Below are positions 1-64,000 of a stretch of 64,000 nt of DNA, piece after piece. Within the stretch, counting starts at the first letter, position 1. Each line of letters opens with the position of its first letter. The stretch comes from Flavobacterium psychrophilum DSM 3660 = ATCC 49418 (GTDB lineage: Bacteria > Bacteroidota > Bacteroidia > Flavobacteriales > Flavobacteriaceae). A program made the translations under genes and the position numbers. Location of the stretch: positions 1 through 64,000 of the forward strand of contig NZ_MUHE01000005.1 of the NCBI RefSeq assembly GCF_002217405.1. Direction: 5' to 3'. Below the pieces are notes generated by a model. The model saw only the letters and a list, made by a program, of their open reading frames with translations. It had not been told where the DNA came from and ran no database searches.

Positions 1-60
1 ATCTCATAATTTGAATAACTTGATGAGATTCCTCGTTCCTCGGAATGACAAACTGTATGT
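1..60. repeat. Half-copy of the 57-58 kb palindromic repeat, plus AT-rich spacer
   Basis: Positions 26-52 read GATTCCTCGTTCCTCGGAAT followed by GACAAAC. This is a diverged single arm of the palindromic repeat found in many copies at 57.0-58.0 kb. No gene is visible between the window edge and the mfd stop codon at 119. The copy lies downstream of mfd. Confidence 0.6.
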
Positions 61-118
61 TTTTTTTATCCCAGTAATTTTAAACTTTAAATGGTATTAT
101 ATTGGTTTTTAATAGTTT

Positions 119-3100
119 TTATACCATCTCCATGAGTTCTAGCGCTTTTTTGATGCTTTTTACATTTTCGAAAGTTAACAACAACCTCAATCCATTTTTG
201 GTTTCTTTTTCTTTCATTTTGCACAATTGCGGTTGTTTTTGTACAAATTGTAATACTTGATGAAAACGTTTCGATTGGTAATAATCACTTTGTTGGTCTG
301 ATACAAAATAACAAACCATTTTGCCTTGTTTGAGGATTAATTTTTCGACTCCAATTTGGGTAGCAATCCATTTTATTCGCAAGCTATTTAGCAAAGCAAT
401 AGCTTGTTTTGGTAAAGGTCCAAAACGATCTATGAGTTGTTTTTCGTATTCTAACAAACCATTTTCTTCTTTTATAATGGCTAAAGCATTATACAAAGCC
501 AAACGTTCGGTCACGCTGTTTATGTAATCATCTGGAAACAACAATTCGAAATCAGAATCAATCTGTAAATCTTTTACATATTCTTTTTCTACTGTTTCAT
601 TGTCGTTTTCATACAAATCTTTAAATTCATTTTCTTTAAGTTCTTCAATGGCTTCGTTCATGATTTTCTGATAAGTATCAAAACCTATTTCGTTTATAAA
701 GCCACTTTGCTCGCCACCTAATAAATCGCCTGCACCACGAATTTCAAGATCTTTCATAGCAATATTTAAACCACTTCCTAGTTCCGAAAATTGTTCTAAG
801 GCTTGAATTCGTTTTCGAGCGTCTTCAGTCATCACAGAATATGGCGGACAAATAAAATAGCAAAAAGCTTTTTTATTACTTCGACCCACTCGTCCTCGCA
901 TTTGATGCAAATCGGATAATCCAAAATTATTGGCATTGTTAATAAAAATCGTATTCGCATTGGGAACATCTAATCCGCTTTCGATAATGGTTGTAGCGAC
1001 CAGAACATCAAATTCGCCTTCCATAAAAGCGAGCATGAGTTCTTCGAGTTTCTTGCCATCCATTTGTCCGTGACCAATTCCTACTTTGGCATCAGGAACC
1101 AATCGCTGAATCATGCCAGCAACTTCCTTAATGTTTTCTATTCTATTATTAATAAAAAATACTTGTCCGCCACGTTCAATTTCGAACGAAATAGCATCAC
1201 GAATCGTTTCTTCATTAAAACCAACCACATGGGTTTCGATAGGATAACGATTGGGCGGCGGTGTTGTAATGACCGATAAATCTCTGGCTGCCATGAGCGA
1301 AAACTGTAAAGTTCTCGGAATTGGAGTTGCTGTAAGTGTTAATGTATCTACGTTTTGGGTAATGGTTTTGAGTTTGTCTTTTACATTAACCCCAAATTTT
1401 TGTTCTTCATCTACAATAAGTAATCCTAAATCTTTAAAAATTACATTTTTGCTTACCAATTGATGCGTTCCTATAACAATATCTACTTTTCCAGCTTCTA
1501 AATCTTTGAGTGTTTCAGCTTTTTGCTTGGCGGTTTTAAATCTGTTGAGGTAATTTATAGTAACAGGCATGTCTTTTAACCTTTCGGTAAATGTGCGATA
1601 ATGTTGGTATGCCAAAATTGTAGTTGGAACTAAAATAGCGACTTGTTTTCCGTTGTCAACTGCTTTAAATGCAGCTCGAATAGCGACTTCTGTTTTCCCG
1701 AAACCTACATCGCCACAAACCAACCTGTCCATTGGGCGATCACTTTCCATGTCGGCTTTTACTTCTTGTGTCGATTTTAACTGGTCTGGTGTGTCTTCAT
1801 AAATAAACGAACTTTCTAGCTCGTGTTGCAAATAACTATCGGGCGCAAATGCAAATCCTTTGTCTAATCTGCGTTTGGCATACAATTGAATTAAGTTGAA
1901 AGCAATATGTTTTACTCGGGCTTTTGTTTTTTGTTTTAAAGCTTTCCAAGCGCCAGAACCTAATTTGTAAATTTTGGGTGGGGCGCCATCTTTACCTGTA
2001 TATTTTGATATTTTGTGTAGCGAATGAATGCTTACATATACAATATCATTATCAGCATACGCTAGTTTTATTGCTTCTTGTGTTTTGCCTTCAACTTGTA
2101 TTTTTTGCAGTCCACCAAATTTTCCAATTCCGTGATCAATATGTGTTACATAATCGCCAACTACCAGTGAAGTTAGTTCTTTGAGCGTGATGGTTTGTTT
2201 TTTAGAATACCCGTTTTTGATGCTAAATTTATGATAGCGTTCAAAAATTTGGTGGTCGGTATAACACGCAATTTGGTTTTCTTCATCAATAAAACCTTGA
2301 TACAATGGCAAAACAATTGTTTCGTATTGTTTGGTTATTGTTTCGTGATTTTGCTCATCAAGACTCTCAAAAATATCATGAAAACGTTTGGCTTGTTGTT
2401 CGTTCGAACAAAATAAATAATTTTTGTAATTGTGTGCTTGGTTGTCTTTCAAATTATTTAATAACAAATCGAATTGCTTATTGAAGGAGGGTTGTGGTTT
2501 GATATGAAATTCGAAAGTTTCTGAGGTTCTAAAAGTAGGTTTTGAAGCCGTTTCGACCACACAAAAATTTAAGGCTTGCTTAATAAACTCTTTCTGATTT
2601 AGAAACAATTGTTCGGGCAAAGCGTGTTTGACATCTTTATTTAACTTCTCGAAAGTTTCTTCGGCTTTGCTAAATAATTTGTCTAATTGTGTTAATAATA
2701 AATCGGTATTTTGAATAAAAATAGTTGTTTTAGCATTGATATATTCTAGGAAACTTTCTCTGTTTTCTTGTAAAAATTTATTTTCGAAATTAGGAATAAT
2801 CGCAATTTTATTTTTCTTTTCGATTGATAGTTGTGTGGCCACATCGAAAGTTCGAATACTATCTACTTCGTTACCAAAGAACTCGATTCGATACGGATTA
2901 TCGTTCGAAAAAGAAAATACATCTAAAATGCCACCACGAACAGAAAACTCACCGGGTTCTGTAATAAAATCGACTCTTTTAAATTCGTATTCGAATAAAA
3001 CTTCATTAATAAAATCGATAGAAACCAAATCGCCAACCGAAATTTTGAGTGTGTTTTTATCTAATTCCTTCTTGGTTACCACTTTCTCGAAAATAGCTTC

Positions 3101-3472
3101 TGGATAAGAAACAATAATGGCTGGTTTTTTGCGAGAATTGAGTCTGTTTAAAACTTCCGACCGAAGCAAAACATTTGCATTATCTGTATCTTCAATTTGA
3201 TACGGTCTTCGGTAAGAACTTGGGTAAAACAACACATCTTGGTCGCTAACGAGTTGTTCTAAATCGTTCAGGATATAAGCGGCTTCTTCTTTTTCGTTAC
3301 ACAATAATAGAAAAGAATTTTCACTTTTTGCAAACAACGCTTCAATGACAAACGAAAATGACGAACCAACCAATCCTTTAATATGAATTTTGTTATCGCC
3401 TTTAATTGTTTTTAATAGATTAACAATTTTCGCTTGTTCGCTGTATTTCTTAGAGATGATTTTTGTGCTCAA
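119..3472 (-). CDS. mfd: Transcription-repair coupling factor Mfd
   Basis: This is an ATP-dependent DNA translocase that removes RNA polymerase stalled at lesions and recruits UvrA. At 1117 residues it is about the usual length for the family. Visible in order: an N-terminal UvrB-like module (about 1-400); the RNA-polymerase-interacting domain beginning GDYVTHIDHGIGKFGG (about residue 440); helicase motif I GDVGFGKTEVA (about 590); a DEEQ box (about 690); TATPIPRTL; motif VI QMRGRVGRS; and a C-terminal TRCF domain near DFELLFPDDY (about 975). The next gene upstream is divergent, so mfd is probably transcribed alone. Confidence 0.97.
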   Translation of the reverse strand: MSTKIISKKYSEQAKIVNLLKTIKGDNKIHIKGLVGSSFSFVIEALFAKSENSFLLLCNEKEEAAYILNDLEQLVSDQDVLFYPSSYRRPYQIEDTDNANVLLRSEVLNRLNSRKKPAIIVSYPEAIFEKVVTKKELDKNTLKISVGDLVSIDFINEVLFEYEFKRVDFITEPGEFSVRGGILDVFSFSNDNPYRIEFFGNEVDSIRTFDVATQLSIEKKNKIAIIPNFENKFLQENRESFLEYINAKTTIFIQNTDLLLTQLDKLFSKAEETFEKLNKDVKHALPEQLFLNQKEFIKQALNFCVVETASKPTFRTSETFEFHIKPQPSFNKQFDLLLNNLKDNQAHNYKNYLFCSNEQQAKRFHDIFESLDEQNHETITKQYETIVLPLYQGFIDEENQIACYTDHQIFERYHKFSIKNGYSKKQTITLKELTSLVVGDYVTHIDHGIGKFGGLQKIQVEGKTQEAIKLAYADNDIVYVSIHSLHKISKYTGKDGAPPKIYKLGSGAWKALKQKTKARVKHIAFNLIQLYAKRRLDKGFAFAPDSYLQHELESSFIYEDTPDQLKSTQEVKADMESDRPMDRLVCGDVGFGKTEVAIRAAFKAVDNGKQVAILVPTTILAYQHYRTFTERLKDMPVTINYLNRFKTAKQKAETLKDLEAGKVDIVIGTHQLVSKNVIFKDLGLLIVDEEQKFGVNVKDKLKTITQNVDTLTLTATPIPRTLQFSLMAARDLSVITTPPPNRYPIETHVVGFNEETIRDAISFEIERGGQVFFINNRIENIKEVAGMIQRLVPDAKVGIGHGQMDGKKLEELMLAFMEGEFDVLVATTIIESGLDVPNANTIFINNANNFGLSDLHQMRGRVGRSNKKAFCYFICPPYSVMTEDARKRIQALEQFSELGSGLNIAMKDLEIRGAGDLLGGEQSGFINEIGFDTYQKIMNEAIEELKENEFKDLYENDNETVEKEYVKDLQIDSDFELLFPDDYINSVTERLALYNALAIIKEENGLLEYEKQLIDRFGPLPKQAIALLNSLRIKWIATQIGVEKLILKQGKMVCYFVSDQQSDYYQSKRFHQVLQFVQKQPQLCKMKEKETKNGLRLLLTFENVKSIKKALELMEMV

Positions 3473-3539
3473 TGGGAATTATTTTATGCAAATATACTTT
3501 GATTTTTTTAATACAAATTTGTATCGTGTAAGTTTTAAA

Positions 3540-3566
3540 TTTGTCCTGTTTTTTTGTTTATATTTG
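3540..3566 (+). promoter_or_regulatory. Possible Bacteroidota promoter for the 3588 gene
   Basis: The box TATATTTG (3559-3566) matches the TAnnTTTG -7 consensus. It lies about 22 nt before the ATG at 3588. TTTG at 3540-3543 could be the -33 element, but its 15-nt spacer is shorter than usual. Confidence 0.4.
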
Positions 3567-3587
3567 CGTTGAACTAAAAAACAAAAA

Positions 3588-4013
3588 ATGTACGATTTTA
3601 TTCAGAAATTTCACTCAGGCTGGGCATATTTTGCCTTATTACTTTTATTTTTAGCTTTTGCGAACAGTGCTTTGGGGTTCTTTTCTAAAAGAGAGTTTAC
3701 CACAAAAGACAAAAAAATCGCATTATTTGCGCTTATAGTAACACACTTGCAACTTACCGTAGGATTTGTGTTGTATTTTCTTTCGCCTTTAGGTTTCTCA
3801 GTTTTTGGAGAGATGAAAAATGCTGCTTTGAGACTCACTTCGTTAGAGCATCCGCTGGTTAATGTTATAGCAATTACTCTAATTACAATTGGTTGGTCTA
3901 AACACAAAAAGGGATTAGAGAGCAAAACGAAATTTAAAAGTATTGCCGTATTTTATGGTTTGGGGTTATTATTGGTGTTAAGTAGAATTCCTTGGTCATT
4001 ATGGTTTAAATAA
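3588..4013 (+). CDS. Four-helix membrane protein, cytochrome-b-like
   Basis: A 141-residue integral membrane protein with four hydrophobic segments, at about residues 12-32, 45-67, 88-103 and 118-138. Histidines lie in or beside the helices (FHSGW near residue 9, VTHLQL near 52, EHPLVN near 87). This layout suggests possible heme or quinone binding, and similar Bacteroidota proteins are sometimes labelled cytochrome B. No catalytic motif is visible, so the function is an inference. It is a single gene between the divergent mfd and the RlpA-like gene, and a weak terminator follows at 4017-4048. Confidence 0.75.
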   Translation: MYDFIQKFHSGWAYFALLLLFLAFANSALGFFSKREFTTKDKKIALFALIVTHLQLTVGFVLYFLSPLGFSVFGEMKNAALRLTSLEHPLVNVIAITLITIGWSKHKKGLESKTKFKSIAVFYGLGLLLVLSRIPWSLWFK

Positions 4014-4016
4014 TTT

Positions 4017-4048
4017 AAAAAAGTCTTATTTGTTAAGGCTTTTTTTGT
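4017..4048 (+). terminator. Intrinsic terminator after the 3588 gene
   Basis: An imperfect stem AAAAAGTCTTA / TAAGGCTTTTT, including G-T pairs, runs into a T-tract directly after the stop codon at 4013. Confidence 0.6.
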
Positions 4049-4097
4049 TTTTGGGTATAGTATTTGAGAAGTGTGTAATAATAATTAAATTAAAATT

Positions 4098-4619
4098 ATG
4101 ATAAAAGATAAATTTTTTTTGGTAATTACCACAACAATAGCAGTAATATTAATTTCTAGTTTTTCGTTTAAGAAATTCGACAAGCAATCTTTTTCTATAA
4201 GCCTCGTTAAGGATACCGTAAGGGTCGATACGGTAGCAATAGACAGTCTGCTTGTAGAAGGTAATTTTACCTATAAATTATACAAAAAGAAAGCTCACGC
4301 ATCGTATTATGCTAAAAAATTTCACGGTAGGCGTACTGCAAGTGGCGTTCGTTTTGATAATAACAAACTTACCGCAGCCCATAAAAAATTCCCTTTTGGA
4401 ACAAGGCTTCGTATAACAAATGAGCATAACGGAAAACATGTTATAGTCACAGTAACCGATCGTGGCCCTTTTGTAAAAGGTCGAGAAATTGATTTGTCTC
4501 GTAGGGCTTACATGGAAATGGCTTCTAATAAAAATGGAGGCGCAACATTAGTAACAATCGAAGTGATGAATAAAAAAAGGTTTTCTTACCAACTCCCGAA
4601 AGGATTGTTGTTTAAATAA
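4098..4619 (+). CDS. Septal ring lytic transglycosylase RlpA family protein
   Basis: A 173-residue exported protein with an N-terminal hydrophobic segment (residues 8-25) and a C-terminal double-psi beta-barrel. Family signatures include ASYYAKKFHGRRTASGVRF, the segment AHKKFPFGTRLRI, and TDRGPFVKGREIDLSRRA, which holds the catalytic-type aspartate. RlpA proteins cleave peptidoglycan glycan strands or bind denuded glycans during separation. There is no SPOR domain, so this is a short form. Its last 34 bases overlap the 3' end of the convergent CYTH gene. Confidence 0.9.
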   Translation: MIKDKFFLVITTTIAVILISSFSFKKFDKQSFSISLVKDTVRVDTVAIDSLLVEGNFTYKLYKKKAHASYYAKKFHGRRTASGVRFDNNKLTAAHKKFPFGTRLRITNEHNGKHVIVTVTDRGPFVKGREIDLSRRAYMEMASNKNGGATLVTIEVMNKKRFSYQLPKGLLFK

Positions 4620-5053
4620 GCGTTGTAATATTTGTTGTTTCCAGTAACTTCTTGTGCTAACCAACTGGGTTTTTCGAAACTTTCGTTTTCGTCATTCAGT
4701 TCAATTTCGGCAATAATTAAACCATTGTTTTGTTCGGCAAAAACATCAACTTCGTAGGTGTGTTTTCCGGAAGGAATTTCATATCTAATTTTGTCAATTA
4801 CACCATTTTCGCAAATAGATAATAGTTTTTCAGCTTCGATTAATGGGATTTCAGTTTCCCATTCTAATCGAGTTGTTCCTGACTCGTTTCCTTTGCCTTT
4901 TATAGTCAGAAAGCCTTTGTTTGCCTTAATTCTTACACGAACTGTTCGCTCAGGATTAGAATTTAAGTAGCCTTGTACGATTCTGTTTTTGGCAACAGCC
5001 AAAGCTATGAAATCATTATTTGAAACTAAAAATTTACGTTCTATTTCTATCAT
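4586..5053 (-). CDS. CYTH domain protein (adenylate cyclase/thiamine triphosphatase-like)
   Basis: The 155-residue protein opens with the CYTH signature ExExK (E3, E5, K7 in MIEIERKFLV). It continues with Arg/Lys pairs on successive strands (RTVRVRIKANKGFLTIKGKG) and with acidic strands (LEWETEIP, YEVDVF, AEIELND). Family members form a tunnel that binds triphosphate with divalent metal and act as triphosphatases or adenylate cyclases. The substrate here cannot be read from the sequence. The 3' end overlaps the convergent RlpA gene by 34 nt. Confidence 0.9.
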   Translation of the reverse strand: MIEIERKFLVSNNDFIALAVAKNRIVQGYLNSNPERTVRVRIKANKGFLTIKGKGNESGTTRLEWETEIPLIEAEKLLSICENGVIDKIRYEIPSGKHTYEVDVFAEQNNGLIIAEIELNDENESFEKPSWLAQEVTGNNKYYNAYLNNNPFGSW

Positions 5054-5443
5054 TTTTCAGGGACTATTTTTGGCGTTATACGTTAATATTTTGTTTTTAG
5101 AGTAAAAAGCAAGAAATTTTCGTTGCAAAGGGTGTTTACGGAGCTCTTATTAAAATAAAAGTATAGTGAAGTAAACAGGTTTATGGGTTTTAGTTACCAA
5201 AGATACGATTTTTAAGAAAACAAATATCCTGTTTGTTATTTGACGTATGCTAAATGATAGGTTGTTTTTGTTTGCTGTAATAAAAAAAGGTGAAATTTTA
5301 ATTTCACCTTTTTTCTCAAAAATATTCAATAAACTTAACCTACATGTGTAATGGCTAGGCTAAAGTATCTGGTTTTTTATTTGTTATCAAATTAAACCGT
5401 TGAATTGTATAAATACTCGTTAAACTGTATTTTTTTTCTTCTT
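5054..5443. other. 390-nt intergenic region
   Basis: No gene is recognisable. The region holds a palindromic terminator at 5282-5314. CAAAGATA near 5196-5203 would read TATCTTTG on the minus strand, a possible -7 box for the CYTH gene, but the leader would be about 150 nt. Short frames near 5355-5543 are antisense overlaps of the purF-like 3' end. Confidence 0.5.
5282..5314. terminator. Palindromic bidirectional terminator
   Basis: AAAAAAGGTGAAAT pairs with ATTTCACCTTTTTT around a 4-nt loop. A-tracts and T-tracts flank it on both sides. It probably ends transcripts of the purF-like gene, whose stop codon is at 5444. Confidence 0.8.
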
Positions 5444-7342
5444 TTAATATGCTCTTGCGTCTTTCCCTTCGTAGAAATTCATGAAAGCTCGGTTTACTAC
5501 TCGGTTTCCGCCAGGTGTTGGGTAATCGCCAGTAAAATACCAATCGCCTAAATTTTTAGGGCAAGCGATATGTAAATCTTCTACGGTTTGAAAAATAATT
5601 TTTACTTTAGCTTTTACAGAATCTTCGGTAAGCATTTCGGCAATTTTATCTGAGATTTCTTGTGGTTCGAATGGTGCGTAAATTTCGGTTACAAAGTTTA
5701 CAACAGCCTCGTCTTTTAGGTTTTCTTGCGCTTTACATTTGGTATAAACCTCGTCGATAATATGGTGTAAGTTCCTTTCTTTTAGCAATTCTAAGGCTGC
5801 TCTAAAAGCTACTAATCCTTCTAATTTTGCCATGTCTATGCCATAACAATCAGGATAGCGAATTTGTGGTGCAGAGGAAACTACAACGATGCTTTTTGGT
5901 TTCAAACGATCCATCATTTTTATGATGCTCATTTTTAGTGTAGTGCCACGAACAATGCTGTCATCTATAATTACAAGATTGTCTGTTGGTTTTATCACGC
6001 CATAAGTTACATCATATACGTGGGCAACTAAATCGTCTCGACTGCTGTCTTCGGTAATGAATGTTCGCAGTTTTGCATCTTTTATAGCTACTTTTTCGGT
6101 TCTAATTTTTACCGATAGTAATTCCTGAAGAGATTCGGTTGTAAGTGTGTCTTTGTTAGCAAGAATGTAATTGTTTTTTCTTTGGTTTAAAAAATCTTGC
6201 GCTGCTTCGACTAATCCGTAAAAAGAAGTTTCGGCAGTATTTGGGATATAAGAGAAAACGGTATTGTCAGTGTCATTATCTATCGCATTAAGAACAGCTG
6301 GAAGTATTAATTTTCCTAGGTTTTTTCGTTCCTGATATATTTCGGCATCGCTTCCACGAGAAAAATAAATTCTTTCGAAAGAACAGGCTTTTTTTACAGT
6401 TGGTGTAAGGATTTGTTCTTCAGATATTTTTCCGCTTTTTTTAATTATTAAAGCATTTCCTGGTTGTAATTCTTTAACTTTTTCGAAATCGACATTAAAA
6501 ACAGTTTGTATTACTGGTCTTTCTGAAGCAACCACCACAATTTCATCATCTTGGTAATAATATGCTGGGCGAATTCCTGCTGGATCACGAAATACAAATC
6601 CGTCGCCATGACCTAATAATCCTGCCATCGCATAGCCGCCATCAAGATTTTTAGAGGCTCTTTTTAGTATTTTTACTAAATCGAGTCTTTCGGCAATAAT
6701 AGCAGAAGCTTCTCTTTTTGAAAATCCTTCGTTCTTACAATCTTGGTATAAATTAGTTACTTCTTCATCTAAAAAATGGCCTATTTTTTCCATTACGGTA
6801 ACGGTATCTGCCATTTCCTTTGGATGTTGTCCCAGCTCGATTAAGCTGTTAAAAAGTTCTTTAACATTGGTCATGTTAAAGTTTCCTGCTAAGAGTAAAT
6901 TTCTGTGCATCCAATTGTTTTGGCGTAAGAAAGGATGTACGTTTTCGATGCTGTTTTTGCCAAAAGTTCCGTAGCGAACATGACCCAAGAATAATTCGCC
7001 TAAGTAGGGGATGTTTTCTTTTTGAAGGGCTACATTGTTTGCGTATTCTGGATTGGCAATCATTTCCTCGTTTATTCGAGAATTTATTTGTGCATAAACA
7101 TCTTGTATTGCTTGCGCATCGTTAGATCGCACACGGCTAATGTAGCGTTCGCCTGGTTTCATGTCTAGTTTTATGCTAGCAAAACCAGCGCCATCTTGAC
7201 CACGGTTGTGCTGTTTTTCCATTAACAGATACATTTTTTGTATGCCGTAGAAGGCCGTTCCGTATTTTTCTTTATAAAATTCTAGCGGTTTTAATAATCT
7301 TAAAAAAGCTATTCCGCATTCGTGTTTAATTGCATCACTCAT
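5444..7342 (-). CDS. Amidophosphoribosyltransferase (PurF) homologue, long variant
   Basis: A 632-residue class II glutamine amidotransferase fused to a phosphoribosyltransferase. The family makes phosphoribosylamine from PRPP and glutamine in the first step of purine synthesis. Visible features are the nucleophile C9 in KHECGIAFLRL, HVRYGTFG, GNFNMTN in place of the usual NGN context, FRDPAGIRPAYYY, and the PRPP loop VIIDDSIVRGTT. It is well over 100 residues longer than usual PurF (about 470-510), with extra sequence before and after the PRPP loop. The nucleophile is not directly after Met1. It may be a paralogue of a standard PurF elsewhere in the genome. The purN neighbour supports a purine role. 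Confidence 0.88.
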   Translation of the reverse strand: MSDAIKHECGIAFLRLLKPLEFYKEKYGTAFYGIQKMYLLMEKQHNRGQDGAGFASIKLDMKPGERYISRVRSNDAQAIQDVYAQINSRINEEMIANPEYANNVALQKENIPYLGELFLGHVRYGTFGKNSIENVHPFLRQNNWMHRNLLLAGNFNMTNVKELFNSLIELGQHPKEMADTVTVMEKIGHFLDEEVTNLYQDCKNEGFSKREASAIIAERLDLVKILKRASKNLDGGYAMAGLLGHGDGFVFRDPAGIRPAYYYQDDEIVVVASERPVIQTVFNVDFEKVKELQPGNALIIKKSGKISEEQILTPTVKKACSFERIYFSRGSDAEIYQERKNLGKLILPAVLNAIDNDTDNTVFSYIPNTAETSFYGLVEAAQDFLNQRKNNYILANKDTLTTESLQELLSVKIRTEKVAIKDAKLRTFITEDSSRDDLVAHVYDVTYGVIKPTDNLVIIDDSIVRGTTLKMSIIKMMDRLKPKSIVVVSSAPQIRYPDCYGIDMAKLEGLVAFRAALELLKERNLHHIIDEVYTKCKAQENLKDEAVVNFVTEIYAPFEPQEISDKIAEMLTEDSVKAKVKIIFQTVEDLHIACPKNLGDWYFTGDYPTPGGNRVVNRAFMNFYEGKDARAY

Positions 7343-7380
7343 TGGGTTGTGTTGTGATTTTGTAGTTATTGTTTAAATCG

Positions 7381-7407
7381 AAAACGCCCCGAAAATCCCG
7401 AGGCGTT
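7381..7407 (-). terminator. Terminator between the PfkB and purF-like genes
   Basis: On the minus strand AACGCCTCG pairs with CGGGGCGTT (one G-T pair) around a GGATTTT loop and is followed by TTTT. It lies directly after the PfkB stop codon, so it probably separates that gene from the purF-like gene. Confidence 0.65.
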
Positions 7408-7411
7408 CTTA

Positions 7412-8335
7412 TTATAATGCTATTTCGAATTGTGTTAGAGATTTGAATTGCTTCAATCTTGCAACAACTTCTTCTTTGCTTAGTTTTAACATTCTTTCGG
7501 TTCCAAATTTCTCAACGCAGAACGATGCTAAGTTTGATCCGTGAATGATTGCAGTTTTCATGTTCTCGAAAGAAACATTTTCGCTTTGCGTGATAAATCC
7601 TGCAAATCCTCCTGCAAATGTGTCTCCTGCTCCAGTTGGATCGAAAACTTCTTCGAGTGGCAATGCTGGCGCAAAGAAAACTTCTTTGTCGTGAAAAATT
7701 AAGGCGCCATGCTCACCTTTTTTAATGACTACATATTTAGGTCCCATTGTGTGAATCTTTGCGGCTGCCTTAACTAGAGAATATTCGCCAGATAATTGGC
7801 GTGCTTCTTCATCGTTTATGGTAATAACATCGACACGTTTGATGACGTTTAGTAAATCTTCGAGAGCGCAATCCATCCAGAAATTCATAGTGTCTAAAAC
7901 TACTAATTTTGGTTTTACTTCCATCTGATCTAAAACACTGCTCTGCACCATTGGATGCAAGTTTCCTAGCATAACAACATCGGCATTTTTAAAATTTTGA
8001 GGTACTTTAGGTTGAAAATCGGCTAGAACATTTAGTTCTGTAGCCAATGTGTCTCTAGAGTTTAAGTCGTTATGGTATTTTCCGCTCCAGAAAAAGGTTT
8101 TTCCTCCTTTTACTACTTCAAGACCTGAAATATCGATGTTTCTAGCAGTTAATAAGTCTAAATATTCTTGAGGGAAATCGTCTCCTACAACTGAAACTAT
8201 TGCTGACTGTAAATTAAAATGTGACGCTGAAAGTCCTATATAAGTTCCTGCTCCACCTAAAATTTTATCTGTTTTTCCAAAAGGAGTTTCAATAGCATCG
8301 AAAGCAACAGTTCCTACGATTAAAAGTTTGTTCAT
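7412..8335 (-). CDS. PfkB-family (ribokinase-like) carbohydrate/nucleoside kinase
   Basis: The protein has about 307 residues when started at the ATG at 8335 (MNKLLIVGTVAFDAI). A longer frame to 8362 adds nine atypical residues. PfkB signatures are the N-terminal GGAGTYIGLSAS sugar-binding region and the C-terminal signature DPTGAGDTFAGGFAGF, with the catalytic aspartate and anion hole. The substrate is not evident. Adenosine or ribose-type substrates would suit the purine neighbourhood (inference). A terminator follows directly. Confidence 0.9.
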   Translation of the reverse strand: MNKLLIVGTVAFDAIETPFGKTDKILGGAGTYIGLSASHFNLQSAIVSVVGDDFPQEYLDLLTARNIDISGLEVVKGGKTFFWSGKYHNDLNSRDTLATELNVLADFQPKVPQNFKNADVVMLGNLHPMVQSSVLDQMEVKPKLVVLDTMNFWMDCALEDLLNVIKRVDVITINDEEARQLSGEYSLVKAAAKIHTMGPKYVVIKKGEHGALIFHDKEVFFAPALPLEEVFDPTGAGDTFAGGFAGFITQSENVSFENMKTAIIHGSNLASFCVEKFGTERMLKLSKEEVVARLKQFKSLTQFEIAL

Positions 8336-8411
8336 TTTCTGAATTTCAAAATTATAGTGCAAAGATAGTTTTTAAGTTACAAAGTTACAACGGTTGAAAG
8401 TTGTAAAGTTT

Positions 8412-8891
8412 TTATAATAGTTTTGCTTCTTCTTTCTCGTAAAAAGCATCAACCGAAAGTGTTTTTTGGTTTGATGCAAAAACGGCTAATTGATCGCATC
8501 TTTCGTTTTGCGGATGGCTGTTGTGCCCTTTTATCCATTTAAAATCGACCTGGTGTTTTCTGTAAATAATGAGTAGGCGTTTCCATAAATCGGAATTTTT
8601 TCGGTCTTTAAAGCCTTTTTTTTCCCAGCCTAAAACCCATTTTTTCTCGACAGAATCTACCACGTATTTAGAATCCGAAACTACTAAAATCTTCATGTTT
8701 GGGTTTTTAAGTTTTTCTAAACCAACAATTACTGCCAACAATTCCATACGGTTATTTGTGGTGTGTCTAAAACCTTCATAAAACTCTTTTTTGAAAGCAG
8801 TGCCAACTAATTCCATTACAACGCCATAGCCTCCTGGGCCTGGGTTTCCTTTGGCAGCGCCATCGGTATATATGTGTACTTGGTAATTCAA
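8412..8891 (-). CDS. rnhA: Ribonuclease HI
   Basis: RNase HI degrades RNA in RNA-DNA hybrids. The 159-residue length is typical. The active-site acids are all visible: D10 in IYTDGA, E50 in NNRMELLA, D73 in VSDSKYV and D133 in ERCDQLA. The start is a TTG at 8891; no ATG gives the conserved first strand. Only one base separates this start from the purN stop, so the two are co-transcribed with purN upstream. Confidence 0.95.
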   Translation of the reverse strand: MNYQVHIYTDGAAKGNPGPGGYGVVMELVGTAFKKEFYEGFRHTTNNRMELLAVIVGLEKLKNPNMKILVVSDSKYVVDSVEKKWVLGWEKKGFKDRKNSDLWKRLLIIYRKHQVDFKWIKGHNSHPQNERCDQLAVFASNQKTLSVDAFYEKEEAKLL

Positions 8892-8892
8892 T

Positions 8893-9462
8893 TTAGGTTT
8901 TTGGTATTAGTAATTTTTCTATTTCTTTGGGAAAACATTCCATTTCTAGTTCATGAATTTTTACGGCAATTTCTTCGGGTGTTTTACAATTTGTAATTGA
9001 AACATTTTTTTGAAAAATAAATTCACCCTCGTCATAATTTTTATTCACATAATGAATGGTGATTCCGGTTTTTGTCTCTTTATTTTCTAGAACTGCTCTA
9101 TGTACATTCATTCCGTACATTCCTTTTCCGCCATATTTTGGAAGCAATGCGGGATGAATGTTTATAATTTTATTAGGATAGGCTTCAATGATGCTTTCTG
9201 GAAATTTTAACAAAAAACCTGCTAAAACAATTAAATCGGGTTTTATTTTGTTTATTTTGTTTAAAATTGCGCCGTCAGAAAGTTGGGTTTTATCGAATAC
9301 TTCGGTATGGGTTTTAAGCTGTTTTGCTTTTTCTAAAACCTTGGCATTTATGTTGTTAGTAAATACCGATGCGATGTTTACTTGATTATTATTTTTGAAA
9401 TATAAAATAATATTTTCGGCATTAGACCCTGATCCCGAAGCAAATATTACAACCTTTTTCAT
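8893..9462 (-). CDS. purN: Phosphoribosylglycinamide formyltransferase PurN
   Basis: This enzyme transfers a formyl group from 10-formyl-THF to glycinamide ribonucleotide, the third step of purine synthesis. The protein has 189 residues. The GSGSNAENI phosphate loop follows the first strand. The catalytic triad N101-H103-D144 is visible in NIHPALLPKYGGKGMYG and NYDEGEF. It is the first gene of a minus-strand run with rnhA, divergent from acpP. Confidence 0.96.
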   Translation of the reverse strand: MKKVVIFASGSGSNAENIILYFKNNNQVNIASVFTNNINAKVLEKAKQLKTHTEVFDKTQLSDGAILNKINKIKPDLIVLAGFLLKFPESIIEAYPNKIINIHPALLPKYGGKGMYGMNVHRAVLENKETKTGITIHYVNKNYDEGEFIFQKNVSITNCKTPEEIAVKIHELEMECFPKEIEKLLIPKT

Positions 9463-9599
9463 TTATAGTGTTATTTATATTTCGCAAAAAAAAGAATAAT
9501 AAATGATAATAAATAAAAATAATGGCTCTTTGTGAAAATATTTTTTTAAATTCGTTGTCAGATTTATTAACTAAAATGTGGTTTTAAGATAAAGTTTTT

Positions 9600-9607
9600 T
9601 ATTTTTG
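9600..9607 (+). promoter_or_regulatory. -7 promoter box for acpP
   Basis: TATTTTTG matches TAnnTTTG and lies 29 nt before the acpP ATG. No clear -33 TTTG is present at the expected distance. Confidence 0.45.
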
Positions 9608-9636
9608 CCATCAATTAAAATTTAAAATTAAAGATT

Positions 9637-9873
9637 ATGTCAGACATTGCATCAAGAGTAAAAGCGATTATCGTAGACAAATTAGGCGTTGACGAAAACG
9701 AAGTTGTAACAGAAGCAAGCTTCACAAATGATTTAGGAGCTGATTCATTAGACACTGTTGAGCTAATTATGGAGTTTGAAAAAGAATTTGATATTCAAAT
9801 TCCAGACGACCAAGCTGAAAACATTGCTACTGTAGGTCAAGCTATTTCTTACATCGAAGAAGCTAAAAAATAA
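9637..9873 (+). CDS. acpP: Acyl carrier protein
   Basis: A 78-residue acidic carrier protein. S37 in [18 protein letters not shown] is the 4'-phosphopantetheine attachment site and is surrounded by the conserved helix II acids. It carries acyl intermediates for fatty acid synthesis. fabF lies about 350 nt downstream, a usual pairing. A terminator follows directly, so acpP may also be made as a short separate transcript. Confidence 0.98.
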
Positions 9874-9881
9874 TATTTTCA

Positions 9882-9920
9882 AACATCTGTAAGTGAAATA
9901 CCTTACAGGTGTTTTTTTAT
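9882..9920 (+). terminator. Intrinsic terminator after acpP
   Basis: AACATCTGTAAG pairs with CTTACAGGTGTT (one G-T pair) around an 8-nt loop, followed by a T-tract. Confidence 0.85.
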
Positions 9921-10225
9921 TTTTTAATGTCTTTAAAATCTTTTGTAGATTTGTAAAAAAAACACATATTGGTTGTATTACAATCATAAAAATATTTATA
10001 TAATTCTAAAAAGACGCAACCCAAAAGACTTGAAGTTATGTCTTTAGATTTGTTTTTATTTTCGCTCAAAAAGGTGTATCTGAAAACAGTAAAATTTAAT
10101 GACAACAAGACTTTTTTGTGTTTGATTTTTTGAATTACGACTTTAGGGTAATGCCTCATTGTTTCTTTTAGTAGTAATTAAAAGCACTTTGGGTTTTTTT
10201 TATATTAAACAAAACGAACTAAACT
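9921..10225. other. Intergenic region acpP-fabF
   Basis: Beyond the acpP terminator the region is AT-rich. An 80-codon minus-strand frame (9917-10159) shows no domain and lacks convincing coding character. No clear fabF promoter is seen. I find nothing else. Confidence 0.4.
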
Positions 10226-11476
10226 ATGCAATTAAAGCGAGTAGTAGTAACAGGATTAGGTGCACTAACACCTATTGGAAATAATATTCAAGAATATTGG
10301 GAAGCACTAATAAGTGGAAAAAGTGGCGCTGCCCCAATTACTTATTATGATACCGAAAAACATAAGACTAAGTTTGCTTGCGAGCTAAAAAACTTCAATA
10401 TTGAAGATTTTATGGATCGTAAAGAAGCTAGAAGAATGGATAAATTTGCTCAATATGCTGTTGCTGCGAGTGAAGAAGCTATAAAAGATGCTGGAATAAC
10501 TGATGCCAATGTAGACAAACATAGAGTTGGTGTTATTTGGGGTGCTGGAATAGGCGGTTTAGGAACTTTTCAAGAAGAGGTTTTAAGCTATGCTAAAGGA
10601 GATGGCACACCAAGATTTAACCCTTTCTTTATTCCAAAAATGATTGCCGATATTGCTCCTGCTCATATTTCTATGAGAAATGGCTTTATGGGACCAAATT
10701 ATACTACAGTTTCTGCTTGTGCTTCTTCTGCAAACGCATTAATCGATGCTTTCAATTATATTCGATTGGGTATGTGTGATGTAATTATCTCTGGAGGTTC
10801 AGAAGCTGCTGTAACTATTGCAGGTATGGGCGGATTTAATTCGATGCAAGCCTTATCCACAAGGAACGACAGCCCAGAAACTGCTTCAAGACCATTTGAC
10901 GCAACGCGCGACGGATTTGTTCTTGGTGAAGGTGCTGGTGCCTTAGTTCTTGAAGAATATGAACATGCAATTGCTCGTGGCGCAAAGATATATTGTGAAG
11001 TTGGTGGTGGCGGTATGTCATCTGATGCGTATCACCTAACTGCACCACACCCAGAGGGATTGGGCGTTATTGCAGTAATGAACAATACACTTCGTGATGC
11101 GGGTATGAAGCCTGAAGAGGTAGATCACATTAACACACACGGAACCTCAACACCGCTTGGAGATGTTGCAGAATTGAAAGCGATAAGTCATGTTTTTGGT
11201 GCTCATGCTAAAAACATTAATATCAATTCGACAAAATCGATGACAGGGCATTTACTTGGTGCCGCTGGTGCTATCGAAGCGATTGCTTCGGTATTGTCTA
11301 TCAAACACGGTATTGTTCCTCCCACAATAAACCACACAACTGTAGATGAAAACATTAACCCAGAATTAAACTTAACCCTAAATGTTGCTCAAAAAAGAGA
11401 CGTAAAAGTGGCTATGAGTAATACTTTTGGTTTTGGTGGTCACAATGCGTGTGTTTTGTTTAAAAAAATAGATTAA
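10226..11476 (+). CDS. fabF: Beta-ketoacyl-ACP synthase II (FabF)
   Basis: This enzyme condenses malonyl-ACP with acyl-ACP during fatty acid elongation. The protein has 416 residues. The Cys-His-His active site is visible as C in VSACASSANALI (about 164), H in NTHGTSTPLGD (about 303) and H in SMTGHLLGAAG (about 339). The C-terminal FGFGGHNA loop is also present. It lies downstream of acpP and 8 nt upstream of rnc, so fabF-rnc are probably one transcript. Confidence 0.97.
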   Translation: MQLKRVVVTGLGALTPIGNNIQEYWEALISGKSGAAPITYYDTEKHKTKFACELKNFNIEDFMDRKEARRMDKFAQYAVAASEEAIKDAGITDANVDKHRVGVIWGAGIGGLGTFQEEVLSYAKGDGTPRFNPFFIPKMIADIAPAHISMRNGFMGPNYTTVSACASSANALIDAFNYIRLGMCDVIISGGSEAAVTIAGMGGFNSMQALSTRNDSPETASRPFDATRDGFVLGEGAGALVLEEYEHAIARGAKIYCEVGGGGMSSDAYHLTAPHPEGLGVIAVMNNTLRDAGMKPEEVDHINTHGTSTPLGDVAELKAISHVFGAHAKNININSTKSMTGHLLGAAGAIEAIASVLSIKHGIVPPTINHTTVDENINPELNLTLNVAQKRDVKVAMSNTFGFGGHNACVLFKKID

Positions 11477-11484
11477 TTACTCTT

Positions 11485-12225
11485 ATGAGTTTTATTAAAA
11501 AAATATTTTTAAGTTCCCGTTCTTCAGAGGACGGGCTTTTTTTTAGTAAACTCGAAAAAATATTAGGATTTAAACCTTTAAATCTTACTCATTTTCGCAG
11601 AGCCTTTACCCATCGATCAATGAATAAGTTAGATGAAAAAGGAAATCCAATGAATTATGAGCGGCTAGAATTTATGGGCGATGCTATGCTGGGAAGTGTT
11701 ATTGCAGCTCATTTATTTAATATGTCTCCTACAGGCGATGAAGGATATTTAACTAAAATGAGATCTAAAATTGTAAGTCGTGAACACTTAAACGAATTAG
11801 GAAAAGATCTTAATCTGATACAGTTTTTGGAAAGCAAAGTAACACTTCAGAATTTTGGAGAAAACATACACGGCAATCTTTTTGAAGCTTTTGTTGGAGC
11901 GATTTACCTTGATAGAGGTTTTGTGTATTGCGAGAAATTTATTCATAAAAAAGTCATCAAACCTTATGTAGATATCGATAAGTTAGAAGGCAAAGTTATT
12001 AGCTACAAAAGCTTACTTATAGAGTGGTGTCAGAAAGAAAAAAGGGTATTTCATTACGATATTTATGAAGATGAAGATGCAGGGAAACTAAAATATTTTG
12101 GTGTAAAACTAAGTATTGATGGTAAAGTTGTTGCAAAAGCCCGAGCCACATCAAAAAAGAAAGCAGAAGAAATTGCCTCTAAAAGAGGGTATTTTGTATT
12201 CCAGTCAGAAATAGACGGAAAATAA
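11485..12225 (+). CDS. rnc: Ribonuclease III
   Basis: A double-strand-specific RNase that processes rRNA precursors and structured RNAs. The 246-residue protein carries the signature ERLEFMGDAMLGSV and the second acidic cluster AFVGAIYLDRG. A C-terminal dsRNA-binding domain (about 175-240) ends in ARATSKKKAEEIASKRGYF. It is only 8 nt after fabF. The N-terminal extension of about 20 residues fits Bacteroidota RNase III. Confidence 0.97.
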   Translation: MSFIKKIFLSSRSSEDGLFFSKLEKILGFKPLNLTHFRRAFTHRSMNKLDEKGNPMNYERLEFMGDAMLGSVIAAHLFNMSPTGDEGYLTKMRSKIVSREHLNELGKDLNLIQFLESKVTLQNFGENIHGNLFEAFVGAIYLDRGFVYCEKFIHKKVIKPYVDIDKLEGKVISYKSLLIEWCQKEKRVFHYDIYEDEDAGKLKYFGVKLSIDGKVVAKARATSKKKAEEIASKRGYFVFQSEIDGK

Positions 12226-12336
12226 CTCATTGTTTCTGAAATATTACAGGATTTATAAATTTAACAAAAACCTAATTTTGTTAACTGTTTTTAACCAATA
12301 GAAACGCTATCTTTACACCTAATTTTTTTGGGTTTC

Positions 12337-12816
12337 ATGGCGATTCATAAATTACATCTCGAGGATTTTGACCAAGTCGATTATAACCTAATTGCCATTC
12401 ATACCTCGCAAGAAGATTACAAACTAGCATTTAAACTAAACCAGAAATTAACTATTTCTCTTAGTAAAAATGAAAACGAAATTCCCGTAAAAATTCAGGA
12501 GCAACTAACTCATTTTTCTCGTTTTACTTACGATGATGAAGAGAAAATGGTGGCTTGGGATTTAATTCAGAACAAACAAAAAATAGATTTGCCAGTCGAA
12601 AATTTGCCAACTAATTTGTTTGAAAATAAAAATTTTACAAGACGAGTTTCTTTGCTTTCCGAGCTGAAAAAAGTAGATTTTTTTCTAAAAATAGCGCATG
12701 ATTCTCAATACAAAATAAAAGATATTATAAGCAAAATAAACAAAATTGATTCTATAAGTGCCGTTTATGAAATAGATGCAAACGAAATAAAATCAAAAAA
12801 TAATTTAATTTTTTAA
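12337..12816 (+). CDS. IPExxxVDY family protein
   Basis: A 159-residue protein of a Bacteroidota family named for the signature IPExxxVDY. The matching segment here is SELKKVDFFLKI, a variant of that signature. The N-terminus AIHKLHLEDFDQVDYNLIAIHT is family-like. The ATG at 12337 is preferred over the upstream TTG at 12328, because it begins directly at the conserved MAIHKL. The function is unknown. It ends 3 nt before pyk, so co-expression with pyruvate kinase is likely. Confidence 0.8.
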   Translation: MAIHKLHLEDFDQVDYNLIAIHTSQEDYKLAFKLNQKLTISLSKNENEIPVKIQEQLTHFSRFTYDDEEKMVAWDLIQNKQKIDLPVENLPTNLFENKNFTRRVSLLSELKKVDFFLKIAHDSQYKIKDIISKINKIDSISAVYEIDANEIKSKNNLIF

Positions 12817-12819
12817 AAA

Positions 12820-14250
12820 ATGTTAACAAATAAAAAAACTAAAATTGTAGCTACACTTGGTCCAGCATGTAGCACAAAAGAAGTCATAAATGAAATGATT
12901 ATAGCTGGAGTGAATGTTTTTAGAATTAATTTTTCGCATGCAGACTACGATGATGTAAAATCTAAAATAAATATAATTCGAGAATTAAATGAAGAGTTTG
13001 GTTATACAACTGCCATTCTTGGAGACCTACAAGGACCTAAACTTCGAGTAGGAGTGATGAAAGAAGATGTTGTGGTAAATCCTGGTGATATTATCACTTT
13101 TCAGACCGCAGAGGATGTTCCAGGAACGGCTCATAGCGTTTATATGAATTATAAAGAATTTCCAAAAGATGTAAATCCAGGCGAAAAAATACTTCTAGAC
13201 GACGGAAAACTAATGTTTGAAGCCATAGAAACCAATAGGACTACCGAGGTAATTTGTAAAGTAATACAAGGCGGACCATTAAAATCTAAAAAAGGGGTAA
13301 ATCTTCCCAATACAAAGGTTTCGCTTCCTGCATTAACAAAAAAAGATATAAAAGATGCTCTTTTTGCTATCGAACAAAAAGTAGATTGGATAGCACTTTC
13401 TTTTGTAAGAACGGCCGAAGATTTAATGGAACTACAGGATTTAATCGCAAAACATTCTGAGCATAAAATTCCGATTATTGCCAAAATAGAAAAACCTGAA
13501 GGTGTAGCAAACATCGATAAAATTGTAGCGCATTGCGATGGACTAATGGTGGCTCGTGGCGATTTAGGAGTAGAGGTTCCTGCTCACGAAGTTCCATTAA
13601 TACAAAAAAAATTAATACACAGAGCAAAAACGGCTCGAATTCCCGTAATTGTAGCCACACAAATGATGGAAACTATGATTACAAGTCTTACGCCAACTCG
13701 TGCTGAAGTAAATGATGTTGCTAATTCTGTAATGGATGGTGCTGATGCCGTAATGCTTTCAGGCGAAACATCAGTAGGAAGTTATCCTGTTCAGGTTATC
13801 GAGCAGATGACCCAAATTATTGAGGCTGTAGAAGATTCGCCACTTATTCAAGTGCCACAAAACACACCGCAAATTCGTACCAATCGTTTTATTACAAAAA
13901 CCATTTGTCACCACGCTGCAACTATGGCAAATGTAATTAAAGCCAAAGCAATTTGTACCTTAACTAATAGTGGATACACGGCTTTTCAGATTTCTGCATG
14001 GAGGCCATCGGCTCATATTTTAGTTTTTACTTCTAATAAAAGCATCCTAACCCAACTTAATTTACTTTGGGGTGTAAAATCTTTTTATTATGACAAATTT
14101 GTAAGTACTGATGATACAATAATCGATATAAATGAGATAGCACGTGTAAAAGGCTTTGTCGAAAAAGGAGATTTCTTAATAAATTTAGCAGCCATGCCAG
14201 TAACCGAAAAAGGAATGGTAAATACGCTCAGAGTTTCGGAGATTGAGTAA
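12820..14250 (+). CDS. pyk: Pyruvate kinase
   Basis: Converts phosphoenolpyruvate and ADP to pyruvate and ATP. The 476-residue protein shows the N-terminal TKIVATLGPAC, the active-site signature IIAKIEKPEGVANIDKI (catalytic Lys), ARGDLGVEVP and MDGADAVMLSGETSVG. A C-terminal regulatory-type domain follows (about 355-476). It is co-transcribed with the upstream IPExxxVDY gene and ends at a strong terminator. Confidence 0.97.
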   Translation: MLTNKKTKIVATLGPACSTKEVINEMIIAGVNVFRINFSHADYDDVKSKINIIRELNEEFGYTTAILGDLQGPKLRVGVMKEDVVVNPGDIITFQTAEDVPGTAHSVYMNYKEFPKDVNPGEKILLDDGKLMFEAIETNRTTEVICKVIQGGPLKSKKGVNLPNTKVSLPALTKKDIKDALFAIEQKVDWIALSFVRTAEDLMELQDLIAKHSEHKIPIIAKIEKPEGVANIDKIVAHCDGLMVARGDLGVEVPAHEVPLIQKKLIHRAKTARIPVIVATQMMETMITSLTPTRAEVNDVANSVMDGADAVMLSGETSVGSYPVQVIEQMTQIIEAVEDSPLIQVPQNTPQIRTNRFITKTICHHAATMANVIKAKAICTLTNSGYTAFQISAWRPSAHILVFTSNKSILTQLNLLWGVKSFYYDKFVSTDDTIIDINEIARVKGFVEKGDFLINLAAMPVTEKGMVNTLRVSEIE

Positions 14251-14259
14251 TTAAAATAA

Positions 14260-14299
14260 GCGCCCCATCAAAATTAAATTGAGGGGCGTTTTTTTTTTG
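14260..14299 (+). terminator. Intrinsic terminator after pyk
   Basis: CGCCCC pairs with GGGGCG around an AT-rich loop and is followed by a run of about ten T. Confidence 0.85.
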
Positions 14300-14406
14300 C
14301 AGTATCCTAAACAAAACATAGTATGACAATATATACACCAACTATTGCGGTGTTTTTAAAATTAAACGGGTATTGGTTTTTTAACTTTATTACTTATTGA
14401 TGATAA

Positions 14407-15117
14407 TTACATATAACTCAAAATTTCTTTCTTGTAAGTGTCGTATTCTCCTTGAAGAATTAAACCGTTGTCGAGTAATTTTTTGTAGTTCTGTAATTTT
14501 TCGAACAATTCATCTTGAGAAAAATCAGCTAATTTTTTCTCGGTACTTGTTGTATTTATGGGCTCAGAAAAAGTTGGAACTACAGGCATAATTTCGGAAA
14601 AATTAGTTACCTCTTCTGTTTCTAACTCCTCAATAATTTCTTCTTCGTAAGGAATTGTATTCGAAACAGGAATGGGTTCTTCAGGGGTAATTTCTTCAAT
14701 GATTGAAGCAATAACAACGGGGTTTTTTAGTAAATCTATTTGTTCTTTTGCAAAAGTGTGTAGTTTTCTTGCTTGGTTTTTCGGAATATAATCGATACTA
14801 ATAACCAACTCGGTTTTTGTAGAAAATGAAAATTCAGAACCTAAAATATTCTCTTTTACAAATGCTCCTGCAATATCATCCCAGTCATAATCTATAAAAT
14901 CCATAGACAAACCTAAGTTTTTAGGCTTGCATACAATGATTCTTTTATTAGTCATTACAATGCTGTCTGGCAAAACGGTAATAGCTGGTTTTTTTTGTAC
15001 GCCAATATAACCCACTTCTTCGTTTTTCATTAGCAAAGATTCTAGTTTTGCTGTAATTTTCTCTATCGCTTTTGGGTCTTGGTCTTCGTTTAGTATTTTC
15101 TTTAAATTATCTATCAT
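14407..15117 (-). CDS. PH-like domain protein with C-terminal SHOCT domain
   Basis: A 236-residue soluble protein. Residues about 40-135 resemble a bacterial PH (YokE-type) domain, with the strands SIVMTNKRIIVCKPK and IDYDWDDIAGAFVKE. The middle (about 140-195) is acidic and Glu/Pro-rich, probably a linker. The last 40 residues match the SHOCT pattern (ELFEKLQNYKKLLDNGLILQ followed by a GEYDTYKKEIL-like segment), an oligomerisation motif at the end of many bacterial proteins. The function is unknown. It is a single gene, convergent with pyk. Confidence 0.8.
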   Translation of the reverse strand: MIDNLKKILNEDQDPKAIEKITAKLESLLMKNEEVGYIGVQKKPAITVLPDSIVMTNKRIIVCKPKNLGLSMDFIDYDWDDIAGAFVKENILGSEFSFSTKTELVISIDYIPKNQARKLHTFAKEQIDLLKNPVVIASIIEEITPEEPIPVSNTIPYEEEIIEELETEEVTNFSEIMPVVPTFSEPINTTSTEKKLADFSQDELFEKLQNYKKLLDNGLILQGEYDTYKKEILSYM

Positions 15118-15192
15118 TTTTTATTTTAAAATTGGTTATTCGTGTTGGTTATTCTAAATTAGAATAACAAAAGTAATTCCTTTTTTTAATTA

Positions 15193-15549
15193 TTAAATTT
15201 CGTTTTGAACTTTTTTAGTCAAACTTTTAAAAACCAATTCATACGAATGATTTATTAACTCATATATCATTTTAGAGGAGATATCTTTGTTAAAACTGAC
15301 CAAATTCCAATGTACTTTGCTCATGTGATAGCCTGGTTTAACAGCTTCGTATTCTGCCCTAAGTTCGAGTGCTTTTTCGGGATTACATTTCAAATTTAAC
15401 GAAGGATTTCCGTTTTCAAATCCTTTTAATGAGGTTACACAAAACATTTTTGCACCAACTTTAAAGACCAATGTGTCTTTATCGAAAGGAAAATGTTCGG
15501 TTGCTCCTTTTTTAGACAGGCAAAATTCGTAGAGTTCTTGAATGTTCAT
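15193..15549 (-). CDS. MmcQ/YjbR family protein
   Basis: A 118-residue small alpha/beta protein of the YjbR/CyaY-like fold. It starts with MNIQELYEFCLSKKGATEHF and contains FDKDTLVFKVGAKMFC, LKCNPEKALELRAEY and the conserved KVHWNLVSF. Members are often called DNA-binding proteins, but no specific role is established. It begins 5 nt after the cyclase-family gene stop, so the two are co-transcribed. Confidence 0.88.
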   Translation of the reverse strand: MNIQELYEFCLSKKGATEHFPFDKDTLVFKVGAKMFCVTSLKGFENGNPSLNLKCNPEKALELRAEYEAVKPGYHMSKVHWNLVSFNKDISSKMIYELINHSYELVFKSLTKKVQNEI

Positions 15550-15554
15550 GAGTA

Positions 15555-16307
15555 TTAAATCTTAAATAATATAGGTTTGCTTGGGCTGGCATCATTCTCA
15601 AACGGTGCTATTTGAAGGTTTAGTATATAACTACCGTCTAGTATTGTATTGTCTGCATAAATTAATTCGGTAATAGTGCAGTTTAGCCTAGCGTCTTCGT
15701 TTAGATTATTCACATCTTTTACATTCCAAAAGGCTTTGTGTGCTAACAATTTCCCTTCATCTTCTTCTCGGTCTACACTTGGTAAATCGATTAGCAAATG
15801 TTGAATCCCGATTTCTCGAATAAAAACTGCTGCCTCTTGAGCCAAATATGGCGGATTGGTATGTGAATATTTCTTGTGCTTTTTTTCTTCTATATTAGGT
15901 AAGGTTCTAATGACAATGGCTTCGGGCGTTTTTTTGTTTAAAGCATTTTTTATTTGTTCTTTAGTTATCACTAAATCTCCATTGATGGTTTTCGGTTTGA
16001 CCGAAATTAATTCGGCAGTAAAAAAAAACTGTTTTAAACACTGATTGATACTATAAAAAGCGTTCGTGATATGGCCTAAACATTCGGTATGCGTACCGTG
16101 TCCGTGCGGATTGAAAAATATATTGTTAAAATTTGTTGATGATTTTCCTTCCGAAACCTTGCCTATCCAGTCGCCTACCGTTACAGGTTCGATCTCTGGT
16201 TTGTTGAGATACCAAGCGATAGGGTTTTTGTCTGTATTGGTTAACGGTATGGAAATATCGATTGGTTTTGACAAATCGATTTCTTGATTGTTTATTATTG
16301 CTTTCAT
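15555..16307 (-). CDS. Cyclase family protein (kynurenine formamidase-like)
   Basis: A 250-residue metal-dependent hydrolase of the cyclase family. The metal-binding signature appears as NPHGHGTHTECLGH, close to the family HxGTHxD pattern but with E at the Asp position. DLPSVDREEDEG and the later HKAFW follow. Members include bacterial kynurenine formamidase (KynB). A tryptophan 2,3-dioxygenase at 39.5 kb makes N-formylkynurenine chemistry possible, but the two are not linked and the substrate is unproven. It heads a two-gene unit with the YjbR gene. Confidence 0.82.
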   Translation of the reverse strand: MKAIINNQEIDLSKPIDISIPLTNTDKNPIAWYLNKPEIEPVTVGDWIGKVSEGKSSTNFNNIFFNPHGHGTHTECLGHITNAFYSINQCLKQFFFTAELISVKPKTINGDLVITKEQIKNALNKKTPEAIVIRTLPNIEEKKHKKYSHTNPPYLAQEAAVFIREIGIQHLLIDLPSVDREEDEGKLLAHKAFWNVKDVNNLNEDARLNCTITELIYADNTILDGSYILNLQIAPFENDASPSKPILFKI

Positions 16308-16387
16308 TTTTTAAACACTAAGTTTACAAAGGATTTTACAAGGGTTGCAAAGTTTTGTGTGCTTTGCACTTTCTATTTGTGGCTAAA

Positions 16388-17521
16388 TTATTCCAAATCT
16401 AAGTAAAATAAATCGGACGCAATTCCATCACAAAAGAATTTTCCTTTTCTGGTTGTTCGTAAAATATTATTTTCTAAAATAAGCTTTGTATCGTCTAAAT
16501 ACTTTTGTGTATTTTTTAGGAGGTATTTGAGGTATTTTTCTCCAAATTCGCTTTCAATTTTATTTAAAGAAACACCCCAAATAGTTCGCAAGCCAGTCAT
16601 TATATATTCGTTGTATTTGTCAGTTTTTGATAAAGTTTCGGTTTCAGAAGGTAATGTATTTTCGGAAATCGATTTTAAATAACGCCCATTGTTAGACAAA
16701 TTCCAACTGCGGTTTTTCCCATCATAACTGTGTGCCGAGGGGCCAACTCCTATGTACTTTTTGCCCAACCAATATGCCGAATTGTTTTTAGAAAAATAGT
16801 TCTCTTTTCCGAAATTAGACAGTTCGTAATGAATAAATTTATTTGTTTCTAGAGTGTCAACTAATATTAAAAACTGCTCATGGGCCATAGCATCATCAAG
16901 TTGTGGCATCATTCCGTCTTTGATAAACTTGTGTAAAGCTGTTTTGGGTTCGACCGTTAAAGCATAACTCGAAATGTGCGGAATATTCAAATCTAAAGCA
17001 ATTTTAATATTTTCTAGCCATCGTTCGTTACTCATTCCTGGTGTTCCGTATATTAAATCGACCGAGATATTATCGAAATATTGCGTGGCTATTTCCAAAC
17101 ATTTTTTGGCTTCCGCCGAATTATGTGCCCGATTCATTAATTGTAAATCTTCTTCGAAAAAAGATTGAATTCCTATACTTAATCTGTTTATTGGTGTTTT
17201 TGATAATTCGATAATTCGATTTTCTGACAAATCATCAGGATTGGCTTCTATTGTAATTTCTGTGTTTTGGGAAACGTTGTAATTAGAGTACACTTGATTA
17301 ATCAGAAAAATTAAATCAGAAACATTTAATAAGGAAGGCGTTCCTCCTCCAAAATAAATGGTTTCTATTGTTTGGTTTTTAAACTCATTTTTACGCATTG
17401 CAATTTCTTTGGCAATAGCCAAAACCATTTCATCTTTCTTTTTTAATGAGGTAGAAAAATGAAAGTCACAATAATGACAAGCTTGCTTGCAGAATGGAAT
17501 GTGGATGTAAATGCCTGCCAA
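16388..17521 (-). CDS. hemW: Radical SAM heme chaperone HemW
   Basis: HemW binds heme and a 4Fe-4S cluster and delivers heme to respiratory enzymes. The 377-residue protein has the cluster motif C11-x3-C15-x2-C18 followed by DF, the HemW rather than HemN form (no extra Cys). It also shows YFGGGTPSLL, the NRLSIGIQSF segment and a C-terminal HemN-type region. The start is TTG at 17521, 2 nt after the ruvC stop, so ruvC-hemW form an operon. Confidence 0.94.
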   Translation of the reverse strand: MAGIYIHIPFCKQACHYCDFHFSTSLKKKDEMVLAIAKEIAMRKNEFKNQTIETIYFGGGTPSLLNVSDLIFLINQVYSNYNVSQNTEITIEANPDDLSENRIIELSKTPINRLSIGIQSFFEEDLQLMNRAHNSAEAKKCLEIATQYFDNISVDLIYGTPGMSNERWLENIKIALDLNIPHISSYALTVEPKTALHKFIKDGMMPQLDDAMAHEQFLILVDTLETNKFIHYELSNFGKENYFSKNNSAYWLGKKYIGVGPSAHSYDGKNRSWNLSNNGRYLKSISENTLPSETETLSKTDKYNEYIMTGLRTIWGVSLNKIESEFGEKYLKYLLKNTQKYLDDTKLILENNILRTTRKGKFFCDGIASDLFYLDLE

Positions 17522-17523
17522 AA

Positions 17524-18078
17524 TTATTTTTTTACTCGTTCTTCATTCTGTTTTACAAAAGCGTCCCAACCTGTATAGCTTGTGGTGCCAATTACTTTTC
17601 CAGAATTAAAAAAATGACAAACTGCTGCGGCTAAACCATCGGTGCTGTCTAGGTTTTTAGGTAATTCTTTTAGTCCTAATAATTGTTGCAACATTTTTGC
17701 CACTTGCTCTTTGCTGGCATTTCCGTTTCCAGTAATCGCCATTTTTATTTTCTTGGGTTCGTATTCTGTAATAGGGATATCTCTAGAGAGTCCTGCCGCC
17801 ATGGCAACACCTTGCGCTCTTCCTAACTTGAGCATAGATTGTACGTTTTTGCCAAAAAATGGCGCTTCGATGGCAATTTCGTCTGGGTTGTGGGTATCAA
17901 TTAGTTCGATAGTTCTTTCAAAAATTACTTTTAGTTTCTGATAATGGTTGTCGTATTTGCTTAAAATTAATTCGTTGAGTTGCAGAAACTCCATTTTTTT
18001 GTTAATGATTTTGATGAGTCCGAAACCCATAATCGTTGTTCCTGGGTCTATTCCTAATATGATCCGTTCGTTTGCCAA
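17524..18078 (-). CDS. ruvC: Holliday junction endonuclease RuvC
   Basis: Resolves Holliday junctions together with RuvAB. The 184-residue protein shows the acidic active site: D11 in ILGIDPGTTIMGFG, E71 in AIEAPFFGKN, and D144 and D147 in LDSTDGLAAAVCHFF. It starts at TTG 18078. Four direct copies of a 7-bp unit (AAAGTTT, 18090-18117) lie directly upstream. It is co-transcribed with hemW and divergent from the flippase-like gene. Confidence 0.96.
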   Translation of the reverse strand: MANERIILGIDPGTTIMGFGLIKIINKKMEFLQLNELILSKYDNHYQKLKVIFERTIELIDTHNPDEIAIEAPFFGKNVQSMLKLGRAQGVAMAAGLSRDIPITEYEPKKIKMAITGNGNASKEQVAKMLQQLLGLKELPKNLDSTDGLAAAVCHFFNSGKVIGTTSYTGWDAFVKQNEERVKK

Positions 18079-18089
18079 TGTTTTATTTG

Positions 18090-18117
18090 AAAGTTTAAAG
18101 TTTAAAGTTTAAAGTTT
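18090..18117. repeat. Tandem heptamer, four copies of AAAGTTT
   Basis: Four perfect 7-bp units sit between the divergent ruvC and flippase-like starts. They may be a slippage-prone tract in the divergent promoter region. Confidence 0.9.
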
Positions 18118-18132
18118 TGTTTCTTTGTGCCA

Positions 18133-19059
18133 ATGATTTCAATTTCTCACAAAGCTAAACAATTCCTTATACTTGCCATCAAACTTTCGATTGTTGTTGC
18201 TGCATTTTATTTTATTTATCACCAATTGGCCACTAATGATAAGTTAGATTGGACTAAATTTATTGTTTTGTTTAAAAAAAAGCAATCTGTTTTAGGTATC
18301 GTTTTTATATTATTTTTGAGTTTTGTTAACAGATTTTTTGAAATTTTGAAATGGCAAAATTTAGTTTCTTCGTTTAAAATAATTAGTCTTGGCGAAGCTA
18401 CAAAACAAGTTTTAGCATCGCTTACTGCTGGTATTTTTACGCCAAACGGTATTGGGGAGTATGCAGGAAAAACTTTGTATTTTGAGAAAAGTAATGCCAA
18501 GAAAATAATATTTCTAAATCTTCTTTGCAACGGAATACAATTAATCCTGACAATTATTTTGGGTACAATTGGACTTTTGTTTTTGGGTTATACGTTTTGG
18601 GGTTTTGCTATACTGGTTTTTGTTTTGGTTTTTTTGGTTTTTTGTTTTTTTTCGAAAAAAATACAGTTAAAAGGGTATTCTCTAGAAAATTTGCTCTCGA
18701 AAATTAATGAAATTCCCAAAAAAATTCATAAGAAGAATATCGTTTTAGGAGCAGTTCGTTACCTTGTGTTTTCGCATCAATATTATTTTTTGTTTGTGGC
18801 TTTCGATGTTCATTTGCCGTATTTTACACTCATGGCAACTATTGCAACAGTTTATTTTTTGGCCTCATCGCTGCCTAGTTTTCAGTTTTTAGATTTTGCT
18901 ATAAAAGGTAGCGTGGCTGTTTTTTTCTTTTCTTTATTAGGTGTAAATGAATGGATTGTGGTTTTTGTAACCACACTTATGTGGTTTTTAAATGTGGTAA
19001 TTCCTGTAATTATAGGTGGTTTTTATGTTTTAAATTTTAAGCCACAATGGAAATTGTAA
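18133..19059 (+). CDS. Flippase-like (LPG synthase TM region, AglD/MprF-type) membrane protein
   Basis: A 308-residue polytopic membrane protein with about eight hydrophobic segments. It matches the lysylphosphatidylglycerol-synthase TM (UPF0104) family: N-terminal KLSIVVAAFYFIYHQL, conserved FVNRFFEILKW, and LTAGIFTPNGIGEYAGKTLY. Members move lipid-linked substrates. The ATG at 18133 is preferred over the GTG at 18127. It overlaps the following glycosyltransferase by 13 bp, suggesting joint action in envelope glycolipid synthesis (inference). Confidence 0.85.
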   Translation: MISISHKAKQFLILAIKLSIVVAAFYFIYHQLATNDKLDWTKFIVLFKKKQSVLGIVFILFLSFVNRFFEILKWQNLVSSFKIISLGEATKQVLASLTAGIFTPNGIGEYAGKTLYFEKSNAKKIIFLNLLCNGIQLILTIILGTIGLLFLGYTFWGFAILVFVLVFLVFCFFSKKIQLKGYSLENLLSKINEIPKKIHKKNIVLGAVRYLVFSHQYYFLFVAFDVHLPYFTLMATIATVYFLASSLPSFQFLDFAIKGSVAVFFFSLLGVNEWIVVFVTTLMWFLNVVIPVIIGGFYVLNFKPQWKL

Positions 19060-20156
19060 ATTACATTTTTGCTTGCATTACGATTTATTATTTGCTAAAT
19101 ATTATTTGGTTAATTTACGGATTTACGAAAGTAAAACCTTTTGACAATGAAAATGTGTCACCAAAAACCAGGTTTTCTATTGTAGTTCCGTTTAGAAATG
19201 AGCAGGATAATTTGCCAAAACTTTTGTTGTGTATTGATCAATTAAATTATCCAAAGGATCTGTTTGAAGTGATTTTAGTTGATGACGATTCAGAGGAGGA
19301 ATTACAAATTACAAATTACGAATTGCAAATTATAATAGTGCACAATATTAGGGTTTCTAATTCTCCAAAAAAAGATGCTATAAATACGGCAATAGCTATT
19401 GCTAAAAATGATTGGGTTATTACTACTGATGCCGATTGTTTGGTTGGGCCGAATTGGCTTTCTACGTTTGATGCGTTTATACAAAAGAATAAGCCTAAAA
19501 TGGTTGCGGCGGGTGTTTTTTATAAAACAAATTCTGGTTTTTTAGATGCTTTTCAGCAATTAGATTTTTTGAGTTTGCAAGGTACAACCATAGGGAGTTT
19601 TGGGAACAACCAGGCTTTTATATGTAATGGGGCCAATTTTTGTTATCAAAAAGCTTTTTTTTATGAATTAAATGGTTTTGATGGGAATGATACAATTGCT
19701 AGTGGCGACGATGTTTTTTTGTTGCAGAAAGCTATTCAGAAAGCCAAAAATGAGGTTTGTTTCTTAAAATCGGAATGGGCAATTGTGCAAACTAAATCAG
19801 AAAAAACTTGGAAATATTTATTTAATCAAAGGGTTCGTTGGGCAAGTAAAACTGGGAATTATAATGGTTTGTATAGTATGCAATTGGGGGTTTCTGTTTT
19901 GTTGATGAATCTTTTTTGGGTTCTAGGTTTTTTGTTTTTTGTTTTGGGAATGATTAATCTTAATTGTTTTGTATTACTCTTGTTTTCGAAATTTATTGTT
20001 GATTTCTTTTTGCTTTATAAAGCGAGTTCTTTTTTTAAAGCGAGTTTAAATTATCTTTTGTTTGGTAGTTTGTTGTATCCTTTGTTTTGCGTTGTGGTTG
20101 GGTTTTATTCTTTTTTTGGTAGTTATTCTTGGAAAGGAAGGGTTTTTTATAAATAG
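19047..20156 (+). CDS. Family 2 glycosyltransferase, membrane-bound
   Basis: The 369-residue protein has an N-terminal TM helix, a GT-A domain (SIVVPFRNEQDNLPKLL, LVDDDSEEE, TTDADCLVGP as the DxD region, ASGDDVFLL, NQRVRWASK as the QxxRW-type motif) and two or three C-terminal TM helices (about 280-360). This is the layout of processive or lipid-acceptor transferases. Residues about 85-100 (EELQITNYELQIIIV) come from an AT-rich near-repeat, AATTACAAATTACGAATT-like DNA. This looks like an in-frame simple-repeat expansion after the first DDD. It is coupled to the upstream flippase-like gene. Confidence 0.88.
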   Translation: MEIVNYIFACITIYYLLNIIWLIYGFTKVKPFDNENVSPKTRFSIVVPFRNEQDNLPKLLLCIDQLNYPKDLFEVILVDDDSEEELQITNYELQIIIVHNIRVSNSPKKDAINTAIAIAKNDWVITTDADCLVGPNWLSTFDAFIQKNKPKMVAAGVFYKTNSGFLDAFQQLDFLSLQGTTIGSFGNNQAFICNGANFCYQKAFFYELNGFDGNDTIASGDDVFLLQKAIQKAKNEVCFLKSEWAIVQTKSEKTWKYLFNQRVRWASKTGNYNGLYSMQLGVSVLLMNLFWVLGFLFFVLGMINLNCFVLLLFSKFIVDFFLLYKASSFFKASLNYLLFGSLLYPLFCVVVGFYSFFGSYSWKGRVFYK

Positions 20157-20180
20157 TTTTGTTTTTTGCCCAAATGCCCT

Positions 20181-20250
20181 AGCCCTGATAGTAGTGGAAA
20201 TCCTCGCCATTTTTCTTGGCGAGATTGTAACGGATAGCAGGATTGGCTCC
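20181..20250 (+). repeat. Dispersed hairpin element, copy A
   Basis: Starts AGCCCTGATAGTAGTGG and ends GGATAGCAGGATTGGCTCC. The central hairpin is CTCGCC-ATTTTTCTT-GGCGAG. It has 4 differences over 62 nt from copy B (52279). It lies between the convergent glycosyltransferase and lipoprotein genes. Confidence 0.85.
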
Positions 20251-20263
20251 TAAAAAAAATGTT

Positions 20264-20737
20264 TTATTTTAAGATTATGGGTAATACAAACTGTGATTTT
20301 ACTTTTATTCCGCGTTTTATAGCGGGTTCGATAGTAGGGAAATCTAGTAGTTTTGCTTGTAAGGTGCTGTCTAGTTTTATGGTGTTATACGTGCTGTTGT
20401 ATTTTGTAAGATTGGGTTCGAATTGTATTTTTGCATTGGCAAAAACGGTGATTTTTATGGGGATGGTGTCTATTTTTGGAAATAGAATTTTGATGGAATC
20501 TTGGGTTAGTTTTTCTTGAAGGGTATTTGTTACAAGCTCGAAAAAACATTGTTTTCGGGCAATTTTATCATTGATGGAATCGCATTGGGTGGTGCTTGGA
20601 AAATCATCTACTTCGTTCCAATTTATTTTTTTTAATTCTTGTTGTAGTAAATCGTCTTTGGTGGGTACATTTTTTTTAAAATACTGGCAACTTTGAAAAA
20701 TAGTAACTAAGAGGAGTATTGTTGTTCGTTTTTTCAT
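20264..20737 (-). CDS. Putative lipoprotein, unknown function
   Basis: A 157-residue protein with a lipoprotein signal (MKKRTTILLLVTIFQSCQ, modified Cys at position 17). The mature part contains FPSTTQCDSINDKIARKQC with two spaced Cys, then a strand-rich region IPIKITVFANAKIQFEP. This faintly recalls TonB-C-terminal-like proteins of flavobacteria, but I cannot assign the family. It is a single gene, and the hairpin element copy A lies directly after its stop codon. Confidence 0.7.
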   Translation of the reverse strand: MKKRTTILLLVTIFQSCQYFKKNVPTKDDLLQQELKKINWNEVDDFPSTTQCDSINDKIARKQCFFELVTNTLQEKLTQDSIKILFPKIDTIPIKITVFANAKIQFEPNLTKYNSTYNTIKLDSTLQAKLLDFPTIEPAIKRGIKVKSQFVLPIILK

Positions 20738-20806
20738 CTACAAATGGCGTAAATCGTTAGTGTTTAGGGTGTGTTTTTGTTTTTCAAAAATAGTAAAATT
20801 TAATTT

Positions 20807-21313
20807 ATGGATATTGTATTACTAATTGTTGGTTTTATTTGTGTTGTTATAGGTGTTTTGGGGAGTTTTTTGCCTGTTTTGCCTGGTCCAAGTATTAGTT
20901 GGGTTGGATTGTTTTTGTTGTATTTTACCAAAGCCGTTGCTAATGATTATTGGGTTCTTGGCTTTACGCTGGTGTTAACTATTGTTGTTTTGGTGTTAGA
21001 TTATATGATCCCCTCGAAAGGGACAAGGAAATTTGGGGGTAGTTCTTATGGGGTTTGGGGTACAAATATTGGGCTTGCTTTTGGATTTTTTTTTATTCCT
21101 ATTCCTTTTGGATTTGTTATTGGTGCTTTTGCTGGTGCTTTTTTAGGCGAGATTTTTTATAATTTGAAGGATAAAAAACGTGCTTTAATGGTAGCTACGG
21201 GTTCGTTGTTGGGTTTTCTGGCTTCTGCTTTTATAAAATTTATACTTTGTATGCTGTTTTTAGGCATATTTGTTTATGTGGCTTGGCAAAATTACGGTAG
21301 GTTATTTGGTTAG
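20807..21313 (+). CDS. DUF456 family membrane protein
   Basis: The 168-residue protein has four or five hydrophobic helices and the DUF456 pattern: a double Gly/Pro-rich repeat (GVLGSFLPVLPGPSISWVGL and an internal IPIPFGFVIGAFAGAFLGE). LDYMIPSKGTRKFGGSSYG lies between them. The function is unknown; members resemble glycine-zipper membrane proteins. It is divergent from the lipoprotein gene. Confidence 0.85.
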   Translation: MDIVLLIVGFICVVIGVLGSFLPVLPGPSISWVGLFLLYFTKAVANDYWVLGFTLVLTIVVLVLDYMIPSKGTRKFGGSSYGVWGTNIGLAFGFFFIPIPFGFVIGAFAGAFLGEIFYNLKDKKRALMVATGSLLGFLASAFIKFILCMLFLGIFVYVAWQNYGRLFG

Positions 21314-21317
21314 GTAA

Positions 21318-21447
21318 CGTCTTGGCACTACAGCGGGTTTGGGACTAAATTAAGCCCTATTTTCGGATTTGCCAAATCATCCTAAATACAAAACCAATTT
21401 TAAATTAAGCCTAATGCCTAAATCCGTTGTAGTGGCTGTTATATGTC
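21318..21447. repeat. attC-like imperfect inverted repeat
   Basis: Outer arms are TAAC...GGCACTACAGCGGGTTTGGG on the left and CCGTTGTAGTGGCTGTTA on the right. The arms pair with mismatches across about 130 bp, and a second inner pair (TTAAGCCC / GGCTTAA on opposite strands) is also present. The layout (TAAC and GTTA ends, two pairs of inner arms, extrahelical mismatches, just 3' of a small orphan gene) resembles an integron attC site. The identity is an inference. Confidence 0.5.
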
Positions 21448-21516
21448 GTTTATTTTATCTCTTTAATGATTTATATTTTTTCTTTTGCCAGAGTTAGTTC
21501 AATAGTAGAATAGGGG

Positions 21517-21918
21517 TTATTTCTTTTTTCTGTACTTCCATTTAAGATTTTTATAATTTGGATACTTATTTTTATTAATTACAAAATCAATTACAGCACC
21601 GCAAATTCCAATACGACTATCACAATTAGGGTCTTTTTCATTTCTATAATCGTAATAAATAGTATCATTAAATATTTCAGCAAACATATTTTTCGGTTGA
21701 GGAATACTACCACAACAATCTCCTCTGAAATAACCTAAAGTAAAAATTACTGTGTCTTGTTTTTCAATCCATTTACCAAATTTTTCTTTGTCGTTCCAAG
21801 TATTTTTAGAGTTTGCAAAATAATAATCAAAAGAACTTGGGCTCTTACTTGAATTAGTTGGCTTAAAAGAAACCAAAAAAGCACCAATAAATGGTATTAA
21901 AAAAATTAAGTTTTTCAT
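21517..21918 (-). CDS. Orphan exported protein, cassette-like
   Basis: A 133-residue protein with an N-terminal signal/anchor (MKNLIFLIPFIGAFLVSF), starting at the ATG at 21918. The longer frame to 21951 adds a non-signal-like extension. The mature part has four Cys (DCCGSIP, DPNCDS, IGICGA) and a basic C-terminus ending KYRKKK. I recognise no family. It is flanked on its 3' side by an attC-like palindrome and on its 5' side by GGCATATAAC (21940), an inverted match to the GTTATATG end of that palindrome. This fits a single-gene cassette. Confidence 0.65.
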   Translation of the reverse strand: MKNLIFLIPFIGAFLVSFKPTNSSKSPSSFDYYFANSKNTWNDKEKFGKWIEKQDTVIFTLGYFRGDCCGSIPQPKNMFAEIFNDTIYYDYRNEKDPNCDSRIGICGAVIDFVINKNKYPNYKNLKWKYRKKK

Positions 21919-22067
21919 TTTGTGTGGTTTTTCATAAATGGCATATAACAAATAAGTTGTTGTAATGATGGGAGAAATGTTTTATTAATGTCTTGATGAA
22001 GCCACAATATAATCTGCGATTCTATGTTGGTAATAAATGTGAACTAGCCTCAATTATAAAGAGTGTC

Positions 22068-22766
22068 TTAATTGCAAGATCTAGCTAATATATAACCGTT
22101 TTCGCCCGTTCCTGTAAAGTCTATTTTAAAATCTCCTGTTCCTTTAGATTTTAAATTAATAAGGGATTTTAGCGTATATATGCCTGCTGTAGGAATTTTT
22201 ATTGTTCCGGAAATTGTAAAATAGTAGGGCAATGTTAAGTTAAAGCCGCCACTAAAAAAATCTGTATGTGCTGCAACTATCACGTCTGCTCCGGCAGTAC
22301 CGCAATTTATAGCCAGCGAGGCGGTAATACAGCGAGTAGAAGGGTCGTGTGGCAAAGCAGTAGTGGTTCCGAAATCGAAAATTTGATACGGCATCATCAT
22401 TACTACATTAACTAATTGGTTGGGCTTTGTAGTTGTAATCGTTGTACTGTACAGGGTGTTTGTTATATTGCCATCGGTATTGGCTGTTGCTGTACTGTTC
22501 CATGTTTTTCCAGTTGTATTTGGTGTGTTGTCTTGCAGTAGTATTGCCCCAATGGTATTCCTGTCGGTGGTTTTTACATCGCCAGCGGCATTTACTACTA
22601 ACTCTTTGTTGGCTGTTGCGTCTGCATTGGCATCGGGTAGGGTTTGAATGCGCAATTCGCCATTAATGTCTAGTGTTTTAGAAGGGCTTGTAGTATTGAT
22701 ACCTACATTTTGCGCTAGCAAAGAGAGGGTGTTTGTGAAGGCTAAAATGATGATAAATTTTTTCAT
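22068..22766 (-). CDS. Secreted protein of unknown function, paralogue 1
   Basis: A 232-residue protein with a signal peptide (to about residue 18, LLAQ). The segment VGINTTSPSKTLDINGELRI follows, as seen at the start of many Bacteroidota surface or tail-fibre-like proteins. The remainder is Thr/Ala-rich and predicted to be strand-rich. It shares layout and motifs (LDINGELRIQTLP, TTTKPNQLV, FSGG) with the gene at 22781, 14 nt upstream, so the two are a tandem duplication. No sorting domain is visible at the C-terminus. Confidence 0.75.
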   Translation of the reverse strand: MKKFIIILAFTNTLSLLAQNVGINTTSPSKTLDINGELRIQTLPDANADATANKELVVNAAGDVKTTDRNTIGAILLQDNTPNTTGKTWNSTATANTDGNITNTLYSTTITTTKPNQLVNVVMMMPYQIFDFGTTTALPHDPSTRCITASLAINCGTAGADVIVAAHTDFFSGGFNLTLPYYFTISGTIKIPTAGIYTLKSLINLKSKGTGDFKIDFTGTGENGYILARSCN

Positions 22767-22780
22767 ATTTAGTGGTATAT

Positions 22781-23524
22781 TTAATTTAGGGTAGTTATTG
22801 TAAGTGCGCTAGGGGCTAAAATCTCAGATTTAACAAAGTTTACACGAAATAAGGAATTGTTGCTAGCATCTGTTCCTGCAATATTTCTGGTTGCTATATT
22901 TATAAGAAAGGTATAAGTCCCTATGGTTGGCAAAACAACACTGCCTGAAAGGTTAATATAATAATTCTCAGTTTGATTAATCATGCCGCCACTAAAGTAT
23001 TGTGTGCTTGCCGCCACCGTTTTACTAAAGCTGCTAGGGCTAGTTATGTTTATTTTGCTAGCAACTACTCTTGTGTTGGCATCATAGGCTAAAGTAGCCA
23101 CAGAACAACTTTCAAGAATCCGGTACGGTATATAGCTACTTACTTCTACGAGCTGATTGGCTTTGGTAGTAGTAAAGCTAATTCCTGTATTTGTAGTTAT
23201 GTTATATGAGGTGTTCCAATTCGATAAATATGCTGGGTCACAACTAACAGTATTTGTATTCCATTTATATCCTGTATAATCTGGCGAAGCTTCTAACAAA
23301 ATGCTAGTTGGGTTTTTCCTGTTTACTTTTGTTATATTTCCATCATTATCGGCAGTAAGTGTCCATGAGGCATTTAGTGGGTCTGATGAAATAGGTAAGG
23401 TTTGGATGCGCAATTCGCCATTAATATCTAAACTTTTAGTAGGGGTCAAGGTGCCAATTCCTACTTGAGATAATCCTTGAAAACACACAAAAAACAATAT
23501 CGTGTTTAAAAAATAATTTCGCAT
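22781..23524 (-). CDS. Secreted protein of unknown function, paralogue 2
   Basis: A 247-residue protein with a signal peptide (MRNYFLNTILFFVCFQGLSQ). VGIGTLTPTKSLDINGELRI then follows, as in its neighbour. Shared later blocks are FTTTKANQLVEVSSYIPYRI and TQYFSGGMINQTENYY. The two proteins are clearly homologous but diverged, so this is an old tandem pair. It is first in a two-gene unit and divergent from ileS. A surface or adhesion role is a guess from the N-terminal motif only. Confidence 0.75.
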   Translation of the reverse strand: MRNYFLNTILFFVCFQGLSQVGIGTLTPTKSLDINGELRIQTLPISSDPLNASWTLTADNDGNITKVNRKNPTSILLEASPDYTGYKWNTNTVSCDPAYLSNWNTSYNITTNTGISFTTTKANQLVEVSSYIPYRILESCSVATLAYDANTRVVASKINITSPSSFSKTVAASTQYFSGGMINQTENYYINLSGSVVLPTIGTYTFLINIATRNIAGTDASNNSLFRVNFVKSEILAPSALTITTLN

Positions 23525-23708
23525 GATTTTTTTTGTAAAATTAAAATAAATGTGCAGGAAATCAAAATTTATTCGATGAATAGCTTACATTATCGATAAA
23601 CACGTAAATTCTTATAAGTGTTTAAACTCATCTTCAAATTTATAGGAATATTGATGAGGTTTTTAAAAAAAATAGTATTTTCGCACCACGATTTAAGAAA
23701 AGGACAAA

Positions 23709-26700
23709 ATGAGCGCTAAATTCACTGAATACAAAGGACTTAATCTACCAACGGTAGCATCAGAAATACTCGACTTTTGGAAAAAAGAAAACATATTCGA
23801 AAAAAGTGTAGCCACTCGCGAAGGTAACACACCATTCGTATTCTTCGAAGGGCCACCATCGGCAAACGGATTGCCTGGAATACATCACGTCATGGCACGT
23901 GCCATCAAAGATATTTTTTGTAGATACAAAACACTAAAAGGCTTTCAAGTAAAACGTAAAGCAGGTTGGGATACTCACGGTTTGCCAGTAGAATTAGGTA
24001 CCGAAAAAGAATTAGGAATTACCAAAGAAGATATAGGAAAAACCATTTCCATCGAAGAATATAACGAAGCCTGCAAAAAAACAGTCATGCGTTACACCGA
24101 CGTGTGGAATGATTTGACCGAAAAAATGGGTTATTGGGTAGATATGCAAGATCCTTACGTAACCTACAAACCCAAATACATGGAATCCGTTTGGTGGATT
24201 CTAAAACAAATCTACAACAAAGATTTGATGTACAAAGGTTATACCGTTCAGCCCTATTCGCCAAAAGCGGGAACAGGATTGTCGTCGCACGAAGTAAACC
24301 AACCTGGTTCTTACCGTGATGTGACAGATACAACAGTTGTTGCACAATTTAAAGCATTAAACGAAAGTTTGCCTGATTTTTTACAAAATTTAGGAGAGAT
24401 ATACATCCTAGCTTGGACCACCACACCTTGGACATTATCCTCAAATACTGCACTAACTGTTGGGCCAAAAATAGATTATGTTTTAGTTGAAACCTTCAAT
24501 CAATATACATTTCTTCCAGCAAAAGTAATTTTGGCTAAAAACTTGGTTGGAAAACAATTTAGTAAAGGGTTTTTTCAATCAGATGAAATTTCAGATTTCG
24601 AAAACTTTAAAACAGCCGATAAAAAAATACCTTATAAAATCCTTGCTGAATTTAAAGGTTCCGATTTAGTAGGAATTCGTTACGAGCAATTAATGCCATT
24701 GGCTTTGCCCTACCAAAATCCAGAAAATGCTTTTAGAGTAATTTCAGGCGATTTTGTAACTACCGAAGACGGAACAGGAATTGTACACACTGCGCCCACT
24801 TTTGGAGCAGATGATGCTAAAGTAGCCAAAGAAGCAACGCCAGAAGTGCCGCCAATGCTAGTTCTTGACGAAAACGGAAATCTAGTACCATTAGTAAACT
24901 TACAAGGTAAATTTATAGATGGTTTGGGTAATTATTCTGGGAAATACGTCAAAAATGAGTATTATACTAATGGAGAAGCACCAGAACGTTCGGCCGATGT
25001 AGAAATTGCCATTCAACTAAAAGAAGAAAACAAAGCCTTTAAAGTAGAAAAATACGTACACAGTTACCCACATTGTTGGAGAACCGACACGCCCATTTTA
25101 TATTACCCGCTAGATTCTTGGTTTATAAAAATTACAGATGTTCGTGACAGAATGTTCGATCTTAACGAAACCATCAATTGGAAACCAAAAGCAACTGGCG
25201 AAGGTCGTTTTGGGAATTGGTTAAAAAACGCCAATGACTGGAATCTTTCACGCTCTCGTTTTTGGGGAATTCCGTTGCCTATTTGGAGAACCGAAGAAGG
25301 AACCGAAGAAATCTTAATAGGATCTGTCGAAGAATTATACAACGAAATAGAAAAAGCTATCGCAGCAGGTTTCCAATCAGTAAATCCTTTTAAAAATTTT
25401 CAGGTTGGAAATATGAGTGAAGAAAACTATGATTTAATCGATTTGCATAAAAATGTAGTCGATGAAATCACGTTAGTTTCTGCCTCAGGAAAACCCATGA
25501 AAAGAGAGTCTGATCTGATAGATGTTTGGTTCGATTCTGGCTCTATGCCTTATGCACAATGGCATTATCCTTTTGAAAATAAAGACAAAATAGACGAAAA
25601 CAAAGATTTTCCTGCCGATTTTATTGCCGAAGGTGTCGATCAAACTCGTGGTTGGTTTTATACCTTACACGCTATTGGAACCTTGGTTTTCGATAAAGTT
25701 GCCTATAAAAATGTAGTTTCTAATGGATTGGTTTTAGATAAAAACGGACAAAAAATGTCTAAACGTTTAGGAAATGCCGCCGATCCTTTCGAAACTTTAA
25801 CAGAATATGGTCCAGATGCCACACGTTGGTACATGATTTCGAATGCCAATCCTTGGGATAATTTGAAATTTGATTTAGAAGGTATTGCAGAAGTACGCCG
25901 TAAATTTTTTGGTACCTTATATAATACTTACTCATTTTTTGCGTTATACGCCAATATAGATGGGTTTAAATATGCCGAAGCAGAAATCCCATTAAACGAA
26001 AGACCAGAAATTGACAGATGGATTTTATCTGAATTAAATACGCTTATAAAAGTCGTTGACGACGCTTATGCAGATTACGAACCAACAAAAGCCGCTCGTG
26101 CGATATCAGATTTCGTGCAAGAAAACCTAAGCAATTGGTATGTAAGATTATGCAGAAGACGTTTCTGGAAAGGCGATTATGCACAAGATAAAATTGCAGC
26201 TTACCAAACATTATATACTTGTTTAATCACCGTTTCTAAGCTTGGAGCACCTATTGCCCCATTCTTTATGGATAAACTTTACAGAGATTTAACACTAACA
26301 ACACAGTCAGAAAAATATGACAGTGTACATTTGGCCGAGTTTCCAAAACAGGTTGAAAACTTTGTTGATAAATCGTTAGAAAGCAGAATGCAAAAAGCAC
26401 AAACAATCTCGTCGCTGGTTTTATCGCTTCGGAAAAAAGAAATGATAAAAGTACGACAACCATTGCAAAAGATAATGATTCCAGTACTCGACAACGGTTT
26501 TAAAGCAGAAATAGAAGCAGTTTCGGACTTGATTATGGCAGAAGTAAACGTAAAAGAAATACAACTTTTAGACGATGCTTCGGGTATTTTAGTAAAGCAA
26601 ATAAAACCTAATTTTAAGGCTCTAGGACCACGTTTTGGAAAAGATATGGGTTTGATAGCTAAAGAAATACAAGGTTTTACAGCAGCTCAAATTAGTCAGT

Positions 26701-27110
26701 TAGATAAAGAAGGAACGTTAGATATTGTTATTTCAGGAAAAGAGATAACTTTATCGGCAGAAGATGTAGAAATTGCATCGCAAGATATTGAAGGTTGGTT
26801 GGTAGCAAATTCTGGTGGAATTACCGTAGCATTAGATATTACAATTTCTGATGAATTAAGAAAAGAAGGAATTGCCAGAGAGTTAGTAAACAGAATTCAG
26901 AATTTGAGAAAAGATTCGGGTTACGATGTGACTGATAAGATTACGGTTTCGGTCGAAAAAAATGACAAGATAAATCAAGCCATTTTAGACAACCAAGATT
27001 ATATAAAATCTGAAACACTTACAAAAGAACTAATCCTTTTAGATAGTATCGAAAACGGTACAATTATTGAGTTTGATGATATAAAAACAATGATTTTAAT
27101 TTCAAAATAA
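23709..27110 (+). CDS. ileS: Isoleucyl-tRNA synthetase, type 2 with GxHH signature
   Basis: Charges tRNA-Ile. At 1133 residues it is longer than the common bacterial type 1 enzyme (about 930) and fits type 2 (eukaryote-like) IleRS. The class I signature normally written HxGH reads G57-I58-H59-H60 (GLPGIHHVMA), with His and Gly swapped. KMSKR is intact (QKMSKRLGN). The CP1 editing domain (TTEDGTGIVHTAPTFG) is present, and the C-terminus lacks the Cys-rich zinc finger. It lies 6 nt upstream of a TraR/DksA-type gene. Confidence 0.97.
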   Translation: MSAKFTEYKGLNLPTVASEILDFWKKENIFEKSVATREGNTPFVFFEGPPSANGLPGIHHVMARAIKDIFCRYKTLKGFQVKRKAGWDTHGLPVELGTEKELGITKEDIGKTISIEEYNEACKKTVMRYTDVWNDLTEKMGYWVDMQDPYVTYKPKYMESVWWILKQIYNKDLMYKGYTVQPYSPKAGTGLSSHEVNQPGSYRDVTDTTVVAQFKALNESLPDFLQNLGEIYILAWTTTPWTLSSNTALTVGPKIDYVLVETFNQYTFLPAKVILAKNLVGKQFSKGFFQSDEISDFENFKTADKKIPYKILAEFKGSDLVGIRYEQLMPLALPYQNPENAFRVISGDFVTTEDGTGIVHTAPTFGADDAKVAKEATPEVPPMLVLDENGNLVPLVNLQGKFIDGLGNYSGKYVKNEYYTNGEAPERSADVEIAIQLKEENKAFKVEKYVHSYPHCWRTDTPILYYPLDSWFIKITDVRDRMFDLNETINWKPKATGEGRFGNWLKNANDWNLSRSRFWGIPLPIWRTEEGTEEILIGSVEELYNEIEKAIAAGFQSVNPFKNFQVGNMSEENYDLIDLHKNVVDEITLVSASGKPMKRESDLIDVWFDSGSMPYAQWHYPFENKDKIDENKDFPADFIAEGVDQTRGWFYTLHAIGTLVFDKVAYKNVVSNGLVLDKNGQKMSKRLGNAADPFETLTEYGPDATRWYMISNANPWDNLKFDLEGIAEVRRKFFGTLYNTYSFFALYANIDGFKYAEAEIPLNERPEIDRWILSELNTLIKVVDDAYADYEPTKAARAISDFVQENLSNWYVRLCRRRFWKGDYAQDKIAAYQTLYTCLITVSKLGAPIAPFFMDKLYRDLTLTTQSEKYDSVHLAEFPKQVENFVDKSLESRMQKAQTISSLVLSLRKKEMIKVRQPLQKIMIPVLDNGFKAEIEAVSDLIMAEVNVKEIQLLDDASGILVKQIKPNFKALGPRFGKDMGLIAKEIQGFTAAQISQLDKEGTLDIVISGKEITLSAEDVEIASQDIEGWLVANSGGITVALDITISDELRKEGIARELVNRIQNLRKDSGYDVTDKITVSVEKNDKINQAILDNQDYIKSETLTKELILLDSIENGTIIEFDDIKTMILISK

Positions 27111-27116
27111 GAAATT

Positions 27117-27497
27117 ATGGTAGATGAACAAATAAGATTTTCTGACGCAGAATTAGCAGAATTTAAAGAATTAATCTTAGGAAAACTAGACAAAGCTAAA
27201 ATCGATCTAGATTTAATACGAAGCGCTTACATGAATGACTTAAATAACGGTACCGATGATACATCGCCAACGTTTAAAGCATTTGAGGAAGGAAGCGAAA
27301 CGATGTCTAAAGAAGCAAACTCACAACTGGCTATACGCCAAGAGAAATTTATTCGTGACTTGCGAAATGCGCTGGTTCGTATAGAAAGTAAAACTTACGG
27401 TGTTTGTAAAGTAACAGGAAAATTAATAGACAAAGAACGTTTAAAAATTGTTCCTCATGCAACAATGAGTATTGAAGCAAAAAATTTGCAGAAATAA
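27117..27497 (+). CDS. TraR/DksA-type protein with degenerate zinc finger
   Basis: A 126-residue protein with an N-terminal coiled-coil helix pair (about 8-90) and a C-terminal segment YGVCKVTGKLIDKERLKIVP that aligns to the DksA zinc finger. Only C97 of the four Cys remains: T100 replaces the second, and S118 and A121 occupy the last two positions. DksA-family proteins enter the RNA polymerase secondary channel and alter initiation. The region still resembles the finger fold without zinc. Its place between ileS and lspA, 6 nt after ileS, suggests an ileS-linked transcript. Confidence 0.88.
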   Translation: MVDEQIRFSDAELAEFKELILGKLDKAKIDLDLIRSAYMNDLNNGTDDTSPTFKAFEEGSETMSKEANSQLAIRQEKFIRDLRNALVRIESKTYGVCKVTGKLIDKERLKIVPHATMSIEAKNLQK

Positions 27498-27517
27498 TTT
27501 TACCCCAATAAATTACT

Positions 27518-27544
27518 AAACGCTCCTTTTAGGAGCGTTTTTTA
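27518..27544 (+). terminator. Intrinsic terminator after the TraR/DksA gene
   Basis: AAACGCTCC-TTTT-AGGAGCGTTTTTT, a perfect stem with a T-tract. Confidence 0.9.
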
Positions 27545-27682
27545 TATCGTAATATAAGTCGAAAGGCATAAAATTAAATGTCTTAAAGTCTTTCATGTAT
27601 AGATATTCATATCTTTTTTTGTAAAAATTAAAAAACTTCGGATTTACTTGCAACAAGGATTTGCGACTTTATGACTTTCCGC

Positions 27683-27714
27683 TTGCGACTTTAGGGTAAT
27701 AATGTTTATTTTTG
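27683..27714 (+). promoter_or_regulatory. Bacteroidota-type promoter for lspA
   Basis: TTG (27683-27685), a 21-nt spacer, then TATTTTTG (27707-27714), 20 nt before the lspA ATG. Confidence 0.6.
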
Positions 27715-27733
27715 TCCCGTAATAAATTTTAAA

Positions 27734-28327
27734 ATGAATTTAAAGAAAGCCTATTTTATTGTTTTTCTGGTTTTGCTAATAGACCAAATTTCTAAAATAT
27801 ATGTAAAAACACATTTTGTTTTACACCAAGAAGTCCCTGTGTTTTCATGGTTTAAAATACTATTTATAGAAAACGAAGGCATGGCTTGGGGTGTCGAAAT
27901 TCCTGGTATTTACGGAAAATTAACCCTAACTTTATTTAGGATTCTTGCCGTAGGAGGTATAGGTTATTGGCTTTGGGATGCTGTAAAAAAACGGAGTTCA
28001 ACGGTATTGGTTATAGCTATTTCACTAATTATGGCAGGTGCCTTTGGGAATATTATCGATTCTGTTTTTTACGGAAAAATATTTAATGATAGTACTTACA
28101 GCTTGGCTACATTATTTAGCGAGCAACCTTATGGTAGCTGGTTTTACGGAAAAGTTGTAGATATGTTATATTTTCCAATTTGGGAAGGAAATTTGCCAAC
28201 TTGGTTGCCTGTTTGGGGCGGAAACCATTTTACATTCTTTAATGCCATTTTTAATGTGGCAGATATGGCAATATCTACAGGTGTTGGGATTTTGATAGTT
28301 TTTAATAAAAAAGCTTTCGCAAAATAA
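27734..28327 (+). CDS. lspA: Lipoprotein signal peptidase LspA
   Basis: An inner-membrane aspartyl protease that removes lipoprotein signal peptides. The 197-residue protein is longer than E. coli LspA (164). It has an insert between helices 3 and 4 (about 115-160) that is usual in Bacteroidota. Visible motifs are LLIDQISKIYVK, NEGMAWG, the catalytic Asp in GAFGNIIDSVFYG and the second in FNVADMAIS. Its stop abuts the convergent folate-enzyme stop. Confidence 0.95.
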   Translation: MNLKKAYFIVFLVLLIDQISKIYVKTHFVLHQEVPVFSWFKILFIENEGMAWGVEIPGIYGKLTLTLFRILAVGGIGYWLWDAVKKRSSTVLVIAISLIMAGAFGNIIDSVFYGKIFNDSTYSLATLFSEQPYGSWFYGKVVDMLYFPIWEGNLPTWLPVWGGNHFTFFNAIFNVADMAISTGVGILIVFNKKAFAK

Positions 28328-28891
28328 TTAATATTTATAAATAGTTTTGGGAGTTACACAAAAATTTAAGGTAACATCATTTTCAAAAATATCGGAAATA
28401 AACGCTTCAGATTCAAAAAAGGAAAGTCCTATTTTAATAGTTTCAGGTTTGCATTCGGACAGGAATTTGTCATAAAATCCTTTTCCGTAACCTACTCGGT
28501 TTCCTAGCTTATCATAAGCTAAAAGAGGCACAAAAACCACCTCTATTTTGTGAACAGGGACTTCTAAACCATCAATAGGTTCTGGAATATTGTATTGGTT
28601 TTTCTTTATTTTTGTGTTATCTGTTAGCAGAAAATGAGTCATTTCTCGGGTTTCAAAATTAGCTTTCGAAACCACAATTTCTTTGTCTTTTCCTTGCAAA
28701 AGGTGCAACACAAACTCGGTATTTACTTCTTTTTGTTCTTCTATAGGGAGAAAAACATGAAAATACGTTTTGTTCCAGATGTTTAATTTCAGAATAGCAT
28801 TGGCTATTTCTAACGACATTTCTTCAATATCATTTTGAGATAAGTTTTGTCTTAATTTTTTGTATTTTAATCGAAGTTCTTTTTTGTTCAT
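28328..28891 (-). CDS. 5-formyltetrahydrofolate cyclo-ligase
   Basis: Converts 5-formyl-THF to 5,10-methenyl-THF using ATP. The 187-residue protein has the N-terminal basic KKELRLKYKKLR and the family signature VPLLAYDKLGNRVGYGKGFY followed by DKFL. It is convergent with lspA with no gap between the stops. It lies 45 nt downstream of the AstE/AspA-like gene and may share its transcript. Confidence 0.93.
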   Translation of the reverse strand: MNKKELRLKYKKLRQNLSQNDIEEMSLEIANAILKLNIWNKTYFHVFLPIEEQKEVNTEFVLHLLQGKDKEIVVSKANFETREMTHFLLTDNTKIKKNQYNIPEPIDGLEVPVHKIEVVFVPLLAYDKLGNRVGYGKGFYDKFLSECKPETIKIGLSFFESEAFISDIFENDVTLNFCVTPKTIYKY

Positions 28892-28936
28892 ATCAAAATC
28901 TGAAATCTAAATTCGTTAATTAGCAATAATAAATCA

Positions 28937-29914
28937 TTATTCTCCGCCATCGCCCACAATATTCGAAATATGGTAAATTGCATCACCTTGATAAATTATT
29001 GGCGAATGGTTTGCATTAATAACATACCCGTTAGCTGGTGCTTTTACTTTTTGTTCAAATTTACCAAAAGGATCAGTAATTGTGCCTAAAATTGTGCCTT
29101 TTTCTACAAAAGATCCAATTAGGTTGTTGTCATGAAATAAACCTGAGCGTTTGGCACGCAACCAACCTGATTTTTGAATATAAATGGTTTTGTTTGTTTG
29201 TTTTTCGGTTGTAAGATTGTTGTTTAGCATTGCTAAATGTTCTAAAATTCGTTTCACGCCATTCACCCCTTCGTTGGCAACCGATTTGTTGATGTCGAGA
29301 GATTTTCCGCCTTCAAAAAGCAACATTTTTATATTCATTTTATCTGCAGAATTTCTAAAAGAGCCAGCAATGTTTTTAGAGTATAAGGTAAAAGGCGCAT
29401 CGAAAACATCGGCCAATTTTTTTAATTCTAAATTATTTGGTGTAATTCTAATTTGTGGCGCATTAAACCGGCTGGCACCTCCGGCATGAAAATCGATAGC
29501 ATAATCTACCACTGGCATAATTTCTTCTAGAATATGGTGTGCAAAACGACTTGCTAAAGAGCCTTTTTTGCTTCCTGGAAAAACACGATTTAAATCTCTT
29601 CCGTCAGGAAATTCACGTGATTTATTTACAAAACCAAACATATTTATAATAGGAATGCAAATGATAGTTCCAGTTTTCGGCTTATTGATCTTCTGTATTA
29701 TTAGTTGTCTAATGATCTCGACACCGTTTATTTCGTCACCATGAATTCCTGCCGAAAATAAAATCACGGGACCATCAATAGTAGAACGCTCTACAATTAC
29801 TGGTATTTTTAGCTTGGTAGTGGTATGCAAACGAGCTATTTCCATATCTATAGTTTTACTTTCGCCAGCTTTAATACTTTCGCCAAGAATGGTAATTGTC
29901 TTCGTTTTTTTCAT
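28937..29914 (-). CDS. Succinylglutamate desuccinylase/aspartoacylase family protein
   Basis: A 325-residue M14-type zinc carboxypeptidase-fold hydrolase. Zinc ligands are visible in SAGIHGDEINGVEI (HxxE), and a later IDFHAGG supplies the third His. A biotinyl/lipoyl-like C-terminal domain follows (about 240-320, VEKGTILGTITDPFGKFEQK). Members deacylate small N-acyl amino acids. Related proteins sit beside RimK-type ligases in some genomes, but none is seen here. The substrate is unknown. Confidence 0.9.
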   Translation of the reverse strand: MKKTKTITILGESIKAGESKTIDMEIARLHTTTKLKIPVIVERSTIDGPVILFSAGIHGDEINGVEIIRQLIIQKINKPKTGTIICIPIINMFGFVNKSREFPDGRDLNRVFPGSKKGSLASRFAHHILEEIMPVVDYAIDFHAGGASRFNAPQIRITPNNLELKKLADVFDAPFTLYSKNIAGSFRNSADKMNIKMLLFEGGKSLDINKSVANEGVNGVKRILEHLAMLNNNLTTEKQTNKTIYIQKSGWLRAKRSGLFHDNNLIGSFVEKGTILGTITDPFGKFEQKVKAPANGYVINANHSPIIYQGDAIYHISNIVGDGGE

Positions 29915-29997
29915 TTTATAAATTTAAAGTTTAAATGTAGAAATAATATTTTGGAAATCGTAAATTTGACTGTTTTAAAAATATCAATTTCAAATCA

Positions 29998-31797
29998 ATG
30001 TCAATTTCATCTTTAGAGTTACAAATACAAACCCTTCCGGATAATCCTGGAGTATATCAGTATTACGACAAAGACGGCAAAATTTTGTATGTGGGTAAAG
30101 CAAAAAACCTCAAAAAAAGGGTTTCTTCTTACTTTAATAAAGTGCATGATACTGCAAAAACAAATGTCCTTGTTAAGAAAATTGTAACTATAAAACACAT
30201 TGTTGTACCTACCGAAACCGATGCGTTATTACTAGAAAACAACCTTATAAAAACCCTGCAACCACGATACAATATTTTGCTTCGTGACGACAAAACGTAC
30301 CCTTGGATTTGTATTAAAAAAGAACCTTTCTCGAGATTGTTTCCAACTAGGAAAATGGTAAAAGATGGTTCAGAATATTTTGGGCCTTATACTAGTTTTA
30401 AAACAGTTTCGGTAATTTTAGATTTGATCAAGGAATTGTATCCGCTGCGAAGCTGTAATTTCGATTTGAGCCAAAAAAACATCGAAAACTATAAATTTAA
30501 AGTTTGTTTAGAATACCATATTGGCAATTGCAAAGGCGCTTGCGAAGGACTAGAAACACTAGAAAATTATCAAACACAAATAAATGCAATTCGTGAAATT
30601 TTGAAAGGAAATTTTAAAGACTCTATGAAAGATTTCAAAAAAGTGATGACTAATTTAGCTCAGAATATGCACTTCGAAGAAGCTCAAAAAATAAAAGAAA
30701 AAATAGAAATTCTAGAAAATTACCAGTCACGTTCTACCATCATAAACCCAAAAATCACAAATATCGATGTCTTTTCTATCGTTTCAGACGAAGCAGCAGC
30801 ATTTATTAACTTTCTCCAAATTTCGCATGGTTCGATTATTCGTTCCCATACTTTAGAAATAAAAAAGAAACTAGACGAAACAGATCAAGAATTATTAGAA
30901 CTAGCAATTGTCGAGCTCAGAGAGCGTTTTCAATTACTTTCAAGAGAAATTATTGTTCCTTTCGAAGTCGAAGTAGGCGAAAATATAAAAGTAACAGTAC
31001 CACAATTAGGCGACAAAAAGCAAATTTTAGAATTATCTGTTCGCAACGCTAAATTTTACAGAATCGAACAACTCAAACAACTACAAATTGTAGATCCAGA
31101 ACGCCATGTGAATCGAATTATGGCACAAATGAAAAAAGACTTACGCCTATCTGTCGAGCCACGGCACATAGAATGTTTCGACAACTCAAACATACAAGGA
31201 ACCAATCCCGTTGCGGCCTGCGTAGTTTTTAAAGACGGGAAACCATCCAAAAAAGACTACCGCCATTTTAACATAAAAACCGTAGAAGGACCAAACGATT
31301 TCGCTTCTATGGAAGAAGTCGTGTATCGCAGATACAAACGATTACTCGACGAAAACCAACCCCTGCCTAATTTAATTATTATCGATGGCGGAAAAGGACA
31401 ACTATCATCGGCACTCAAAATCATCGACGAACTAGATTTACGAGGAAAAATCGCCATTATAGGAATTGCAAAACGATTAGAAGAATTGTTTTATCCAGGA
31501 GATTCTATTCCTCTATATTTAGATAAAAAATCAGAAACACTAAAAATAATACAACAATTACGAAACGAAGCACACCGATTCGGAATAACCTTTCACAGAG
31601 ACAAACGCAGTAAAGCAGCACTCAATTCATCTATAGAAACCATTCCAGGAATTGGCGAAAAAACAATGCTAACATTAATAAAACATTTCAAAAGTGTAAA
31701 AAGATTAAAATTAGCCAAAGAAAAAGAAATATCTGACCTTATAGGTATTTCAAAAGCCAAAAAAATTACCGACTTTTACAGCAAATTAGACAACTAA
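29998..31797 (+). CDS. uvrC: UvrABC system protein C
   Basis: Makes the two incisions flanking DNA lesions in nucleotide excision repair. The 599-residue protein has an N-terminal GIY-YIG domain (PGVYQYYDKDGKILYVGKAK, residues 17-37), a UVR motif (about 205-240), a UvrC RNase-H-like nuclease (IECFDNSNIQGTNPVA, about 390; IIIDGGKGQLSSA) and C-terminal helix-hairpin-helix repeats (IETIPGIGEKTML). It is divergent from the AstE/AspA-like gene. Confidence 0.97.
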   Translation: MSISSLELQIQTLPDNPGVYQYYDKDGKILYVGKAKNLKKRVSSYFNKVHDTAKTNVLVKKIVTIKHIVVPTETDALLLENNLIKTLQPRYNILLRDDKTYPWICIKKEPFSRLFPTRKMVKDGSEYFGPYTSFKTVSVILDLIKELYPLRSCNFDLSQKNIENYKFKVCLEYHIGNCKGACEGLETLENYQTQINAIREILKGNFKDSMKDFKKVMTNLAQNMHFEEAQKIKEKIEILENYQSRSTIINPKITNIDVFSIVSDEAAAFINFLQISHGSIIRSHTLEIKKKLDETDQELLELAIVELRERFQLLSREIIVPFEVEVGENIKVTVPQLGDKKQILELSVRNAKFYRIEQLKQLQIVDPERHVNRIMAQMKKDLRLSVEPRHIECFDNSNIQGTNPVAACVVFKDGKPSKKDYRHFNIKTVEGPNDFASMEEVVYRRYKRLLDENQPLPNLIIIDGGKGQLSSALKIIDELDLRGKIAIIGIAKRLEELFYPGDSIPLYLDKKSETLKIIQQLRNEAHRFGITFHRDKRSKAALNSSIETIPGIGEKTMLTLIKHFKSVKRLKLAKEKEISDLIGISKAKKITDFYSKLDN

Positions 31798-31837
31798 TAT
31801 TTGTAGCGAATGTATAAAGCACACAAGCAATCCATTT

Positions 31838-31907
31838 TCCCGCTATTCACTCCAATCTTTTTCTTTCTGAAAAAGAAAGAAAAAGGATTTCCGTTGCTAT
31901 CGGGGCT
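31838..31907 (-). repeat. Dispersed hairpin element, copy C
   Basis: On the minus strand it begins AGCCCCGATAGCAACGGAAA and ends in GAATAGCGGGA. It has the same conserved ends as copies A and B. The central stem is an 11-bp CTTTTTCTTTC / GAAAGAAAAAG of unrelated sequence. It fills the uvrC-patatin gap and accounts for an artificial N-terminal extension of the patatin reading frame. Confidence 0.8.
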
Positions 31908-31914
31908 AAAAGGC

Positions 31915-34119
31915 ATGCGTCTTTTGTATCTGTTAACCTTTTGCCTAACCTCCCTCATTTGCTTTTCACAAACACAAGACTCCAGCAGAAGACTAAAAAT
32001 AGGACTCGTTCTTAGCGGCGGCGGCGCAAAAGGATTTGCCCATATAGGCGTACTAAAAGAAATAGAGCGAGCAGGCATAAAAATAGATTACATAGGCGGT
32101 ACAAGCATGGGCGCCATAATAGGCGGATTATATGCCAGCGGATACAATGCCAGCCAACTAGATTCGATATTTAAAGAGACAAACTTCGACGAATTAGTTC
32201 AAGATTTTGTACCCCGAAAAAACAAAACTTTCTACGAAAAGAGCAACGACGAGTTGTATGCACTTTCATTACCCTTTCAAAAATTCAAAATCACCATTCC
32301 CAAAGGATTATCTAAAGGAATGTATAATTACAATTTAATTAGTAAACTAACCCATAACGTTCGGCATGTTCAAGATTTTAGTAAACTAAAAATACCTTTT
32401 CTGTGTGTAGCCACAAATTTAGAAACTGGAGAAGAAAAAGTTTTTAAAAACGGTTGTTTGCCATTAGTCCTATCTGCAAGTAGCGCCTTCCCCTCCTTAT
32501 TCTCTCCAGTAGAAATAGATGGCGATTTGTATGTAGATGGCGGGGTTACTAACAATTATCCCGTAGAAGAAGTAAGAAAAATGGGGGCAGATGTTATTAT
32601 TGGTGTCGATGTGCAAGACGACTTAAAAGACCGAGAATCTTTAAATAGTGTGCTAGTAATTCTGAATCAAATTTCAAATTATCAAACCATTGAAAAAATG
32701 AGAGAAAAGAAACTTCAAACCGATATTTATATAAAACCAAATATCGAAGGATTTTCAGTAGTTTCTTTCGATCGAGGAGAACAAATAGTAAACAAAGGCA
32801 TAGAAGCCGCTTTACTAGTAAGAGAAAAATTAGAAAGATTAGGCACGCATTATCAGGAAGCCCCAGAAAACACAAAGGGAATAGATAGTTTGCACATTCA
32901 AGAAATTGGTATAGAAGGCAATGAAAATTATACCCGTTCGTATGTTATTGGAAAACTCAGATTTAAACCAGGAAGTAAAATTAGTTATAGCGATTTACAT
33001 AATGGGATAAACAACTTAAACGCTACTCAAAATTTTAGTTCTTTAAATTATAAACTAACAAAACAGGACAATCAAGACAATTTAATTATTAATGTTAAAG
33101 AAAATCCAGTAAAAACCTATTTCAAATTAGGCGTGCATTATGACGACTTATTTAAATCTAGTGCCTTAGTAAATGTTACACAACGCAACCTATATTTTAA
33201 AAACGATGTCGCTTCATTAGATGTTATTCTAGGAGATGCCTTTAGGTATAATTTAGATTATTATATAGACAACGGTTTTCATTGGAGTTTTGGATTAAAA
33301 TCGAAACTAAATCAGTTTAAGCGAGCAAGCGAAACCGATTTTAATGATGGTAAAACCCTACAAAACACAGGATTAGAAAATATAAATATAGATTATCTAG
33401 ACCTATCCAATCAAGCTTATTTGCAAACAATATTTGCCCAAAAATTCTTATTCGGAATAGGTGTAGAACATAAATATATTAATGTAACAGCAAATTTATC
33501 TGCAAACACAAGAAAATATTTAGATAAAAATAATTATATGTCATTAATAGGTTTCTTAAAATACGATTCCTTTTCAAACAAATATTTTCCTAAAAGAGGC
33601 TGGTATTTTATGGGCGACATACAATCATTTTTATCCTCATCTAACCACTATGACGATTTTACTCGGTTTACAAGTTTAAAAGCTGATGTAGGAATTGTAC
33701 AAACAGTTTTCAAAAAAGTAGCAGTAAAACTTCAAACAGAAGGAGGGTTTCTAGTAGATACAAAAACCAATACTGTTTTCGATTATGTTTTGGGCGGTTA
33801 TGGTTTTACTAAAATAAATAATCTGAAACCTTTTTACGGATATAATTATTTAGATCTTTCGGGTAATAGTTATGTAAAAGCTAGTTTATCGTTTGATTAT
33901 GAGTTTATTAAAAAAAATCATCTTAACCTTTGCTCAAATTTCGCCAATATAGGTAATAATATTTTTGATACCAATGCTTGGATATCTAGTCCTAAATATA
34001 CTGGTTACGCATTAGGTTATGGTATAGAAACGCTTGTGGGACCAATCGAAATAAAACAAAGTTGGTCGCCAGAAACTGGCAAAAGTTTTACTTGGTTTAC
34101 TGTTGGATTTGTCTTTTAG
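31915..34119 (+). CDS. Patatin-like phospholipase with BamA-type beta-barrel
   Basis: Started at the ATG at 31915, the protein has 734 residues and a clean signal peptide (MRLLYLLTFCLTSLICFSQ). The frame upstream to 31810 is dispersed-repeat DNA. The patatin domain (about 27-320) has the oxyanion loop SGGGAKGFAHIG, the nucleophile S64 in GGTSMGA and the catalytic Asp in YVDGGVTNNYP. A POTRA-like segment follows (about 330-410), then a strand-rich barrel ending in FTWFTVGFVF. This layout matches outer-membrane type Vd (PlpD-like) phospholipases. The final Phe suits BAM insertion. Confidence 0.93.
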   Translation: MRLLYLLTFCLTSLICFSQTQDSSRRLKIGLVLSGGGAKGFAHIGVLKEIERAGIKIDYIGGTSMGAIIGGLYASGYNASQLDSIFKETNFDELVQDFVPRKNKTFYEKSNDELYALSLPFQKFKITIPKGLSKGMYNYNLISKLTHNVRHVQDFSKLKIPFLCVATNLETGEEKVFKNGCLPLVLSASSAFPSLFSPVEIDGDLYVDGGVTNNYPVEEVRKMGADVIIGVDVQDDLKDRESLNSVLVILNQISNYQTIEKMREKKLQTDIYIKPNIEGFSVVSFDRGEQIVNKGIEAALLVREKLERLGTHYQEAPENTKGIDSLHIQEIGIEGNENYTRSYVIGKLRFKPGSKISYSDLHNGINNLNATQNFSSLNYKLTKQDNQDNLIINVKENPVKTYFKLGVHYDDLFKSSALVNVTQRNLYFKNDVASLDVILGDAFRYNLDYYIDNGFHWSFGLKSKLNQFKRASETDFNDGKTLQNTGLENINIDYLDLSNQAYLQTIFAQKFLFGIGVEHKYINVTANLSANTRKYLDKNNYMSLIGFLKYDSFSNKYFPKRGWYFMGDIQSFLSSSNHYDDFTRFTSLKADVGIVQTVFKKVAVKLQTEGGFLVDTKTNTVFDYVLGGYGFTKINNLKPFYGYNYLDLSGNSYVKASLSFDYEFIKKNHLNLCSNFANIGNNIFDTNAWISSPKYTGYALGYGIETLVGPIEIKQSWSPETGKSFTWFTVGFVF

Positions 34120-34161
34120 AAGCGTATTTCGTAAATTAACATCAGAAATAATCATTTTTTA

Positions 34162-34191
34162 TTGTATTGTTTTCAAAAAAGTCTATTTTTG
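34162..34191 (+). promoter_or_regulatory. Bacteroidota-type promoter for the permease gene
   Basis: TTG (34162-34164), a 19-nt spacer, then TATTTTTG (34184-34191). The ATG at 34220 follows, which supports that start. Confidence 0.65.
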
Positions 34192-34219
34192 GAAAACTAA
34201 AACACAAAATTTTATTTTT

Positions 34220-35698
34220 ATGTCTATTTGGAAAAAAAAATCAATATCTCTTTTGCTTGCAGAAGCATCTGAGTCTGAGAAAGGTTTAAAAAGAACACTA
34301 ACCGCTTGGTCGCTTGTCGCATTAGGAGTTGGCGCAATTATAGGAGCTGGTCTTTTTGTTAGAACCGCAACGGCGGCTGCCCAAAACGCTGGGCCATCAG
34401 TAACAATCGCATTTATTATAGCAGCTATTGGCTGTGCTTTGGCAGGGCTTTGTTATGCAGAATTGTCTTCATCTATTCCAATTTCAGGAAGCGCATATAC
34501 TTATACTTATGCAACAATGGGAGAGCTTTTAGCTTGGATAATTGGTTGGGATTTAATACTAGAGTATGCCGTAGGGGCTGCCACTGTTGGGATCGCTTGG
34601 AGTGAGTATCTAAATAACTTGCTGGTAAATGTGCTTCATACTAGTCCTATACCTTATTCTTTATCACATTCGCCTTTTCAAATTTCTGCATCAGGAGAAC
34701 ATGGTATAATAAACCTTCCTGCCTTCTTTATTGTAGCAGTAATAAGTTTGTTGCTAATTAAAGGAACACAAGAATCTGCATTTGTAAATGGTATCATTGT
34801 ACTTGTAAAAGTATCTATTGTAATAATGATTATTGTATTTGGTTGGAATTTTATAAACCCAATAAATCATACTCCTTATATACCACAGCCTTCAATATTT
34901 ATAGATGACTCAGGTGTGGGACATAATTACGGAGGAATCATGGGTATTTTAGGAGCAGCAGGAACAGTATTTTTTGCTTTTATCGGATTTGATGCAGTTA
35001 GTACAGCGGCACAAGAAACTAAAAACCCAAAAAGAGATATGCCAATTGGTATTTTAGGCTCATTAGCTGTTTGTACTGTTTTGTATATTCTTTTTGCACA
35101 CGTTTTAACTGGACTTGAATCTGTAGAATTTTTTAGAACAAGCGGAAAAGAAGCATCGGTTGCAAATGTAATTACCTCTGCAATGGTTGGTTACGAGTGG
35201 TTAGCCCAGTTTGTAACAGTAGCTATTTTATTTGGATTTACCTCGGTAATTTTAGTAATGTTACTAGGTCAATCTAGGGTTTTTTACGCTATGGGTAAAG
35301 ATGGTTTATTGCCAAAAGCATTCGGAGACTTACATTCTAAATACAAAACACCATACAAAGCAAATCTTGTCATTTTAGTAATTGTTGGTGCATTTGCTGC
35401 TTTTGTTCCGGGAGATATAGTAGGAGATATGACTAGTATAGGTACTTTATTTGCATTTATTTTAGTTTGTGTTTCTGTAATTGTATTAAGAAAAACAGAT
35501 CCAGATATGAAACGCGAATTCAAAACTCCATTCGTACCATTTGTACCAATTTTAGGTGTAATAGTTTGTTTAGCAATGATATACGGTCTTGGCTGGACAA
35601 ACTGGTTAAGACTTGCAGTTTGGCTAGCAATAGGACTTATTGTATATTTCGGGTATAGTAAAAAAAATAGCGTTTTAAACAATCCTGATAAAAAATAA
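34220..35698 (+). CDS. APC-family amino acid permease
   Basis: A 492-residue transporter with 12 or more hydrophobic helices, of the cationic amino acid transporter (CAT, YfnA/YhdG-like) type. Helix 1 carries the unwound GVGAIIGAGLFV motif. FFAFIGFDAVSTAAQETKNP is the consensus amphipathic motif of CAT proteins. The start is taken at MSIWKKK (34220), downstream of a good promoter; a longer frame from 34103 overlaps the patatin 3' end. It may import amino acids for the aromatic degradation genes that follow, though a terminator separates them. Confidence 0.92.
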   Translation: MSIWKKKSISLLLAEASESEKGLKRTLTAWSLVALGVGAIIGAGLFVRTATAAAQNAGPSVTIAFIIAAIGCALAGLCYAELSSSIPISGSAYTYTYATMGELLAWIIGWDLILEYAVGAATVGIAWSEYLNNLLVNVLHTSPIPYSLSHSPFQISASGEHGIINLPAFFIVAVISLLLIKGTQESAFVNGIIVLVKVSIVIMIIVFGWNFINPINHTPYIPQPSIFIDDSGVGHNYGGIMGILGAAGTVFFAFIGFDAVSTAAQETKNPKRDMPIGILGSLAVCTVLYILFAHVLTGLESVEFFRTSGKEASVANVITSAMVGYEWLAQFVTVAILFGFTSVILVMLLGQSRVFYAMGKDGLLPKAFGDLHSKYKTPYKANLVILVIVGAFAAFVPGDIVGDMTSIGTLFAFILVCVSVIVLRKTDPDMKREFKTPFVPFVPILGVIVCLAMIYGLGWTNWLRLAVWLAIGLIVYFGYSKKNSVLNNPDKK

Positions 35699-35717
35699 AA
35701 AACATTTAAAACACATA

Positions 35718-35764
35718 AAAAAAGGCATTAAAACTTGATTAAATCGAGTTTTTAATGCCTTTTA
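35718..35764 (+). terminator. Intrinsic terminator after the permease gene
   Basis: AAAAGGCATTAAAACTTGATT pairs with the complementary AAATCGAGTTTTTAATGCC side with one bulge, followed by TTTT. Confidence 0.8.
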
Positions 35765-35958
35765 TCGATTATAAATATTTCAAAATAAAAGGCTCGTAAA
35801 AATAATTTTTTCCCGATATTTGTAATATGAAATCTACATGGTCAGGCTTATTATCCTATTTACAATTCCTCATCAAGAGAAATCCTGAGTGAGAAAAACT
35901 TTAGTTTTACAAAAAAAAAATCTAAAATATAATATCGTAAATCTAAAATTAGAAAAAA

Positions 35959-37116
35959 ATGCCAATATATCACAAACTAGGTAATTTTCCGCAAAAGCGA
36001 CACATACAATTCGAAAAGCCAGAAGGAGGCTTGTACTACGAGCAACTCTTTGGTACCGAAGGCTTCAACGGTCATTCATCGTTATTATACCATGTGCACC
36101 GTCCAACGCAAGTCAAAGAAATTATAAAATCCTATTCGGTCGAACCAAAAATAGCCATAGGTAAAAACATAAAATCATTATTACTAAAAGGTTTCGAACT
36201 AAAACCCGAAGACGATTTTCTTGACAGCCGAAAAGACATGTTAATCAACAAAGATTGCATCATCGGGCTCGCTGCACCTAAAAAATCACTTACCGAGTAT
36301 TTTTACAAAAATGCCGATGCCGACGAAATGATCTTCATTCACAAAGGAAAAGGAAAACTCCGCACAATGTTAGGAAACATTCCTTTCGAGTACGGCGATT
36401 ATCTCATAATTCCTCGAGGCATGATATATCAAATAGAATTCGAAACCTCAGACAACAGACTGTTCTACGTCGAATCATACACCCCTTTTTATACCCCAAA
36501 ACGCTACAAAAACGAATCTGGTCAGCACTTAGAACACTCGCCATTTTGCGAAAGAGATTTCAAATTGCCCTCAGAATTAGAAACACACGACGAAAAAGGC
36601 GATTTCCTTATCAAAACAAAAAAAGAAGGCATGATGCACGAAATTGTATACGCCACACATCCGTTTGATGTAATAGGTTGGGACGGTTATAACTTTCCGT
36701 ACGCTTTTAGCATACGTAACTTCGAACCCATAACAGGTCGCGTACACTTGCCACCACCAATTCATCAAACCTTCGAAACATCAACCTTTGTAATCTGCTC
36801 ATTCGTTCCCAGGCTATATGACTACCACCCAAAATCAATTCCAGCACCATACAACCATAGTAATATAGACAGTGATGAGGTATTATATTACGTAGATGGC
36901 GATTTTATGAGTCGTAACAATATCGAACAGGGACATATTACATTACACCCAAAAGGAATTCCTCACGGACCAGCACCAGGAGCAATGGAACGCAGTATAG
37001 GACACACCCAAACCCAAGAACTCGCCGTTATGGTCGACACCTTTCGCCCACTTATGGTAACCGAAGCAGCTATGGGATTAGATGATGGACAATATTACAA
37101 ATCTTGGGTAGAATAA
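35959..37116 (+). CDS. hmgA: Homogentisate 1,2-dioxygenase
   Basis: An Fe(II) cupin enzyme that opens the homogentisate ring to maleylacetoacetate. At 385 residues it is the shorter Bacteroidota form (proteobacterial enzymes are about 430). Visible motifs are SLLYHVHRPTQV, FIHKGKGKLRTMLG, SDEVLYYVDGDFMSR (metal Glu/His region, about 305) and HPKGIPHGPAPG (about 331). It is followed by hppD with 200 nt between, which holds hairpin element copy D. Confidence 0.95.
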   Translation: MPIYHKLGNFPQKRHIQFEKPEGGLYYEQLFGTEGFNGHSSLLYHVHRPTQVKEIIKSYSVEPKIAIGKNIKSLLLKGFELKPEDDFLDSRKDMLINKDCIIGLAAPKKSLTEYFYKNADADEMIFIHKGKGKLRTMLGNIPFEYGDYLIIPRGMIYQIEFETSDNRLFYVESYTPFYTPKRYKNESGQHLEHSPFCERDFKLPSELETHDEKGDFLIKTKKEGMMHEIVYATHPFDVIGWDGYNFPYAFSIRNFEPITGRVHLPPPIHQTFETSTFVICSFVPRLYDYHPKSIPAPYNHSNIDSDEVLYYVDGDFMSRNNIEQGHITLHPKGIPHGPAPGAMERSIGHTQTQELAVMVDTFRPLMVTEAAMGLDDGQYYKSWVE

Positions 37117-37204
37117 GGAGCTATTTCCTGCTGTCTGCTATATCTTTTCCTTTTTAAAGAAAAAAGAAAAAGGTAATTGCGAGAGCAATTCGACCATCAG
37201 GGCT
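37117..37204 (-). repeat. Dispersed hairpin element, copy D
   Basis: On the minus strand it begins AGCCCTGATGG and ends GACAGCAGGAAATAGCTCC. The central 12-bp AT-rich stem (CTTTTTCTTTTT / AAAAAGGAAAAG, one T-G pair) differs from copies A and B. An extra small hairpin AATTGC-TCTC-GCAATT sits in the left part. It is the most diverged of the four. Confidence 0.65.
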
Positions 37205-37318
37205 AGAAATTTAGAAGAAAGAACAACATTTTATACAATAATAAATCCGTGTAAATCTATAAAATTCGCGTGATCCGCGTTCCCTTTATGATTATTCAAG
37301 GATAAAAAAATAAACACA

Positions 37319-38479
37319 ATGGCAAAAGAAGTAAAATCAGTAGAATACGGATTAGAAAAAATATTCGAAGGCGCACAAGATTTCCTTCCATTACTAGGAA
37401 CAGACTATGTCGAATTCTACGTAGGAAACGCAAAACAAGCAGCTCATTTTTACAAAACAGCATTCGGTTTCCAATCTCACGCCTATTGCGGACTAGAAAC
37501 AGGATCACGAGACAAAGTCTCCTATGTTCTAAAACAAGACAAAATACGTCTAGTACTTACAACCGCATTAAAAAGCGAATCTCCCATTGGCGAACACGTA
37601 AAAAAACACGGAGATGGCGTAAAAATTATCGCCCTTTGGGTAGAAGATGCCAGAAAATCATTCGAAGAAACAACCTCTCGTGGCGCAAAAATATATATGG
37701 AACCAACTGTCGAGACTGATGAGTTCGGAGAAGTAGTTCGTGCCGGAATATACACTTACGGAGAAACCGTACACATGTTCGTAGAAAGAAAAAACTACAA
37801 AGGAACATTCCTACCAGGATTTATAGCACATAAATCAGATTACAATCCAACTCCAGTAGGACTAAAATACATAGACCACATGGTGGGTAACGTAGGTTGG
37901 AACCAAATGAACGAATGGGTAAAATTCTACGAAGACACCATGGGATTTGTAAACTTCCTTTCTTTCGACGACAAACAAATTCATACCGAATATTCAGCCC
38001 TAATGAGCAAAGTAATGAGTAACGGAAACGGAAGAATAAAATTCCCTATAAACGAACCCGCAAAAGGAAACAAACGCTCACAAATAGAAGAGTATCTAGA
38101 CTTTTATGAAGGCTCAGGCGTACAACACGTTGCCATCGCAACAGACGATATCATCGCAACCGTAACACAACTAAAAGAACGAGGAGTCGAATTCTTATCG
38201 GCACCACCACACGAATACTACAAAGCCATACCAGAAAGATTAGGCGTTCACATGGATATGATGAAAGAAGATCTAACCAAAATAGAAAACCTTGCCATTA
38301 TGGTCGATGCCGATGAAGACGGTTACTTACTTCAAATATTTACCAAACCAGTAGAAGATCGCCCAACTTTATTTTTCGAAATTATTCAAAGAATGGGAGC
38401 CAAAGGTTTCGGAGCAGGAAACTTCAAAGCATTATTCGAATCGATAGAAAGAGAACAATCCAAAAGAGGAACATTGTAA
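37319..38479 (+). CDS. hppD: 4-hydroxyphenylpyruvate dioxygenase
   Basis: Converts 4-hydroxyphenylpyruvate to homogentisate, the substrate of the adjacent hmgA product. The 386-residue protein has two vicinal-oxygen-chelate halves. Fe(II) ligands are H in YIDHMVGN (about 186), H in VQHVAIATDD (about 268) and E in LFFEIIQRMG (about 352). The C-terminal gating helix FGAGNFKALFESIEREQ is intact. No fumarylacetoacetase or maleylacetoacetate isomerase is seen nearby. Confidence 0.96.
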   Translation: MAKEVKSVEYGLEKIFEGAQDFLPLLGTDYVEFYVGNAKQAAHFYKTAFGFQSHAYCGLETGSRDKVSYVLKQDKIRLVLTTALKSESPIGEHVKKHGDGVKIIALWVEDARKSFEETTSRGAKIYMEPTVETDEFGEVVRAGIYTYGETVHMFVERKNYKGTFLPGFIAHKSDYNPTPVGLKYIDHMVGNVGWNQMNEWVKFYEDTMGFVNFLSFDDKQIHTEYSALMSKVMSNGNGRIKFPINEPAKGNKRSQIEEYLDFYEGSGVQHVAIATDDIIATVTQLKERGVEFLSAPPHEYYKAIPERLGVHMDMMKEDLTKIENLAIMVDADEDGYLLQIFTKPVEDRPTLFFEIIQRMGAKGFGAGNFKALFESIEREQSKRGTL

Positions 38480-38591
38480 TAAATATTTGTTTTGGTTGCA
38501 TTATTGTTGCTAAAAACCAACATATCGTTAGCAAAATTTATAAAAATATGTTAAAGTTTGTTTTTTGTTAGAAATTAACGAATTCCCACAC

Positions 38592-38599
38592 TACTTTTG
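38592..38599 (+). promoter_or_regulatory. -7 box of an orphan promoter
   Basis: TACTTTTG is an exact TAnnTTTG match. The nearest upstream TTTG (38564-38567) is 24 nt away, slightly longer than usual. No coding start follows before a terminator at 38679. Confidence 0.5.
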
Positions 38600-38605
38600 C
38601 ACTCG

Positions 38606-38712
38606 CAATTGAGGGGGTGGTTCCCTAAAATTGATAAATTTTCATAATTTATAGTTTTTTGGTTGGTTAAGACATAAAAACTCAGTCATTTATTTGACTG
38701 GGTTTTTTGTTT
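38606..38712 (+). ncRNA. Candidate small RNA, about 105 nt
   Basis: The stretch between the orphan -7 box (38592-38599) and an intrinsic terminator (38679-38715) has no open frame of note. It begins with a GC-richer block, CTCGCAATTGAGGGGGTGG, that could form a short stem with TTCCCT just after it. It could instead be an attenuator leader of the DUF3108 gene at 38775. No known RNA family is recognised. Confidence 0.4.
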
Positions 38713-38715
38713 TTT
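38679..38715 (+). terminator. Intrinsic terminator upstream of the DUF3108 gene
   Basis: AACTCAGTCA-TTTATT-TGACTGGGTT, followed by TTTT and more T. It lies 60 nt before the ATG at 38775, so it ends transcription entering from the left. Confidence 0.8.
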
Positions 38716-38774
38716 AGTACATTTGGAATGAATTTTGTATTCTATAAGTAAAACGAATATAAATCGACTTAAAA

Positions 38775-39545
38775 ATGAAAAAGAAATTACTACTATTCTC
38801 GCTAATTATTTCATTAAATACATTTGCACAAAACCAAGGCGCTTTCGATGTAGGTGAATGGTTTAAGTTCAGAATTCATTACGGTATGATCACCGCAGGC
38901 TACGCAACCCTTGAAGTAAAAGAAGCCGCAATAAGCAACAAAAAAGTCTTTTATACAGTTGGGCACGGCTATACTTCAGGAATGGCTAAAACATTTTTTA
39001 AAGTCGAAGATCATTATCAGAGTTTTATAGATAAAACAACCTATAAACCCTATCAATTTCTTCGAAAAATAGACGAAGGTGGTTATACAAAAAACCAAGA
39101 AGGCTTCTTTAATCAAGACAAAAACACTGTTTTAGTTAAGGATCACAAGAATAATACCGACAAATCATTTAACGTAAGTGAAAATGTGCAAGACATTGTT
39201 TCTGCATTTTATTATTTAAGAAATCATCCAAATATAAACAGACTTAATATTGGAGAATCAATCATGATAGATATGTTTTTTGATGACGAAATCACTAAAT
39301 TTAAATTAAAATTTATGGGACGAGAAACAATAAAAACAAGCTTTGGTAAGGTAAAAGCAATGATTTTTAGACCACTTGTACAATCTGGACGTGTTTTTAA
39401 AGAAGAAGAAAGTTTGACGGTTTGGATTTCAGATGACGAAAATAAGATACCTTTACGAATAAAAGCTAGTTTAGCAGTAGGATCACTTAAAGCCGATCTA
39501 GAAATTTTTAAAGGATTAAAAAATCCATTTATGGTAATTAACTAA
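38775..39545 (+). CDS. DUF3108 domain-containing exported protein
   Basis: A 256-residue protein with a signal peptide (MKKKLLLFSLIISLNTFAQ) and a DUF3108 domain beginning GEWFKFRIHYGMITAGYATL and ending VWISDDENKIPLRIKASLAV. Such proteins are periplasmic, strand-rich and of unknown function. It ends 1 nt before the tryptophan dioxygenase start, so DUF3108, TDO, M23 and pth probably form one transcript. Confidence 0.88.
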   Translation: MKKKLLLFSLIISLNTFAQNQGAFDVGEWFKFRIHYGMITAGYATLEVKEAAISNKKVFYTVGHGYTSGMAKTFFKVEDHYQSFIDKTTYKPYQFLRKIDEGGYTKNQEGFFNQDKNTVLVKDHKNNTDKSFNVSENVQDIVSAFYYLRNHPNINRLNIGESIMIDMFFDDEITKFKLKFMGRETIKTSFGKVKAMIFRPLVQSGRVFKEEESLTVWISDDENKIPLRIKASLAVGSLKADLEIFKGLKNPFMVIN

Positions 39546-39546
39546 G

Positions 39547-40473
39547 ATGACAAACAAATTTGAAAATATAGTTCAAGAAATTGACGAAAAATACAAAGCA
39601 ATAAACCAAAAAACCGAAGCGCACCTAGAAGGATTGCTTTGGGCTAAACCCATTACTTATTGGGATTATATTCAAACAGATGCGTTGTTAAACCTTCAAA
39701 TACAAAGAACAACTTTGCCCGATGAAAACGTATTTATTATGTACCATCAGGTAAACGAATTGTTATTTAAAATGATTTTGTGGGAAATAAAGCAATTATC
39801 ATACACCCAAAAACCAACCACAGCATTTTTTACCGAAAGGTTAATGAGAATTAGTCGTTATTTTGATATGCTAACCACTTCTTTCGATATCATGGGCGAA
39901 GGAATGGAAGTAGAGCAATACATGAAATTTCGTCACACACTCACCCCAGCAAGCGGTTTTCAGAGCGCACAATATCGCATGATCGAGTTTTGTTCGACCG
40001 ATTTGATAAACTTAATAGATCACCGTTTTAGAGCAACCATCGATAGAGACACAGCATTCGAACACGCATTCGAACATTTGTATTGGCAAGCAGCAGGAAA
40101 AGATTACGACACTGGCGAAAAATCATATTTACTGACAGAGTTTGAAAAAAAGTACAAAAAACAATTTCTTGATTGCATGCAAGAGTACAATACCATCAAT
40201 CTTTGGCAAAAATTTAAAGAAATTCCAGAAAACGACCAGCATAATCCAGAACTAATTGCGGCTATGCGTCATTATGATTATACTGTAAATATCACTTGGG
40301 TTATGGGACATTTGAACGCAGCCCGAAAGTATATAGACAACGGTAAAGGTGATGGCGAAGCAACAGGAGGTAGCGATTGGAAAAAATATATGCACCCAAA
40401 ATACCAAAGAAGAATATTTTTTCCCGAACTTTGGTCGAAAGATGAATTAGCCAATTGGGGCGAAAACCTTTAA
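39547..40473 (+). CDS. Tryptophan 2,3-dioxygenase family protein
   Basis: A heme enzyme that oxidises tryptophan to N-formylkynurenine. The 308-residue protein carries the signature FRHTLTPASGFQSAQYRMIE (about 128-147), a feature of TDO rather than IDO. YHQVNELLFKMILWE and a C-terminal WVMGHLNAARKYI with GGSDWKKY follow. No kynureninase or hydroxylase lies in the window. A cyclase-family formamidase-like gene is at 15.6 kb. Confidence 0.9.
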   Translation: MTNKFENIVQEIDEKYKAINQKTEAHLEGLLWAKPITYWDYIQTDALLNLQIQRTTLPDENVFIMYHQVNELLFKMILWEIKQLSYTQKPTTAFFTERLMRISRYFDMLTTSFDIMGEGMEVEQYMKFRHTLTPASGFQSAQYRMIEFCSTDLINLIDHRFRATIDRDTAFEHAFEHLYWQAAGKDYDTGEKSYLLTEFEKKYKKQFLDCMQEYNTINLWQKFKEIPENDQHNPELIAAMRHYDYTVNITWVMGHLNAARKYIDNGKGDGEATGGSDWKKYMHPKYQRRIFFPELWSKDELANWGENL

Positions 40474-40486
40474 AAAAAAAATCCGT

Positions 40487-41719
40487 TTGAAAAAAATTAT
40501 AACGCTATTAGTCATTGCGCTACTAATTATTTCATGTAAAAAAGACAATGAAAATTTAGTTTTGCCCACAAAAAAAGCAGCGCCAATTCGCTATGAATTC
40601 GGGTTTAGACTCAATGATTTTTTTGTTGTAAATGATACCATAAAATCTGGAGATACTTTTGGGAGTATTATAAAAAAACAAAACCTAAACGGAAAAAAAG
40701 TATATGATATTGTTGCCAAAGTAAAAGACACTTTCGATGTGAGAAGAGTAAGAATAGGAAAGCCTTATACCATGTTGCTGTCTAAAGACAAAACAAAAAA
40801 ACTGCAATATTTTGTTTACCAACCAGATCATTTAAGTTATTATATTGTCGATTTTCGTGATTCGATTGTGCTAGTAAACAAAAAAAGAAGGCCTGTAAGT
40901 TTTAAAAGGAGAACCATTGCAGGAGAACTAAATGGCTCTTTATCGGAATCGCTAAAAAACGAAGGCGCATCTTCTGCCTTGTCAAGTCAATTAATAGGAA
41001 TTTACAAATGGTCTATCGATTTTTTTAAATCTAAAAAAGGAGATAAATTTGCAGTAACATTTACCGAAAGGTTTGTAAATGATTCTATTTATGACGGAAT
41101 CGATTTTTTAGAATGTGCTTATTTTGAATACAAAGGAAAGAAAATATACGCATTCCCTTTCAAACAAAATGCGAAAGATAAAAAAGTAGATTATTATGAT
41201 GACGAAGGAAAAGCATTGAAGAATTTCTTTTTGAAAGCACCACTAAAGTCTGTAAATATTACATCAAAATTTTCGAAAAGCAGGTTTCATCCTGTAGAAT
41301 TGCGCTGGAAAGCCCATAGTGGTACTGATTATGCAGCCCCAACAGGAACGTCAATTATGACAACCGCAAGTGGCGTGGTCGAAAAATCTGGATATTCTAT
41401 AGGGAACGGGAATTATGTGAAAGTAAAACACGATAAAACTTATGCAACACAATATTTGCACATGTCCAGAATTTTAGTTCGCCGAGGGCAACATGTAACA
41501 CAAGGGCAAATTATTGGAAAAGTAGGAAGTACAGGGCTTGCAACCGGACCTCATGTGTGTTATCGCTTCTGGAAAAACGGAGTGCAAGTAGATGCACTAA
41601 AACTTAAATTGCCCAATTCGGTACCTATGGATAGTAGGAATAAACCAAGGTTTATTCAGTTTATGACACCGTTAAAGCGGGAGTTAGATAGCGTTACATT
41701 ATTAAATAGTAAAAATTAG
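40487..41719 (+). CDS. M23-family peptidoglycan endopeptidase, lipoprotein
   Basis: A 410-residue lipoprotein (MKKIITLLVIALLIISCKK, Cys17) that starts at TTG 40487; there is no ATG in the signal region. Residues about 45-250 hold a LysM-like/OapA-like region (SGDTFGSIIKKQNL), and the LytM domain spans about 265-390. The first zinc motif HSGTDYAAP is intact. The second reads TGPHVCYRF, with Cys at the usual second His of HxH. The family cuts peptide cross-links in the wall. It sits between TDO and pth. Confidence 0.9.
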   Translation: MKKIITLLVIALLIISCKKDNENLVLPTKKAAPIRYEFGFRLNDFFVVNDTIKSGDTFGSIIKKQNLNGKKVYDIVAKVKDTFDVRRVRIGKPYTMLLSKDKTKKLQYFVYQPDHLSYYIVDFRDSIVLVNKKRRPVSFKRRTIAGELNGSLSESLKNEGASSALSSQLIGIYKWSIDFFKSKKGDKFAVTFTERFVNDSIYDGIDFLECAYFEYKGKKIYAFPFKQNAKDKKVDYYDDEGKALKNFFLKAPLKSVNITSKFSKSRFHPVELRWKAHSGTDYAAPTGTSIMTTASGVVEKSGYSIGNGNYVKVKHDKTYATQYLHMSRILVRRGQHVTQGQIIGKVGSTGLATGPHVCYRFWKNGVQVDALKLKLPNSVPMDSRNKPRFIQFMTPLKRELDSVTLLNSKN

Positions 41720-41733
41720 TAATCCCTTTTGTA

Positions 41734-42363
41734 ATGATACAATGGATTTCAAATCTTTTTTCGACAACCAAAACCGAAGAAAGTAATAATGATAGTATGA
41801 AGAAATTTTTGATAGTTGGTCTAGGCAACATTGGCGCCGAATATGTAAATACACGCCACAATATAGGATTTAAAGTAGTAGATTTTTTAGCTCGACAAGA
41901 ATCGTTAGATTTTCAAACTGTAAAATTGGGTTCACTTGCCGAATGTAAACTCAAAGGAAGAACTCTTTTATTATTAAAACCCAATACTTATATGAACTTG
42001 AGCGGAAAAGCAGTTCAGTATTGGATGGAAAAAGAAAAAATAGAAAAAGAAAATGTACTTGTAATTACTGATGATTTAAATTTGTCATTTGGAACCATTC
42101 GCATAAAACCAAAAGGAAGCGATGGCGGTCATAATGGTTTAAAAAGTGTGCAGCAAATCCTAAATTCATCAGAATATCCGAGATTTAGATTTGGTATCAG
42201 CGACGAGTTTAAGAAAGGCAAACAAGTAGATTATGTGCTAGGGGAGTGGGACGAATCCGAGAAAGAAAAACTACCAGAACGACTGAAAACTGCTGTCGAA
42301 GCGGTGAAAACATTTGCGCTAGCGGGATTAGAAAATGCCATGACTGCATATAACGGCAAATAA
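41734..42363 (+). CDS. pth: Peptidyl-tRNA hydrolase
   Basis: Releases peptides from prematurely dropped peptidyl-tRNA. The 209-residue frame includes a 21-residue N-terminal extension (MIQWISNLFSTTKTEESNND). The core begins MKKFLIVGLGNIGAEYVNTR, and an ATG at 41797 is an alternative start. The catalytic His is in NTRHNIGF. LLLKPNTYMNLSG, ITDDLNLSFGTIRIKPKGSD and the GGHNGLKS segment complete the family pattern. It is last in its run and ends at a terminator. Confidence 0.95.
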   Translation: MIQWISNLFSTTKTEESNNDSMKKFLIVGLGNIGAEYVNTRHNIGFKVVDFLARQESLDFQTVKLGSLAECKLKGRTLLLLKPNTYMNLSGKAVQYWMEKEKIEKENVLVITDDLNLSFGTIRIKPKGSDGGHNGLKSVQQILNSSEYPRFRFGISDEFKKGKQVDYVLGEWDESEKEKLPERLKTAVEAVKTFALAGLENAMTAYNGK

Positions 42364-42365
42364 AA

Positions 42366-42395
42366 AACGGAAGCCAACTGGCTTCCGTTTTTATG
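42366..42395. terminator. Bidirectional terminator between pth and the metalloprotease
   Basis: ACGGAAGCCA-ACT-GGCTTCCGT is a palindromic stem with A-tract and T-tract flanks between convergent genes. Confidence 0.85.
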
Positions 42396-42411
42396 TTTTA
42401 TAAAATTTGTA

Positions 42412-45400
42412 TTATTCTATAACAATACGTTTTACAGTTTTCTTAGCACCATCTGTGATAGTGACTAAATAAATTCCTGCTTCCACTTTGTTTAAATTTA
42501 TATTTTGATTGAAAGCTCCTGTGTTAGAAAATAATTTTTCATATACTTGGCGACCTCTCATATCATGTACATTTACTTTAATCTCATTTGTAGAAGCTGA
42601 AGTAAATTTTACATTAAAATCTCCTTTGTTTGGATTAGGGAATAATCCGAAATCTGCAAAACCTTCAAAACTTGGTGCCGATAATGGTTGTATAGTACAA
42701 ATATTTAAACTCCAACTATTTAAACTACCTCCGTCATTGTTAGAAACATCATCTATGGTAAGTGTCCAAGTTCCCGTTGAACTTAAATTATTAAATGCTG
42801 ATAAAGGCGCTGAAGGAACTACGGTTCCTGTTATTCCAGGGCAAACCTGAGGACTACCAGCATCATCGAAAGTTGCAATAATATCTCCATTAGTTGCATC
42901 GGCATCACAAGGTCTTGAGAATAATTGTACAATTGTTCCAGAAGGACTTGTTAAAGTTCCTACTAAATCTCCTGCCCAGGTGTGGTTAATGTTCATTGTT
43001 ATGTTTAGATCGGCAATTGTTCCGCCACTAGCTGCAGGAATGGTTATTGTCGATGTGACTGTGTTTGCTGTAGGAATTGCTATGTTTTTTGGAATTTGTG
43101 CTCCAGAAGCTGCTGTTGTTGCACATGAAGTTACTCCTGTTGTAAACTTGAATGAAGATCCGAAAATACCAGTACAACTAGCGTTTTTAGCTAAAACTCT
43201 CCAGTAATATGCAGTTGCTTGGCTTAAACCACTTATTTGGTACGTGGTTGTTGTAACCGTTCCTGAAGAAATAATACTAGTAAAAGCATTATCGGTAGCA
43301 ACTTGTACATCATAAGATGTTGCATTTGCTGCGGTTGCCCAAGTTAAGTTTGTTGTTGTATTCTGAGCGACTGCATTATCTGATGGTGCAGATAAAGTAG
43401 TTAATGCTGGAGCTCCAGATATGTCTAGGTAGAAAGGAGCCGTTTTTGTTGTTGCTCCAGATGTACCTGTTACAATAATATTTGCTAAACCTATTGGGGT
43501 TGTTGCTGTGGTTGTTACCGTCATTGTTACAGCGCCGTCAGTAGTTCTAGATGTTGGAGAAAAAGCTACTGTTGTATTGGCTGGTACTCCAGATGCAGTA
43601 AAGTTTGTAGTTCCAGAAAAACCACCCATTGCATTGTAATCAAATGTATAAGTTAATGTGTTTGCTCCCTGGAAAACCCCTTGATTTTGGTTTCCTGAAA
43701 CGCCGTTGAAAGCCACAGAAAATGTAGTGCCGCCAACAGTAGTTGCAATATTTGCATTAGAAATATCGAAGAAAATATTGTTATTAGCTTTAACCATGAT
43801 CCTGTTTTGTGAACCAGTTCTTCCACTTGCGGCAGAAACAGGGATTGTTATGGTTTCGCTTCCGTCGTTAGGGACTTTGCTGGCTAATAAAGTTGGATAT
43901 GTGTTTCCGCCATCGGTAGAATAGTATATGTCAACAAATTTCTCGTTTATACCATTTGTGTCTGTTCCAGCAACATTCCAAGTTACGGTTTGATTAGAGC
44001 CTTCTAATAACGAAACGGCTGTGTTGGGAGATGTTAAGGTAAAAGGTCCTGCACCAGCAACAACAGTAACTTTCATATCGTCAAAATTAGTTTGTCCAAT
44101 TTTTACTGGAGCAGTAGCACTATAAGGAGCGTTGTCTCTAACGGTTACTCTAAAATTCAAATCACGGGCAACCGAACTTAGTGCTTCAGATAGCATACCA
44201 GCGTCGCACGTAGTACAAGAGCTGGCAACGAATCCAGTGGTTGCTGAGTTTGCGATTACAGAAGACATTTTAGGGAAATATCTAGATGGCGAAGCTGTAG
44301 GGTTCCAAGATATAAAGTTTGGCCCAACAGTTTTAGTTGTTGCTGCGCTACTTGCTGCAGCGGTACTTGTAGCTCCATCATCAAATTCTTCCCAGCTATA
44401 GGTTAAAGCATCTTCGGTATTAGCATCAGATCCTACGGCCGTTAAGACAAAAGGTGTGCTTATAGGGATGAGGTAATTAGCTCCTGCGTTTACTACAGGT
44501 GTAGCATTGTTTGTTGCTATATTAGTTGTAACAGGACATGATTTTCCAGCTAGATTTGCTTGAATTTGCATTATCGTAGCGGCATGGTATTTATCGATAG
44601 AGTGTGCTGCTACATCTTGTGAGGTTATTCCTGCATACCCCATTATGGTTACCCCTGAACCTACCTCCATATTTACGCCAGCTCCTTCATTTCCATTAGA
44701 ATAGGTGTGGTTTCCGCCTAATTGGTGGCCTATTTCATGCACTACATAATCGATATCAAAATTATCACCCATTGGTATTCCATCAGATGGTGCGGTAATA
44801 CCTCTTCCTTTAGTGCTGCCTGTTCCACCTGTTACTCCATCTACACAAACGCAACCTATACAACCTGCGTTTCCGCCACCGCCGGAGCCACCAAACATAT
44901 GACCAATATCATAAGCAGCATTGTTAGCTGCTAATGTTGTGCCTACGCCTGTTAATGTGGTATTTATTGCTTCTTGTAATTGGGTGTTCCATTGACTTAA
45001 TGTGGTAGAATAAGGATCGGTTTCGGAATTGTAATAAATGATATTCGTGGTGTTAGCGACTAGATTAAGGTGTAGTGCTAAATCTCTCTCATAGACCCCA
45101 TTACAGCGTGTTAATGTAGCATTGAAAGCGGCTAATACTTTTCCTTGGTCTGTTGCGTTTCCTGCTGTTGAAGCGCCAAAATAAGCTGCATACTCTCCGT
45201 TGCATGATTGTGCTAAGCGCATGGTTTTTAGTTGTCCTGTGCTAGATCTGTTTGTATTTGCTAATTGAGATTTTAGATCTATTATCATCTTCTTGTCATC
45301 GGTACCACAAGTCCAAGGTAATTTCCCTTTTTCTCTTTGGGATTTAAATACCGCATAAACTGTATGATCTTGCGAATAGGGTTCGATAAATTCGTTTTCT

Positions 45401-45828
45401 TTATCGGTTCTAAAAATCATAGTTTGTATTCCTTGTGGAGAAATGCTTAGCTTTAAAGTAGCATATTTATCGGTAATGCCTTTTCCTGAATAGGCTCTGA
45501 TTTCAGGGAATCGCGCTTGCAAATCGTCCTCGAAATTTGAATCTTCATGTATTTCAAAATCTTCTATTTGTCCTTCGGTATTTGGCAAAGAAATAATGGT
45601 TTTGTTTTTTGAAAGGTTGTTTTTTGTCGAGAATAATGTTTCTCTCATCGATTGTGTATTCAAATCGTATAATTTGAATTCTTTGGGGAAAGATTGTCTT
45701 GTTACTGCCTTGTCTGTAGCCATTTTGTTTGTCCCGTCTTTGCTAGTGGTCCATGCGTCTTTTGTTTGTGCTTGCGTTTGGCAGATTGCCAAAGCAGAAG
45801 CAAAAATAAATAGTAATTTTTTTTTCAT
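42412..45828 (-). CDS. Reprolysin-type zinc metalloprotease with T9SS sorting domain
   Basis: A 1138-residue secreted protease. Visible in order: signal peptide (to about residue 20); propeptide-like region; catalytic domain with VVHEIGHQLGGNHTYSNG (HExxHxxGxxH, about 366) and a later Met-turn VTIMGYAG; Ig-like repeats; a fibronectin III domain (about 813-895, SPSDNAVAQ to ATAYYWRVLAKN); a proprotein-convertase P domain (about 920-1037); and a C-terminal type A T9SS sorting domain (LFPNPNKGDFNVKF to VKRIVIE). It is probably exported across the outer membrane and released or surface-attached for protein feeding. It is in tandem with another T9SS protease. Confidence 0.95.
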   Translation of the reverse strand: MKKKLLFIFASALAICQTQAQTKDAWTTSKDGTNKMATDKAVTRQSFPKEFKLYDLNTQSMRETLFSTKNNLSKNKTIISLPNTEGQIEDFEIHEDSNFEDDLQARFPEIRAYSGKGITDKYATLKLSISPQGIQTMIFRTDKENEFIEPYSQDHTVYAVFKSQREKGKLPWTCGTDDKKMIIDLKSQLANTNRSSTGQLKTMRLAQSCNGEYAAYFGASTAGNATDQGKVLAAFNATLTRCNGVYERDLALHLNLVANTTNIIYYNSETDPYSTTLSQWNTQLQEAINTTLTGVGTTLAANNAAYDIGHMFGGSGGGGNAGCIGCVCVDGVTGGTGSTKGRGITAPSDGIPMGDNFDIDYVVHEIGHQLGGNHTYSNGNEGAGVNMEVGSGVTIMGYAGITSQDVAAHSIDKYHAATIMQIQANLAGKSCPVTTNIATNNATPVVNAGANYLIPISTPFVLTAVGSDANTEDALTYSWEEFDDGATSTAAASSAATTKTVGPNFISWNPTASPSRYFPKMSSVIANSATTGFVASSCTTCDAGMLSEALSSVARDLNFRVTVRDNAPYSATAPVKIGQTNFDDMKVTVVAGAGPFTLTSPNTAVSLLEGSNQTVTWNVAGTDTNGINEKFVDIYYSTDGGNTYPTLLASKVPNDGSETITIPVSAASGRTGSQNRIMVKANNNIFFDISNANIATTVGGTTFSVAFNGVSGNQNQGVFQGANTLTYTFDYNAMGGFSGTTNFTASGVPANTTVAFSPTSRTTDGAVTMTVTTTATTPIGLANIIVTGTSGATTKTAPFYLDISGAPALTTLSAPSDNAVAQNTTTNLTWATAANATSYDVQVATDNAFTSIISSGTVTTTTYQISGLSQATAYYWRVLAKNASCTGIFGSSFKFTTGVTSCATTAASGAQIPKNIAIPTANTVTSTITIPAASGGTIADLNITMNINHTWAGDLVGTLTSPSGTIVQLFSRPCDADATNGDIIATFDDAGSPQVCPGITGTVVPSAPLSAFNNLSSTGTWTLTIDDVSNNDGGSLNSWSLNICTIQPLSAPSFEGFADFGLFPNPNKGDFNVKFTSASTNEIKVNVHDMRGRQVYEKLFSNTGAFNQNINLNKVEAGIYLVTITDGAKKTVKRIVIE

Positions 45829-45893
45829 CTTTTAGAGAAGTTTAGGTTGGTTAAATTTTAAGCTGAATTATATAAAATAACTTTTGTGTAAAA

Positions 45894-45922
45894 AAAAACG
45901 CAAGCTATTTGCTTGCGTTTTA
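45894..45922 (-). terminator. Terminator after the M43 protease gene
   Basis: AAAACGCAAGC-AAATA-GCTTGCGTTTT on the minus strand with a following T-tract. It separates the two protease genes. Confidence 0.85.
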
Positions 45923-45934
45923 GTGTGTTGTTGT

Positions 45935-48766
45935 TTATTCTACAACAATACGTTTTACAGTTTTTTTAGCTCCATCGCTAATAGATACTAAATAAATTCC
46001 TGCTTCTACTTTGTTTAAGTTAATGTTTTGATTGAAAGCCCCAGTATTAGAAAAAGATTTTTCATATACTTCACGCCCGCTAATATCGCAAACATTTATT
46101 TTAATATCATTAGTTGAAGTTGGCGTAAATTTTAAAACAAAATTACCTTTGTTTGGATTTGGATACATAGAGAAGTTTTCAAATTCAAAATCTGATTTTC
46201 CTAAAGTAGCGGCAGTTCCAAAATAATAAACCCCACCTAATCCGTTAGAAATTGTAGCAGTCAAAGTAGTGTTTGGGCCAAATGTTCCAGCCGTTGTAGC
46301 CAATACCGAAGCGGTTCCTTGTTTGATTACTTTTAATGCTGTTCTAGAATTTCCTGTTGCTGTTTCCCAAGCTGCAATTTCTGCTTCAGAAATATAAAAC
46401 TTGATACTTCCAGCTCCAGCAGCATTATTTGTGCCTGCTGTAACTGTTACTGTTTTTGCCATTACTTTTTGATTGTTAGCTGTATTTGCAGCATAATTAA
46501 CAGCTGTTGCTCCTGCTGTTACCTGATCTCTGGTAACTGCTACGGTTGTACAACCGTAATCAAAATTAGTGGTGCTTATTAAGTCGGCAATTGCTTTACT
46601 TGTTGTTGCGTCTTTAGCGTACACAGTACCTTCAATGTTTACTGAAGCTTGGTATTGTGTTGCGGTATTTACATTTACTTGGATGTCAGCAGGAGCTGTA
46701 TTGTACACCTTTATATCATCTAGCATTAATATAAATTGATCAGTACAATCAAAATGTCTAAAACTTAAATATATATTTTGACCTGCAAAAGCAGATAAAT
46801 CAACAGTATTTATTATAGCTGTTTTTCCTACAGCTATAATTTCTGTAAATACAGGATTTTGCTGAACGATTGTATTAGGGTCATTAGATGTTGTTACATA
46901 AACCGCATAATTTTCAGCAAAATCAGTAGCTAAACGTGTAGAAACGGTAAATGATAAAGAAGGCGCTCCAACTGGAACTGCAATAGCATTTGTAAAGGTC
47001 ATTAAATTGTCTGGAGTTAGTGCTGCGTTTTGATAGGATACAGAACCTGCAAATTTTCCTACTATTCCAGCGGCAACAGATCCAGCAGAAGTGCTATATA
47101 CTCCCCAATTTTTAGTATCTCCGTCTCTGTCAGTTAGTGTTCTTGGTGCAATGGTGGCTCCGTCAAAGTTTTCACTAAAAACAGTTGTTTGCTGTGTTGC
47201 AACATGGGCAACATCATTGTCTAAAATAGTACACGTTAATAAAGATGGATTGTCTTCTTCGCCATAACCAGGGATGATCACTGCATCGCCACCGCTTGCA
47301 TTTACAGTCATACCTATTACTATTTTTTTAGTAGCTTCGGTTACACCGTCATTATAATATCTAACTGTTAGATTTTGCGGTGTAGTTGCGCCAGTTGCAA
47401 GTGTAACAGTTGGGGTCATAATGTCAAAATCTTTACCTACAACAGCAGTTGTAGCTGGATTTACATTAAAAGTAACTACTGCATTTGCCGAAGGTGCTTT
47501 AATGATAGCGACTGGGTATGAAATATCTGTATAAGAGCAATTTGTAGCCTCAACAGGGGAGTAAGTGTTTCTTATTTTTTTATAGTAAATACCCGCAGAA
47601 GGAGCTATTGCAGTTGTTGAAGCGTTTAGCGTTCCTCTTCTGTCGGCTACTGCCATAACAGTTTGCATACGTGTTTTCTGATCGTTGGTAAAAGTATCCA
47701 TACAAGCATCGTTAGTATAGTCCATATAATTCTGAACTTGGTCATTTCCTGGAGTTGTAGGGCAAGTATTAGCTGTTAAAGTACATGCGTAATTTGGTGC
47801 GTTTGCTGCTGGAGTATCTGCGCAGAAATCTTTATCTGCACTTGTATTTGCGGCAGGACAAGTATTGTTGTCACCCCAAATATGGCGTAAACCTAGCCAG
47901 TGTCCTACTTCATGTGTCATGGTTCTTCCTAAGTTATAGGTAGGATTAAGTGCGAAAGACCCGTCGTTTGCTGCATTTGTACCCATTGCATCAAAAGCAG
48001 CTATTACACCATCGGTAGCAGCTAGTCCTCCGTTGGTATTAAGTCCTGTAAGTCCTGAGGTGCTAGGAAATTGTGCATAGCCAAGAAGTCCTGATAGCCC
48101 TGGATTTTGTGTGGCCGACAAACTGTTTCCGCCAGGTCTTATGGTCCACATGTTCAAGTATTTTGTAGGATCCCACTGCGTGTTGGATTTCATGTTTTCA
48201 ACATCTGCTTTTAATTCCCAATCGTTGCCATTTGCTCCGTCAGGATAATCATTTGTAGGTGGGATAATTGTGTGTCTAACTATTCCTGTGCTAGGATTTC
48301 CTGCAGGGTCTTTTTGTGCTAATACAAAGTTGATCTCTACATCTACAGCCAAATTGGTAGTGTTTGCACCACCTGGTGTTGATGCCATTCTTCTATAATC
48401 TTGATTCATTACTGTGATTTGAGAAATTGCCTGAGCATCGGTAATGTTTTCTCCAGATCCAACGGCGTCTCCATCATGAATAATATGTATTACAACAGGA
48501 ATGTTATATACGGTTTGTATGTTTTTTCCTGCGCGTCTATCTGCTTTTATTTTTTCTATTTGAGGTGCTAACCAAGATTCAAACTCTTGGGTTGTTTGAC
48601 GGTTTGGATATTTGGCTTTCAAATCGGCCTCGTGTTCGGTAGTGTAGCATCTAACATATCCATTTGAAGGCTCTTGTGAAGCATTTTCTTGTGCTGTTAC
48701 GACTGTGTTAGAAGCAAAACCTAACGCTAAGATAAACAACAATTTACTTGTATTTTTCTTCATCAT
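45935..48766 (-). CDS. M43-family (cytophagalysin-like) metalloprotease with T9SS sorting domain
   Basis: A 943-residue secreted protease: signal peptide (to about residue 25, TVVTAQ); propeptide with the segment CYTTEHEADLKAKYPNR; catalytic domain with TMTHEVGHWLGLRHIWGD (about 288) and VQNYMDYTND as the Met-turn. This is the pappalysin M43 form. A Calx-beta-like domain follows (about 420-518), then a choice-of-anchor-like lectin fold (NFDGATIAPRTLTDRDGD, about 540-680), another beta domain, and a type A T9SS C-terminus. The last 60 residues are nearly the same as in the 42412 protease. Start MMKK at 48766; the next ATG is equally possible. Confidence 0.94.
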   Translation of the reverse strand: MMKKNTSKLLFILALGFASNTVVTAQENASQEPSNGYVRCYTTEHEADLKAKYPNRQTTQEFESWLAPQIEKIKADRRAGKNIQTVYNIPVVIHIIHDGDAVGSGENITDAQAISQITVMNQDYRRMASTPGGANTTNLAVDVEINFVLAQKDPAGNPSTGIVRHTIIPPTNDYPDGANGNDWELKADVENMKSNTQWDPTKYLNMWTIRPGGNSLSATQNPGLSGLLGYAQFPSTSGLTGLNTNGGLAATDGVIAAFDAMGTNAANDGSFALNPTYNLGRTMTHEVGHWLGLRHIWGDNNTCPAANTSADKDFCADTPAANAPNYACTLTANTCPTTPGNDQVQNYMDYTNDACMDTFTNDQKTRMQTVMAVADRRGTLNASTTAIAPSAGIYYKKIRNTYSPVEATNCSYTDISYPVAIIKAPSANAVVTFNVNPATTAVVGKDFDIMTPTVTLATGATTPQNLTVRYYNDGVTEATKKIVIGMTVNASGGDAVIIPGYGEEDNPSLLTCTILDNDVAHVATQQTTVFSENFDGATIAPRTLTDRDGDTKNWGVYSTSAGSVAAGIVGKFAGSVSYQNAALTPDNLMTFTNAIAVPVGAPSLSFTVSTRLATDFAENYAVYVTTSNDPNTIVQQNPVFTEIIAVGKTAIINTVDLSAFAGQNIYLSFRHFDCTDQFILMLDDIKVYNTAPADIQVNVNTATQYQASVNIEGTVYAKDATTSKAIADLISTTNFDYGCTTVAVTRDQVTAGATAVNYAANTANNQKVMAKTVTVTAGTNNAAGAGSIKFYISEAEIAAWETATGNSRTALKVIKQGTASVLATTAGTFGPNTTLTATISNGLGGVYYFGTAATLGKSDFEFENFSMYPNPNKGNFVLKFTPTSTNDIKINVCDISGREVYEKSFSNTGAFNQNINLNKVEAGIYLVSISDGAKKTVKRIVVE

Positions 48767-48964
48767 AATTGAATTTAGGGTTAAAATTGGATGCTAAAGT
48801 ATTCATTAATTATAAATTGCACAATTTTTTTAACGAGAAAAATATACTATTCGTTTTTTTGAAGCGTTTTAATTTAAACAATAATAAATTTAGACGGTAA
48901 TTTTTTTATATTTCTCATTGTTTTGATGGGCAAACGAAGGTTTTGTTATACTTTGGTAGTCTTC

Positions 48965-48994
48965 TTTGAAATTCAAAACTTAAGCTTATATTTG
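48965..48994 (+). promoter_or_regulatory. Bacteroidota-type promoter for ribF
   Basis: TTTG (48965-48968), an 18-nt spacer, then TATATTTG (48987-48994). It is one of the best consensus matches in the window. It leaves a leader of only about 15 nt before the TTG start at 49015. Confidence 0.75.
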
Positions 48995-49014
48995 TTCTTT
49001 AAAATTAATTTCCT

Positions 49015-49947
49015 TTGAAAGTATTCTATTCTATTTCAGATTTTAAATGCGAAAAAAAAACCGTTGCTACTCTTGGTACTTTTGATGGGGTTCATTTAGG
49101 GCATCAGAAAATTATAAGCAGACTTTTAAATAACACCCAAAATAAGCATCTAGAAAGTGTAGTGCTCACTTTTTCGCAGCATCCTCGTAGCGTTTTGCAA
49201 GTAGAAAGCAATATTAAATTGCTGAATACTAATGCCGAAAAAATAGCCCTGTTAGAAAAAAAAGGAATTGATAATTTAATCATACATCCTTTCGATGCTA
49301 GTTTCTCTGAACTAACTGGCGAAGATTTTGTAAAAAATATCTTAGTAGATCAGCTAAATATTAAAAAAATAATTATTGGTTACGATCATCGTTTCGGAAA
49401 AAATAGAGCGTCCGATATACATGATTTAATTTATTTTGGAAAAAAATACCATTTCGATGTAGAGCAAATTTCTGCTAAAGAAATAGATGAGATTTCTATT
49501 AGCTCGACTAAAATTAGAAAAGCAATTCAGGACGCAAATATAAAATTAGCCAACCAATATTTAGGGTATAATTATCTCTTTGCAGGAAATGTGATACGAG
49601 GACAACAGCTTGGACGCACAATTGGTTTTCCTACTGCCAATATTAGTATAGAAAATACTCAAAAAATTATACCTAAAAATGGCGTTTATATTGTTGAAGG
49701 ATCATGGCAAGGAAAAAACCATCAAGGCATGATGAATATTGGTACAAAACCCACTGTGGATGGAAAAAACACAACTATAGAAGTTCATTTTTTTAATCTA
49801 AATGAAGATTTGTACAATTTAGAAATTACAATTTCTGTTTGTGAATTTATAAGAGCAGAAGTTAAATTTAATTCGATTGAAGAACTAAAAAGGCAACTGC
49901 AACAAGATAAAATTATATCGTTAGACTATTTTTTTAACCGTCGTTAG
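49015..49947 (+). CDS. ribF: Bifunctional riboflavin kinase/FAD synthetase
   Basis: Makes FMN then FAD from riboflavin. The 310-residue protein has an N-terminal FAD synthetase nucleotidyltransferase domain (TLGTFDGVHLGHQKII, IGYDHRFGKNR, EISISSTKIR) and a C-terminal riboflavin kinase domain (RTIGFPTANI, GVYIVEG, MMNIGTKPTVDG). The start is TTG at 49015, giving the family N-terminus KVFYSI. A strong promoter lies just upstream, and no ATG gives this N-terminus. Confidence 0.95.
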   Translation: MKVFYSISDFKCEKKTVATLGTFDGVHLGHQKIISRLLNNTQNKHLESVVLTFSQHPRSVLQVESNIKLLNTNAEKIALLEKKGIDNLIIHPFDASFSELTGEDFVKNILVDQLNIKKIIIGYDHRFGKNRASDIHDLIYFGKKYHFDVEQISAKEIDEISISSTKIRKAIQDANIKLANQYLGYNYLFAGNVIRGQQLGRTIGFPTANISIENTQKIIPKNGVYIVEGSWQGKNHQGMMNIGTKPTVDGKNTTIEVHFFNLNEDLYNLEITISVCEFIRAEVKFNSIEELKRQLQQDKIISLDYFFNRR

Positions 49948-50112
49948 ATTGTCAGGTATTCGTAATTATGATAGTATTTAATGCTATTATGGGTGACTTG
50001 GTTGCTAGTTGCTAACAGATATAAAATTTTATGGTAACCAAGCAAAAACCATTCGTGAAAACATTTTTAAGTATAAATGAATTAGGAACGTAAAACTTTA
50101 AACCGAAATCCT

Positions 50113-50120
50113 TATTTTTG
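50113..50120 (+). promoter_or_regulatory. -7 box upstream of bioB
   Basis: TATTTTTG matches TAnnTTTG, 23 nt before the bioB ATG. The -33 element is unclear. Confidence 0.45.
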
Positions 50121-50143
50121 ACCCCTATTTATAAGATACTATT

Positions 50144-51232
50144 ATGAGTGTAATGAGAAATAATTGGACAAAAGAAGAAATAATTGCCATATACAATAAA
50201 CCATTGATGGACTTGCTTTACGAAGCAGCTTCTATCCACAGAGAATATCATGACCCAAATGTTGTTCAGGTTTCTACGCTACTTTCTATAAAAACAGGTG
50301 GTTGTCCAGAGGATTGCGGCTATTGTCCGCAAGCTGCAAGGTATCATACAGATATTGAAGGGAATGATTTAATGAGTGTGCAGCAAGTAAAAGCGCAAGC
50401 ACTACGTGCAAAATCTTCAGGATCCTCTAGAGTTTGTATGGGAGCTGCTTGGCGTAATGTAAAAGACGGGCCAGAATTTGATCAGGTTTTAGAAATGGTA
50501 AGAACTATTAACAAGCTTGATATGGAAGTTTGTTGTACATTAGGTATGATTACCGAAAACCAAGCCCACAGACTAGCAGAAGCAGGATTATATGCTTACA
50601 ATCATAATTTAGACACTTCTGAAGAATATTATAAAGAAGTAATTTCGACAAGAGGTTTTGAAGACAGAATTGAAACTATTGCCAATGTTAGAAAAACAAA
50701 TGTTACTGTTTGTAGCGGCGGAATTATAGGTATGGGAGAAAGTATAGGCGATAGAGCAGGAATGCTAGTAGCTTTGTCTACACTAAGTCCGCAACCAGAA
50801 TCTGTGCCAATAAATGCCTTAGTTGCAGTAGAAGGTACCCCGATGGAAGAAGAGAAACCAGTAGAAATTTGGGAAATGATTCGTATGGTAGCTACAACCC
50901 GTATTATTATGCCCGAAACACAAGTACGTCTTTCGGCAGGAAGGATGAATATGACTAGAGAAGGTCAGGCAATGTGCTTTTTTGCGGGAGCAAATTCTAT
51001 TTTTGCAGGCGATAAATTGCTTACAACACCAAATCCAGATGTAAATGAGGATATGAAAATGTTTGAAATGTTGGGGTTAAATCCTCAAAAACCATTTACT
51101 AAAGTATCGCAACCTACCACAGTTGAAGCAAAAGATTCTCGATATGAATCATTAGGGGAAAAACCAAAGTGGTCAAGGCCAAGTCATACTATAGAGAAAA
51201 ATCTAGAATTGTCTGGAAAAGGAAAAAACTAA
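50144..51232 (+). CDS. bioB: Biotin synthase
   Basis: A radical SAM enzyme that inserts sulfur into dethiobiotin. The 362-residue protein has the 4Fe-4S motif C54-x3-C58-x2-C61 in GGCPEDCGYCPQA. The 2Fe-2S/substrate residues are seen in SSRVCMGAAWRN, VCCTLGM, YNHNLDTS and VRLSAGRMNM. It is not clustered with other biotin genes here. It ends at a strong terminator shared with the convergent small gene. Confidence 0.97.
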   Translation: MSVMRNNWTKEEIIAIYNKPLMDLLYEAASIHREYHDPNVVQVSTLLSIKTGGCPEDCGYCPQAARYHTDIEGNDLMSVQQVKAQALRAKSSGSSRVCMGAAWRNVKDGPEFDQVLEMVRTINKLDMEVCCTLGMITENQAHRLAEAGLYAYNHNLDTSEEYYKEVISTRGFEDRIETIANVRKTNVTVCSGGIIGMGESIGDRAGMLVALSTLSPQPESVPINALVAVEGTPMEEEKPVEIWEMIRMVATTRIIMPETQVRLSAGRMNMTREGQAMCFFAGANSIFAGDKLLTTPNPDVNEDMKMFEMLGLNPQKPFTKVSQPTTVEAKDSRYESLGEKPKWSRPSHTIEKNLELSGKGKN

Positions 51233-51250
51233 CAAAGAATTATTTATATA

Positions 51251-51283
51251 AAAAAAAGGGTACACGTTTTGTGTACCTTTTTT
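51251..51283. terminator. Bidirectional terminator, bioB / small Pro-rich gene
   Basis: AAAAAGGGTACAC-GTTTT-GTGTACCTTTTTT, a strong stem with T-tracts on both strands. It abuts the stop codon of the small minus-strand gene. Confidence 0.85.
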
Positions 51284-51488
51284 ATTTAGATTGTAGTTTA
51301 AATTTTCTAAGTGTATAAAAACCGTATGCTATGGCTACAAATGCTAGCCATAAAATGCCATTGTTAATAGGAAATCCGGGTGGTGGTGGTGCTGGTGGTG
51401 GTGGTCCAGATGGAGGGGCAGCATGCGTAAAAACAGCTGATAGGGTAGCTAGTAAGGTTAAGGTTAGTTTTTTTGGGATGGGCTTCAT
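51282..51488 (-). CDS. Small Pro-rich exported membrane protein, PID-CTERM-like
   Basis: A 68-residue protein: signal peptide (to HAA, about residue 23), a Pro/Gly-rich stretch PPSGPPPPAPPPPGFPINNG, one TM helix (LWLAFVAIAYGFYTL) and a basic tail RKFKLQSK. The order Pro-Ile-(Asp/Asn), glycine, TM, basic tail resembles short C-terminal sorting tags in Bacteroidota (PID-CTERM type). Here almost the whole mature protein is the tag. The function is unknown. Confidence 0.7.
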   Translation of the reverse strand: MKPIPKKLTLTLLATLSAVFTHAAPPSGPPPPAPPPPGFPINNGILWLAFVAIAYGFYTLRKFKLQSK

Positions 51489-51621
51489 AATTGTAAAATA
51501 TATAAAAAACTTTCTAATAGCTTGTTTGTCTTAGAAATTATAAAATTTTAATTTAAAATTATTTCTGTACAATAGTAGTTGAAAAAATTGACTCAACCAA
51601 CTAATTTACAATAAAATAACA

Positions 51622-51655
51622 ACAAAAAAAACCTTTCAACGAATTGAAAGGTTTT
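51622..51655 (-). terminator. Terminator after the tRNA
   Basis: AAAACCTTTCAA-TTCG-TTGAAAGGTTTT on the minus strand, then TTTTTTGTTG, 13 nt after the tRNA 3' end. Confidence 0.85.
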
Positions 51656-51667
51656 ATGAAATTGAAG

Positions 51668-51741
51668 TGGTCCCACTTGGAATCGAACCAAGCACCTACT
51701 GATTATGAGTCAGTTGCTCTAACCGAATGAGCTATAGGACC
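51668..51741 (-). tRNA. tRNA with CAU anticodon (tRNA-Ile2 or elongator tRNA-Met)
   Basis: A full 74-nt cloverleaf. The acceptor stem GGTCCTA / TGGGACC (one G-T pair) is followed by discriminator A, and no CCA is encoded. The D arm is AGCTC...GAGC. The anticodon stem ACTGA / TCAGT holds loop CTCATAA, giving anticodon CAU. The T arm is CTTGG-TTCGATT-CCAAG. Base pairs C4-G69 and C5-G68 match what is known to favour lysidine synthetase (TilS) in E. coli tRNA-Ile2. Ile2 is therefore plausible, but Met cannot be excluded. Confidence 0.93.
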
Positions 51742-51827
51742 TGTTTTTGTTTTGTCTTGTGCTTATGAATAACACATAAGACTTATTTGAGATTGCAATA
51801 TTACTACATTTTTTGAGATTCTCAAAA

Positions 51828-52232
51828 TTATTTTTCAATTTCTTGACATAATTCTATTAAAACGCCATTTGTAGATTTGGGATGCAAGAAAACAACTAGT
51901 TTATTGTCGGCTCCTTTTTTAGGGGTTTCGTTTAGAATAATAAAGCCTTCTGACTGTAAACGAGCTGTTTCTGAAAGGATATCTTGGACATCGAAAGCGA
52001 TGTGGTGTATTCCTTCGCCTTTTTTTTCTAGGAATTTTGCAATGGGACTTTCTGGATTTGTGGCTTGTAATAATTCTATTTTATTGGGGCCGTTCATAAA
52101 AAAGGAGGTTTTTACGCCTTCGCTTGCTACTTCTTCTTGTTTGTATGATGGTGTGCCAAATAGTTTTTCGAAAATTAGATTGGAAATTTCTAAATTTTTT
52201 ACTGCGATTCCTATGTGTTCTATTTTTCTCAT
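51828..52232 (-). CDS. mce: Methylmalonyl-CoA epimerase
   Basis: Interconverts R- and S-methylmalonyl-CoA. Starting at the ATG at 52232 gives 134 residues (MRKIEHIGIAVKNLEISN), the usual length. A longer frame to 52268 adds an atypical stretch. A vicinal-oxygen-chelate fold is apparent, with metal ligands H6, H in GEGIHHIAFDV, and E in NGVLIELCQ. It lies between the tRNA and rbfA and is divergent from rbfA. Hairpin element copy B lies in its upstream region. Confidence 0.93.
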   Translation of the reverse strand: MRKIEHIGIAVKNLEISNLIFEKLFGTPSYKQEEVASEGVKTSFFMNGPNKIELLQATNPESPIAKFLEKKGEGIHHIAFDVQDILSETARLQSEGFIILNETPKKGADNKLVVFLHPKSTNGVLIELCQEIEK

Positions 52233-52278
52233 GGTTTTTTTACCAAAGTTCGCAAAAATAGAGTTCATTTCCTAAAAT

Positions 52279-52342
52279 AGCCCCGATAGTAGTGAAAATC
52301 CTCGCCATTTTTCTTGGCGAGATTGCAACGGATAGCGGGAAC
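52279..52342 (+). repeat. Dispersed hairpin element, copy B
   Basis: Starts AGCCCCGATAGTAGTGAAAA and ends in GGATAGCGGGA. It has the same CTCGCC / GGCGAG hairpin as copy A and differs from it at 4 of 62 positions. It lies in the divergent mce-rbfA intergenic region. Confidence 0.85.
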
Positions 52343-52429
52343 GTAATTTGCTGAAAATGCCCAAGTGTTTCGCTTCTAATTTTGAAAATGTATTTGTAAT
52401 AAGTGTTCTTTTTTTTCGCTAAAATATCG

Positions 52430-52437
52430 TATTTTTG
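52430..52437 (+). promoter_or_regulatory. -7 box immediately before rbfA
   Basis: TATTTTTG ends only 4 nt before the ATG at 52442. If it is used, the rbfA mRNA would be leaderless or nearly so. Confidence 0.45.
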
Positions 52438-52441
52438 CGGT

Positions 52442-52834
52442 ATGGAAACAAATAGACAGAAAAAAATAGGCGGTGTTATTCAGAAGGATTTGGTAGATAT
52501 TTTGCAGGGTGAGATTCGTAAGAACGGGATTTCGAATCTTGTTATTTCGGTTTCTAAGGTGAGTGTAACTACAGATTTAGGCGTGGCAAGGGTTTATTTG
52601 AGTGTTTTTCCGCAAGAAAAAGCACCTGAAATTTTAGAATCTATAAAGTCTAATATGTACTTGATTAAGCATGATTTGTCGCAACGTGTGCGTTTGCAGT
52701 TGCGTAAGGTTCCTAATTTGGCTTTTTATATTGATGATAGTTTAGATTATATCGAAAAAATTGACAATGCGCTTGCGGGGAAAGAAAATCCTATTGAAAA
52801 TCGTGATTTGTTAGAGAAAAGAAAGAAGATATAA
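52442..52834 (+). CDS. rbfA: 30S ribosome-binding factor RbfA
   Basis: Assists late 16S rRNA maturation and cold adaptation. The 130-residue protein is a single KH-type domain: METNRQKKIGGVIQKDLVDI, SVTTDLGVARVYLSVF, and VRLQLRKVPNLAFYIDDSLD. The ATG at 52442 is chosen because the frame upstream to 52403 is Phe-rich and unlike the family. It ends 1 nt before the permease start, so the two are co-transcribed. Confidence 0.95.
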   Translation: METNRQKKIGGVIQKDLVDILQGEIRKNGISNLVISVSKVSVTTDLGVARVYLSVFPQEKAPEILESIKSNMYLIKHDLSQRVRLQLRKVPNLAFYIDDSLDYIEKIDNALAGKENPIENRDLLEKRKKI

Positions 52835-52835
52835 T

Positions 52836-54035
52836 TTGAATTTTCCTTTTTACATAGCCAAGCGTTACGTTTTTAGCCGAAGTAGTAATAATGCAATTAA
52901 TATTATTTCTAAGATTGCTTTGGGCGGTATTGTAATTGGTGCTATGGTTCTTTTTGTTTTTATGTCTATCTTTAGCGGGCTAAAAGAGTTTAGCTTGTCG
53001 TTTAGTAATAATTTTGATCCAGATTTGAAAATAATACCAAAGTATGGTAAGTCGTTTCTTATTTCGGAAGATCAGAAACGAAGGATTGGTGCTAATACGG
53101 ATATTGCTTTTTGTAGTAAAACTATCGAGGAAAAAGTGTTGTTTTTGTATAAAAATAAAGAGCAGGTTGCTTACCTAAAAGGTGTTGATAGCCAGTATAA
53201 TCTTGTAAATAATGTAAGTAAGGTAATGTATGAAGGGCAATGGCTTGTGCCAAAAACGCCTCAGGTGGTTGTAGGTAATATGATTGCTCAGAAGTTGTCT
53301 TTGGGTTTGTTCGATTTAGACAATGCGTTCGAAATATTTGTGCCAAAGCCTGGAAAAGGCGCCATTTCTAATCCCGAAAATGCTTTTAATAAGTCGAATT
53401 TAGTTCCTATTGGGATTTATGCCGTAAATGACGAACTGGATTCTAAATATGTTTTTGCCGATTTAGAGCTTGCTCAAGAATTACTAGAATTTAAACCCAA
53501 TCAGATTTCTGGACTCGAGATAAAATTATCTTCAAAAGCAAAAAGCGAAACTGTTGTTGATGATTTGAATGTGGTTTTTAGCAATCAGGTGATTATTAAA
53601 AATAGGGCGCAACAGAATGATAGTTTGTATAAAATGCTAAATACAGAAAATACGGTTCTTTATCTTATTTGTACTTTAGTTATTGTTCTTATCTTGTTTA
53701 CCCTTGCAGGTGCTATTATCATGATGGTTCTGGATAAAAAAGACAATCTGAGAACTTTATATAATATAGGAACTCCAATTGCTGATTTGCGAAAAATATT
53801 TTTGCTGCAAGGTACTTTGCTAACTGTTTTTGGTGGGTTTTTGGGTTTGTTTTTAGGGATAATAATAGTGCTAATACAGCAGTTTTATAAGGTAGTTATG
53901 ATTTCTGAATCGTTAGCTTACCCCGTAATTTTTAATTTGCAAAATGTTGCCATTGTTCTGGTAACTATTATAGTATTGGGTTTTATAGCTTCTTTTATTG
54001 CTAGTAGTCGTGTGAGCAAAAAATTGTTGGAATAA
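52836..54035 (+). CDS. LolC/LolE-type ABC transporter permease
   Basis: A 399-residue membrane protein with an N-terminal TM helix (about 22-47, ALGGIVIGAMVLFVFMSIF), a large periplasmic MacB-like domain (about 50-265) and three C-terminal TM helices (about 272-300, 320-350, 365-390). This is the FtsX/LolCE family layout. It starts at TTG 52836, one base after the rbfA stop. The family extracts lipoproteins from the inner membrane with LolD; no ATPase gene is adjacent. Confidence 0.9.
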   Translation: MNFPFYIAKRYVFSRSSNNAINIISKIALGGIVIGAMVLFVFMSIFSGLKEFSLSFSNNFDPDLKIIPKYGKSFLISEDQKRRIGANTDIAFCSKTIEEKVLFLYKNKEQVAYLKGVDSQYNLVNNVSKVMYEGQWLVPKTPQVVVGNMIAQKLSLGLFDLDNAFEIFVPKPGKGAISNPENAFNKSNLVPIGIYAVNDELDSKYVFADLELAQELLEFKPNQISGLEIKLSSKAKSETVVDDLNVVFSNQVIIKNRAQQNDSLYKMLNTENTVLYLICTLVIVLILFTLAGAIIMMVLDKKDNLRTLYNIGTPIADLRKIFLLQGTLLTVFGGFLGLFLGIIIVLIQQFYKVVMISESLAYPVIFNLQNVAIVLVTIIVLGFIASFIASSRVSKKLLE

Positions 54036-54096
54036 TTTTTCTCTTTGCTAGTTCTTCTTTTGCTCGGGTGGGTGCTAAATAAAAATGAGAAGGGTA

Positions 54097-54127
54097 TAAA
54101 AAAACCTTTCAGTACTGAAAGGTTTTG
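54097..54127. terminator. Bidirectional terminator between the permease and queA
   Basis: AAAACCTTTCAGTACTGAAAGGTTTT is a perfect palindrome with A/T flanks between convergent genes. Confidence 0.85.
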
Positions 54128-54144
54128 TATTTGAAATATTATTT

Positions 54145-55194
54145 TTAAATGATTAGCATGGCATCACCATAGGAATAAAATTTATATTTTTCTTTGATGG
54201 CTTCTGCATAAGCTTCTTTCATTAAATCATGACCACAAAATGCTGATATCATCATCATTAGTGTAGATTTTGGTGTGTGAAAGTTTGTTATCATGCAGGT
54301 TGCTAGGCTAAAATCGTGTGGAGGGAAAATGAATTTATTTGTCCAACCATCATACGGGTTTAGTGTTCTTGCTGATGAAACTGAGCTTTCTATGGCACGC
54401 ATCGAGGTTGTTCCTACGGCACAAATTCTGCTTTTTCTTTCTTTGGCAGCATTTACAATATCGCAAGCTTCTTGTGTTATTTTTAGTTCTTCAGAATCCA
54501 TTTTGTGTTTAGATAAATCTTCTACTTCTACTGGATTAAAAGTGCCCAAACCTACGTGAAGTGTTACTTCTGCAAATTGAATTCCTTTTATTTCTAAACG
54601 CTTCATTAAGTGCTTAGAGAAGTGCAAGCCGGCAGTTGGTGCTGCTACTGCACCTTCTTCTTTTGCATATATGGTTTGGTAACGCTCTGCATCTTCGGGT
54701 GTTACTTCGCGAGATATATATTTTGGGATTGGTGTTTCTCCTAGTTCTGTTAGTTTGTTGCGAAATTCTTCGTAAGAACCATCATAAAGAAAACGTAAGG
54801 TTCTTCCTCGTGATGTTGTGTTGTCTATTACTTCTGCAACTAACGAATCGTCATCGCCAAAATATAGTTTATTTCCAATACGAATTTTACGAGCTGGATC
54901 TACCAAAACGTCCCAAAGGCGCTGTTCGGCATTAAGTTCTCTGAGTAAGAAAACTTCTATTCTGGCACCTGTTTTTTCTTTGTTTCCGTATAAACGTGCT
55001 GGAAAAACTTTAGTATTGTTTAAAACTAAAACATCTCCTTCGTCGAAATAGTCTAAAACATCTTTGAACATTTTGTGTTCTATGGTTCCTTTTGCTCTAT
55101 TTACAACCATTAGTCGTGATTCGTCACGGTTTTCGGCAGGATATTCAGCTAATAATTCGTCTGGTAAATTGAATTGGAAATGAGATAACTTCAT
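54145..55194 (-). CDS. queA: S-adenosylmethionine:tRNA ribosyltransferase-isomerase QueA
   Basis: Transfers and rearranges ribose from SAM to preQ1 in tRNA to make epoxyqueuosine. The 349-residue protein shows [20 protein letters not shown] at the start, [34 protein letters not shown] and [11 protein letters not shown]. It is downstream of aroA on the same strand with a 173-nt gap. Confidence 0.97.
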
Positions 55195-55367
55195 AGTAAA
55201 ATTTTAGATTTCAGACTTTAGATTTTAGATTTTTGAGTTCTAAAATTAAATCGTTTGCAAATATACGATTGTGAGATAGGCGTTGTCAAGTGTTTTTGGG
55301 TTTATTTTTATGAAACACAGATAATAGAGAGCTTATAACTCAGATTTATACAAATTTATACGTTTTT

Positions 55368-56597
55368 TTATATCTCATTAATTCGAAAACCTATACTTTG
55401 TAAATCGTTCCAAAAATTTGGATACGATTTTGAGACAACACCAGCATCTTCAATAATGATTGAAGTTCTTAATGCTAATGGTGCAAATGCCATTGCCATA
55501 CGATGGTCTTGGTAGGTTTTAATTTTTATATCAGAATGTATATTTGACGAACCCTCTAATGTTAAACTATTATTGGTCACAGAAATTGTTGCGCCCAATT
55601 TGGTTAATTCGACTTTTAGCGCTTCTAATCTATCGGTTTCTTTTATTTTTAAAGTATGCAAACCTGTAAGATGACAGCCCACTCTTAGCCCGAAGCAAGT
55701 AACAGCAATGGTTTGAGCAATATCTGGAGCATTATTTAATTGATAATTGATAGTTGATAATTGACAATTATTTATTTTTGTAATTGATATTGTTTTATTG
55801 AGATTAAAAACCGTTTCGACTCCAAAATCCTTATAAATTTCTGCCAATACGCAATCGCCTTGCAAACTATTTTGTTTGTAGCTTGATAAGGTAATTCGTG
55901 TTCCTATTTCTGACAATGCAATTATCGAATAAAAGTAAGAGGCCGAGGACCAATCTGACTCAATTGTAAATTGTGAATTATGAATTATGAATTGTGGTAA
56001 TACCGAAATCTTATTGTCAATAAATGAAGTTTCAATTCCTAAATCATTCAGCAAAGCCAAAGTCATTTTAATATATGGTGTAGAGGCAATTTCCCCCACT
56101 AAGGTTAATTCTAATCCGTTTTCGAGTTTTGGAGCGATTAGCAATAATGCCGAAATATATTGACTGCTTACATTTGCTAGAAGCGAAATTTTATGTTGAA
56201 CAATTTTTTTTCCTGCAATTTTTATGGGCGCAAAACCTTCATTTTCTACATATTCAATTTCCGCTCCTAGTTGTTGCAAAGCTTCGACCAAAATCTTTAT
56301 TGGTCGTTCTTTCATTCGAGAGGAACCAGTAAGAATTACTTCTTTGCCTTCTTTTTGAGCAAAATAAGCTGTAAGAAACCGCATGGCAGTTCCTGCATGA
56401 TGAATATCTATTTCTTGAGTTTTAGAGGCAAGTGCTTTAATCATTACTTGCGAATCATCTGAACTAGATATGTTGTCTAAAGTTATATTTGGATATAAGG
56501 CTTGTAATAATAATAATCTATTGGTTTCAGATTTTGAACCAGAGATTTTGATTGTTGATTGTTGATTAATTATTATTGAATGAAGATGTAAATTCAT
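55368..56597 (-). CDS. aroA: 3-phosphoshikimate 1-carboxyvinyltransferase (EPSP synthase)
   Basis: Makes EPSP in the shikimate pathway; glyphosate targets this enzyme. The 409-residue protein has KISGSKSETNRLLLLQAL, AGTAMRFLTAYFA, LTGSSRMKERPI, SDWSSASYFY and KETDRLEAL. Three short stretches (IINQQSTIK near 9, FIIHNSQFTI near 200, NCQLSTINYQLN near 280) are encoded by AT-rich simple-repeat DNA that looks like small in-frame expansions. The core motifs are intact, so the enzyme is probably active. Confidence 0.95.
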   Translation of the reverse strand: MNLHLHSIIINQQSTIKISGSKSETNRLLLLQALYPNITLDNISSSDDSQVMIKALASKTQEIDIHHAGTAMRFLTAYFAQKEGKEVILTGSSRMKERPIKILVEALQQLGAEIEYVENEGFAPIKIAGKKIVQHKISLLANVSSQYISALLLIAPKLENGLELTLVGEIASTPYIKMTLALLNDLGIETSFIDNKISVLPQFIIHNSQFTIESDWSSASYFYSIIALSEIGTRITLSSYKQNSLQGDCVLAEIYKDFGVETVFNLNKTISITKINNCQLSTINYQLNNAPDIAQTIAVTCFGLRVGCHLTGLHTLKIKETDRLEALKVELTKLGATISVTNNSLTLEGSSNIHSDIKIKTYQDHRMAMAFAPLALRTSIIIEDAGVVSKSYPNFWNDLQSIGFRINEI

Positions 56598-56641
56598 TTT
56601 TATTGTTTTTTGTTATTTCGAGAAATAACAAGTTTAAGACT

Positions 56642-56968
56642 TTACTTTAGTTTTTCATTATTATGATGGCGGTCGTGATCCCGATTTGTTTTTAGATCTA
56701 ATTTCTTGTCGAAAGCAGCTTGCAGATCTATTCCTGTTTGGTTGGCTAAACACAAAACTACAAAAACCACATCGGCAAGTTCTTCGCCTAAATCTTTGTT
56801 TTTGTCGGATTCTTTTTCAGATTGTTCGCCATAACGGCGGGCAATAATACGGGCTACTTCGCCTACTTCTTCGGTAAGTTGTGCCATATTTGTGAGTTCG
56901 TTAAAATACCGAACACCGTGGTTTTTTATCCAATTATCTACTTCGAGTTGGGCGTTTTTTAGGTTCAT
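56642..56968 (-). CDS. MazG-like nucleotide pyrophosphohydrolase
   Basis: A 108-residue all-helical protein. The MazG metal-binding pattern appears as EEVGEVARIIARRYGEQ followed by DLGEELADVVFVVLCLANQ (EExxE ... ExxD). Such enzymes hydrolyse (d)NTPs to monophosphates, often as house-cleaning. It lies upstream of aroA by 44 nt on the same strand, possibly one transcript. Its 5' flank is the start of the palindromic repeat region. Confidence 0.9.
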   Translation of the reverse strand: MNLKNAQLEVDNWIKNHGVRYFNELTNMAQLTEEVGEVARIIARRYGEQSEKESDKNKDLGEELADVVFVVLCLANQTGIDLQAAFDKKLDLKTNRDHDRHHNNEKLK

Positions 56969-57008
56969 TTGTTTATTTATTTTTTTATTTTTTTATGTGA
57001 ATTTCTTT

Positions 57009-57090
57009 ATGTGATTCCTCCTGCGTCGGAATGACAAACGGTGTGTGTTGTTCTGTTTTTTTTGTCATTCCGACGCAGGAGGAATCACAT
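57009..57090. repeat. Perfect palindromic repeat (30-bp arms)
   Basis: The left arm 57009-57038 and right arm 57061-57090 are exact reverse complements (ATGTGATTCCTCCTGCGTCG... ), with a 22-nt GT/T-rich loop. It is the most intact unit of the family in this region. Confidence 0.93.
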
Positions 57091-57116
57091 CATCATCTTT
57101 TATTTTATTAGTATTG

Positions 57117-57195
57117 TGTGATTCCTCCTGCTTCGGAACGGCAAACTGTGTGTTGTTTCATTTTTTGTCATTCAGACACAGGCGGAATCGCATTA
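57117..57195. repeat. Diverged palindromic repeat overlapping the GIY-YIG 3' end
   Basis: The left arm (57117-57146) and right arm (57164-57192) are mutated copies of the unit at 57009. The right arm encodes the last residues and stop of the GIY-YIG gene (IPPVSE then TGA at 57168-57170). Confidence 0.85.
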
Positions 57196-57527
57196 TTCTT
57201 TACGAATCTATCATTTAAAAACTCAAAATTGTTATTAAAAGATTTAATCAAATCTAACTTTTTTTCTCTTCGCCAACCCTTAAGTTCTTTTTCTCTCGCG
57301 ATTGCAAGTTGTATCCAAGTAAATTTTTCGTAATAAACTAAAAACTCAATATTATATTTAGACGCAAAAGTTTTAATTCCTTTTTCAATATTTTCTTTGT
57401 GTTGCTGTAATCTGATGCTTAAATTATTGGTAACTCCAATATAATAAGTTGACCTATATTTATTTGTAATGATATAAACATAATATATATGACTTCCTTC
57501 GTTATATTCAATCATTGTATTGTTCAT
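57168..57527 (-). CDS. GIY-YIG nuclease family protein
   Basis: A 119-residue single-domain protein started at the ATG at 57527 (MNNTMIEYNEGSHIYYVYII); the ATG at 57515 is also possible. GIY-YIG motifs are YYVYIITN, TYYIGVTNNLSIRLQQHK with the catalytic-type Arg, and a later Glu in IAREKELKGWRREKK. These small UvrC-N-like proteins are frequent and poorly understood in Bacteroidota. The reading frame upstream to 57695 is repeat DNA and not part of the gene. Both flanks are palindromic repeats, and the C-terminal tail and stop lie inside one arm. Confidence 0.88.
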   Translation of the reverse strand: MNNTMIEYNEGSHIYYVYIITNKYRSTYYIGVTNNLSIRLQQHKENIEKGIKTFASKYNIEFLVYYEKFTWIQLAIAREKELKGWRREKKLDLIKSFNNNFEFLNDRFVKNNAIPPVSE

Positions 57528-58058
57528 TTTATATCTATTTATTGTCAATACTTGTTGTGTTTCCTCCTGCGTTGGAAAGACAAAGTTTGTGTTTTGTTCT
57601 GTTTTTTTTGTCATTCCGACGCAGGAGGAATCGCATAGTTTATTTTTACTTTGTGTGACGCACTTTATGTGTTTCCTCCTGCGTTCGAAAGACAAATTTT
57701 GCGTTTTGTTTTGGGTTTACTTGATGTGATTCCTCCTTCGTCGGAATGACAAAATACCTCGGAAAGACAAATTTTGCGTTTTGTTTCGTTTTTTTTGTCA
57801 TTCCGACGCAGGAGGAATCGCATAGTTTATTTTTACTTTGTGTGACGCACTTTATGTGATTCCTCCTTCGTCGGAATGACAAAAACACCTCGGAAAGACA
57901 AATTTTGCGTTTTGTTTTGGGTTTACTTGATGTGATTCCTCCTTCGTCGGAATGACAAAAATACCTCGGAATGACAAATTTTGCGTTTTGTTTCGTTTTT
58001 TTTGTCATTCCGACGCAGGAGGAATCGCATTATCCTTTACGAATCTATTATTTAAAAA
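57528..58058. repeat. Array of palindromic repeats with about 200-bp tandem units
   Basis: No gene. Forward arms occur near 57557, 57668, 57724, 57853 and 57929, and reverse arms at 57610, 57797 and 58004. The block 57610-57796 (187 bp) is repeated as 57797-58003 (207 bp, with about 20 extra bases). A third block starts at 58004 and runs into a GIY-YIG-tail fragment. Reading frames across the array code for arm translations such as CDSSCVGMTKK and are not genes. Confidence 0.9.
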
Positions 58059-58241
58059 CTAAAAATTATCATTTTCAATATTTAGAGTGTTATAAATTGG
58101 ATTATGTTCTTTCATAACCTCAAAAATATTCTTATACCCTGTATTTACTCCTAAAGAATAATTAAAACCATTACCTAATAATAGATGATTTTCTGTATTT
58201 TCAATTTCAGATAACATTTCCGAATACTTTACTAAACTCAT
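58004..58241 (-). pseudogene. Truncated GNGF-motif gene fused to a GIY-YIG 3' tail
   Basis: From the ATG at 58241 the frame gives 60 residues (MSLVKYSEMLSEIENTENHL then LLGNGFNYSLGVNTGYKNIF). GNGFN-x-S-LG resembles the nucleotide-binding start of AbiH/DUF4917/SIR2-like proteins of 300 or more residues, so only the N-terminus remains. After the TAG at 58059 the same frame reads FLNNRFVKDNAIPPASE and TGA. This matches the tail FLNDRFVKNNAIPPVSE of the GIY-YIG gene at 57168, with GAG (Glu) changed to TAG. It looks like an in-frame chimera formed by repeat-mediated insertion or deletion. Confidence 0.75.
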
Positions 58242-58356
58242 ATTTGTTTTTTTAAATTTTCTATTACTAAATTGTCGTTAAACAGTTACTAAAATTCGAT
58301 TACCACAACCAATTGCTTAAAAGTTGTCTTATCAATTCGGTTTTTATCTTTATTAA
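58242..58356. other. Intergenic region within the defence locus
   Basis: 115 nt, AT-rich, between the small membrane gene and the truncated gene. AACTGTTTAACGACAATT is present. No gene, promoter or terminator is evident. Confidence 0.4.
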
Positions 58357-58494
58357 TTATATCAATAATTTAAACACTACAAAAGCAATTAACAATAGTA
58401 ATGCAACATCATAAATTGAAAATTCAAATTCAAATGTGTAATCCACTTCTTTTTCGTAAAATTTTTTAAAAAACTTAATAATTCCTTTAATCAT
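58357..58494 (-). CDS. 45-residue single-helix membrane protein
   Basis: Translating from the ATG at 58494 gives MIKGIIKFFKKFYEKEVDYT, then FEFEFSIYDVALLLLIAFVV and FKLLI, stop TAA at 58357-58359. It has an N-terminal basic amphipathic part, an acidic centre and one TM helix (about 30-45). It starts 20 nt after the AbiH stop on the same strand, as expected for a small partner gene. No family is recognised. The reading frame alone is short, so this is a proposal. Confidence 0.5.
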   Translation of the reverse strand: MIKGIIKFFKKFYEKEVDYTFEFEFSIYDVALLLLIAFVVFKLLI

Positions 58495-58514
58495 AATCTT
58501 ATATTTTAAATTAT

Positions 58515-59507
58515 TTAATTCATACTAAAAAAACCTGTATTCACTCCAACATAAATATTGTTTTTAATTTTTTCTTTTTCCTCGTTAGAAAGGCTAGATA
58601 GTAGAGAAATGAATTTATTTTTTATTTTCTTTATTTCTTTTGTAACTGAATTTTCAAATAGTTTGTTTTCTGAATGAATATTTGGATTGTAATGGTATAT
58701 TATCATTTGACTATTATCTTCAAGAATTTTTTTAGCAATTAATTCCCACCAAAATTTATCCGTTTCTCCTAATGAACTTCCAAAAACACATATAATGCCA
58801 GCTTTATTAATTAACTTAATACACTCATCATCAACCAAATGACTACAAGACTTATTATATTCTGATTTTACAAAAGATTCAATAAAATCTTCATCATTTA
58901 TAAAATTAGAATTAGTTACTTGCGATATGTCATTTACACCAATAATCATTCTTTCGTCTAATGTGCCATGAATATGTTTTACATTTTTTACTATTGAATA
59001 ACTATTTATTGCTTGATTAACGCTCATTTTTTTTTCAACAGATTCTTCAATTAATTTATCAAGTGTTGAAGTATAATTTAACGAAATAAAATCAATTTCA
59101 GCTAATTCATGTTTAATAGGAGTCAATAAATTTTTAAAAAATTCTTTTTCCCCATTTCTTAATTTTATAAAAGGTGAGCAAATATCAGTAATAAGTTCAT
59201 GTTTGTTTGCTTTAGAAAAATCAAATAATTCTTCTTGTCCTTTTAAATATTTAGATAAGTTTGATATAATGTCTTGTCTTATTTCTTCAAACTCAATTGA
59301 AGTATTAATCTTTTCTGTATGTTTCCCTAATGCTATTTCTAAATCAGACCAGCTTTCTATATTTCCTTTTATTTCTTTTTTCAATTTTTCAATATTATCA
59401 TTCGGAGATTTTTCCAAACAATAATGATTTTCATAGAAATTTTTATAACTCGTTTTCATTCCTAGATTTAAATCAAATCCGTTCCCTATTAAATAAACTA
59501 TATTCAT
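58515..59507 (-). CDS. AbiH family abortive infection protein
   Basis: The 330-residue protein begins MNIVYLIGNGFDLNLGMKTS, the IGNGFDL signature of the AbiH family (phage abortive infection, PF14253). Later family-like features are WSDLEIALG, EIDFISLNYTSTLD, KHIHGTLDERMIIGVND and ICVFGSSLGETDKFWWE. The GNGFD loop suggests nucleotide binding, but the mechanism is not established. It starts 12 nt after the restriction-modification gene stop, so both are one operon. Confidence 0.9.
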   Translation of the reverse strand: MNIVYLIGNGFDLNLGMKTSYKNFYENHYCLEKSPNDNIEKLKKEIKGNIESWSDLEIALGKHTEKINTSIEFEEIRQDIISNLSKYLKGQEELFDFSKANKHELITDICSPFIKLRNGEKEFFKNLLTPIKHELAEIDFISLNYTSTLDKLIEESVEKKMSVNQAINSYSIVKNVKHIHGTLDERMIIGVNDISQVTNSNFINDEDFIESFVKSEYNKSCSHLVDDECIKLINKAGIICVFGSSLGETDKFWWELIAKKILEDNSQMIIYHYNPNIHSENKLFENSVTKEIKKIKNKFISLLSSLSNEEKEKIKNNIYVGVNTGFFSMN

Positions 59508-59519
59508 ATTCTTACTCTT

Positions 59520-62500
59520 TTAACTATTCTCAACAATTTCAATTTCCTCTTCACTCAATCCATACAACTCATACACCATGGCATCAATTTGTTTGTCTGT
59601 GGCTGTTATTTGGTTTTTTGTGGCAATGGCTTGTTTTTGGTAGGTTTCAAAATACTCTTGTACTTCATCTTTTTGTATTGCCGATAGTACAATTTTTGCT
59701 TTTGCCAATTCTTTAAAAAAATCTTGTACCGTTAGCTCGTACCAAATTTCTAGCTTTTTAGTGGGTTTTGTTAAACCACAATCTCTTTGCAACATATTGA
59801 CAACTTTGGCTTGTTGCTGTTGTAAGGTTTTATTTAGGGTAAGCATAAGGTCTGCTTTTTCTATGAAGGGTTGTTGTTTTTCAGTATTCACAACACTAAT
59901 TGGTAACTTAAATAATTGAATTGGTTTAACTTCAGGAAAAACTCTATTTTCTTCATTTACTAAATCCTTATATAAGAAATCCATTAAAGAGGAATTTAAA
60001 ATAGTAAGTAGGTAATTATAACTAATTTTAGAATCAGTTGATAATTGAATAATAATACCACTTTTTAAACAATACCATTGTTCGGTATCATAAGAAGCAA
60101 TAATTCTATCAGCTGTCTGTCTTATAAGAATTTTAGGGTTATCAAATAATTTTTGTCTTCTCGGTCTTAACATTACATACCAAGGAATTACTCCGTTTTT
60201 TGTTTCAACTCTATTATCTAATTTGTCTTTATATTGTGATAAATAATTTAAAATATTAGGAAAATCTTTAATGTCAAGTTTAGACGAAAAATAAATAATT
60301 TTTTTATTAGAAAAAGGTGTTAAATTATATCTGTTTATTTCTCCTCCGATAATTAATTTTTTTAAAATATTATCTTCTAAATTATTATCAATTGCTAATT
60401 TAGAATCTAAAACAAAAGCTTCTCCTAAACCTGGACTAATTCCTGTCGCTACATCTTCAACAATCTCCTTTAAAATAGACTTATTCTTATAACATTTTTT
60501 TATAAGATTACTATTCGTTTTAAAATTGAAACTAAAAGATTGATTTGCTAATAAGCTTTCATTGGTAATTAAAATTGAAGAATTATTAATTTCTAATGGC
60601 AACAATTTTCTGTCAACTTTAGTAAAGTCAAAATATGAAATTTCGACATTTATTTTCTCTTTATACAATGTTATAATACAAGTTGGAGTTGCAACGTCTG
60701 AAAAAATATTGTCACCTAAATTAAGAATTGTACATACTGAATGTTCTTCTAAAATTAATTTTCTTGTCTTTTCAAATTCGATTTGATTTAAAAAACTTGA
60801 TGGTATTATAAACGAACATATTCCTTTATCAATATTTATCTCAACAATTTGCTTGATAAAATAATTAAATGATTCAGGTGTTCTAACGTGAATTTCAGAA
60901 AATTTCGTTCTCAAATAATCCTTTTCGATGGTGCTAAAACTTGCACCATAAGGCGGATTACCGATAATCACATCAAAACCACCTTTTGCAAATACTTTTT
61001 CAAAGCTTTGTTGCCAATTAAAAGCTTTGTCGCCAGCAATTTTAGGGTCGTCAATTAATGAGTTGCCACATTGTATATTACTGCTTAAATCGTTTAGTTT
61101 TCGGTTGGGTTGTGCGGTGCGTAACCAAAGTGAAAGTTTTGCAATTTCTACACTTTCTTCGTTTAAATCTACTCCAAAAAGGTTGTTTTCTAAAATGCTA
61201 TTTTCTACATCGCTCAACACAAAAGTATCGCCAAATAATTTGGCTTTTAGCTCGTCTATATATTGGTGTTGGGCAATAAGAAAATCTAAGGCTTGGTTCA
61301 GGAACGCACCACTACCGCAAGCTGGGTCGCAAATGGTGAGTTGCAAGAGCCAACTTCTGTAGGTTTCTACTTTATCAATTAAAGCTTGTAAGGTTTTCTT
61401 TTGTCGTTTTTTATCGGTTGTGTAATCTTCATCTACTAATTGTAATTCGGTTTTCTTTTCTTGGCACAACTTACCAATGGTGTTTTCTACAATGTATTTG
61501 GTAATGTATTTTGGGGTGTAAAAAACGCCGTCTTTTTTGCGTTTGGTTTTGGTTTTGTCTATACTTTCGCCTTCTAATTGTGCTTTTATTTCGTCTAACT
61601 CGTTTAACGAATTTTCGAAAATATGTCCTAAAATATTTACATCGACCTCGCTGGCAAAGTCGTAATTACTTAAATTTTCGGTATGTTTAAATAAAACAGC
61701 ATCGTCAATTTTAATATGGTCTAAAATAGCATCGGCTTTAAACAATCCGCCATTGTAGGCAAAAATTTGATGTTCTTCCACAACGTTTGAAGTCGTTTGC
61801 GAAAAGGCTGGTAATTGTACTTTGGCACCAGAATTTAAATCGTTAAAATATATTTTGTATCTATCATACAAAGACACTTCAATACGCATAGTGCGTAAGT
61901 TTTGCCATTCTTTATTAATGCGGAAAATTAAATTGGTGGGTAATAAGTTTCGGTCTTCGGCAAAGAAAATAAATAAAAAACGATCTAATAATTTTTGCGA
62001 TTTTTTAAAGAGTTCAATGGGTTCATATTGTGGGTTTAAAGCCACTAAATTTTGATATAATTCTCGTTTAAAAAGCGAATAATCTTTATATAATTTTTTG
62101 GTAATAACGTCTTCTTGGCTTACCGATTCGTCTTTTATGGTTTTTGCAATGCCTTTAGAAAGGTTATCGTAAGCCAAACATAAATACAATAATTCGAATT
62201 CGGTTTTTGTGAGTTGAAACAAATTGAACTCTAAAAACTCGATGGCATTGTCTATATAAAATCGGATTTTTTCAAAGTTAGAAGTAATTACATACACGCA
62301 ATCGGGTTGGTTGTTTTTGTAACCAAACGCTTGTGTTTCAATCTTTCCTAAATCGGTTGTATTGGTGCCTTTTAATTCTATTACTGCTATTACTTTGTCG
62401 TTTATAATAATGGCACCGTCGGCTTTTTTGCTGTCTTTTACGTTTTTATATTCGGTAGTAAGATTAAATTTTGTTTCGGTAGAAGAGGCTGGCTTAGTGT

Positions 62501-62690
62501 AGCCTAATATTTTAACAAACAAGTCTTCTAAAAATTCGCCTTGGTATTGTTCTTCTTTTAAACCTTTAATGTCTTCCTGAACTTTAAGGTTTAGGAAATG
62601 GTTTTTATAAGCTTCCCATTTTTGTACAAGCAAAGTTGCGTTTTGGTTTTTTAAGTATTTAGATACTACTGAATTTTGAAATAATGACAT
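59520..62690 (-). CDS. Type IIG restriction-modification enzyme (Eco57I-like)
   Basis: A 1056-residue single-chain enzyme. The N-terminal PD-(D/E)xK nuclease has KADGAIIINDKVIAVIELKG (catalytic D and ExK near 90-108). A helical linker follows, then a gamma-class N6-adenine methyltransferase with motif I DPACGSGAFL (about 460), NLFGVDLNEESVEIAKLSLW and motif IV NPPYG (about 576). A C-terminal target-recognition region (about 740-950) ends in a helical tail. All core motifs are intact, so it is probably active. It needs no separate methylase or specificity gene. It is followed by AbiH at 12 nt. Confidence 0.94.
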   Translation of the reverse strand: MSLFQNSVVSKYLKNQNATLLVQKWEAYKNHFLNLKVQEDIKGLKEEQYQGEFLEDLFVKILGYTKPASSTETKFNLTTEYKNVKDSKKADGAIIINDKVIAVIELKGTNTTDLGKIETQAFGYKNNQPDCVYVITSNFEKIRFYIDNAIEFLEFNLFQLTKTEFELLYLCLAYDNLSKGIAKTIKDESVSQEDVITKKLYKDYSLFKRELYQNLVALNPQYEPIELFKKSQKLLDRFLFIFFAEDRNLLPTNLIFRINKEWQNLRTMRIEVSLYDRYKIYFNDLNSGAKVQLPAFSQTTSNVVEEHQIFAYNGGLFKADAILDHIKIDDAVLFKHTENLSNYDFASEVDVNILGHIFENSLNELDEIKAQLEGESIDKTKTKRKKDGVFYTPKYITKYIVENTIGKLCQEKKTELQLVDEDYTTDKKRQKKTLQALIDKVETYRSWLLQLTICDPACGSGAFLNQALDFLIAQHQYIDELKAKLFGDTFVLSDVENSILENNLFGVDLNEESVEIAKLSLWLRTAQPNRKLNDLSSNIQCGNSLIDDPKIAGDKAFNWQQSFEKVFAKGGFDVIIGNPPYGASFSTIEKDYLRTKFSEIHVRTPESFNYFIKQIVEINIDKGICSFIIPSSFLNQIEFEKTRKLILEEHSVCTILNLGDNIFSDVATPTCIITLYKEKINVEISYFDFTKVDRKLLPLEINNSSILITNESLLANQSFSFNFKTNSNLIKKCYKNKSILKEIVEDVATGISPGLGEAFVLDSKLAIDNNLEDNILKKLIIGGEINRYNLTPFSNKKIIYFSSKLDIKDFPNILNYLSQYKDKLDNRVETKNGVIPWYVMLRPRRQKLFDNPKILIRQTADRIIASYDTEQWYCLKSGIIIQLSTDSKISYNYLLTILNSSLMDFLYKDLVNEENRVFPEVKPIQLFKLPISVVNTEKQQPFIEKADLMLTLNKTLQQQQAKVVNMLQRDCGLTKPTKKLEIWYELTVQDFFKELAKAKIVLSAIQKDEVQEYFETYQKQAIATKNQITATDKQIDAMVYELYGLSEEEIEIVENS

Positions 62691-62733
62691 ATTAAATTTA
62701 TATTACTGGCTAAAACTAAAAAACATTGCGTTT

Positions 62734-63186
62734 TTACTCTTTATTTTTACTGTCTATAATTATAGTTACTGGTCCGTCATTTATTAAAGAAACTTTCATA
62801 TCTGCTCCAAAAATACCTGTTTGTACTTTTTTACCTAATTCAGTTTCTAATTGCGAAACGAAACTTTGGTATAACGGAATGGCAATTTCTGGTTTCGATG
62901 CTTTGATGTAACTGGGTCGGTTTCCTTTTTTGGTCAGCGCCTGAAGTGTAAATTGAGAAACGACAATGATTTCGCCGTTTATATCTTTTGCCGAAAGGTT
63001 CATTACTTCATTTTTATCCTCAAAAATGCGAAGATTGATTATTTTTGAGGATAACCAATTAATGTCTTCTTGATTGTCTGAATCTTCAATACCTACAAGA
63101 ATTAATAAGCCTTTTTGAATTTTAGCTACTATTTTAGAATCGATTGTTACCGATGCTTGAGAAACTCTTTGAATGACTACTTTCAA
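62734..63186 (-). CDS. dtd: D-aminoacyl-tRNA deacylase
   Basis: Removes D-amino acids (and Gly) mischarged on tRNA. The 150-residue protein starts MKVVIQRVSQASVTIDSKIV. It has the catalytic-pocket signature SQFTLQALTKKGNRPSY and the C-terminal GPVTI (Gly-cisPro type). It lies 43 nt upstream of the restriction-modification gene on the same strand and downstream of rsgA. It may be where the defence operon was inserted. Confidence 0.96.
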   Translation of the reverse strand: MKVVIQRVSQASVTIDSKIVAKIQKGLLILVGIEDSDNQEDINWLSSKIINLRIFEDKNEVMNLSAKDINGEIIVVSQFTLQALTKKGNRPSYIKASKPEIAIPLYQSFVSQLETELGKKVQTGIFGADMKVSLINDGPVTIIIDSKNKE

Positions 63187-63296
63187 ATTAATTGTGAATT
63201 ATGTTTTTATTTGAAATTGATTTTTGGTTTTAGGACACAGTTTATAAAATTAGGGAAATTTCTAAAATCGGTGTTTAAAATAATTGATTTTTGAAT

Positions 63297-64000
63297 TTAC
63301 TTATTCCTCGTTTCGTCACTCGCAATTCTATCATCATTATAAATATCGGTACGATAGGTTTCGTCGTCGCCTTCTAGTATTTTCAGGTAACTATTGTATC
63401 GTGAATAGGAAATTTTGTCTTTTTCTAACGCGTCTTTAACAGCACATTTTGGTTCGTCTTTGTGCAAGCAATTGTTAAACTTGCATTGGTCTTTGAGTTT
63501 AAAAAATTCTGGAAAATAGCCTGAAATTTCTTCTTTTTCCATATCTACAATACCAAAACCTTTTATTCCTGGCGTGTCTATAATTTGGGCTCCAAAAGAC
63601 AAATCATACATTTCTGCAAATGTCGTGGTGTGCTGTCCTTGCTTGCTTTGTTCGGAAATTGTTTTTGTTTTTAAGTGTAAAGTTGGCTCCATTGCATTTA
63701 CTAATGTCGATTTTCCTACGCCCGAATGTCCTGAAAACATAGTTACTTTGTTTTTCATTATGTTTTTGAGTTCTTCGATTCCTTTTCCTTCGGTAGATGA
63801 AACACGTAGGCATTTGTATCCAATTTCTTGATAAATATATTGCATAAACAATTGCTCGTCTAGCATAGCTTCGTTATAAGTGTCTATTTTATTAAAAACC
63901 AAAATTGTTTCTATGCCGTAAGCTTGGGCAGTAACTAGAAAACGATCTATAAAATTAGTTGTTGTTGGCGGATTATTGATGGTTATTAGTAAGAAAACAT
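63297..64000 (-). CDS. rsgA: Ribosome small subunit-dependent GTPase RsgA (5' end beyond the window)
   Basis: A circularly permuted GTPase that checks 30S maturation. The frame is open to the window edge. Its first visible residues, FLLITINNPPTTTNFIDRFL, belong to the region after the OB fold, so the N-terminus lies outside. NKID (G4), then GHSGVGKSTLVNAM (G1) and DTPGIKGFG (G3), show the permuted order. A C-terminal zinc knuckle CKFNNCLHKDEPKC ends the protein. About 234 residues are visible. Confidence 0.95.
   Translation of the reverse strand, partial: VFLLITINNPPTTTNFIDRFLVTAQAYGIETILVFNKIDTYNEAMLDEQLFMQYIYQEIGYKCLRVSSTEGKGIEELKNIMKNKVTMFSGHSGVGKSTLVNAMEPTLHLKTKTISEQSKQGQHTTTFAEMYDLSFGAQIIDTPGIKGFGIVDMEKEEISGYFPEFFKLKDQCKFNNCLHKDEPKCAVKDALEKDKISYSRYNSYLKILEGDDETYRTDIYNDDRIASDETRNK

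Follow-up and report, generated by a model that had tools for sequence, protein, structure and literature searches.

We found that a small GIY-YIG nuclease gene is accompanied by tagged palindromic repeats, and we consider it probable (about 60%) that the protein and the palindromes constitute one system, resembling REP-RAYT but employing an unrelated nuclease. The gene was identified in the window, i.e., the whole analysed stretch of 64,000 nucleotides from Flavobacterium psychrophilum. The computed evidence comprises the association of gene and repeat, its breadth, repeat pairs with the tags outward, covariation in the hairpin, matching of repeat and gene types (Flavobacteriaceae only) and relatives that have neither. 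We infer that the GIY-YIG protein recognizes, binds, cuts and spreads the repeat.

In the mechanism that we propose, the repeat (a GTC tag and a short hairpin) would be the recognition signal and would form an extruded structure, either a single-stranded hairpin or a cruciform, in which the Slx1/UPF0213-like nuclease would cut at or near the tagged end; repair or re-joining would then copy or move tag-outward repeat pairs (~70-100 bp) to other intergenic sites. Sometimes, the GIY-YIG gene would be copied or lost together with its bordering repeats. The enzyme gene would stay low-copy and persist with its own repeat type, the repeats being the multiplying population.

The locus in the window

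The GIY-YIG gene is surrounded by 12 arms of the tagged palindrome GTCATTCCGACG[CA]AGGAGGAATC between 57014 and 58025 (Table 1, where the strand of an arm is the one reading GTCAT); there are 7 forward and 5 reverse arms, the same count as in the initial annotation. Eight arms match ATTCCTCCTNCGTCGGAATGACA exactly, three are within 3 mismatches and one is more degenerate. The whole genome (2.64 Mb) contains 44 arms when as many as 3 mismatches are allowed, and 8 of its 10 exact arms are at the GIY-YIG locus; the reversed arm pattern has 0 matches in the same genome. The first arm pair folds much better than its shuffled versions (z -13.7); the stability of a lone 25-base arm as single-stranded DNA is ordinary (z -0.63) by standard parameters, by which G.A pairs are perhaps poorly modelled. 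The arrays at this locus appear to be locally amplified.

As the initial annotation had stated, the stop codon and the last codons of the gene lie within a repeat arm, which is a degenerate one. The second arm joined to a copy of the gene tail is genuinely present as well, because 57998-58073 and 57161-57236 share 89% identity. Translation from an in-frame TTG at 57695 would lengthen the GIY-YIG gene through a repeat. The further proposal, that the repeat and the gene tail travel as one unit, held in part. The C-terminal tail that ends in the repeat is shared by 5 of 80 related loci, and is not limited to the window; by the strict finder, these are the loci with the stop codon inside an arm (L034, L036, L037, L038 and L054). 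Therefore, the one-unit claim fits a subclade and truncated tandem copies, and it fails as a general rule. A truncated copy consisting of repeat and gene tail was seen by eye in Sinorhizobium, too. Termination of the gene by the repeat as a general rule is likewise rejected at this frequency.

Table 1. Features of the GIY-YIG locus and its surroundings (positions in the window)
Feature	Coordinates	Strand	Remarks
mazG-like gene	56642..56968	-	left flank of the site
First arm pair	57009..57090	.	30-bp inverted repeat, arms 100% complementary, GTC tags inward
REP arm	57014..57036	-	exact
REP arm	57063..57085	+	exact
REP arm	57121..57143	-	3 mismatches
REP arm	57166..57188	+	3 mismatches; contains GIY-YIG stop codon and last codons (IPPVSE)
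Small GIY-YIG nuclease gene	57168..57527	-	119 aa, start MNNTMIEY
REP arm	57560..57582	-	3 mismatches
REP arm	57609..57631	+	exact
REP arm	57672..57694	-	degenerate; repeat families D1 and I21
REP arm	57729..57751	-	exact
REP arm	57796..57818	+	exact
REP arm	57859..57881	-	exact
REP arm	57935..57957	-	exact
Truncated second unit	57998..58073	-	arm and copy of gene 3' end (family D4)
REP arm	58003..58025	+	exact
AbiH-like gene	58515..59507	-	same inserted stretch; neighbour outside the repeat system
dtd-like gene	62737..63003	-	right flank; adjoins or overlaps mazG in relative G405

The GIY-YIG protein

The sole Pfam match of the 119-aa protein is PF01541 (E=1.2e-15); among the three PF01541 matches in this genome, it alone is in a short frame, the others being of 616 and 462 aa. 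The features of the GIY-YIG superfamily are present, i.e., the PF01541 domain with conserved Y, YIG, R, E and N, among which we presume the catalytic residues to be. In an alignment of 38 homologues, 15 columns are invariant, including Y29, G31, R39, E79 and N98, and judging by these columns the enzyme appears intact. The predicted structure has a pLDDT of 85.8, and the nearest solved structures, by sequence and by fold (with weak E-values for the fold), are UPF0213 (1zg2) and the branched-DNA nuclease Slx1. A search of a phage collection gave no match.

These structural neighbours are also what would be expected of a housekeeping or self-regulating nuclease that trims, resolves or binds the repeat hairpins, for cruciform safety or autoregulation, while the repeats spread by replication slippage or through another enzyme. 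Being so close to the gene on both sides, the repeats could control it, and the locally amplified arrays fit this explanation, too. However, such a role alone leaves unexplained why the repeat type scattered in the genome is the type found beside the gene, and why relatives are without gene and repeats; we regard it as quite improbable.

Proximity and breadth of the association

A GTCA-tagged palindrome lies within 350 bp of 77 out of 80 related genes, mostly from Flavobacteriaceae, compared to 35 of 406 windows that were shifted by 2.5-4.5 kb. Strict GTCAT palindromes occur at 2.78 per kb within 200 bp of the gene, compared to 20 in 684 kb at a distance of 1-6 kb. The strict finder required the GTCAT tag and a stem with at least 2 G/C (80 related loci and the density count) or at least 1 (30 top loci and the plasmid-collection loci). 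The relaxed finder, with the GTCA tag, was applied to proximity, type matching, covariation, 20 further Bacteroidota loci, the recount of the plasmid-collection loci and the count at Y1 transposase loci; in one scan of the Y1 loci, the relaxed tag was combined with at least 2 G/C in the stem. That AT-rich DNA yields some spurious short palindromes is evident from the 35 displaced windows under the relaxed definition, and a chance or low-complexity artefact would profit from it. Nevertheless, the reversed pattern gave zero matches and altered tags near zero (strict finder, related loci), and the stems covary; the artefact explanation is rejected, with a practically negligible probability.

Sixteen loci came from plasmid-collection records, 14 of which have a relaxed match within 400 bp; one (L157, a single lone unit with an AGTC tag) was left out by judgement, leaving 13 paired loci that span alpha-, beta- and gammaproteobacteria, a cyanobacterium and Spirosoma. 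Repeats are on both sides with tags outward at 8 of these 13 (L146-L151, L155 and L159), counting a downstream repeat of L146 that was read by eye and an upstream repeat of L151 that is 346 bp off. At several rhizobial and Sphingobium loci, the gene is preceded by a tag-outward repeat at 45-48 bp and followed by another at 9-35 bp. The N. gonorrhoeae locus (L152) contains CGTCATTCCC repeats. For Flavobacteriaceae, the nearest arm is tag-outward upstream at 30 of 63 loci and downstream at 41 of 68, and a uniform tag-outward border in Flavobacterium is rejected on these numbers.

The pairing is patchy in Bacteroidota: a GTCAT match of any kind is present at 6 of the 30 top PF01541 loci (3 plausible), and a GTCA match of any kind at 9 of 20 further loci, about 5 of which are plausible by judgement. 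The repeat-nest threshold is exceeded at 13 of the 30 top Bacteroidota loci and at 9 of the 16 plasmid-collection loci; for the close clade, the nest measure used 69 of the 80 loci, the 11 within 750 bp of a contig end being left out. Near-identical tandem copies of the gene are present in some Bacteroidota. We also looked for tagged palindromes beside E. coli yhbQ and found none. The initial annotation had named a genome-wide lack of enrichment as evidence against its model; since GIY-YIG genes are strongly enriched near the repeats in Flavobacteriaceae, and enriched in other phyla as well, that objection falls away.

Structure of the repeat and the CGTC-REP superfamily

The Flavobacterium repeat consists of a GTC tag, a 5-bp stem, two G.A/A.G positions, one further pair and, in most cases, a GNA triloop. 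When the search left the stem free, complementary stem triplets were seen in 51 of 65 distinct units, against a mean of 12 and a maximum of 22 after shuffling; this covariation speaks for selection on the hairpin. By its sequence, the window repeat is a CGTC/TGTC-tagged REP. The unpaired tag reads TGTC in the 8 exact window arms, and CGTC or TGTC in most Pseudomonadota units. The stem begins with complementary AT (ATTCC...GGAAT in the window), as it does in most units near the genes, where the A is there by construction, since the finder demanded GTCA. In place of an 8-9 bp stem with a loop of 4-5, the Flavobacterium form has 5 bp and mostly a 9-base interior, and its stem reaches 8 positions only when the two G.A positions are counted as paired; stems at plasmid-collection loci are longer, by eye. 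The three-base tail is mostly CAC, CTC or CGC in Flavobacteriaceae, and CCA in at least one unit at 9 of the 11 Pseudomonadota loci with units.

CGTC-tagged REPs were described from five phyla, apparently without a dedicated transposase and with the mover left open, by Di Nocera et al. (2013, PMC3733652), who also equate CGTC-1 of Neisseriae with dRS3. The present repeats share with them the GTC tag after C or T, a palindrome starting with AT, dimers with tags outside, a mostly intergenic position and an occurrence in several phyla; the Flavobacterium form differs in its 5-bp stem, two G.A positions, the usual GNA triloop and a tail that is mostly CAC, CTC or CGC in place of CCA, the most common tail of the superfamily. 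The intragenic set of that study, as described there, excluded repeats in hypothetical proteins of <120 aa, and genes of the present size may therefore have been missed.

Because the pairing recurs in very different bacteria, the GIY-YIG enzyme is a candidate partner for the CGTC-REPs, which reportedly lack one. Tentatively, we suggest a widespread class of mobile DNA, in at least three phyla, in which a free-standing GIY-YIG nuclease of ~95-120 aa, without a tyrosine, serine or DDE transposase, may recognize and multiply tagged hairpins, as the unrecognized partner of CGTC-REPs including dRS3 and the rhizobial and flavobacterial repeats, with gene and repeat types co-diverging like lock and key (a test made in Flavobacteriaceae only). 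If so, repeats from Neisseria to rhizobia would gain an owner, and if the enzyme moves or copies them, a fold known from homing, repair and branched-DNA nucleases would acquire a transposition-like role for very compact repeat elements. A matched nuclease makes the question of the CGTC-REP mover directly testable. Among the matches listed from the open-access literature, there was no report of this pairing, and prior work elsewhere is possible.

Repeat types and their dispersal

A type was defined as the 5-base stem, ignoring loop differences. Out of 129 loci, 22 had no near palindrome and were left unlabelled as to type, and 2 near-identical rows from the same genome were removed, giving 127 loci with 105 typed. 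In Flavobacteriaceae, the gene and its nearest GIY-YIG relative from another genome have the same type at 64 of 105 loci, compared to a mean of 0.223 with shuffled labels, none of 5000 shuffles reaching this number. When labels were shuffled within genomes only, which is the sole control for phylogeny here (26 loci, 10 genomes), 18 of 26 loci share the type, a value reached in 1 of 20000 shuffles. Paralogues of the same genome have a common repeat type in 4 of 25 pairs, and 1 of 25 typed pairs in Flavobacterium is at 80% identity or more, although removing near-identical rows would hide identical paralogues, too. The positional counterpart of the window gene (L035, protein 86% identical) has a different repeat type.

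Dispersal was examined for two repeat types in seven genomes. The type beside the G514 gene has 32 copies in G514, 7 of them next to the gene itself, and 3 copies in G516, all located at the GIY-YIG gene of that genome, with 0 in the remaining five; the type beside the G513 gene has 35 copies in G513, 1 in G516 and 0 in five others. The median number of repeats is 13 in the 71 genomes with a close GIY-YIG gene, 2 in the 25 with distant ones only and 1 in the 25 with none (p=9e-9 for the first group against the other two; partial rank correlation controlling for genome size, 0.44). There are 6 REP-rich genomes (at least 10 repeats) without a close GIY-YIG gene, two of them (G450 and G489) without any match, and 11 genomes with a close gene have a single repeat or none under the strict pattern. 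Clusters of at least three arms were sought in 14 genomes (including G512, G514, G515 and G517, with G511, G513 and G516 left out), and 7 of 13 have no GIY-YIG gene among the matches listed. Many scattered repeats form regular pairs ~45 or ~75 bp apart, and others are single; in the window genome and its relatives the scattered pairs are dimers with tags outside (HH), whereas the first pair in the window is inward.

The repeats might instead be moved by a RAYT or another transposase, with GIY-YIG genes as a common accessory neighbour or a tolerant target. RAYTs duplicate REPINs (PMC8049555), and the window locus is an island that also holds the AbiH gene and a restriction-like gene. However, the window genome has no Y1 transposase (PF01797) match at E 0.001. 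At Y1 loci of seven other genomes, a lone palindrome is found within 350 bp at 1 of 18 (relaxed finder), and any palindrome in the whole Y1 locus at 4 of 18, none of them belonging to the present REP types. For the species that they list, Di Nocera et al. (PMC3733652) found no tyrosine transposase gene with CGTC repeats on its flanks, and the repeat type tracks GIY-YIG. Movement by a RAYT was rejected on the scan of the window genome and of the 18 Y1 loci, and the passenger status of the GIY-YIG gene is very improbable.

Sites where relatives have neither gene nor repeats

A comparison of related genomes, suggested in the initial annotation, revealed two syntenic sites where relatives have neither gene nor repeats. 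The site in the window is flanked by the mazG-like gene and by a gene that we take to be dtd, the name being read from the sequence; the gene name rsgA is a reading of the same kind. In relative G405, which has neither gene nor repeats at this site, mazG and dtd overlap. In L289, a mazG relative without the GIY-YIG gene, two arms are still present ~950 bp upstream. In A. lipoferum, repeats, gene and repeats are arranged in this order between sufB and sufC, and four relatives are without both there, by eye. Neither exact insertion edges nor a target duplication were found; in Azospirillum and Shinella, none of the edges was usable, the flanks being too diverged. The Sinorhizobium K101 site has a palindrome tagged at both ends (the left tag in the CCTC form). 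This palindrome is identical to the outer half of the left S. meliloti Ak57 repeat together with the outer half of the right one, and one more degenerate repeat lies nearby.

The K101 palindrome would be expected if the gene with its bordering repeats were a homing-type element, existing palindromes being landing sites and scattered repeats being solo ends after gene loss. GIY-YIG is a known homing-endonuclease fold, and the tag-outward repeats close to the gene on both sides at several rhizobial and Sphingobium loci, as well as the tandem gene copies in some Bacteroidota, agree with such an element. Conversely, the regular spacing of many scattered pairs and the diverged state of most same-genome paralogues in Flavobacterium argue against it, and we consider homing unlikely. 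The analogy with REP and RAYT drawn in the initial annotation is strengthened by the matching of repeat and gene types, by the co-occurrence at the genome level and by the sites where relatives lack both.

Comparison with known enzymes

I-TevI-type homing endonucleases have a similar nuclease domain (the structural match to 1ln0 is weak); unlike in these, a Pfam search gave no separate domain for DNA binding, and the NCBIfam model of group I intron endonucleases scores 20.2, below its cut-off of 56.05. UPF0213 proteins (1zg2, 1ywl), E. coli YhbQ, which is presumably a UPF0213 member, and eukaryotic Slx1 have the same small GIY-YIG fold. YhbQ is without the REKELKGWRREKK...FEFL part found in the present clade, by eye, and its gene without tagged palindromes. 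A review (PMC7017083) groups YhbQ with Slx1.

RAYT belongs to the HUH-tyrosine enzymes of the IS200/IS605 kind, whereas the present protein is a GIY-YIG enzyme; no HUH/Y1 transposase domain was found in the 119-aa protein, where only PF01541 matches. Like a RAYT gene, the GIY-YIG gene has REPs of its own type on its flanks, the relation being the same and the enzyme a different one. To our knowledge, GIY-YIG enzymes form no covalent tyrosine link, and any chemistry of spreading must therefore differ from that of RAYT. Resemblances to REP-RAYT and REPIN systems (PMC8049555) include tagged palindromes beside a low-copy nuclease gene, scattered tag-outward pairs of ~70-100 bp and more repeats in genomes with the gene. 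Copies of the GIY-YIG gene occur on large plasmids, where RAYT genes are said (PMC8049555) to have never been observed.

The GIY-YIG gene and its repeat

The arms of the tagged palindrome at the window locus (seven facing one way, five the opposite way) read, from the tag, TGTCATTCCGACG[CA]AGGAGGAATC. The initial annotation, which described a GIY-YIG gene nested in such arms and a truncated second unit carrying the gene tail, was correct in detail. A similar truncated unit, arm plus gene tail, was seen by eye in Sinorhizobium meliloti. The window genome contains 44 arms at up to three mismatches, versus none for the reversed pattern, and 8 of the 10 exact arms are located at the GIY-YIG gene.

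Features of the window locus and of two tandem arrays
Feature	Position	Strand	Remarks
Small GIY-YIG gene, 119 aa	57168-57527	minus	PF01541, E=1.2e-15
Locus with the GIY-YIG gene and 12 arms of one tagged palindrome	57009-58073		
Truncated second unit (arm and gene tail), far end of locus	57998-58073		89% identical to 57161-57236
Tandem GIY-YIG units, L160	1-4501		G236:C1:119000-123500
Tandem GIY-YIG units, L161	1-2701		G132:C1:1733000-1735700

As far as the available text of Di Nocera et al. 2013 (PMC3733652) goes, the repeat belongs to the CGTC/TGTC-tagged REPs described there, although the published stem is 8-9 bp and the Flavobacterium stem is shorter. GA is found at both interior ends in 233 of 259 palindromes close to related genes. 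For analysis of covariation, 65 distinct units were gathered with the stem left free, which keeps the test non-circular. Fully complementary stem triplets were seen in 51 units, against a mean of 12.0 and a maximum of 22 after shuffling. The inner closing pair was of the Watson-Crick type in 57 (shuffled mean 28, maximum 39), and 48 had a GNA triloop; thus, the hairpin as such is selected, or is copied in that form. Elsewhere in the window genome, many repeats are tag-outward pairs of ~70 bp, which is the dimer type named HH in the description of CGTC-tagged REPs (PMC3733652), and others are single. It should be noted that six loci of this genome (L248, L250, L254, L255, L256 and L258, several at contig ends) have similar flanks, aaaaatactggaatattta..., around pairs of two types, TTCCGAGG and TTCTGACG. 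This arrangement would fit a swap of the repeat in place within a longer multi-copy element.

Association across genomes

We found that the pairing of GIY-YIG genes with the repeats is real and widespread. Among the related loci (the best 80 of 343 from a scan of genome contigs; Flavobacteriaceae where titles say), a GTCAT-tagged palindrome (strict definition) occurred within 600 bp of the gene in 48, and the density of such palindromes was 2.78 per kb within 200 bp, with 20 in 684 kb at 1-6 kb. Under the relaxed (GTCA) definition, a palindrome was present within 350 bp in 77 of the 80 loci versus 35 of 406 displaced windows, which bears out the enrichment proposed initially. A measure of repeat nesting exceeded the 95th percentile of controls in 53 of 69 close-clade loci; 20 control stretches, 19 of them from the same contig at a distance of 18-20 kb, were all at ~0.06 or less.

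The pairing extends to alpha-, beta- and gammaproteobacteria, Planktothrix and Spirosoma in a plasmid collection, from which 16 of 33 matching records were fetched. GTCAT palindromes were located within 600 bp in 11 of these 16 loci, the nest measure was above threshold in nine, and the relaxed finder produced a match within 400 bp in 14, of which 13 were counted (L157, a lone AGTC-tagged unit, was left out). In eight loci (L146-L151, L155, L159) there is a repeat on either side of the gene, tags outward, the downstream repeat of L146 being read by eye with one extra base. The upstream repeat begins 45-48 bp ahead of the gene in rhizobial and Sphingobium loci, and 346 bp ahead in L151. Arrays are common in Flavobacteriaceae, and the arm closest to the gene has its tag outward in only 30 of 63 cases on the upstream side and in 41 of 68 on the downstream side; therefore, a simple element with two ends is not the general arrangement in this family. 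Across wider Bacteroidota the pairing is patchy: the top 30 PF01541 loci included six GTCAT matches (three plausible) and 13 loci above the nest threshold, and 20 further loci included nine with some GTCA match (about five plausible). Palindromes tagged at both ends, possibly a joint or empty-site product, were observed at or beside GIY-YIG sites in L144 (~41-70 bp downstream of the gene) and L180 (~1158-1190).

Co-occurrence was also found at the level of whole genomes (121 of the genus). The median number of repeats was 13 in the 71 genomes with a close GIY-YIG gene (E<1e-30), 2 in the 25 with distant genes only, and 1 in the 25 without any; four or more repeats were present in 54, 8 and 5 genomes, respectively. 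The difference between the first group and the rest is significant (p=9e-9), and the partial rank correlation, with genome size held, is 0.44 (p=6e-7). The exceptions are six genomes with at least 10 repeats but no close gene, and eleven with the gene yet at most one strict repeat. Three genomes without a close gene (G450, G489 and G493, with 15, 27 and 142 units) may carry either relics or repeats of another enzyme. In the reverse test, arms in 14 fully listed genomes were grouped into clusters of at least three, with no gap above 1 kb. Among the gene matches listed, at least 6 of 13 clusters hold a GIY-YIG gene and none was detected in the other 7. In at least 6 of 8 cluster-bearing genomes, a GIY-YIG gene lies in the largest cluster.

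Matching of repeat and nuclease types

In Flavobacteriaceae, 127 loci remained after removal of duplicates, and for 105 of them a repeat within 350 bp was assigned a type. The 5-base stem type was the same as in the nearest GIY-YIG relative from another genome in 64 of the 105 (shuffled mean 0.223; 0/5000). With label shuffling confined to paralogues that share a genome (26 loci in 10 genomes), 1 of 20000 shuffles attained the observed 18 matches. A common type was found in 4 of 25 within-genome paralogue pairs, and between genomes type sharing increases with protein identity, from 3% (identity <50%) to 73% (>=80%). Given the matched types, the GIY-YIG enzyme likely recognises its repeat. Counter to type matching, L035, the positional counterpart of the window locus, has a different type despite an 86% identical protein, so a single site can also undergo a concerted change of type.

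Two exact types were searched for in seven genomes. The type next to the G514 gene has 32 copies in that genome, of which 7 are at the gene; G516 has 3, all at its own GIY-YIG gene, and the remaining five genomes have none. The type next to the G513 gene has 35 copies in G513, one in G516 and none in the remaining five.

Gain and loss at matched sites

In the window, ~5.7 kb separates the dtd-like gene from mazG; the two genes overlap in G405 and are ~220 bp apart in G403. The insert contains the repeats and the GIY-YIG gene at the mazG edge, then AbiH, then a 1056-aa restriction-like protein (57009-62690 in all). A Planktothrix copy (L145) likewise lies between an MmeI-like enzyme and DISARM drmA, and such nests might be markers of defence islands. 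Among 30 mazG loci including the window (neighbouring gene identified as dtd in a minority of the relatives; L317 without upstream sequence, L314 with only 465 bp), a GIY-YIG gene lies upstream of mazG only in the window and G410; L035 likewise has the gene. Of the 28 mazG loci without it, 25 have no palindrome upstream, L289 has two arms ~950 bp upstream, and L295 and L307 have one chance-like palindrome each. In Azospirillum lipoferum, a REPs-gene-REPs unit lies in the 617-bp gap between sufB and sufC; inspection by eye shows neither the gene nor tagged repeats at this place in A. ramasamyi, A. oryzae, sp. B510 and A. thermophilum. The comparison with empty sites that had been proposed shows gene and repeats missing together in G405 and, by eye, in four Azospirillum. 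At the Sinorhizobium K101 site there is a palindrome with a tag at each end (the left one CCTC) that is identical to the outer halves of the repeats in S. meliloti, and one more degenerate repeat; the records C101 and M103 have identical match statistics. No target duplication was readable at the mazG/dtd, Azospirillum or Sinorhizobium sites compared.

The enzyme and the spread of the repeats

Among 38 GIY-YIG homologues, 15 columns are invariant, including the residues to be expected in a working enzyme of this kind (Y29, G31, R39, E79 and N98). The protein model (pLDDT 85.8) is closest to UPF0213 1zg2, then Slx1, none below E 0.001, and sequence profiles concur. No such repeats were found alongside E. 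coli yhbQ.

Alternatively, the repeats could be moved by a Y1 (HUH) transposase such as a RAYT. There is no Y1 match in the window genome, and among 18 Y1 loci of seven other genomes the relaxed finder detected a lone palindrome within 350 bp in one, and any palindrome in the locus in four; these palindromes did not belong to any REP type described above. This near-absence argues against RAYTs, and serves also as a control, since a mobile gene family as such attracts no such repeats. The GIY-YIG protein lacks the HUH/tyrosine domain that defines RAYTs and so is not itself one; it works like a RAYT in its anatomy. By analogy with RAYTs, as far as they are covered in the available text of PMC8049555, our best inference is that the GIY-YIG enzyme would spread the repeats.

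According to the available text of the 2013 survey (PMC3733652), repeats in hypothetical proteins <120 aa were excluded from the intragenic set, and the pairing may have been overlooked for this reason. The same text mentions REP-decorated excinuclease ABC proteins; because one Sphingobium copy of the gene is annotated "excinuclease ABC subunit C", these may include such GIY-YIG genes.

Other GIY-YIG loci

A second, more distant Flavobacterium clade is often found in nests of other GTC-tagged palindromes, e.g., GTCAGGCTGAGCGGAGTCGAAG, and 16 of its 20 loci exceed the 95th percentile of the nest-measure controls. In L187, L189, L205, L132 and L204, second-clade genes lie in arrays of another GTC-tagged family (GTCAGGCTGAGCGGAGTCGAAG, GTCAGACTGAGCTTGTCGAAGTC, GTCACGTCGAGCGCAGTCGAGA). 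The tandem arrays L160 and L161 contain five units at 450 bp and three at 317 bp, and each unit includes what by eye is the 3' portion of a tRNA-like gene, interrupted by an untagged palindrome, e.g., CCTGCCTGCCGTCAGGCAGG. Judging from this arrangement, they possibly represent a second element of palindrome and GIY-YIG gene, one that would target tRNA.
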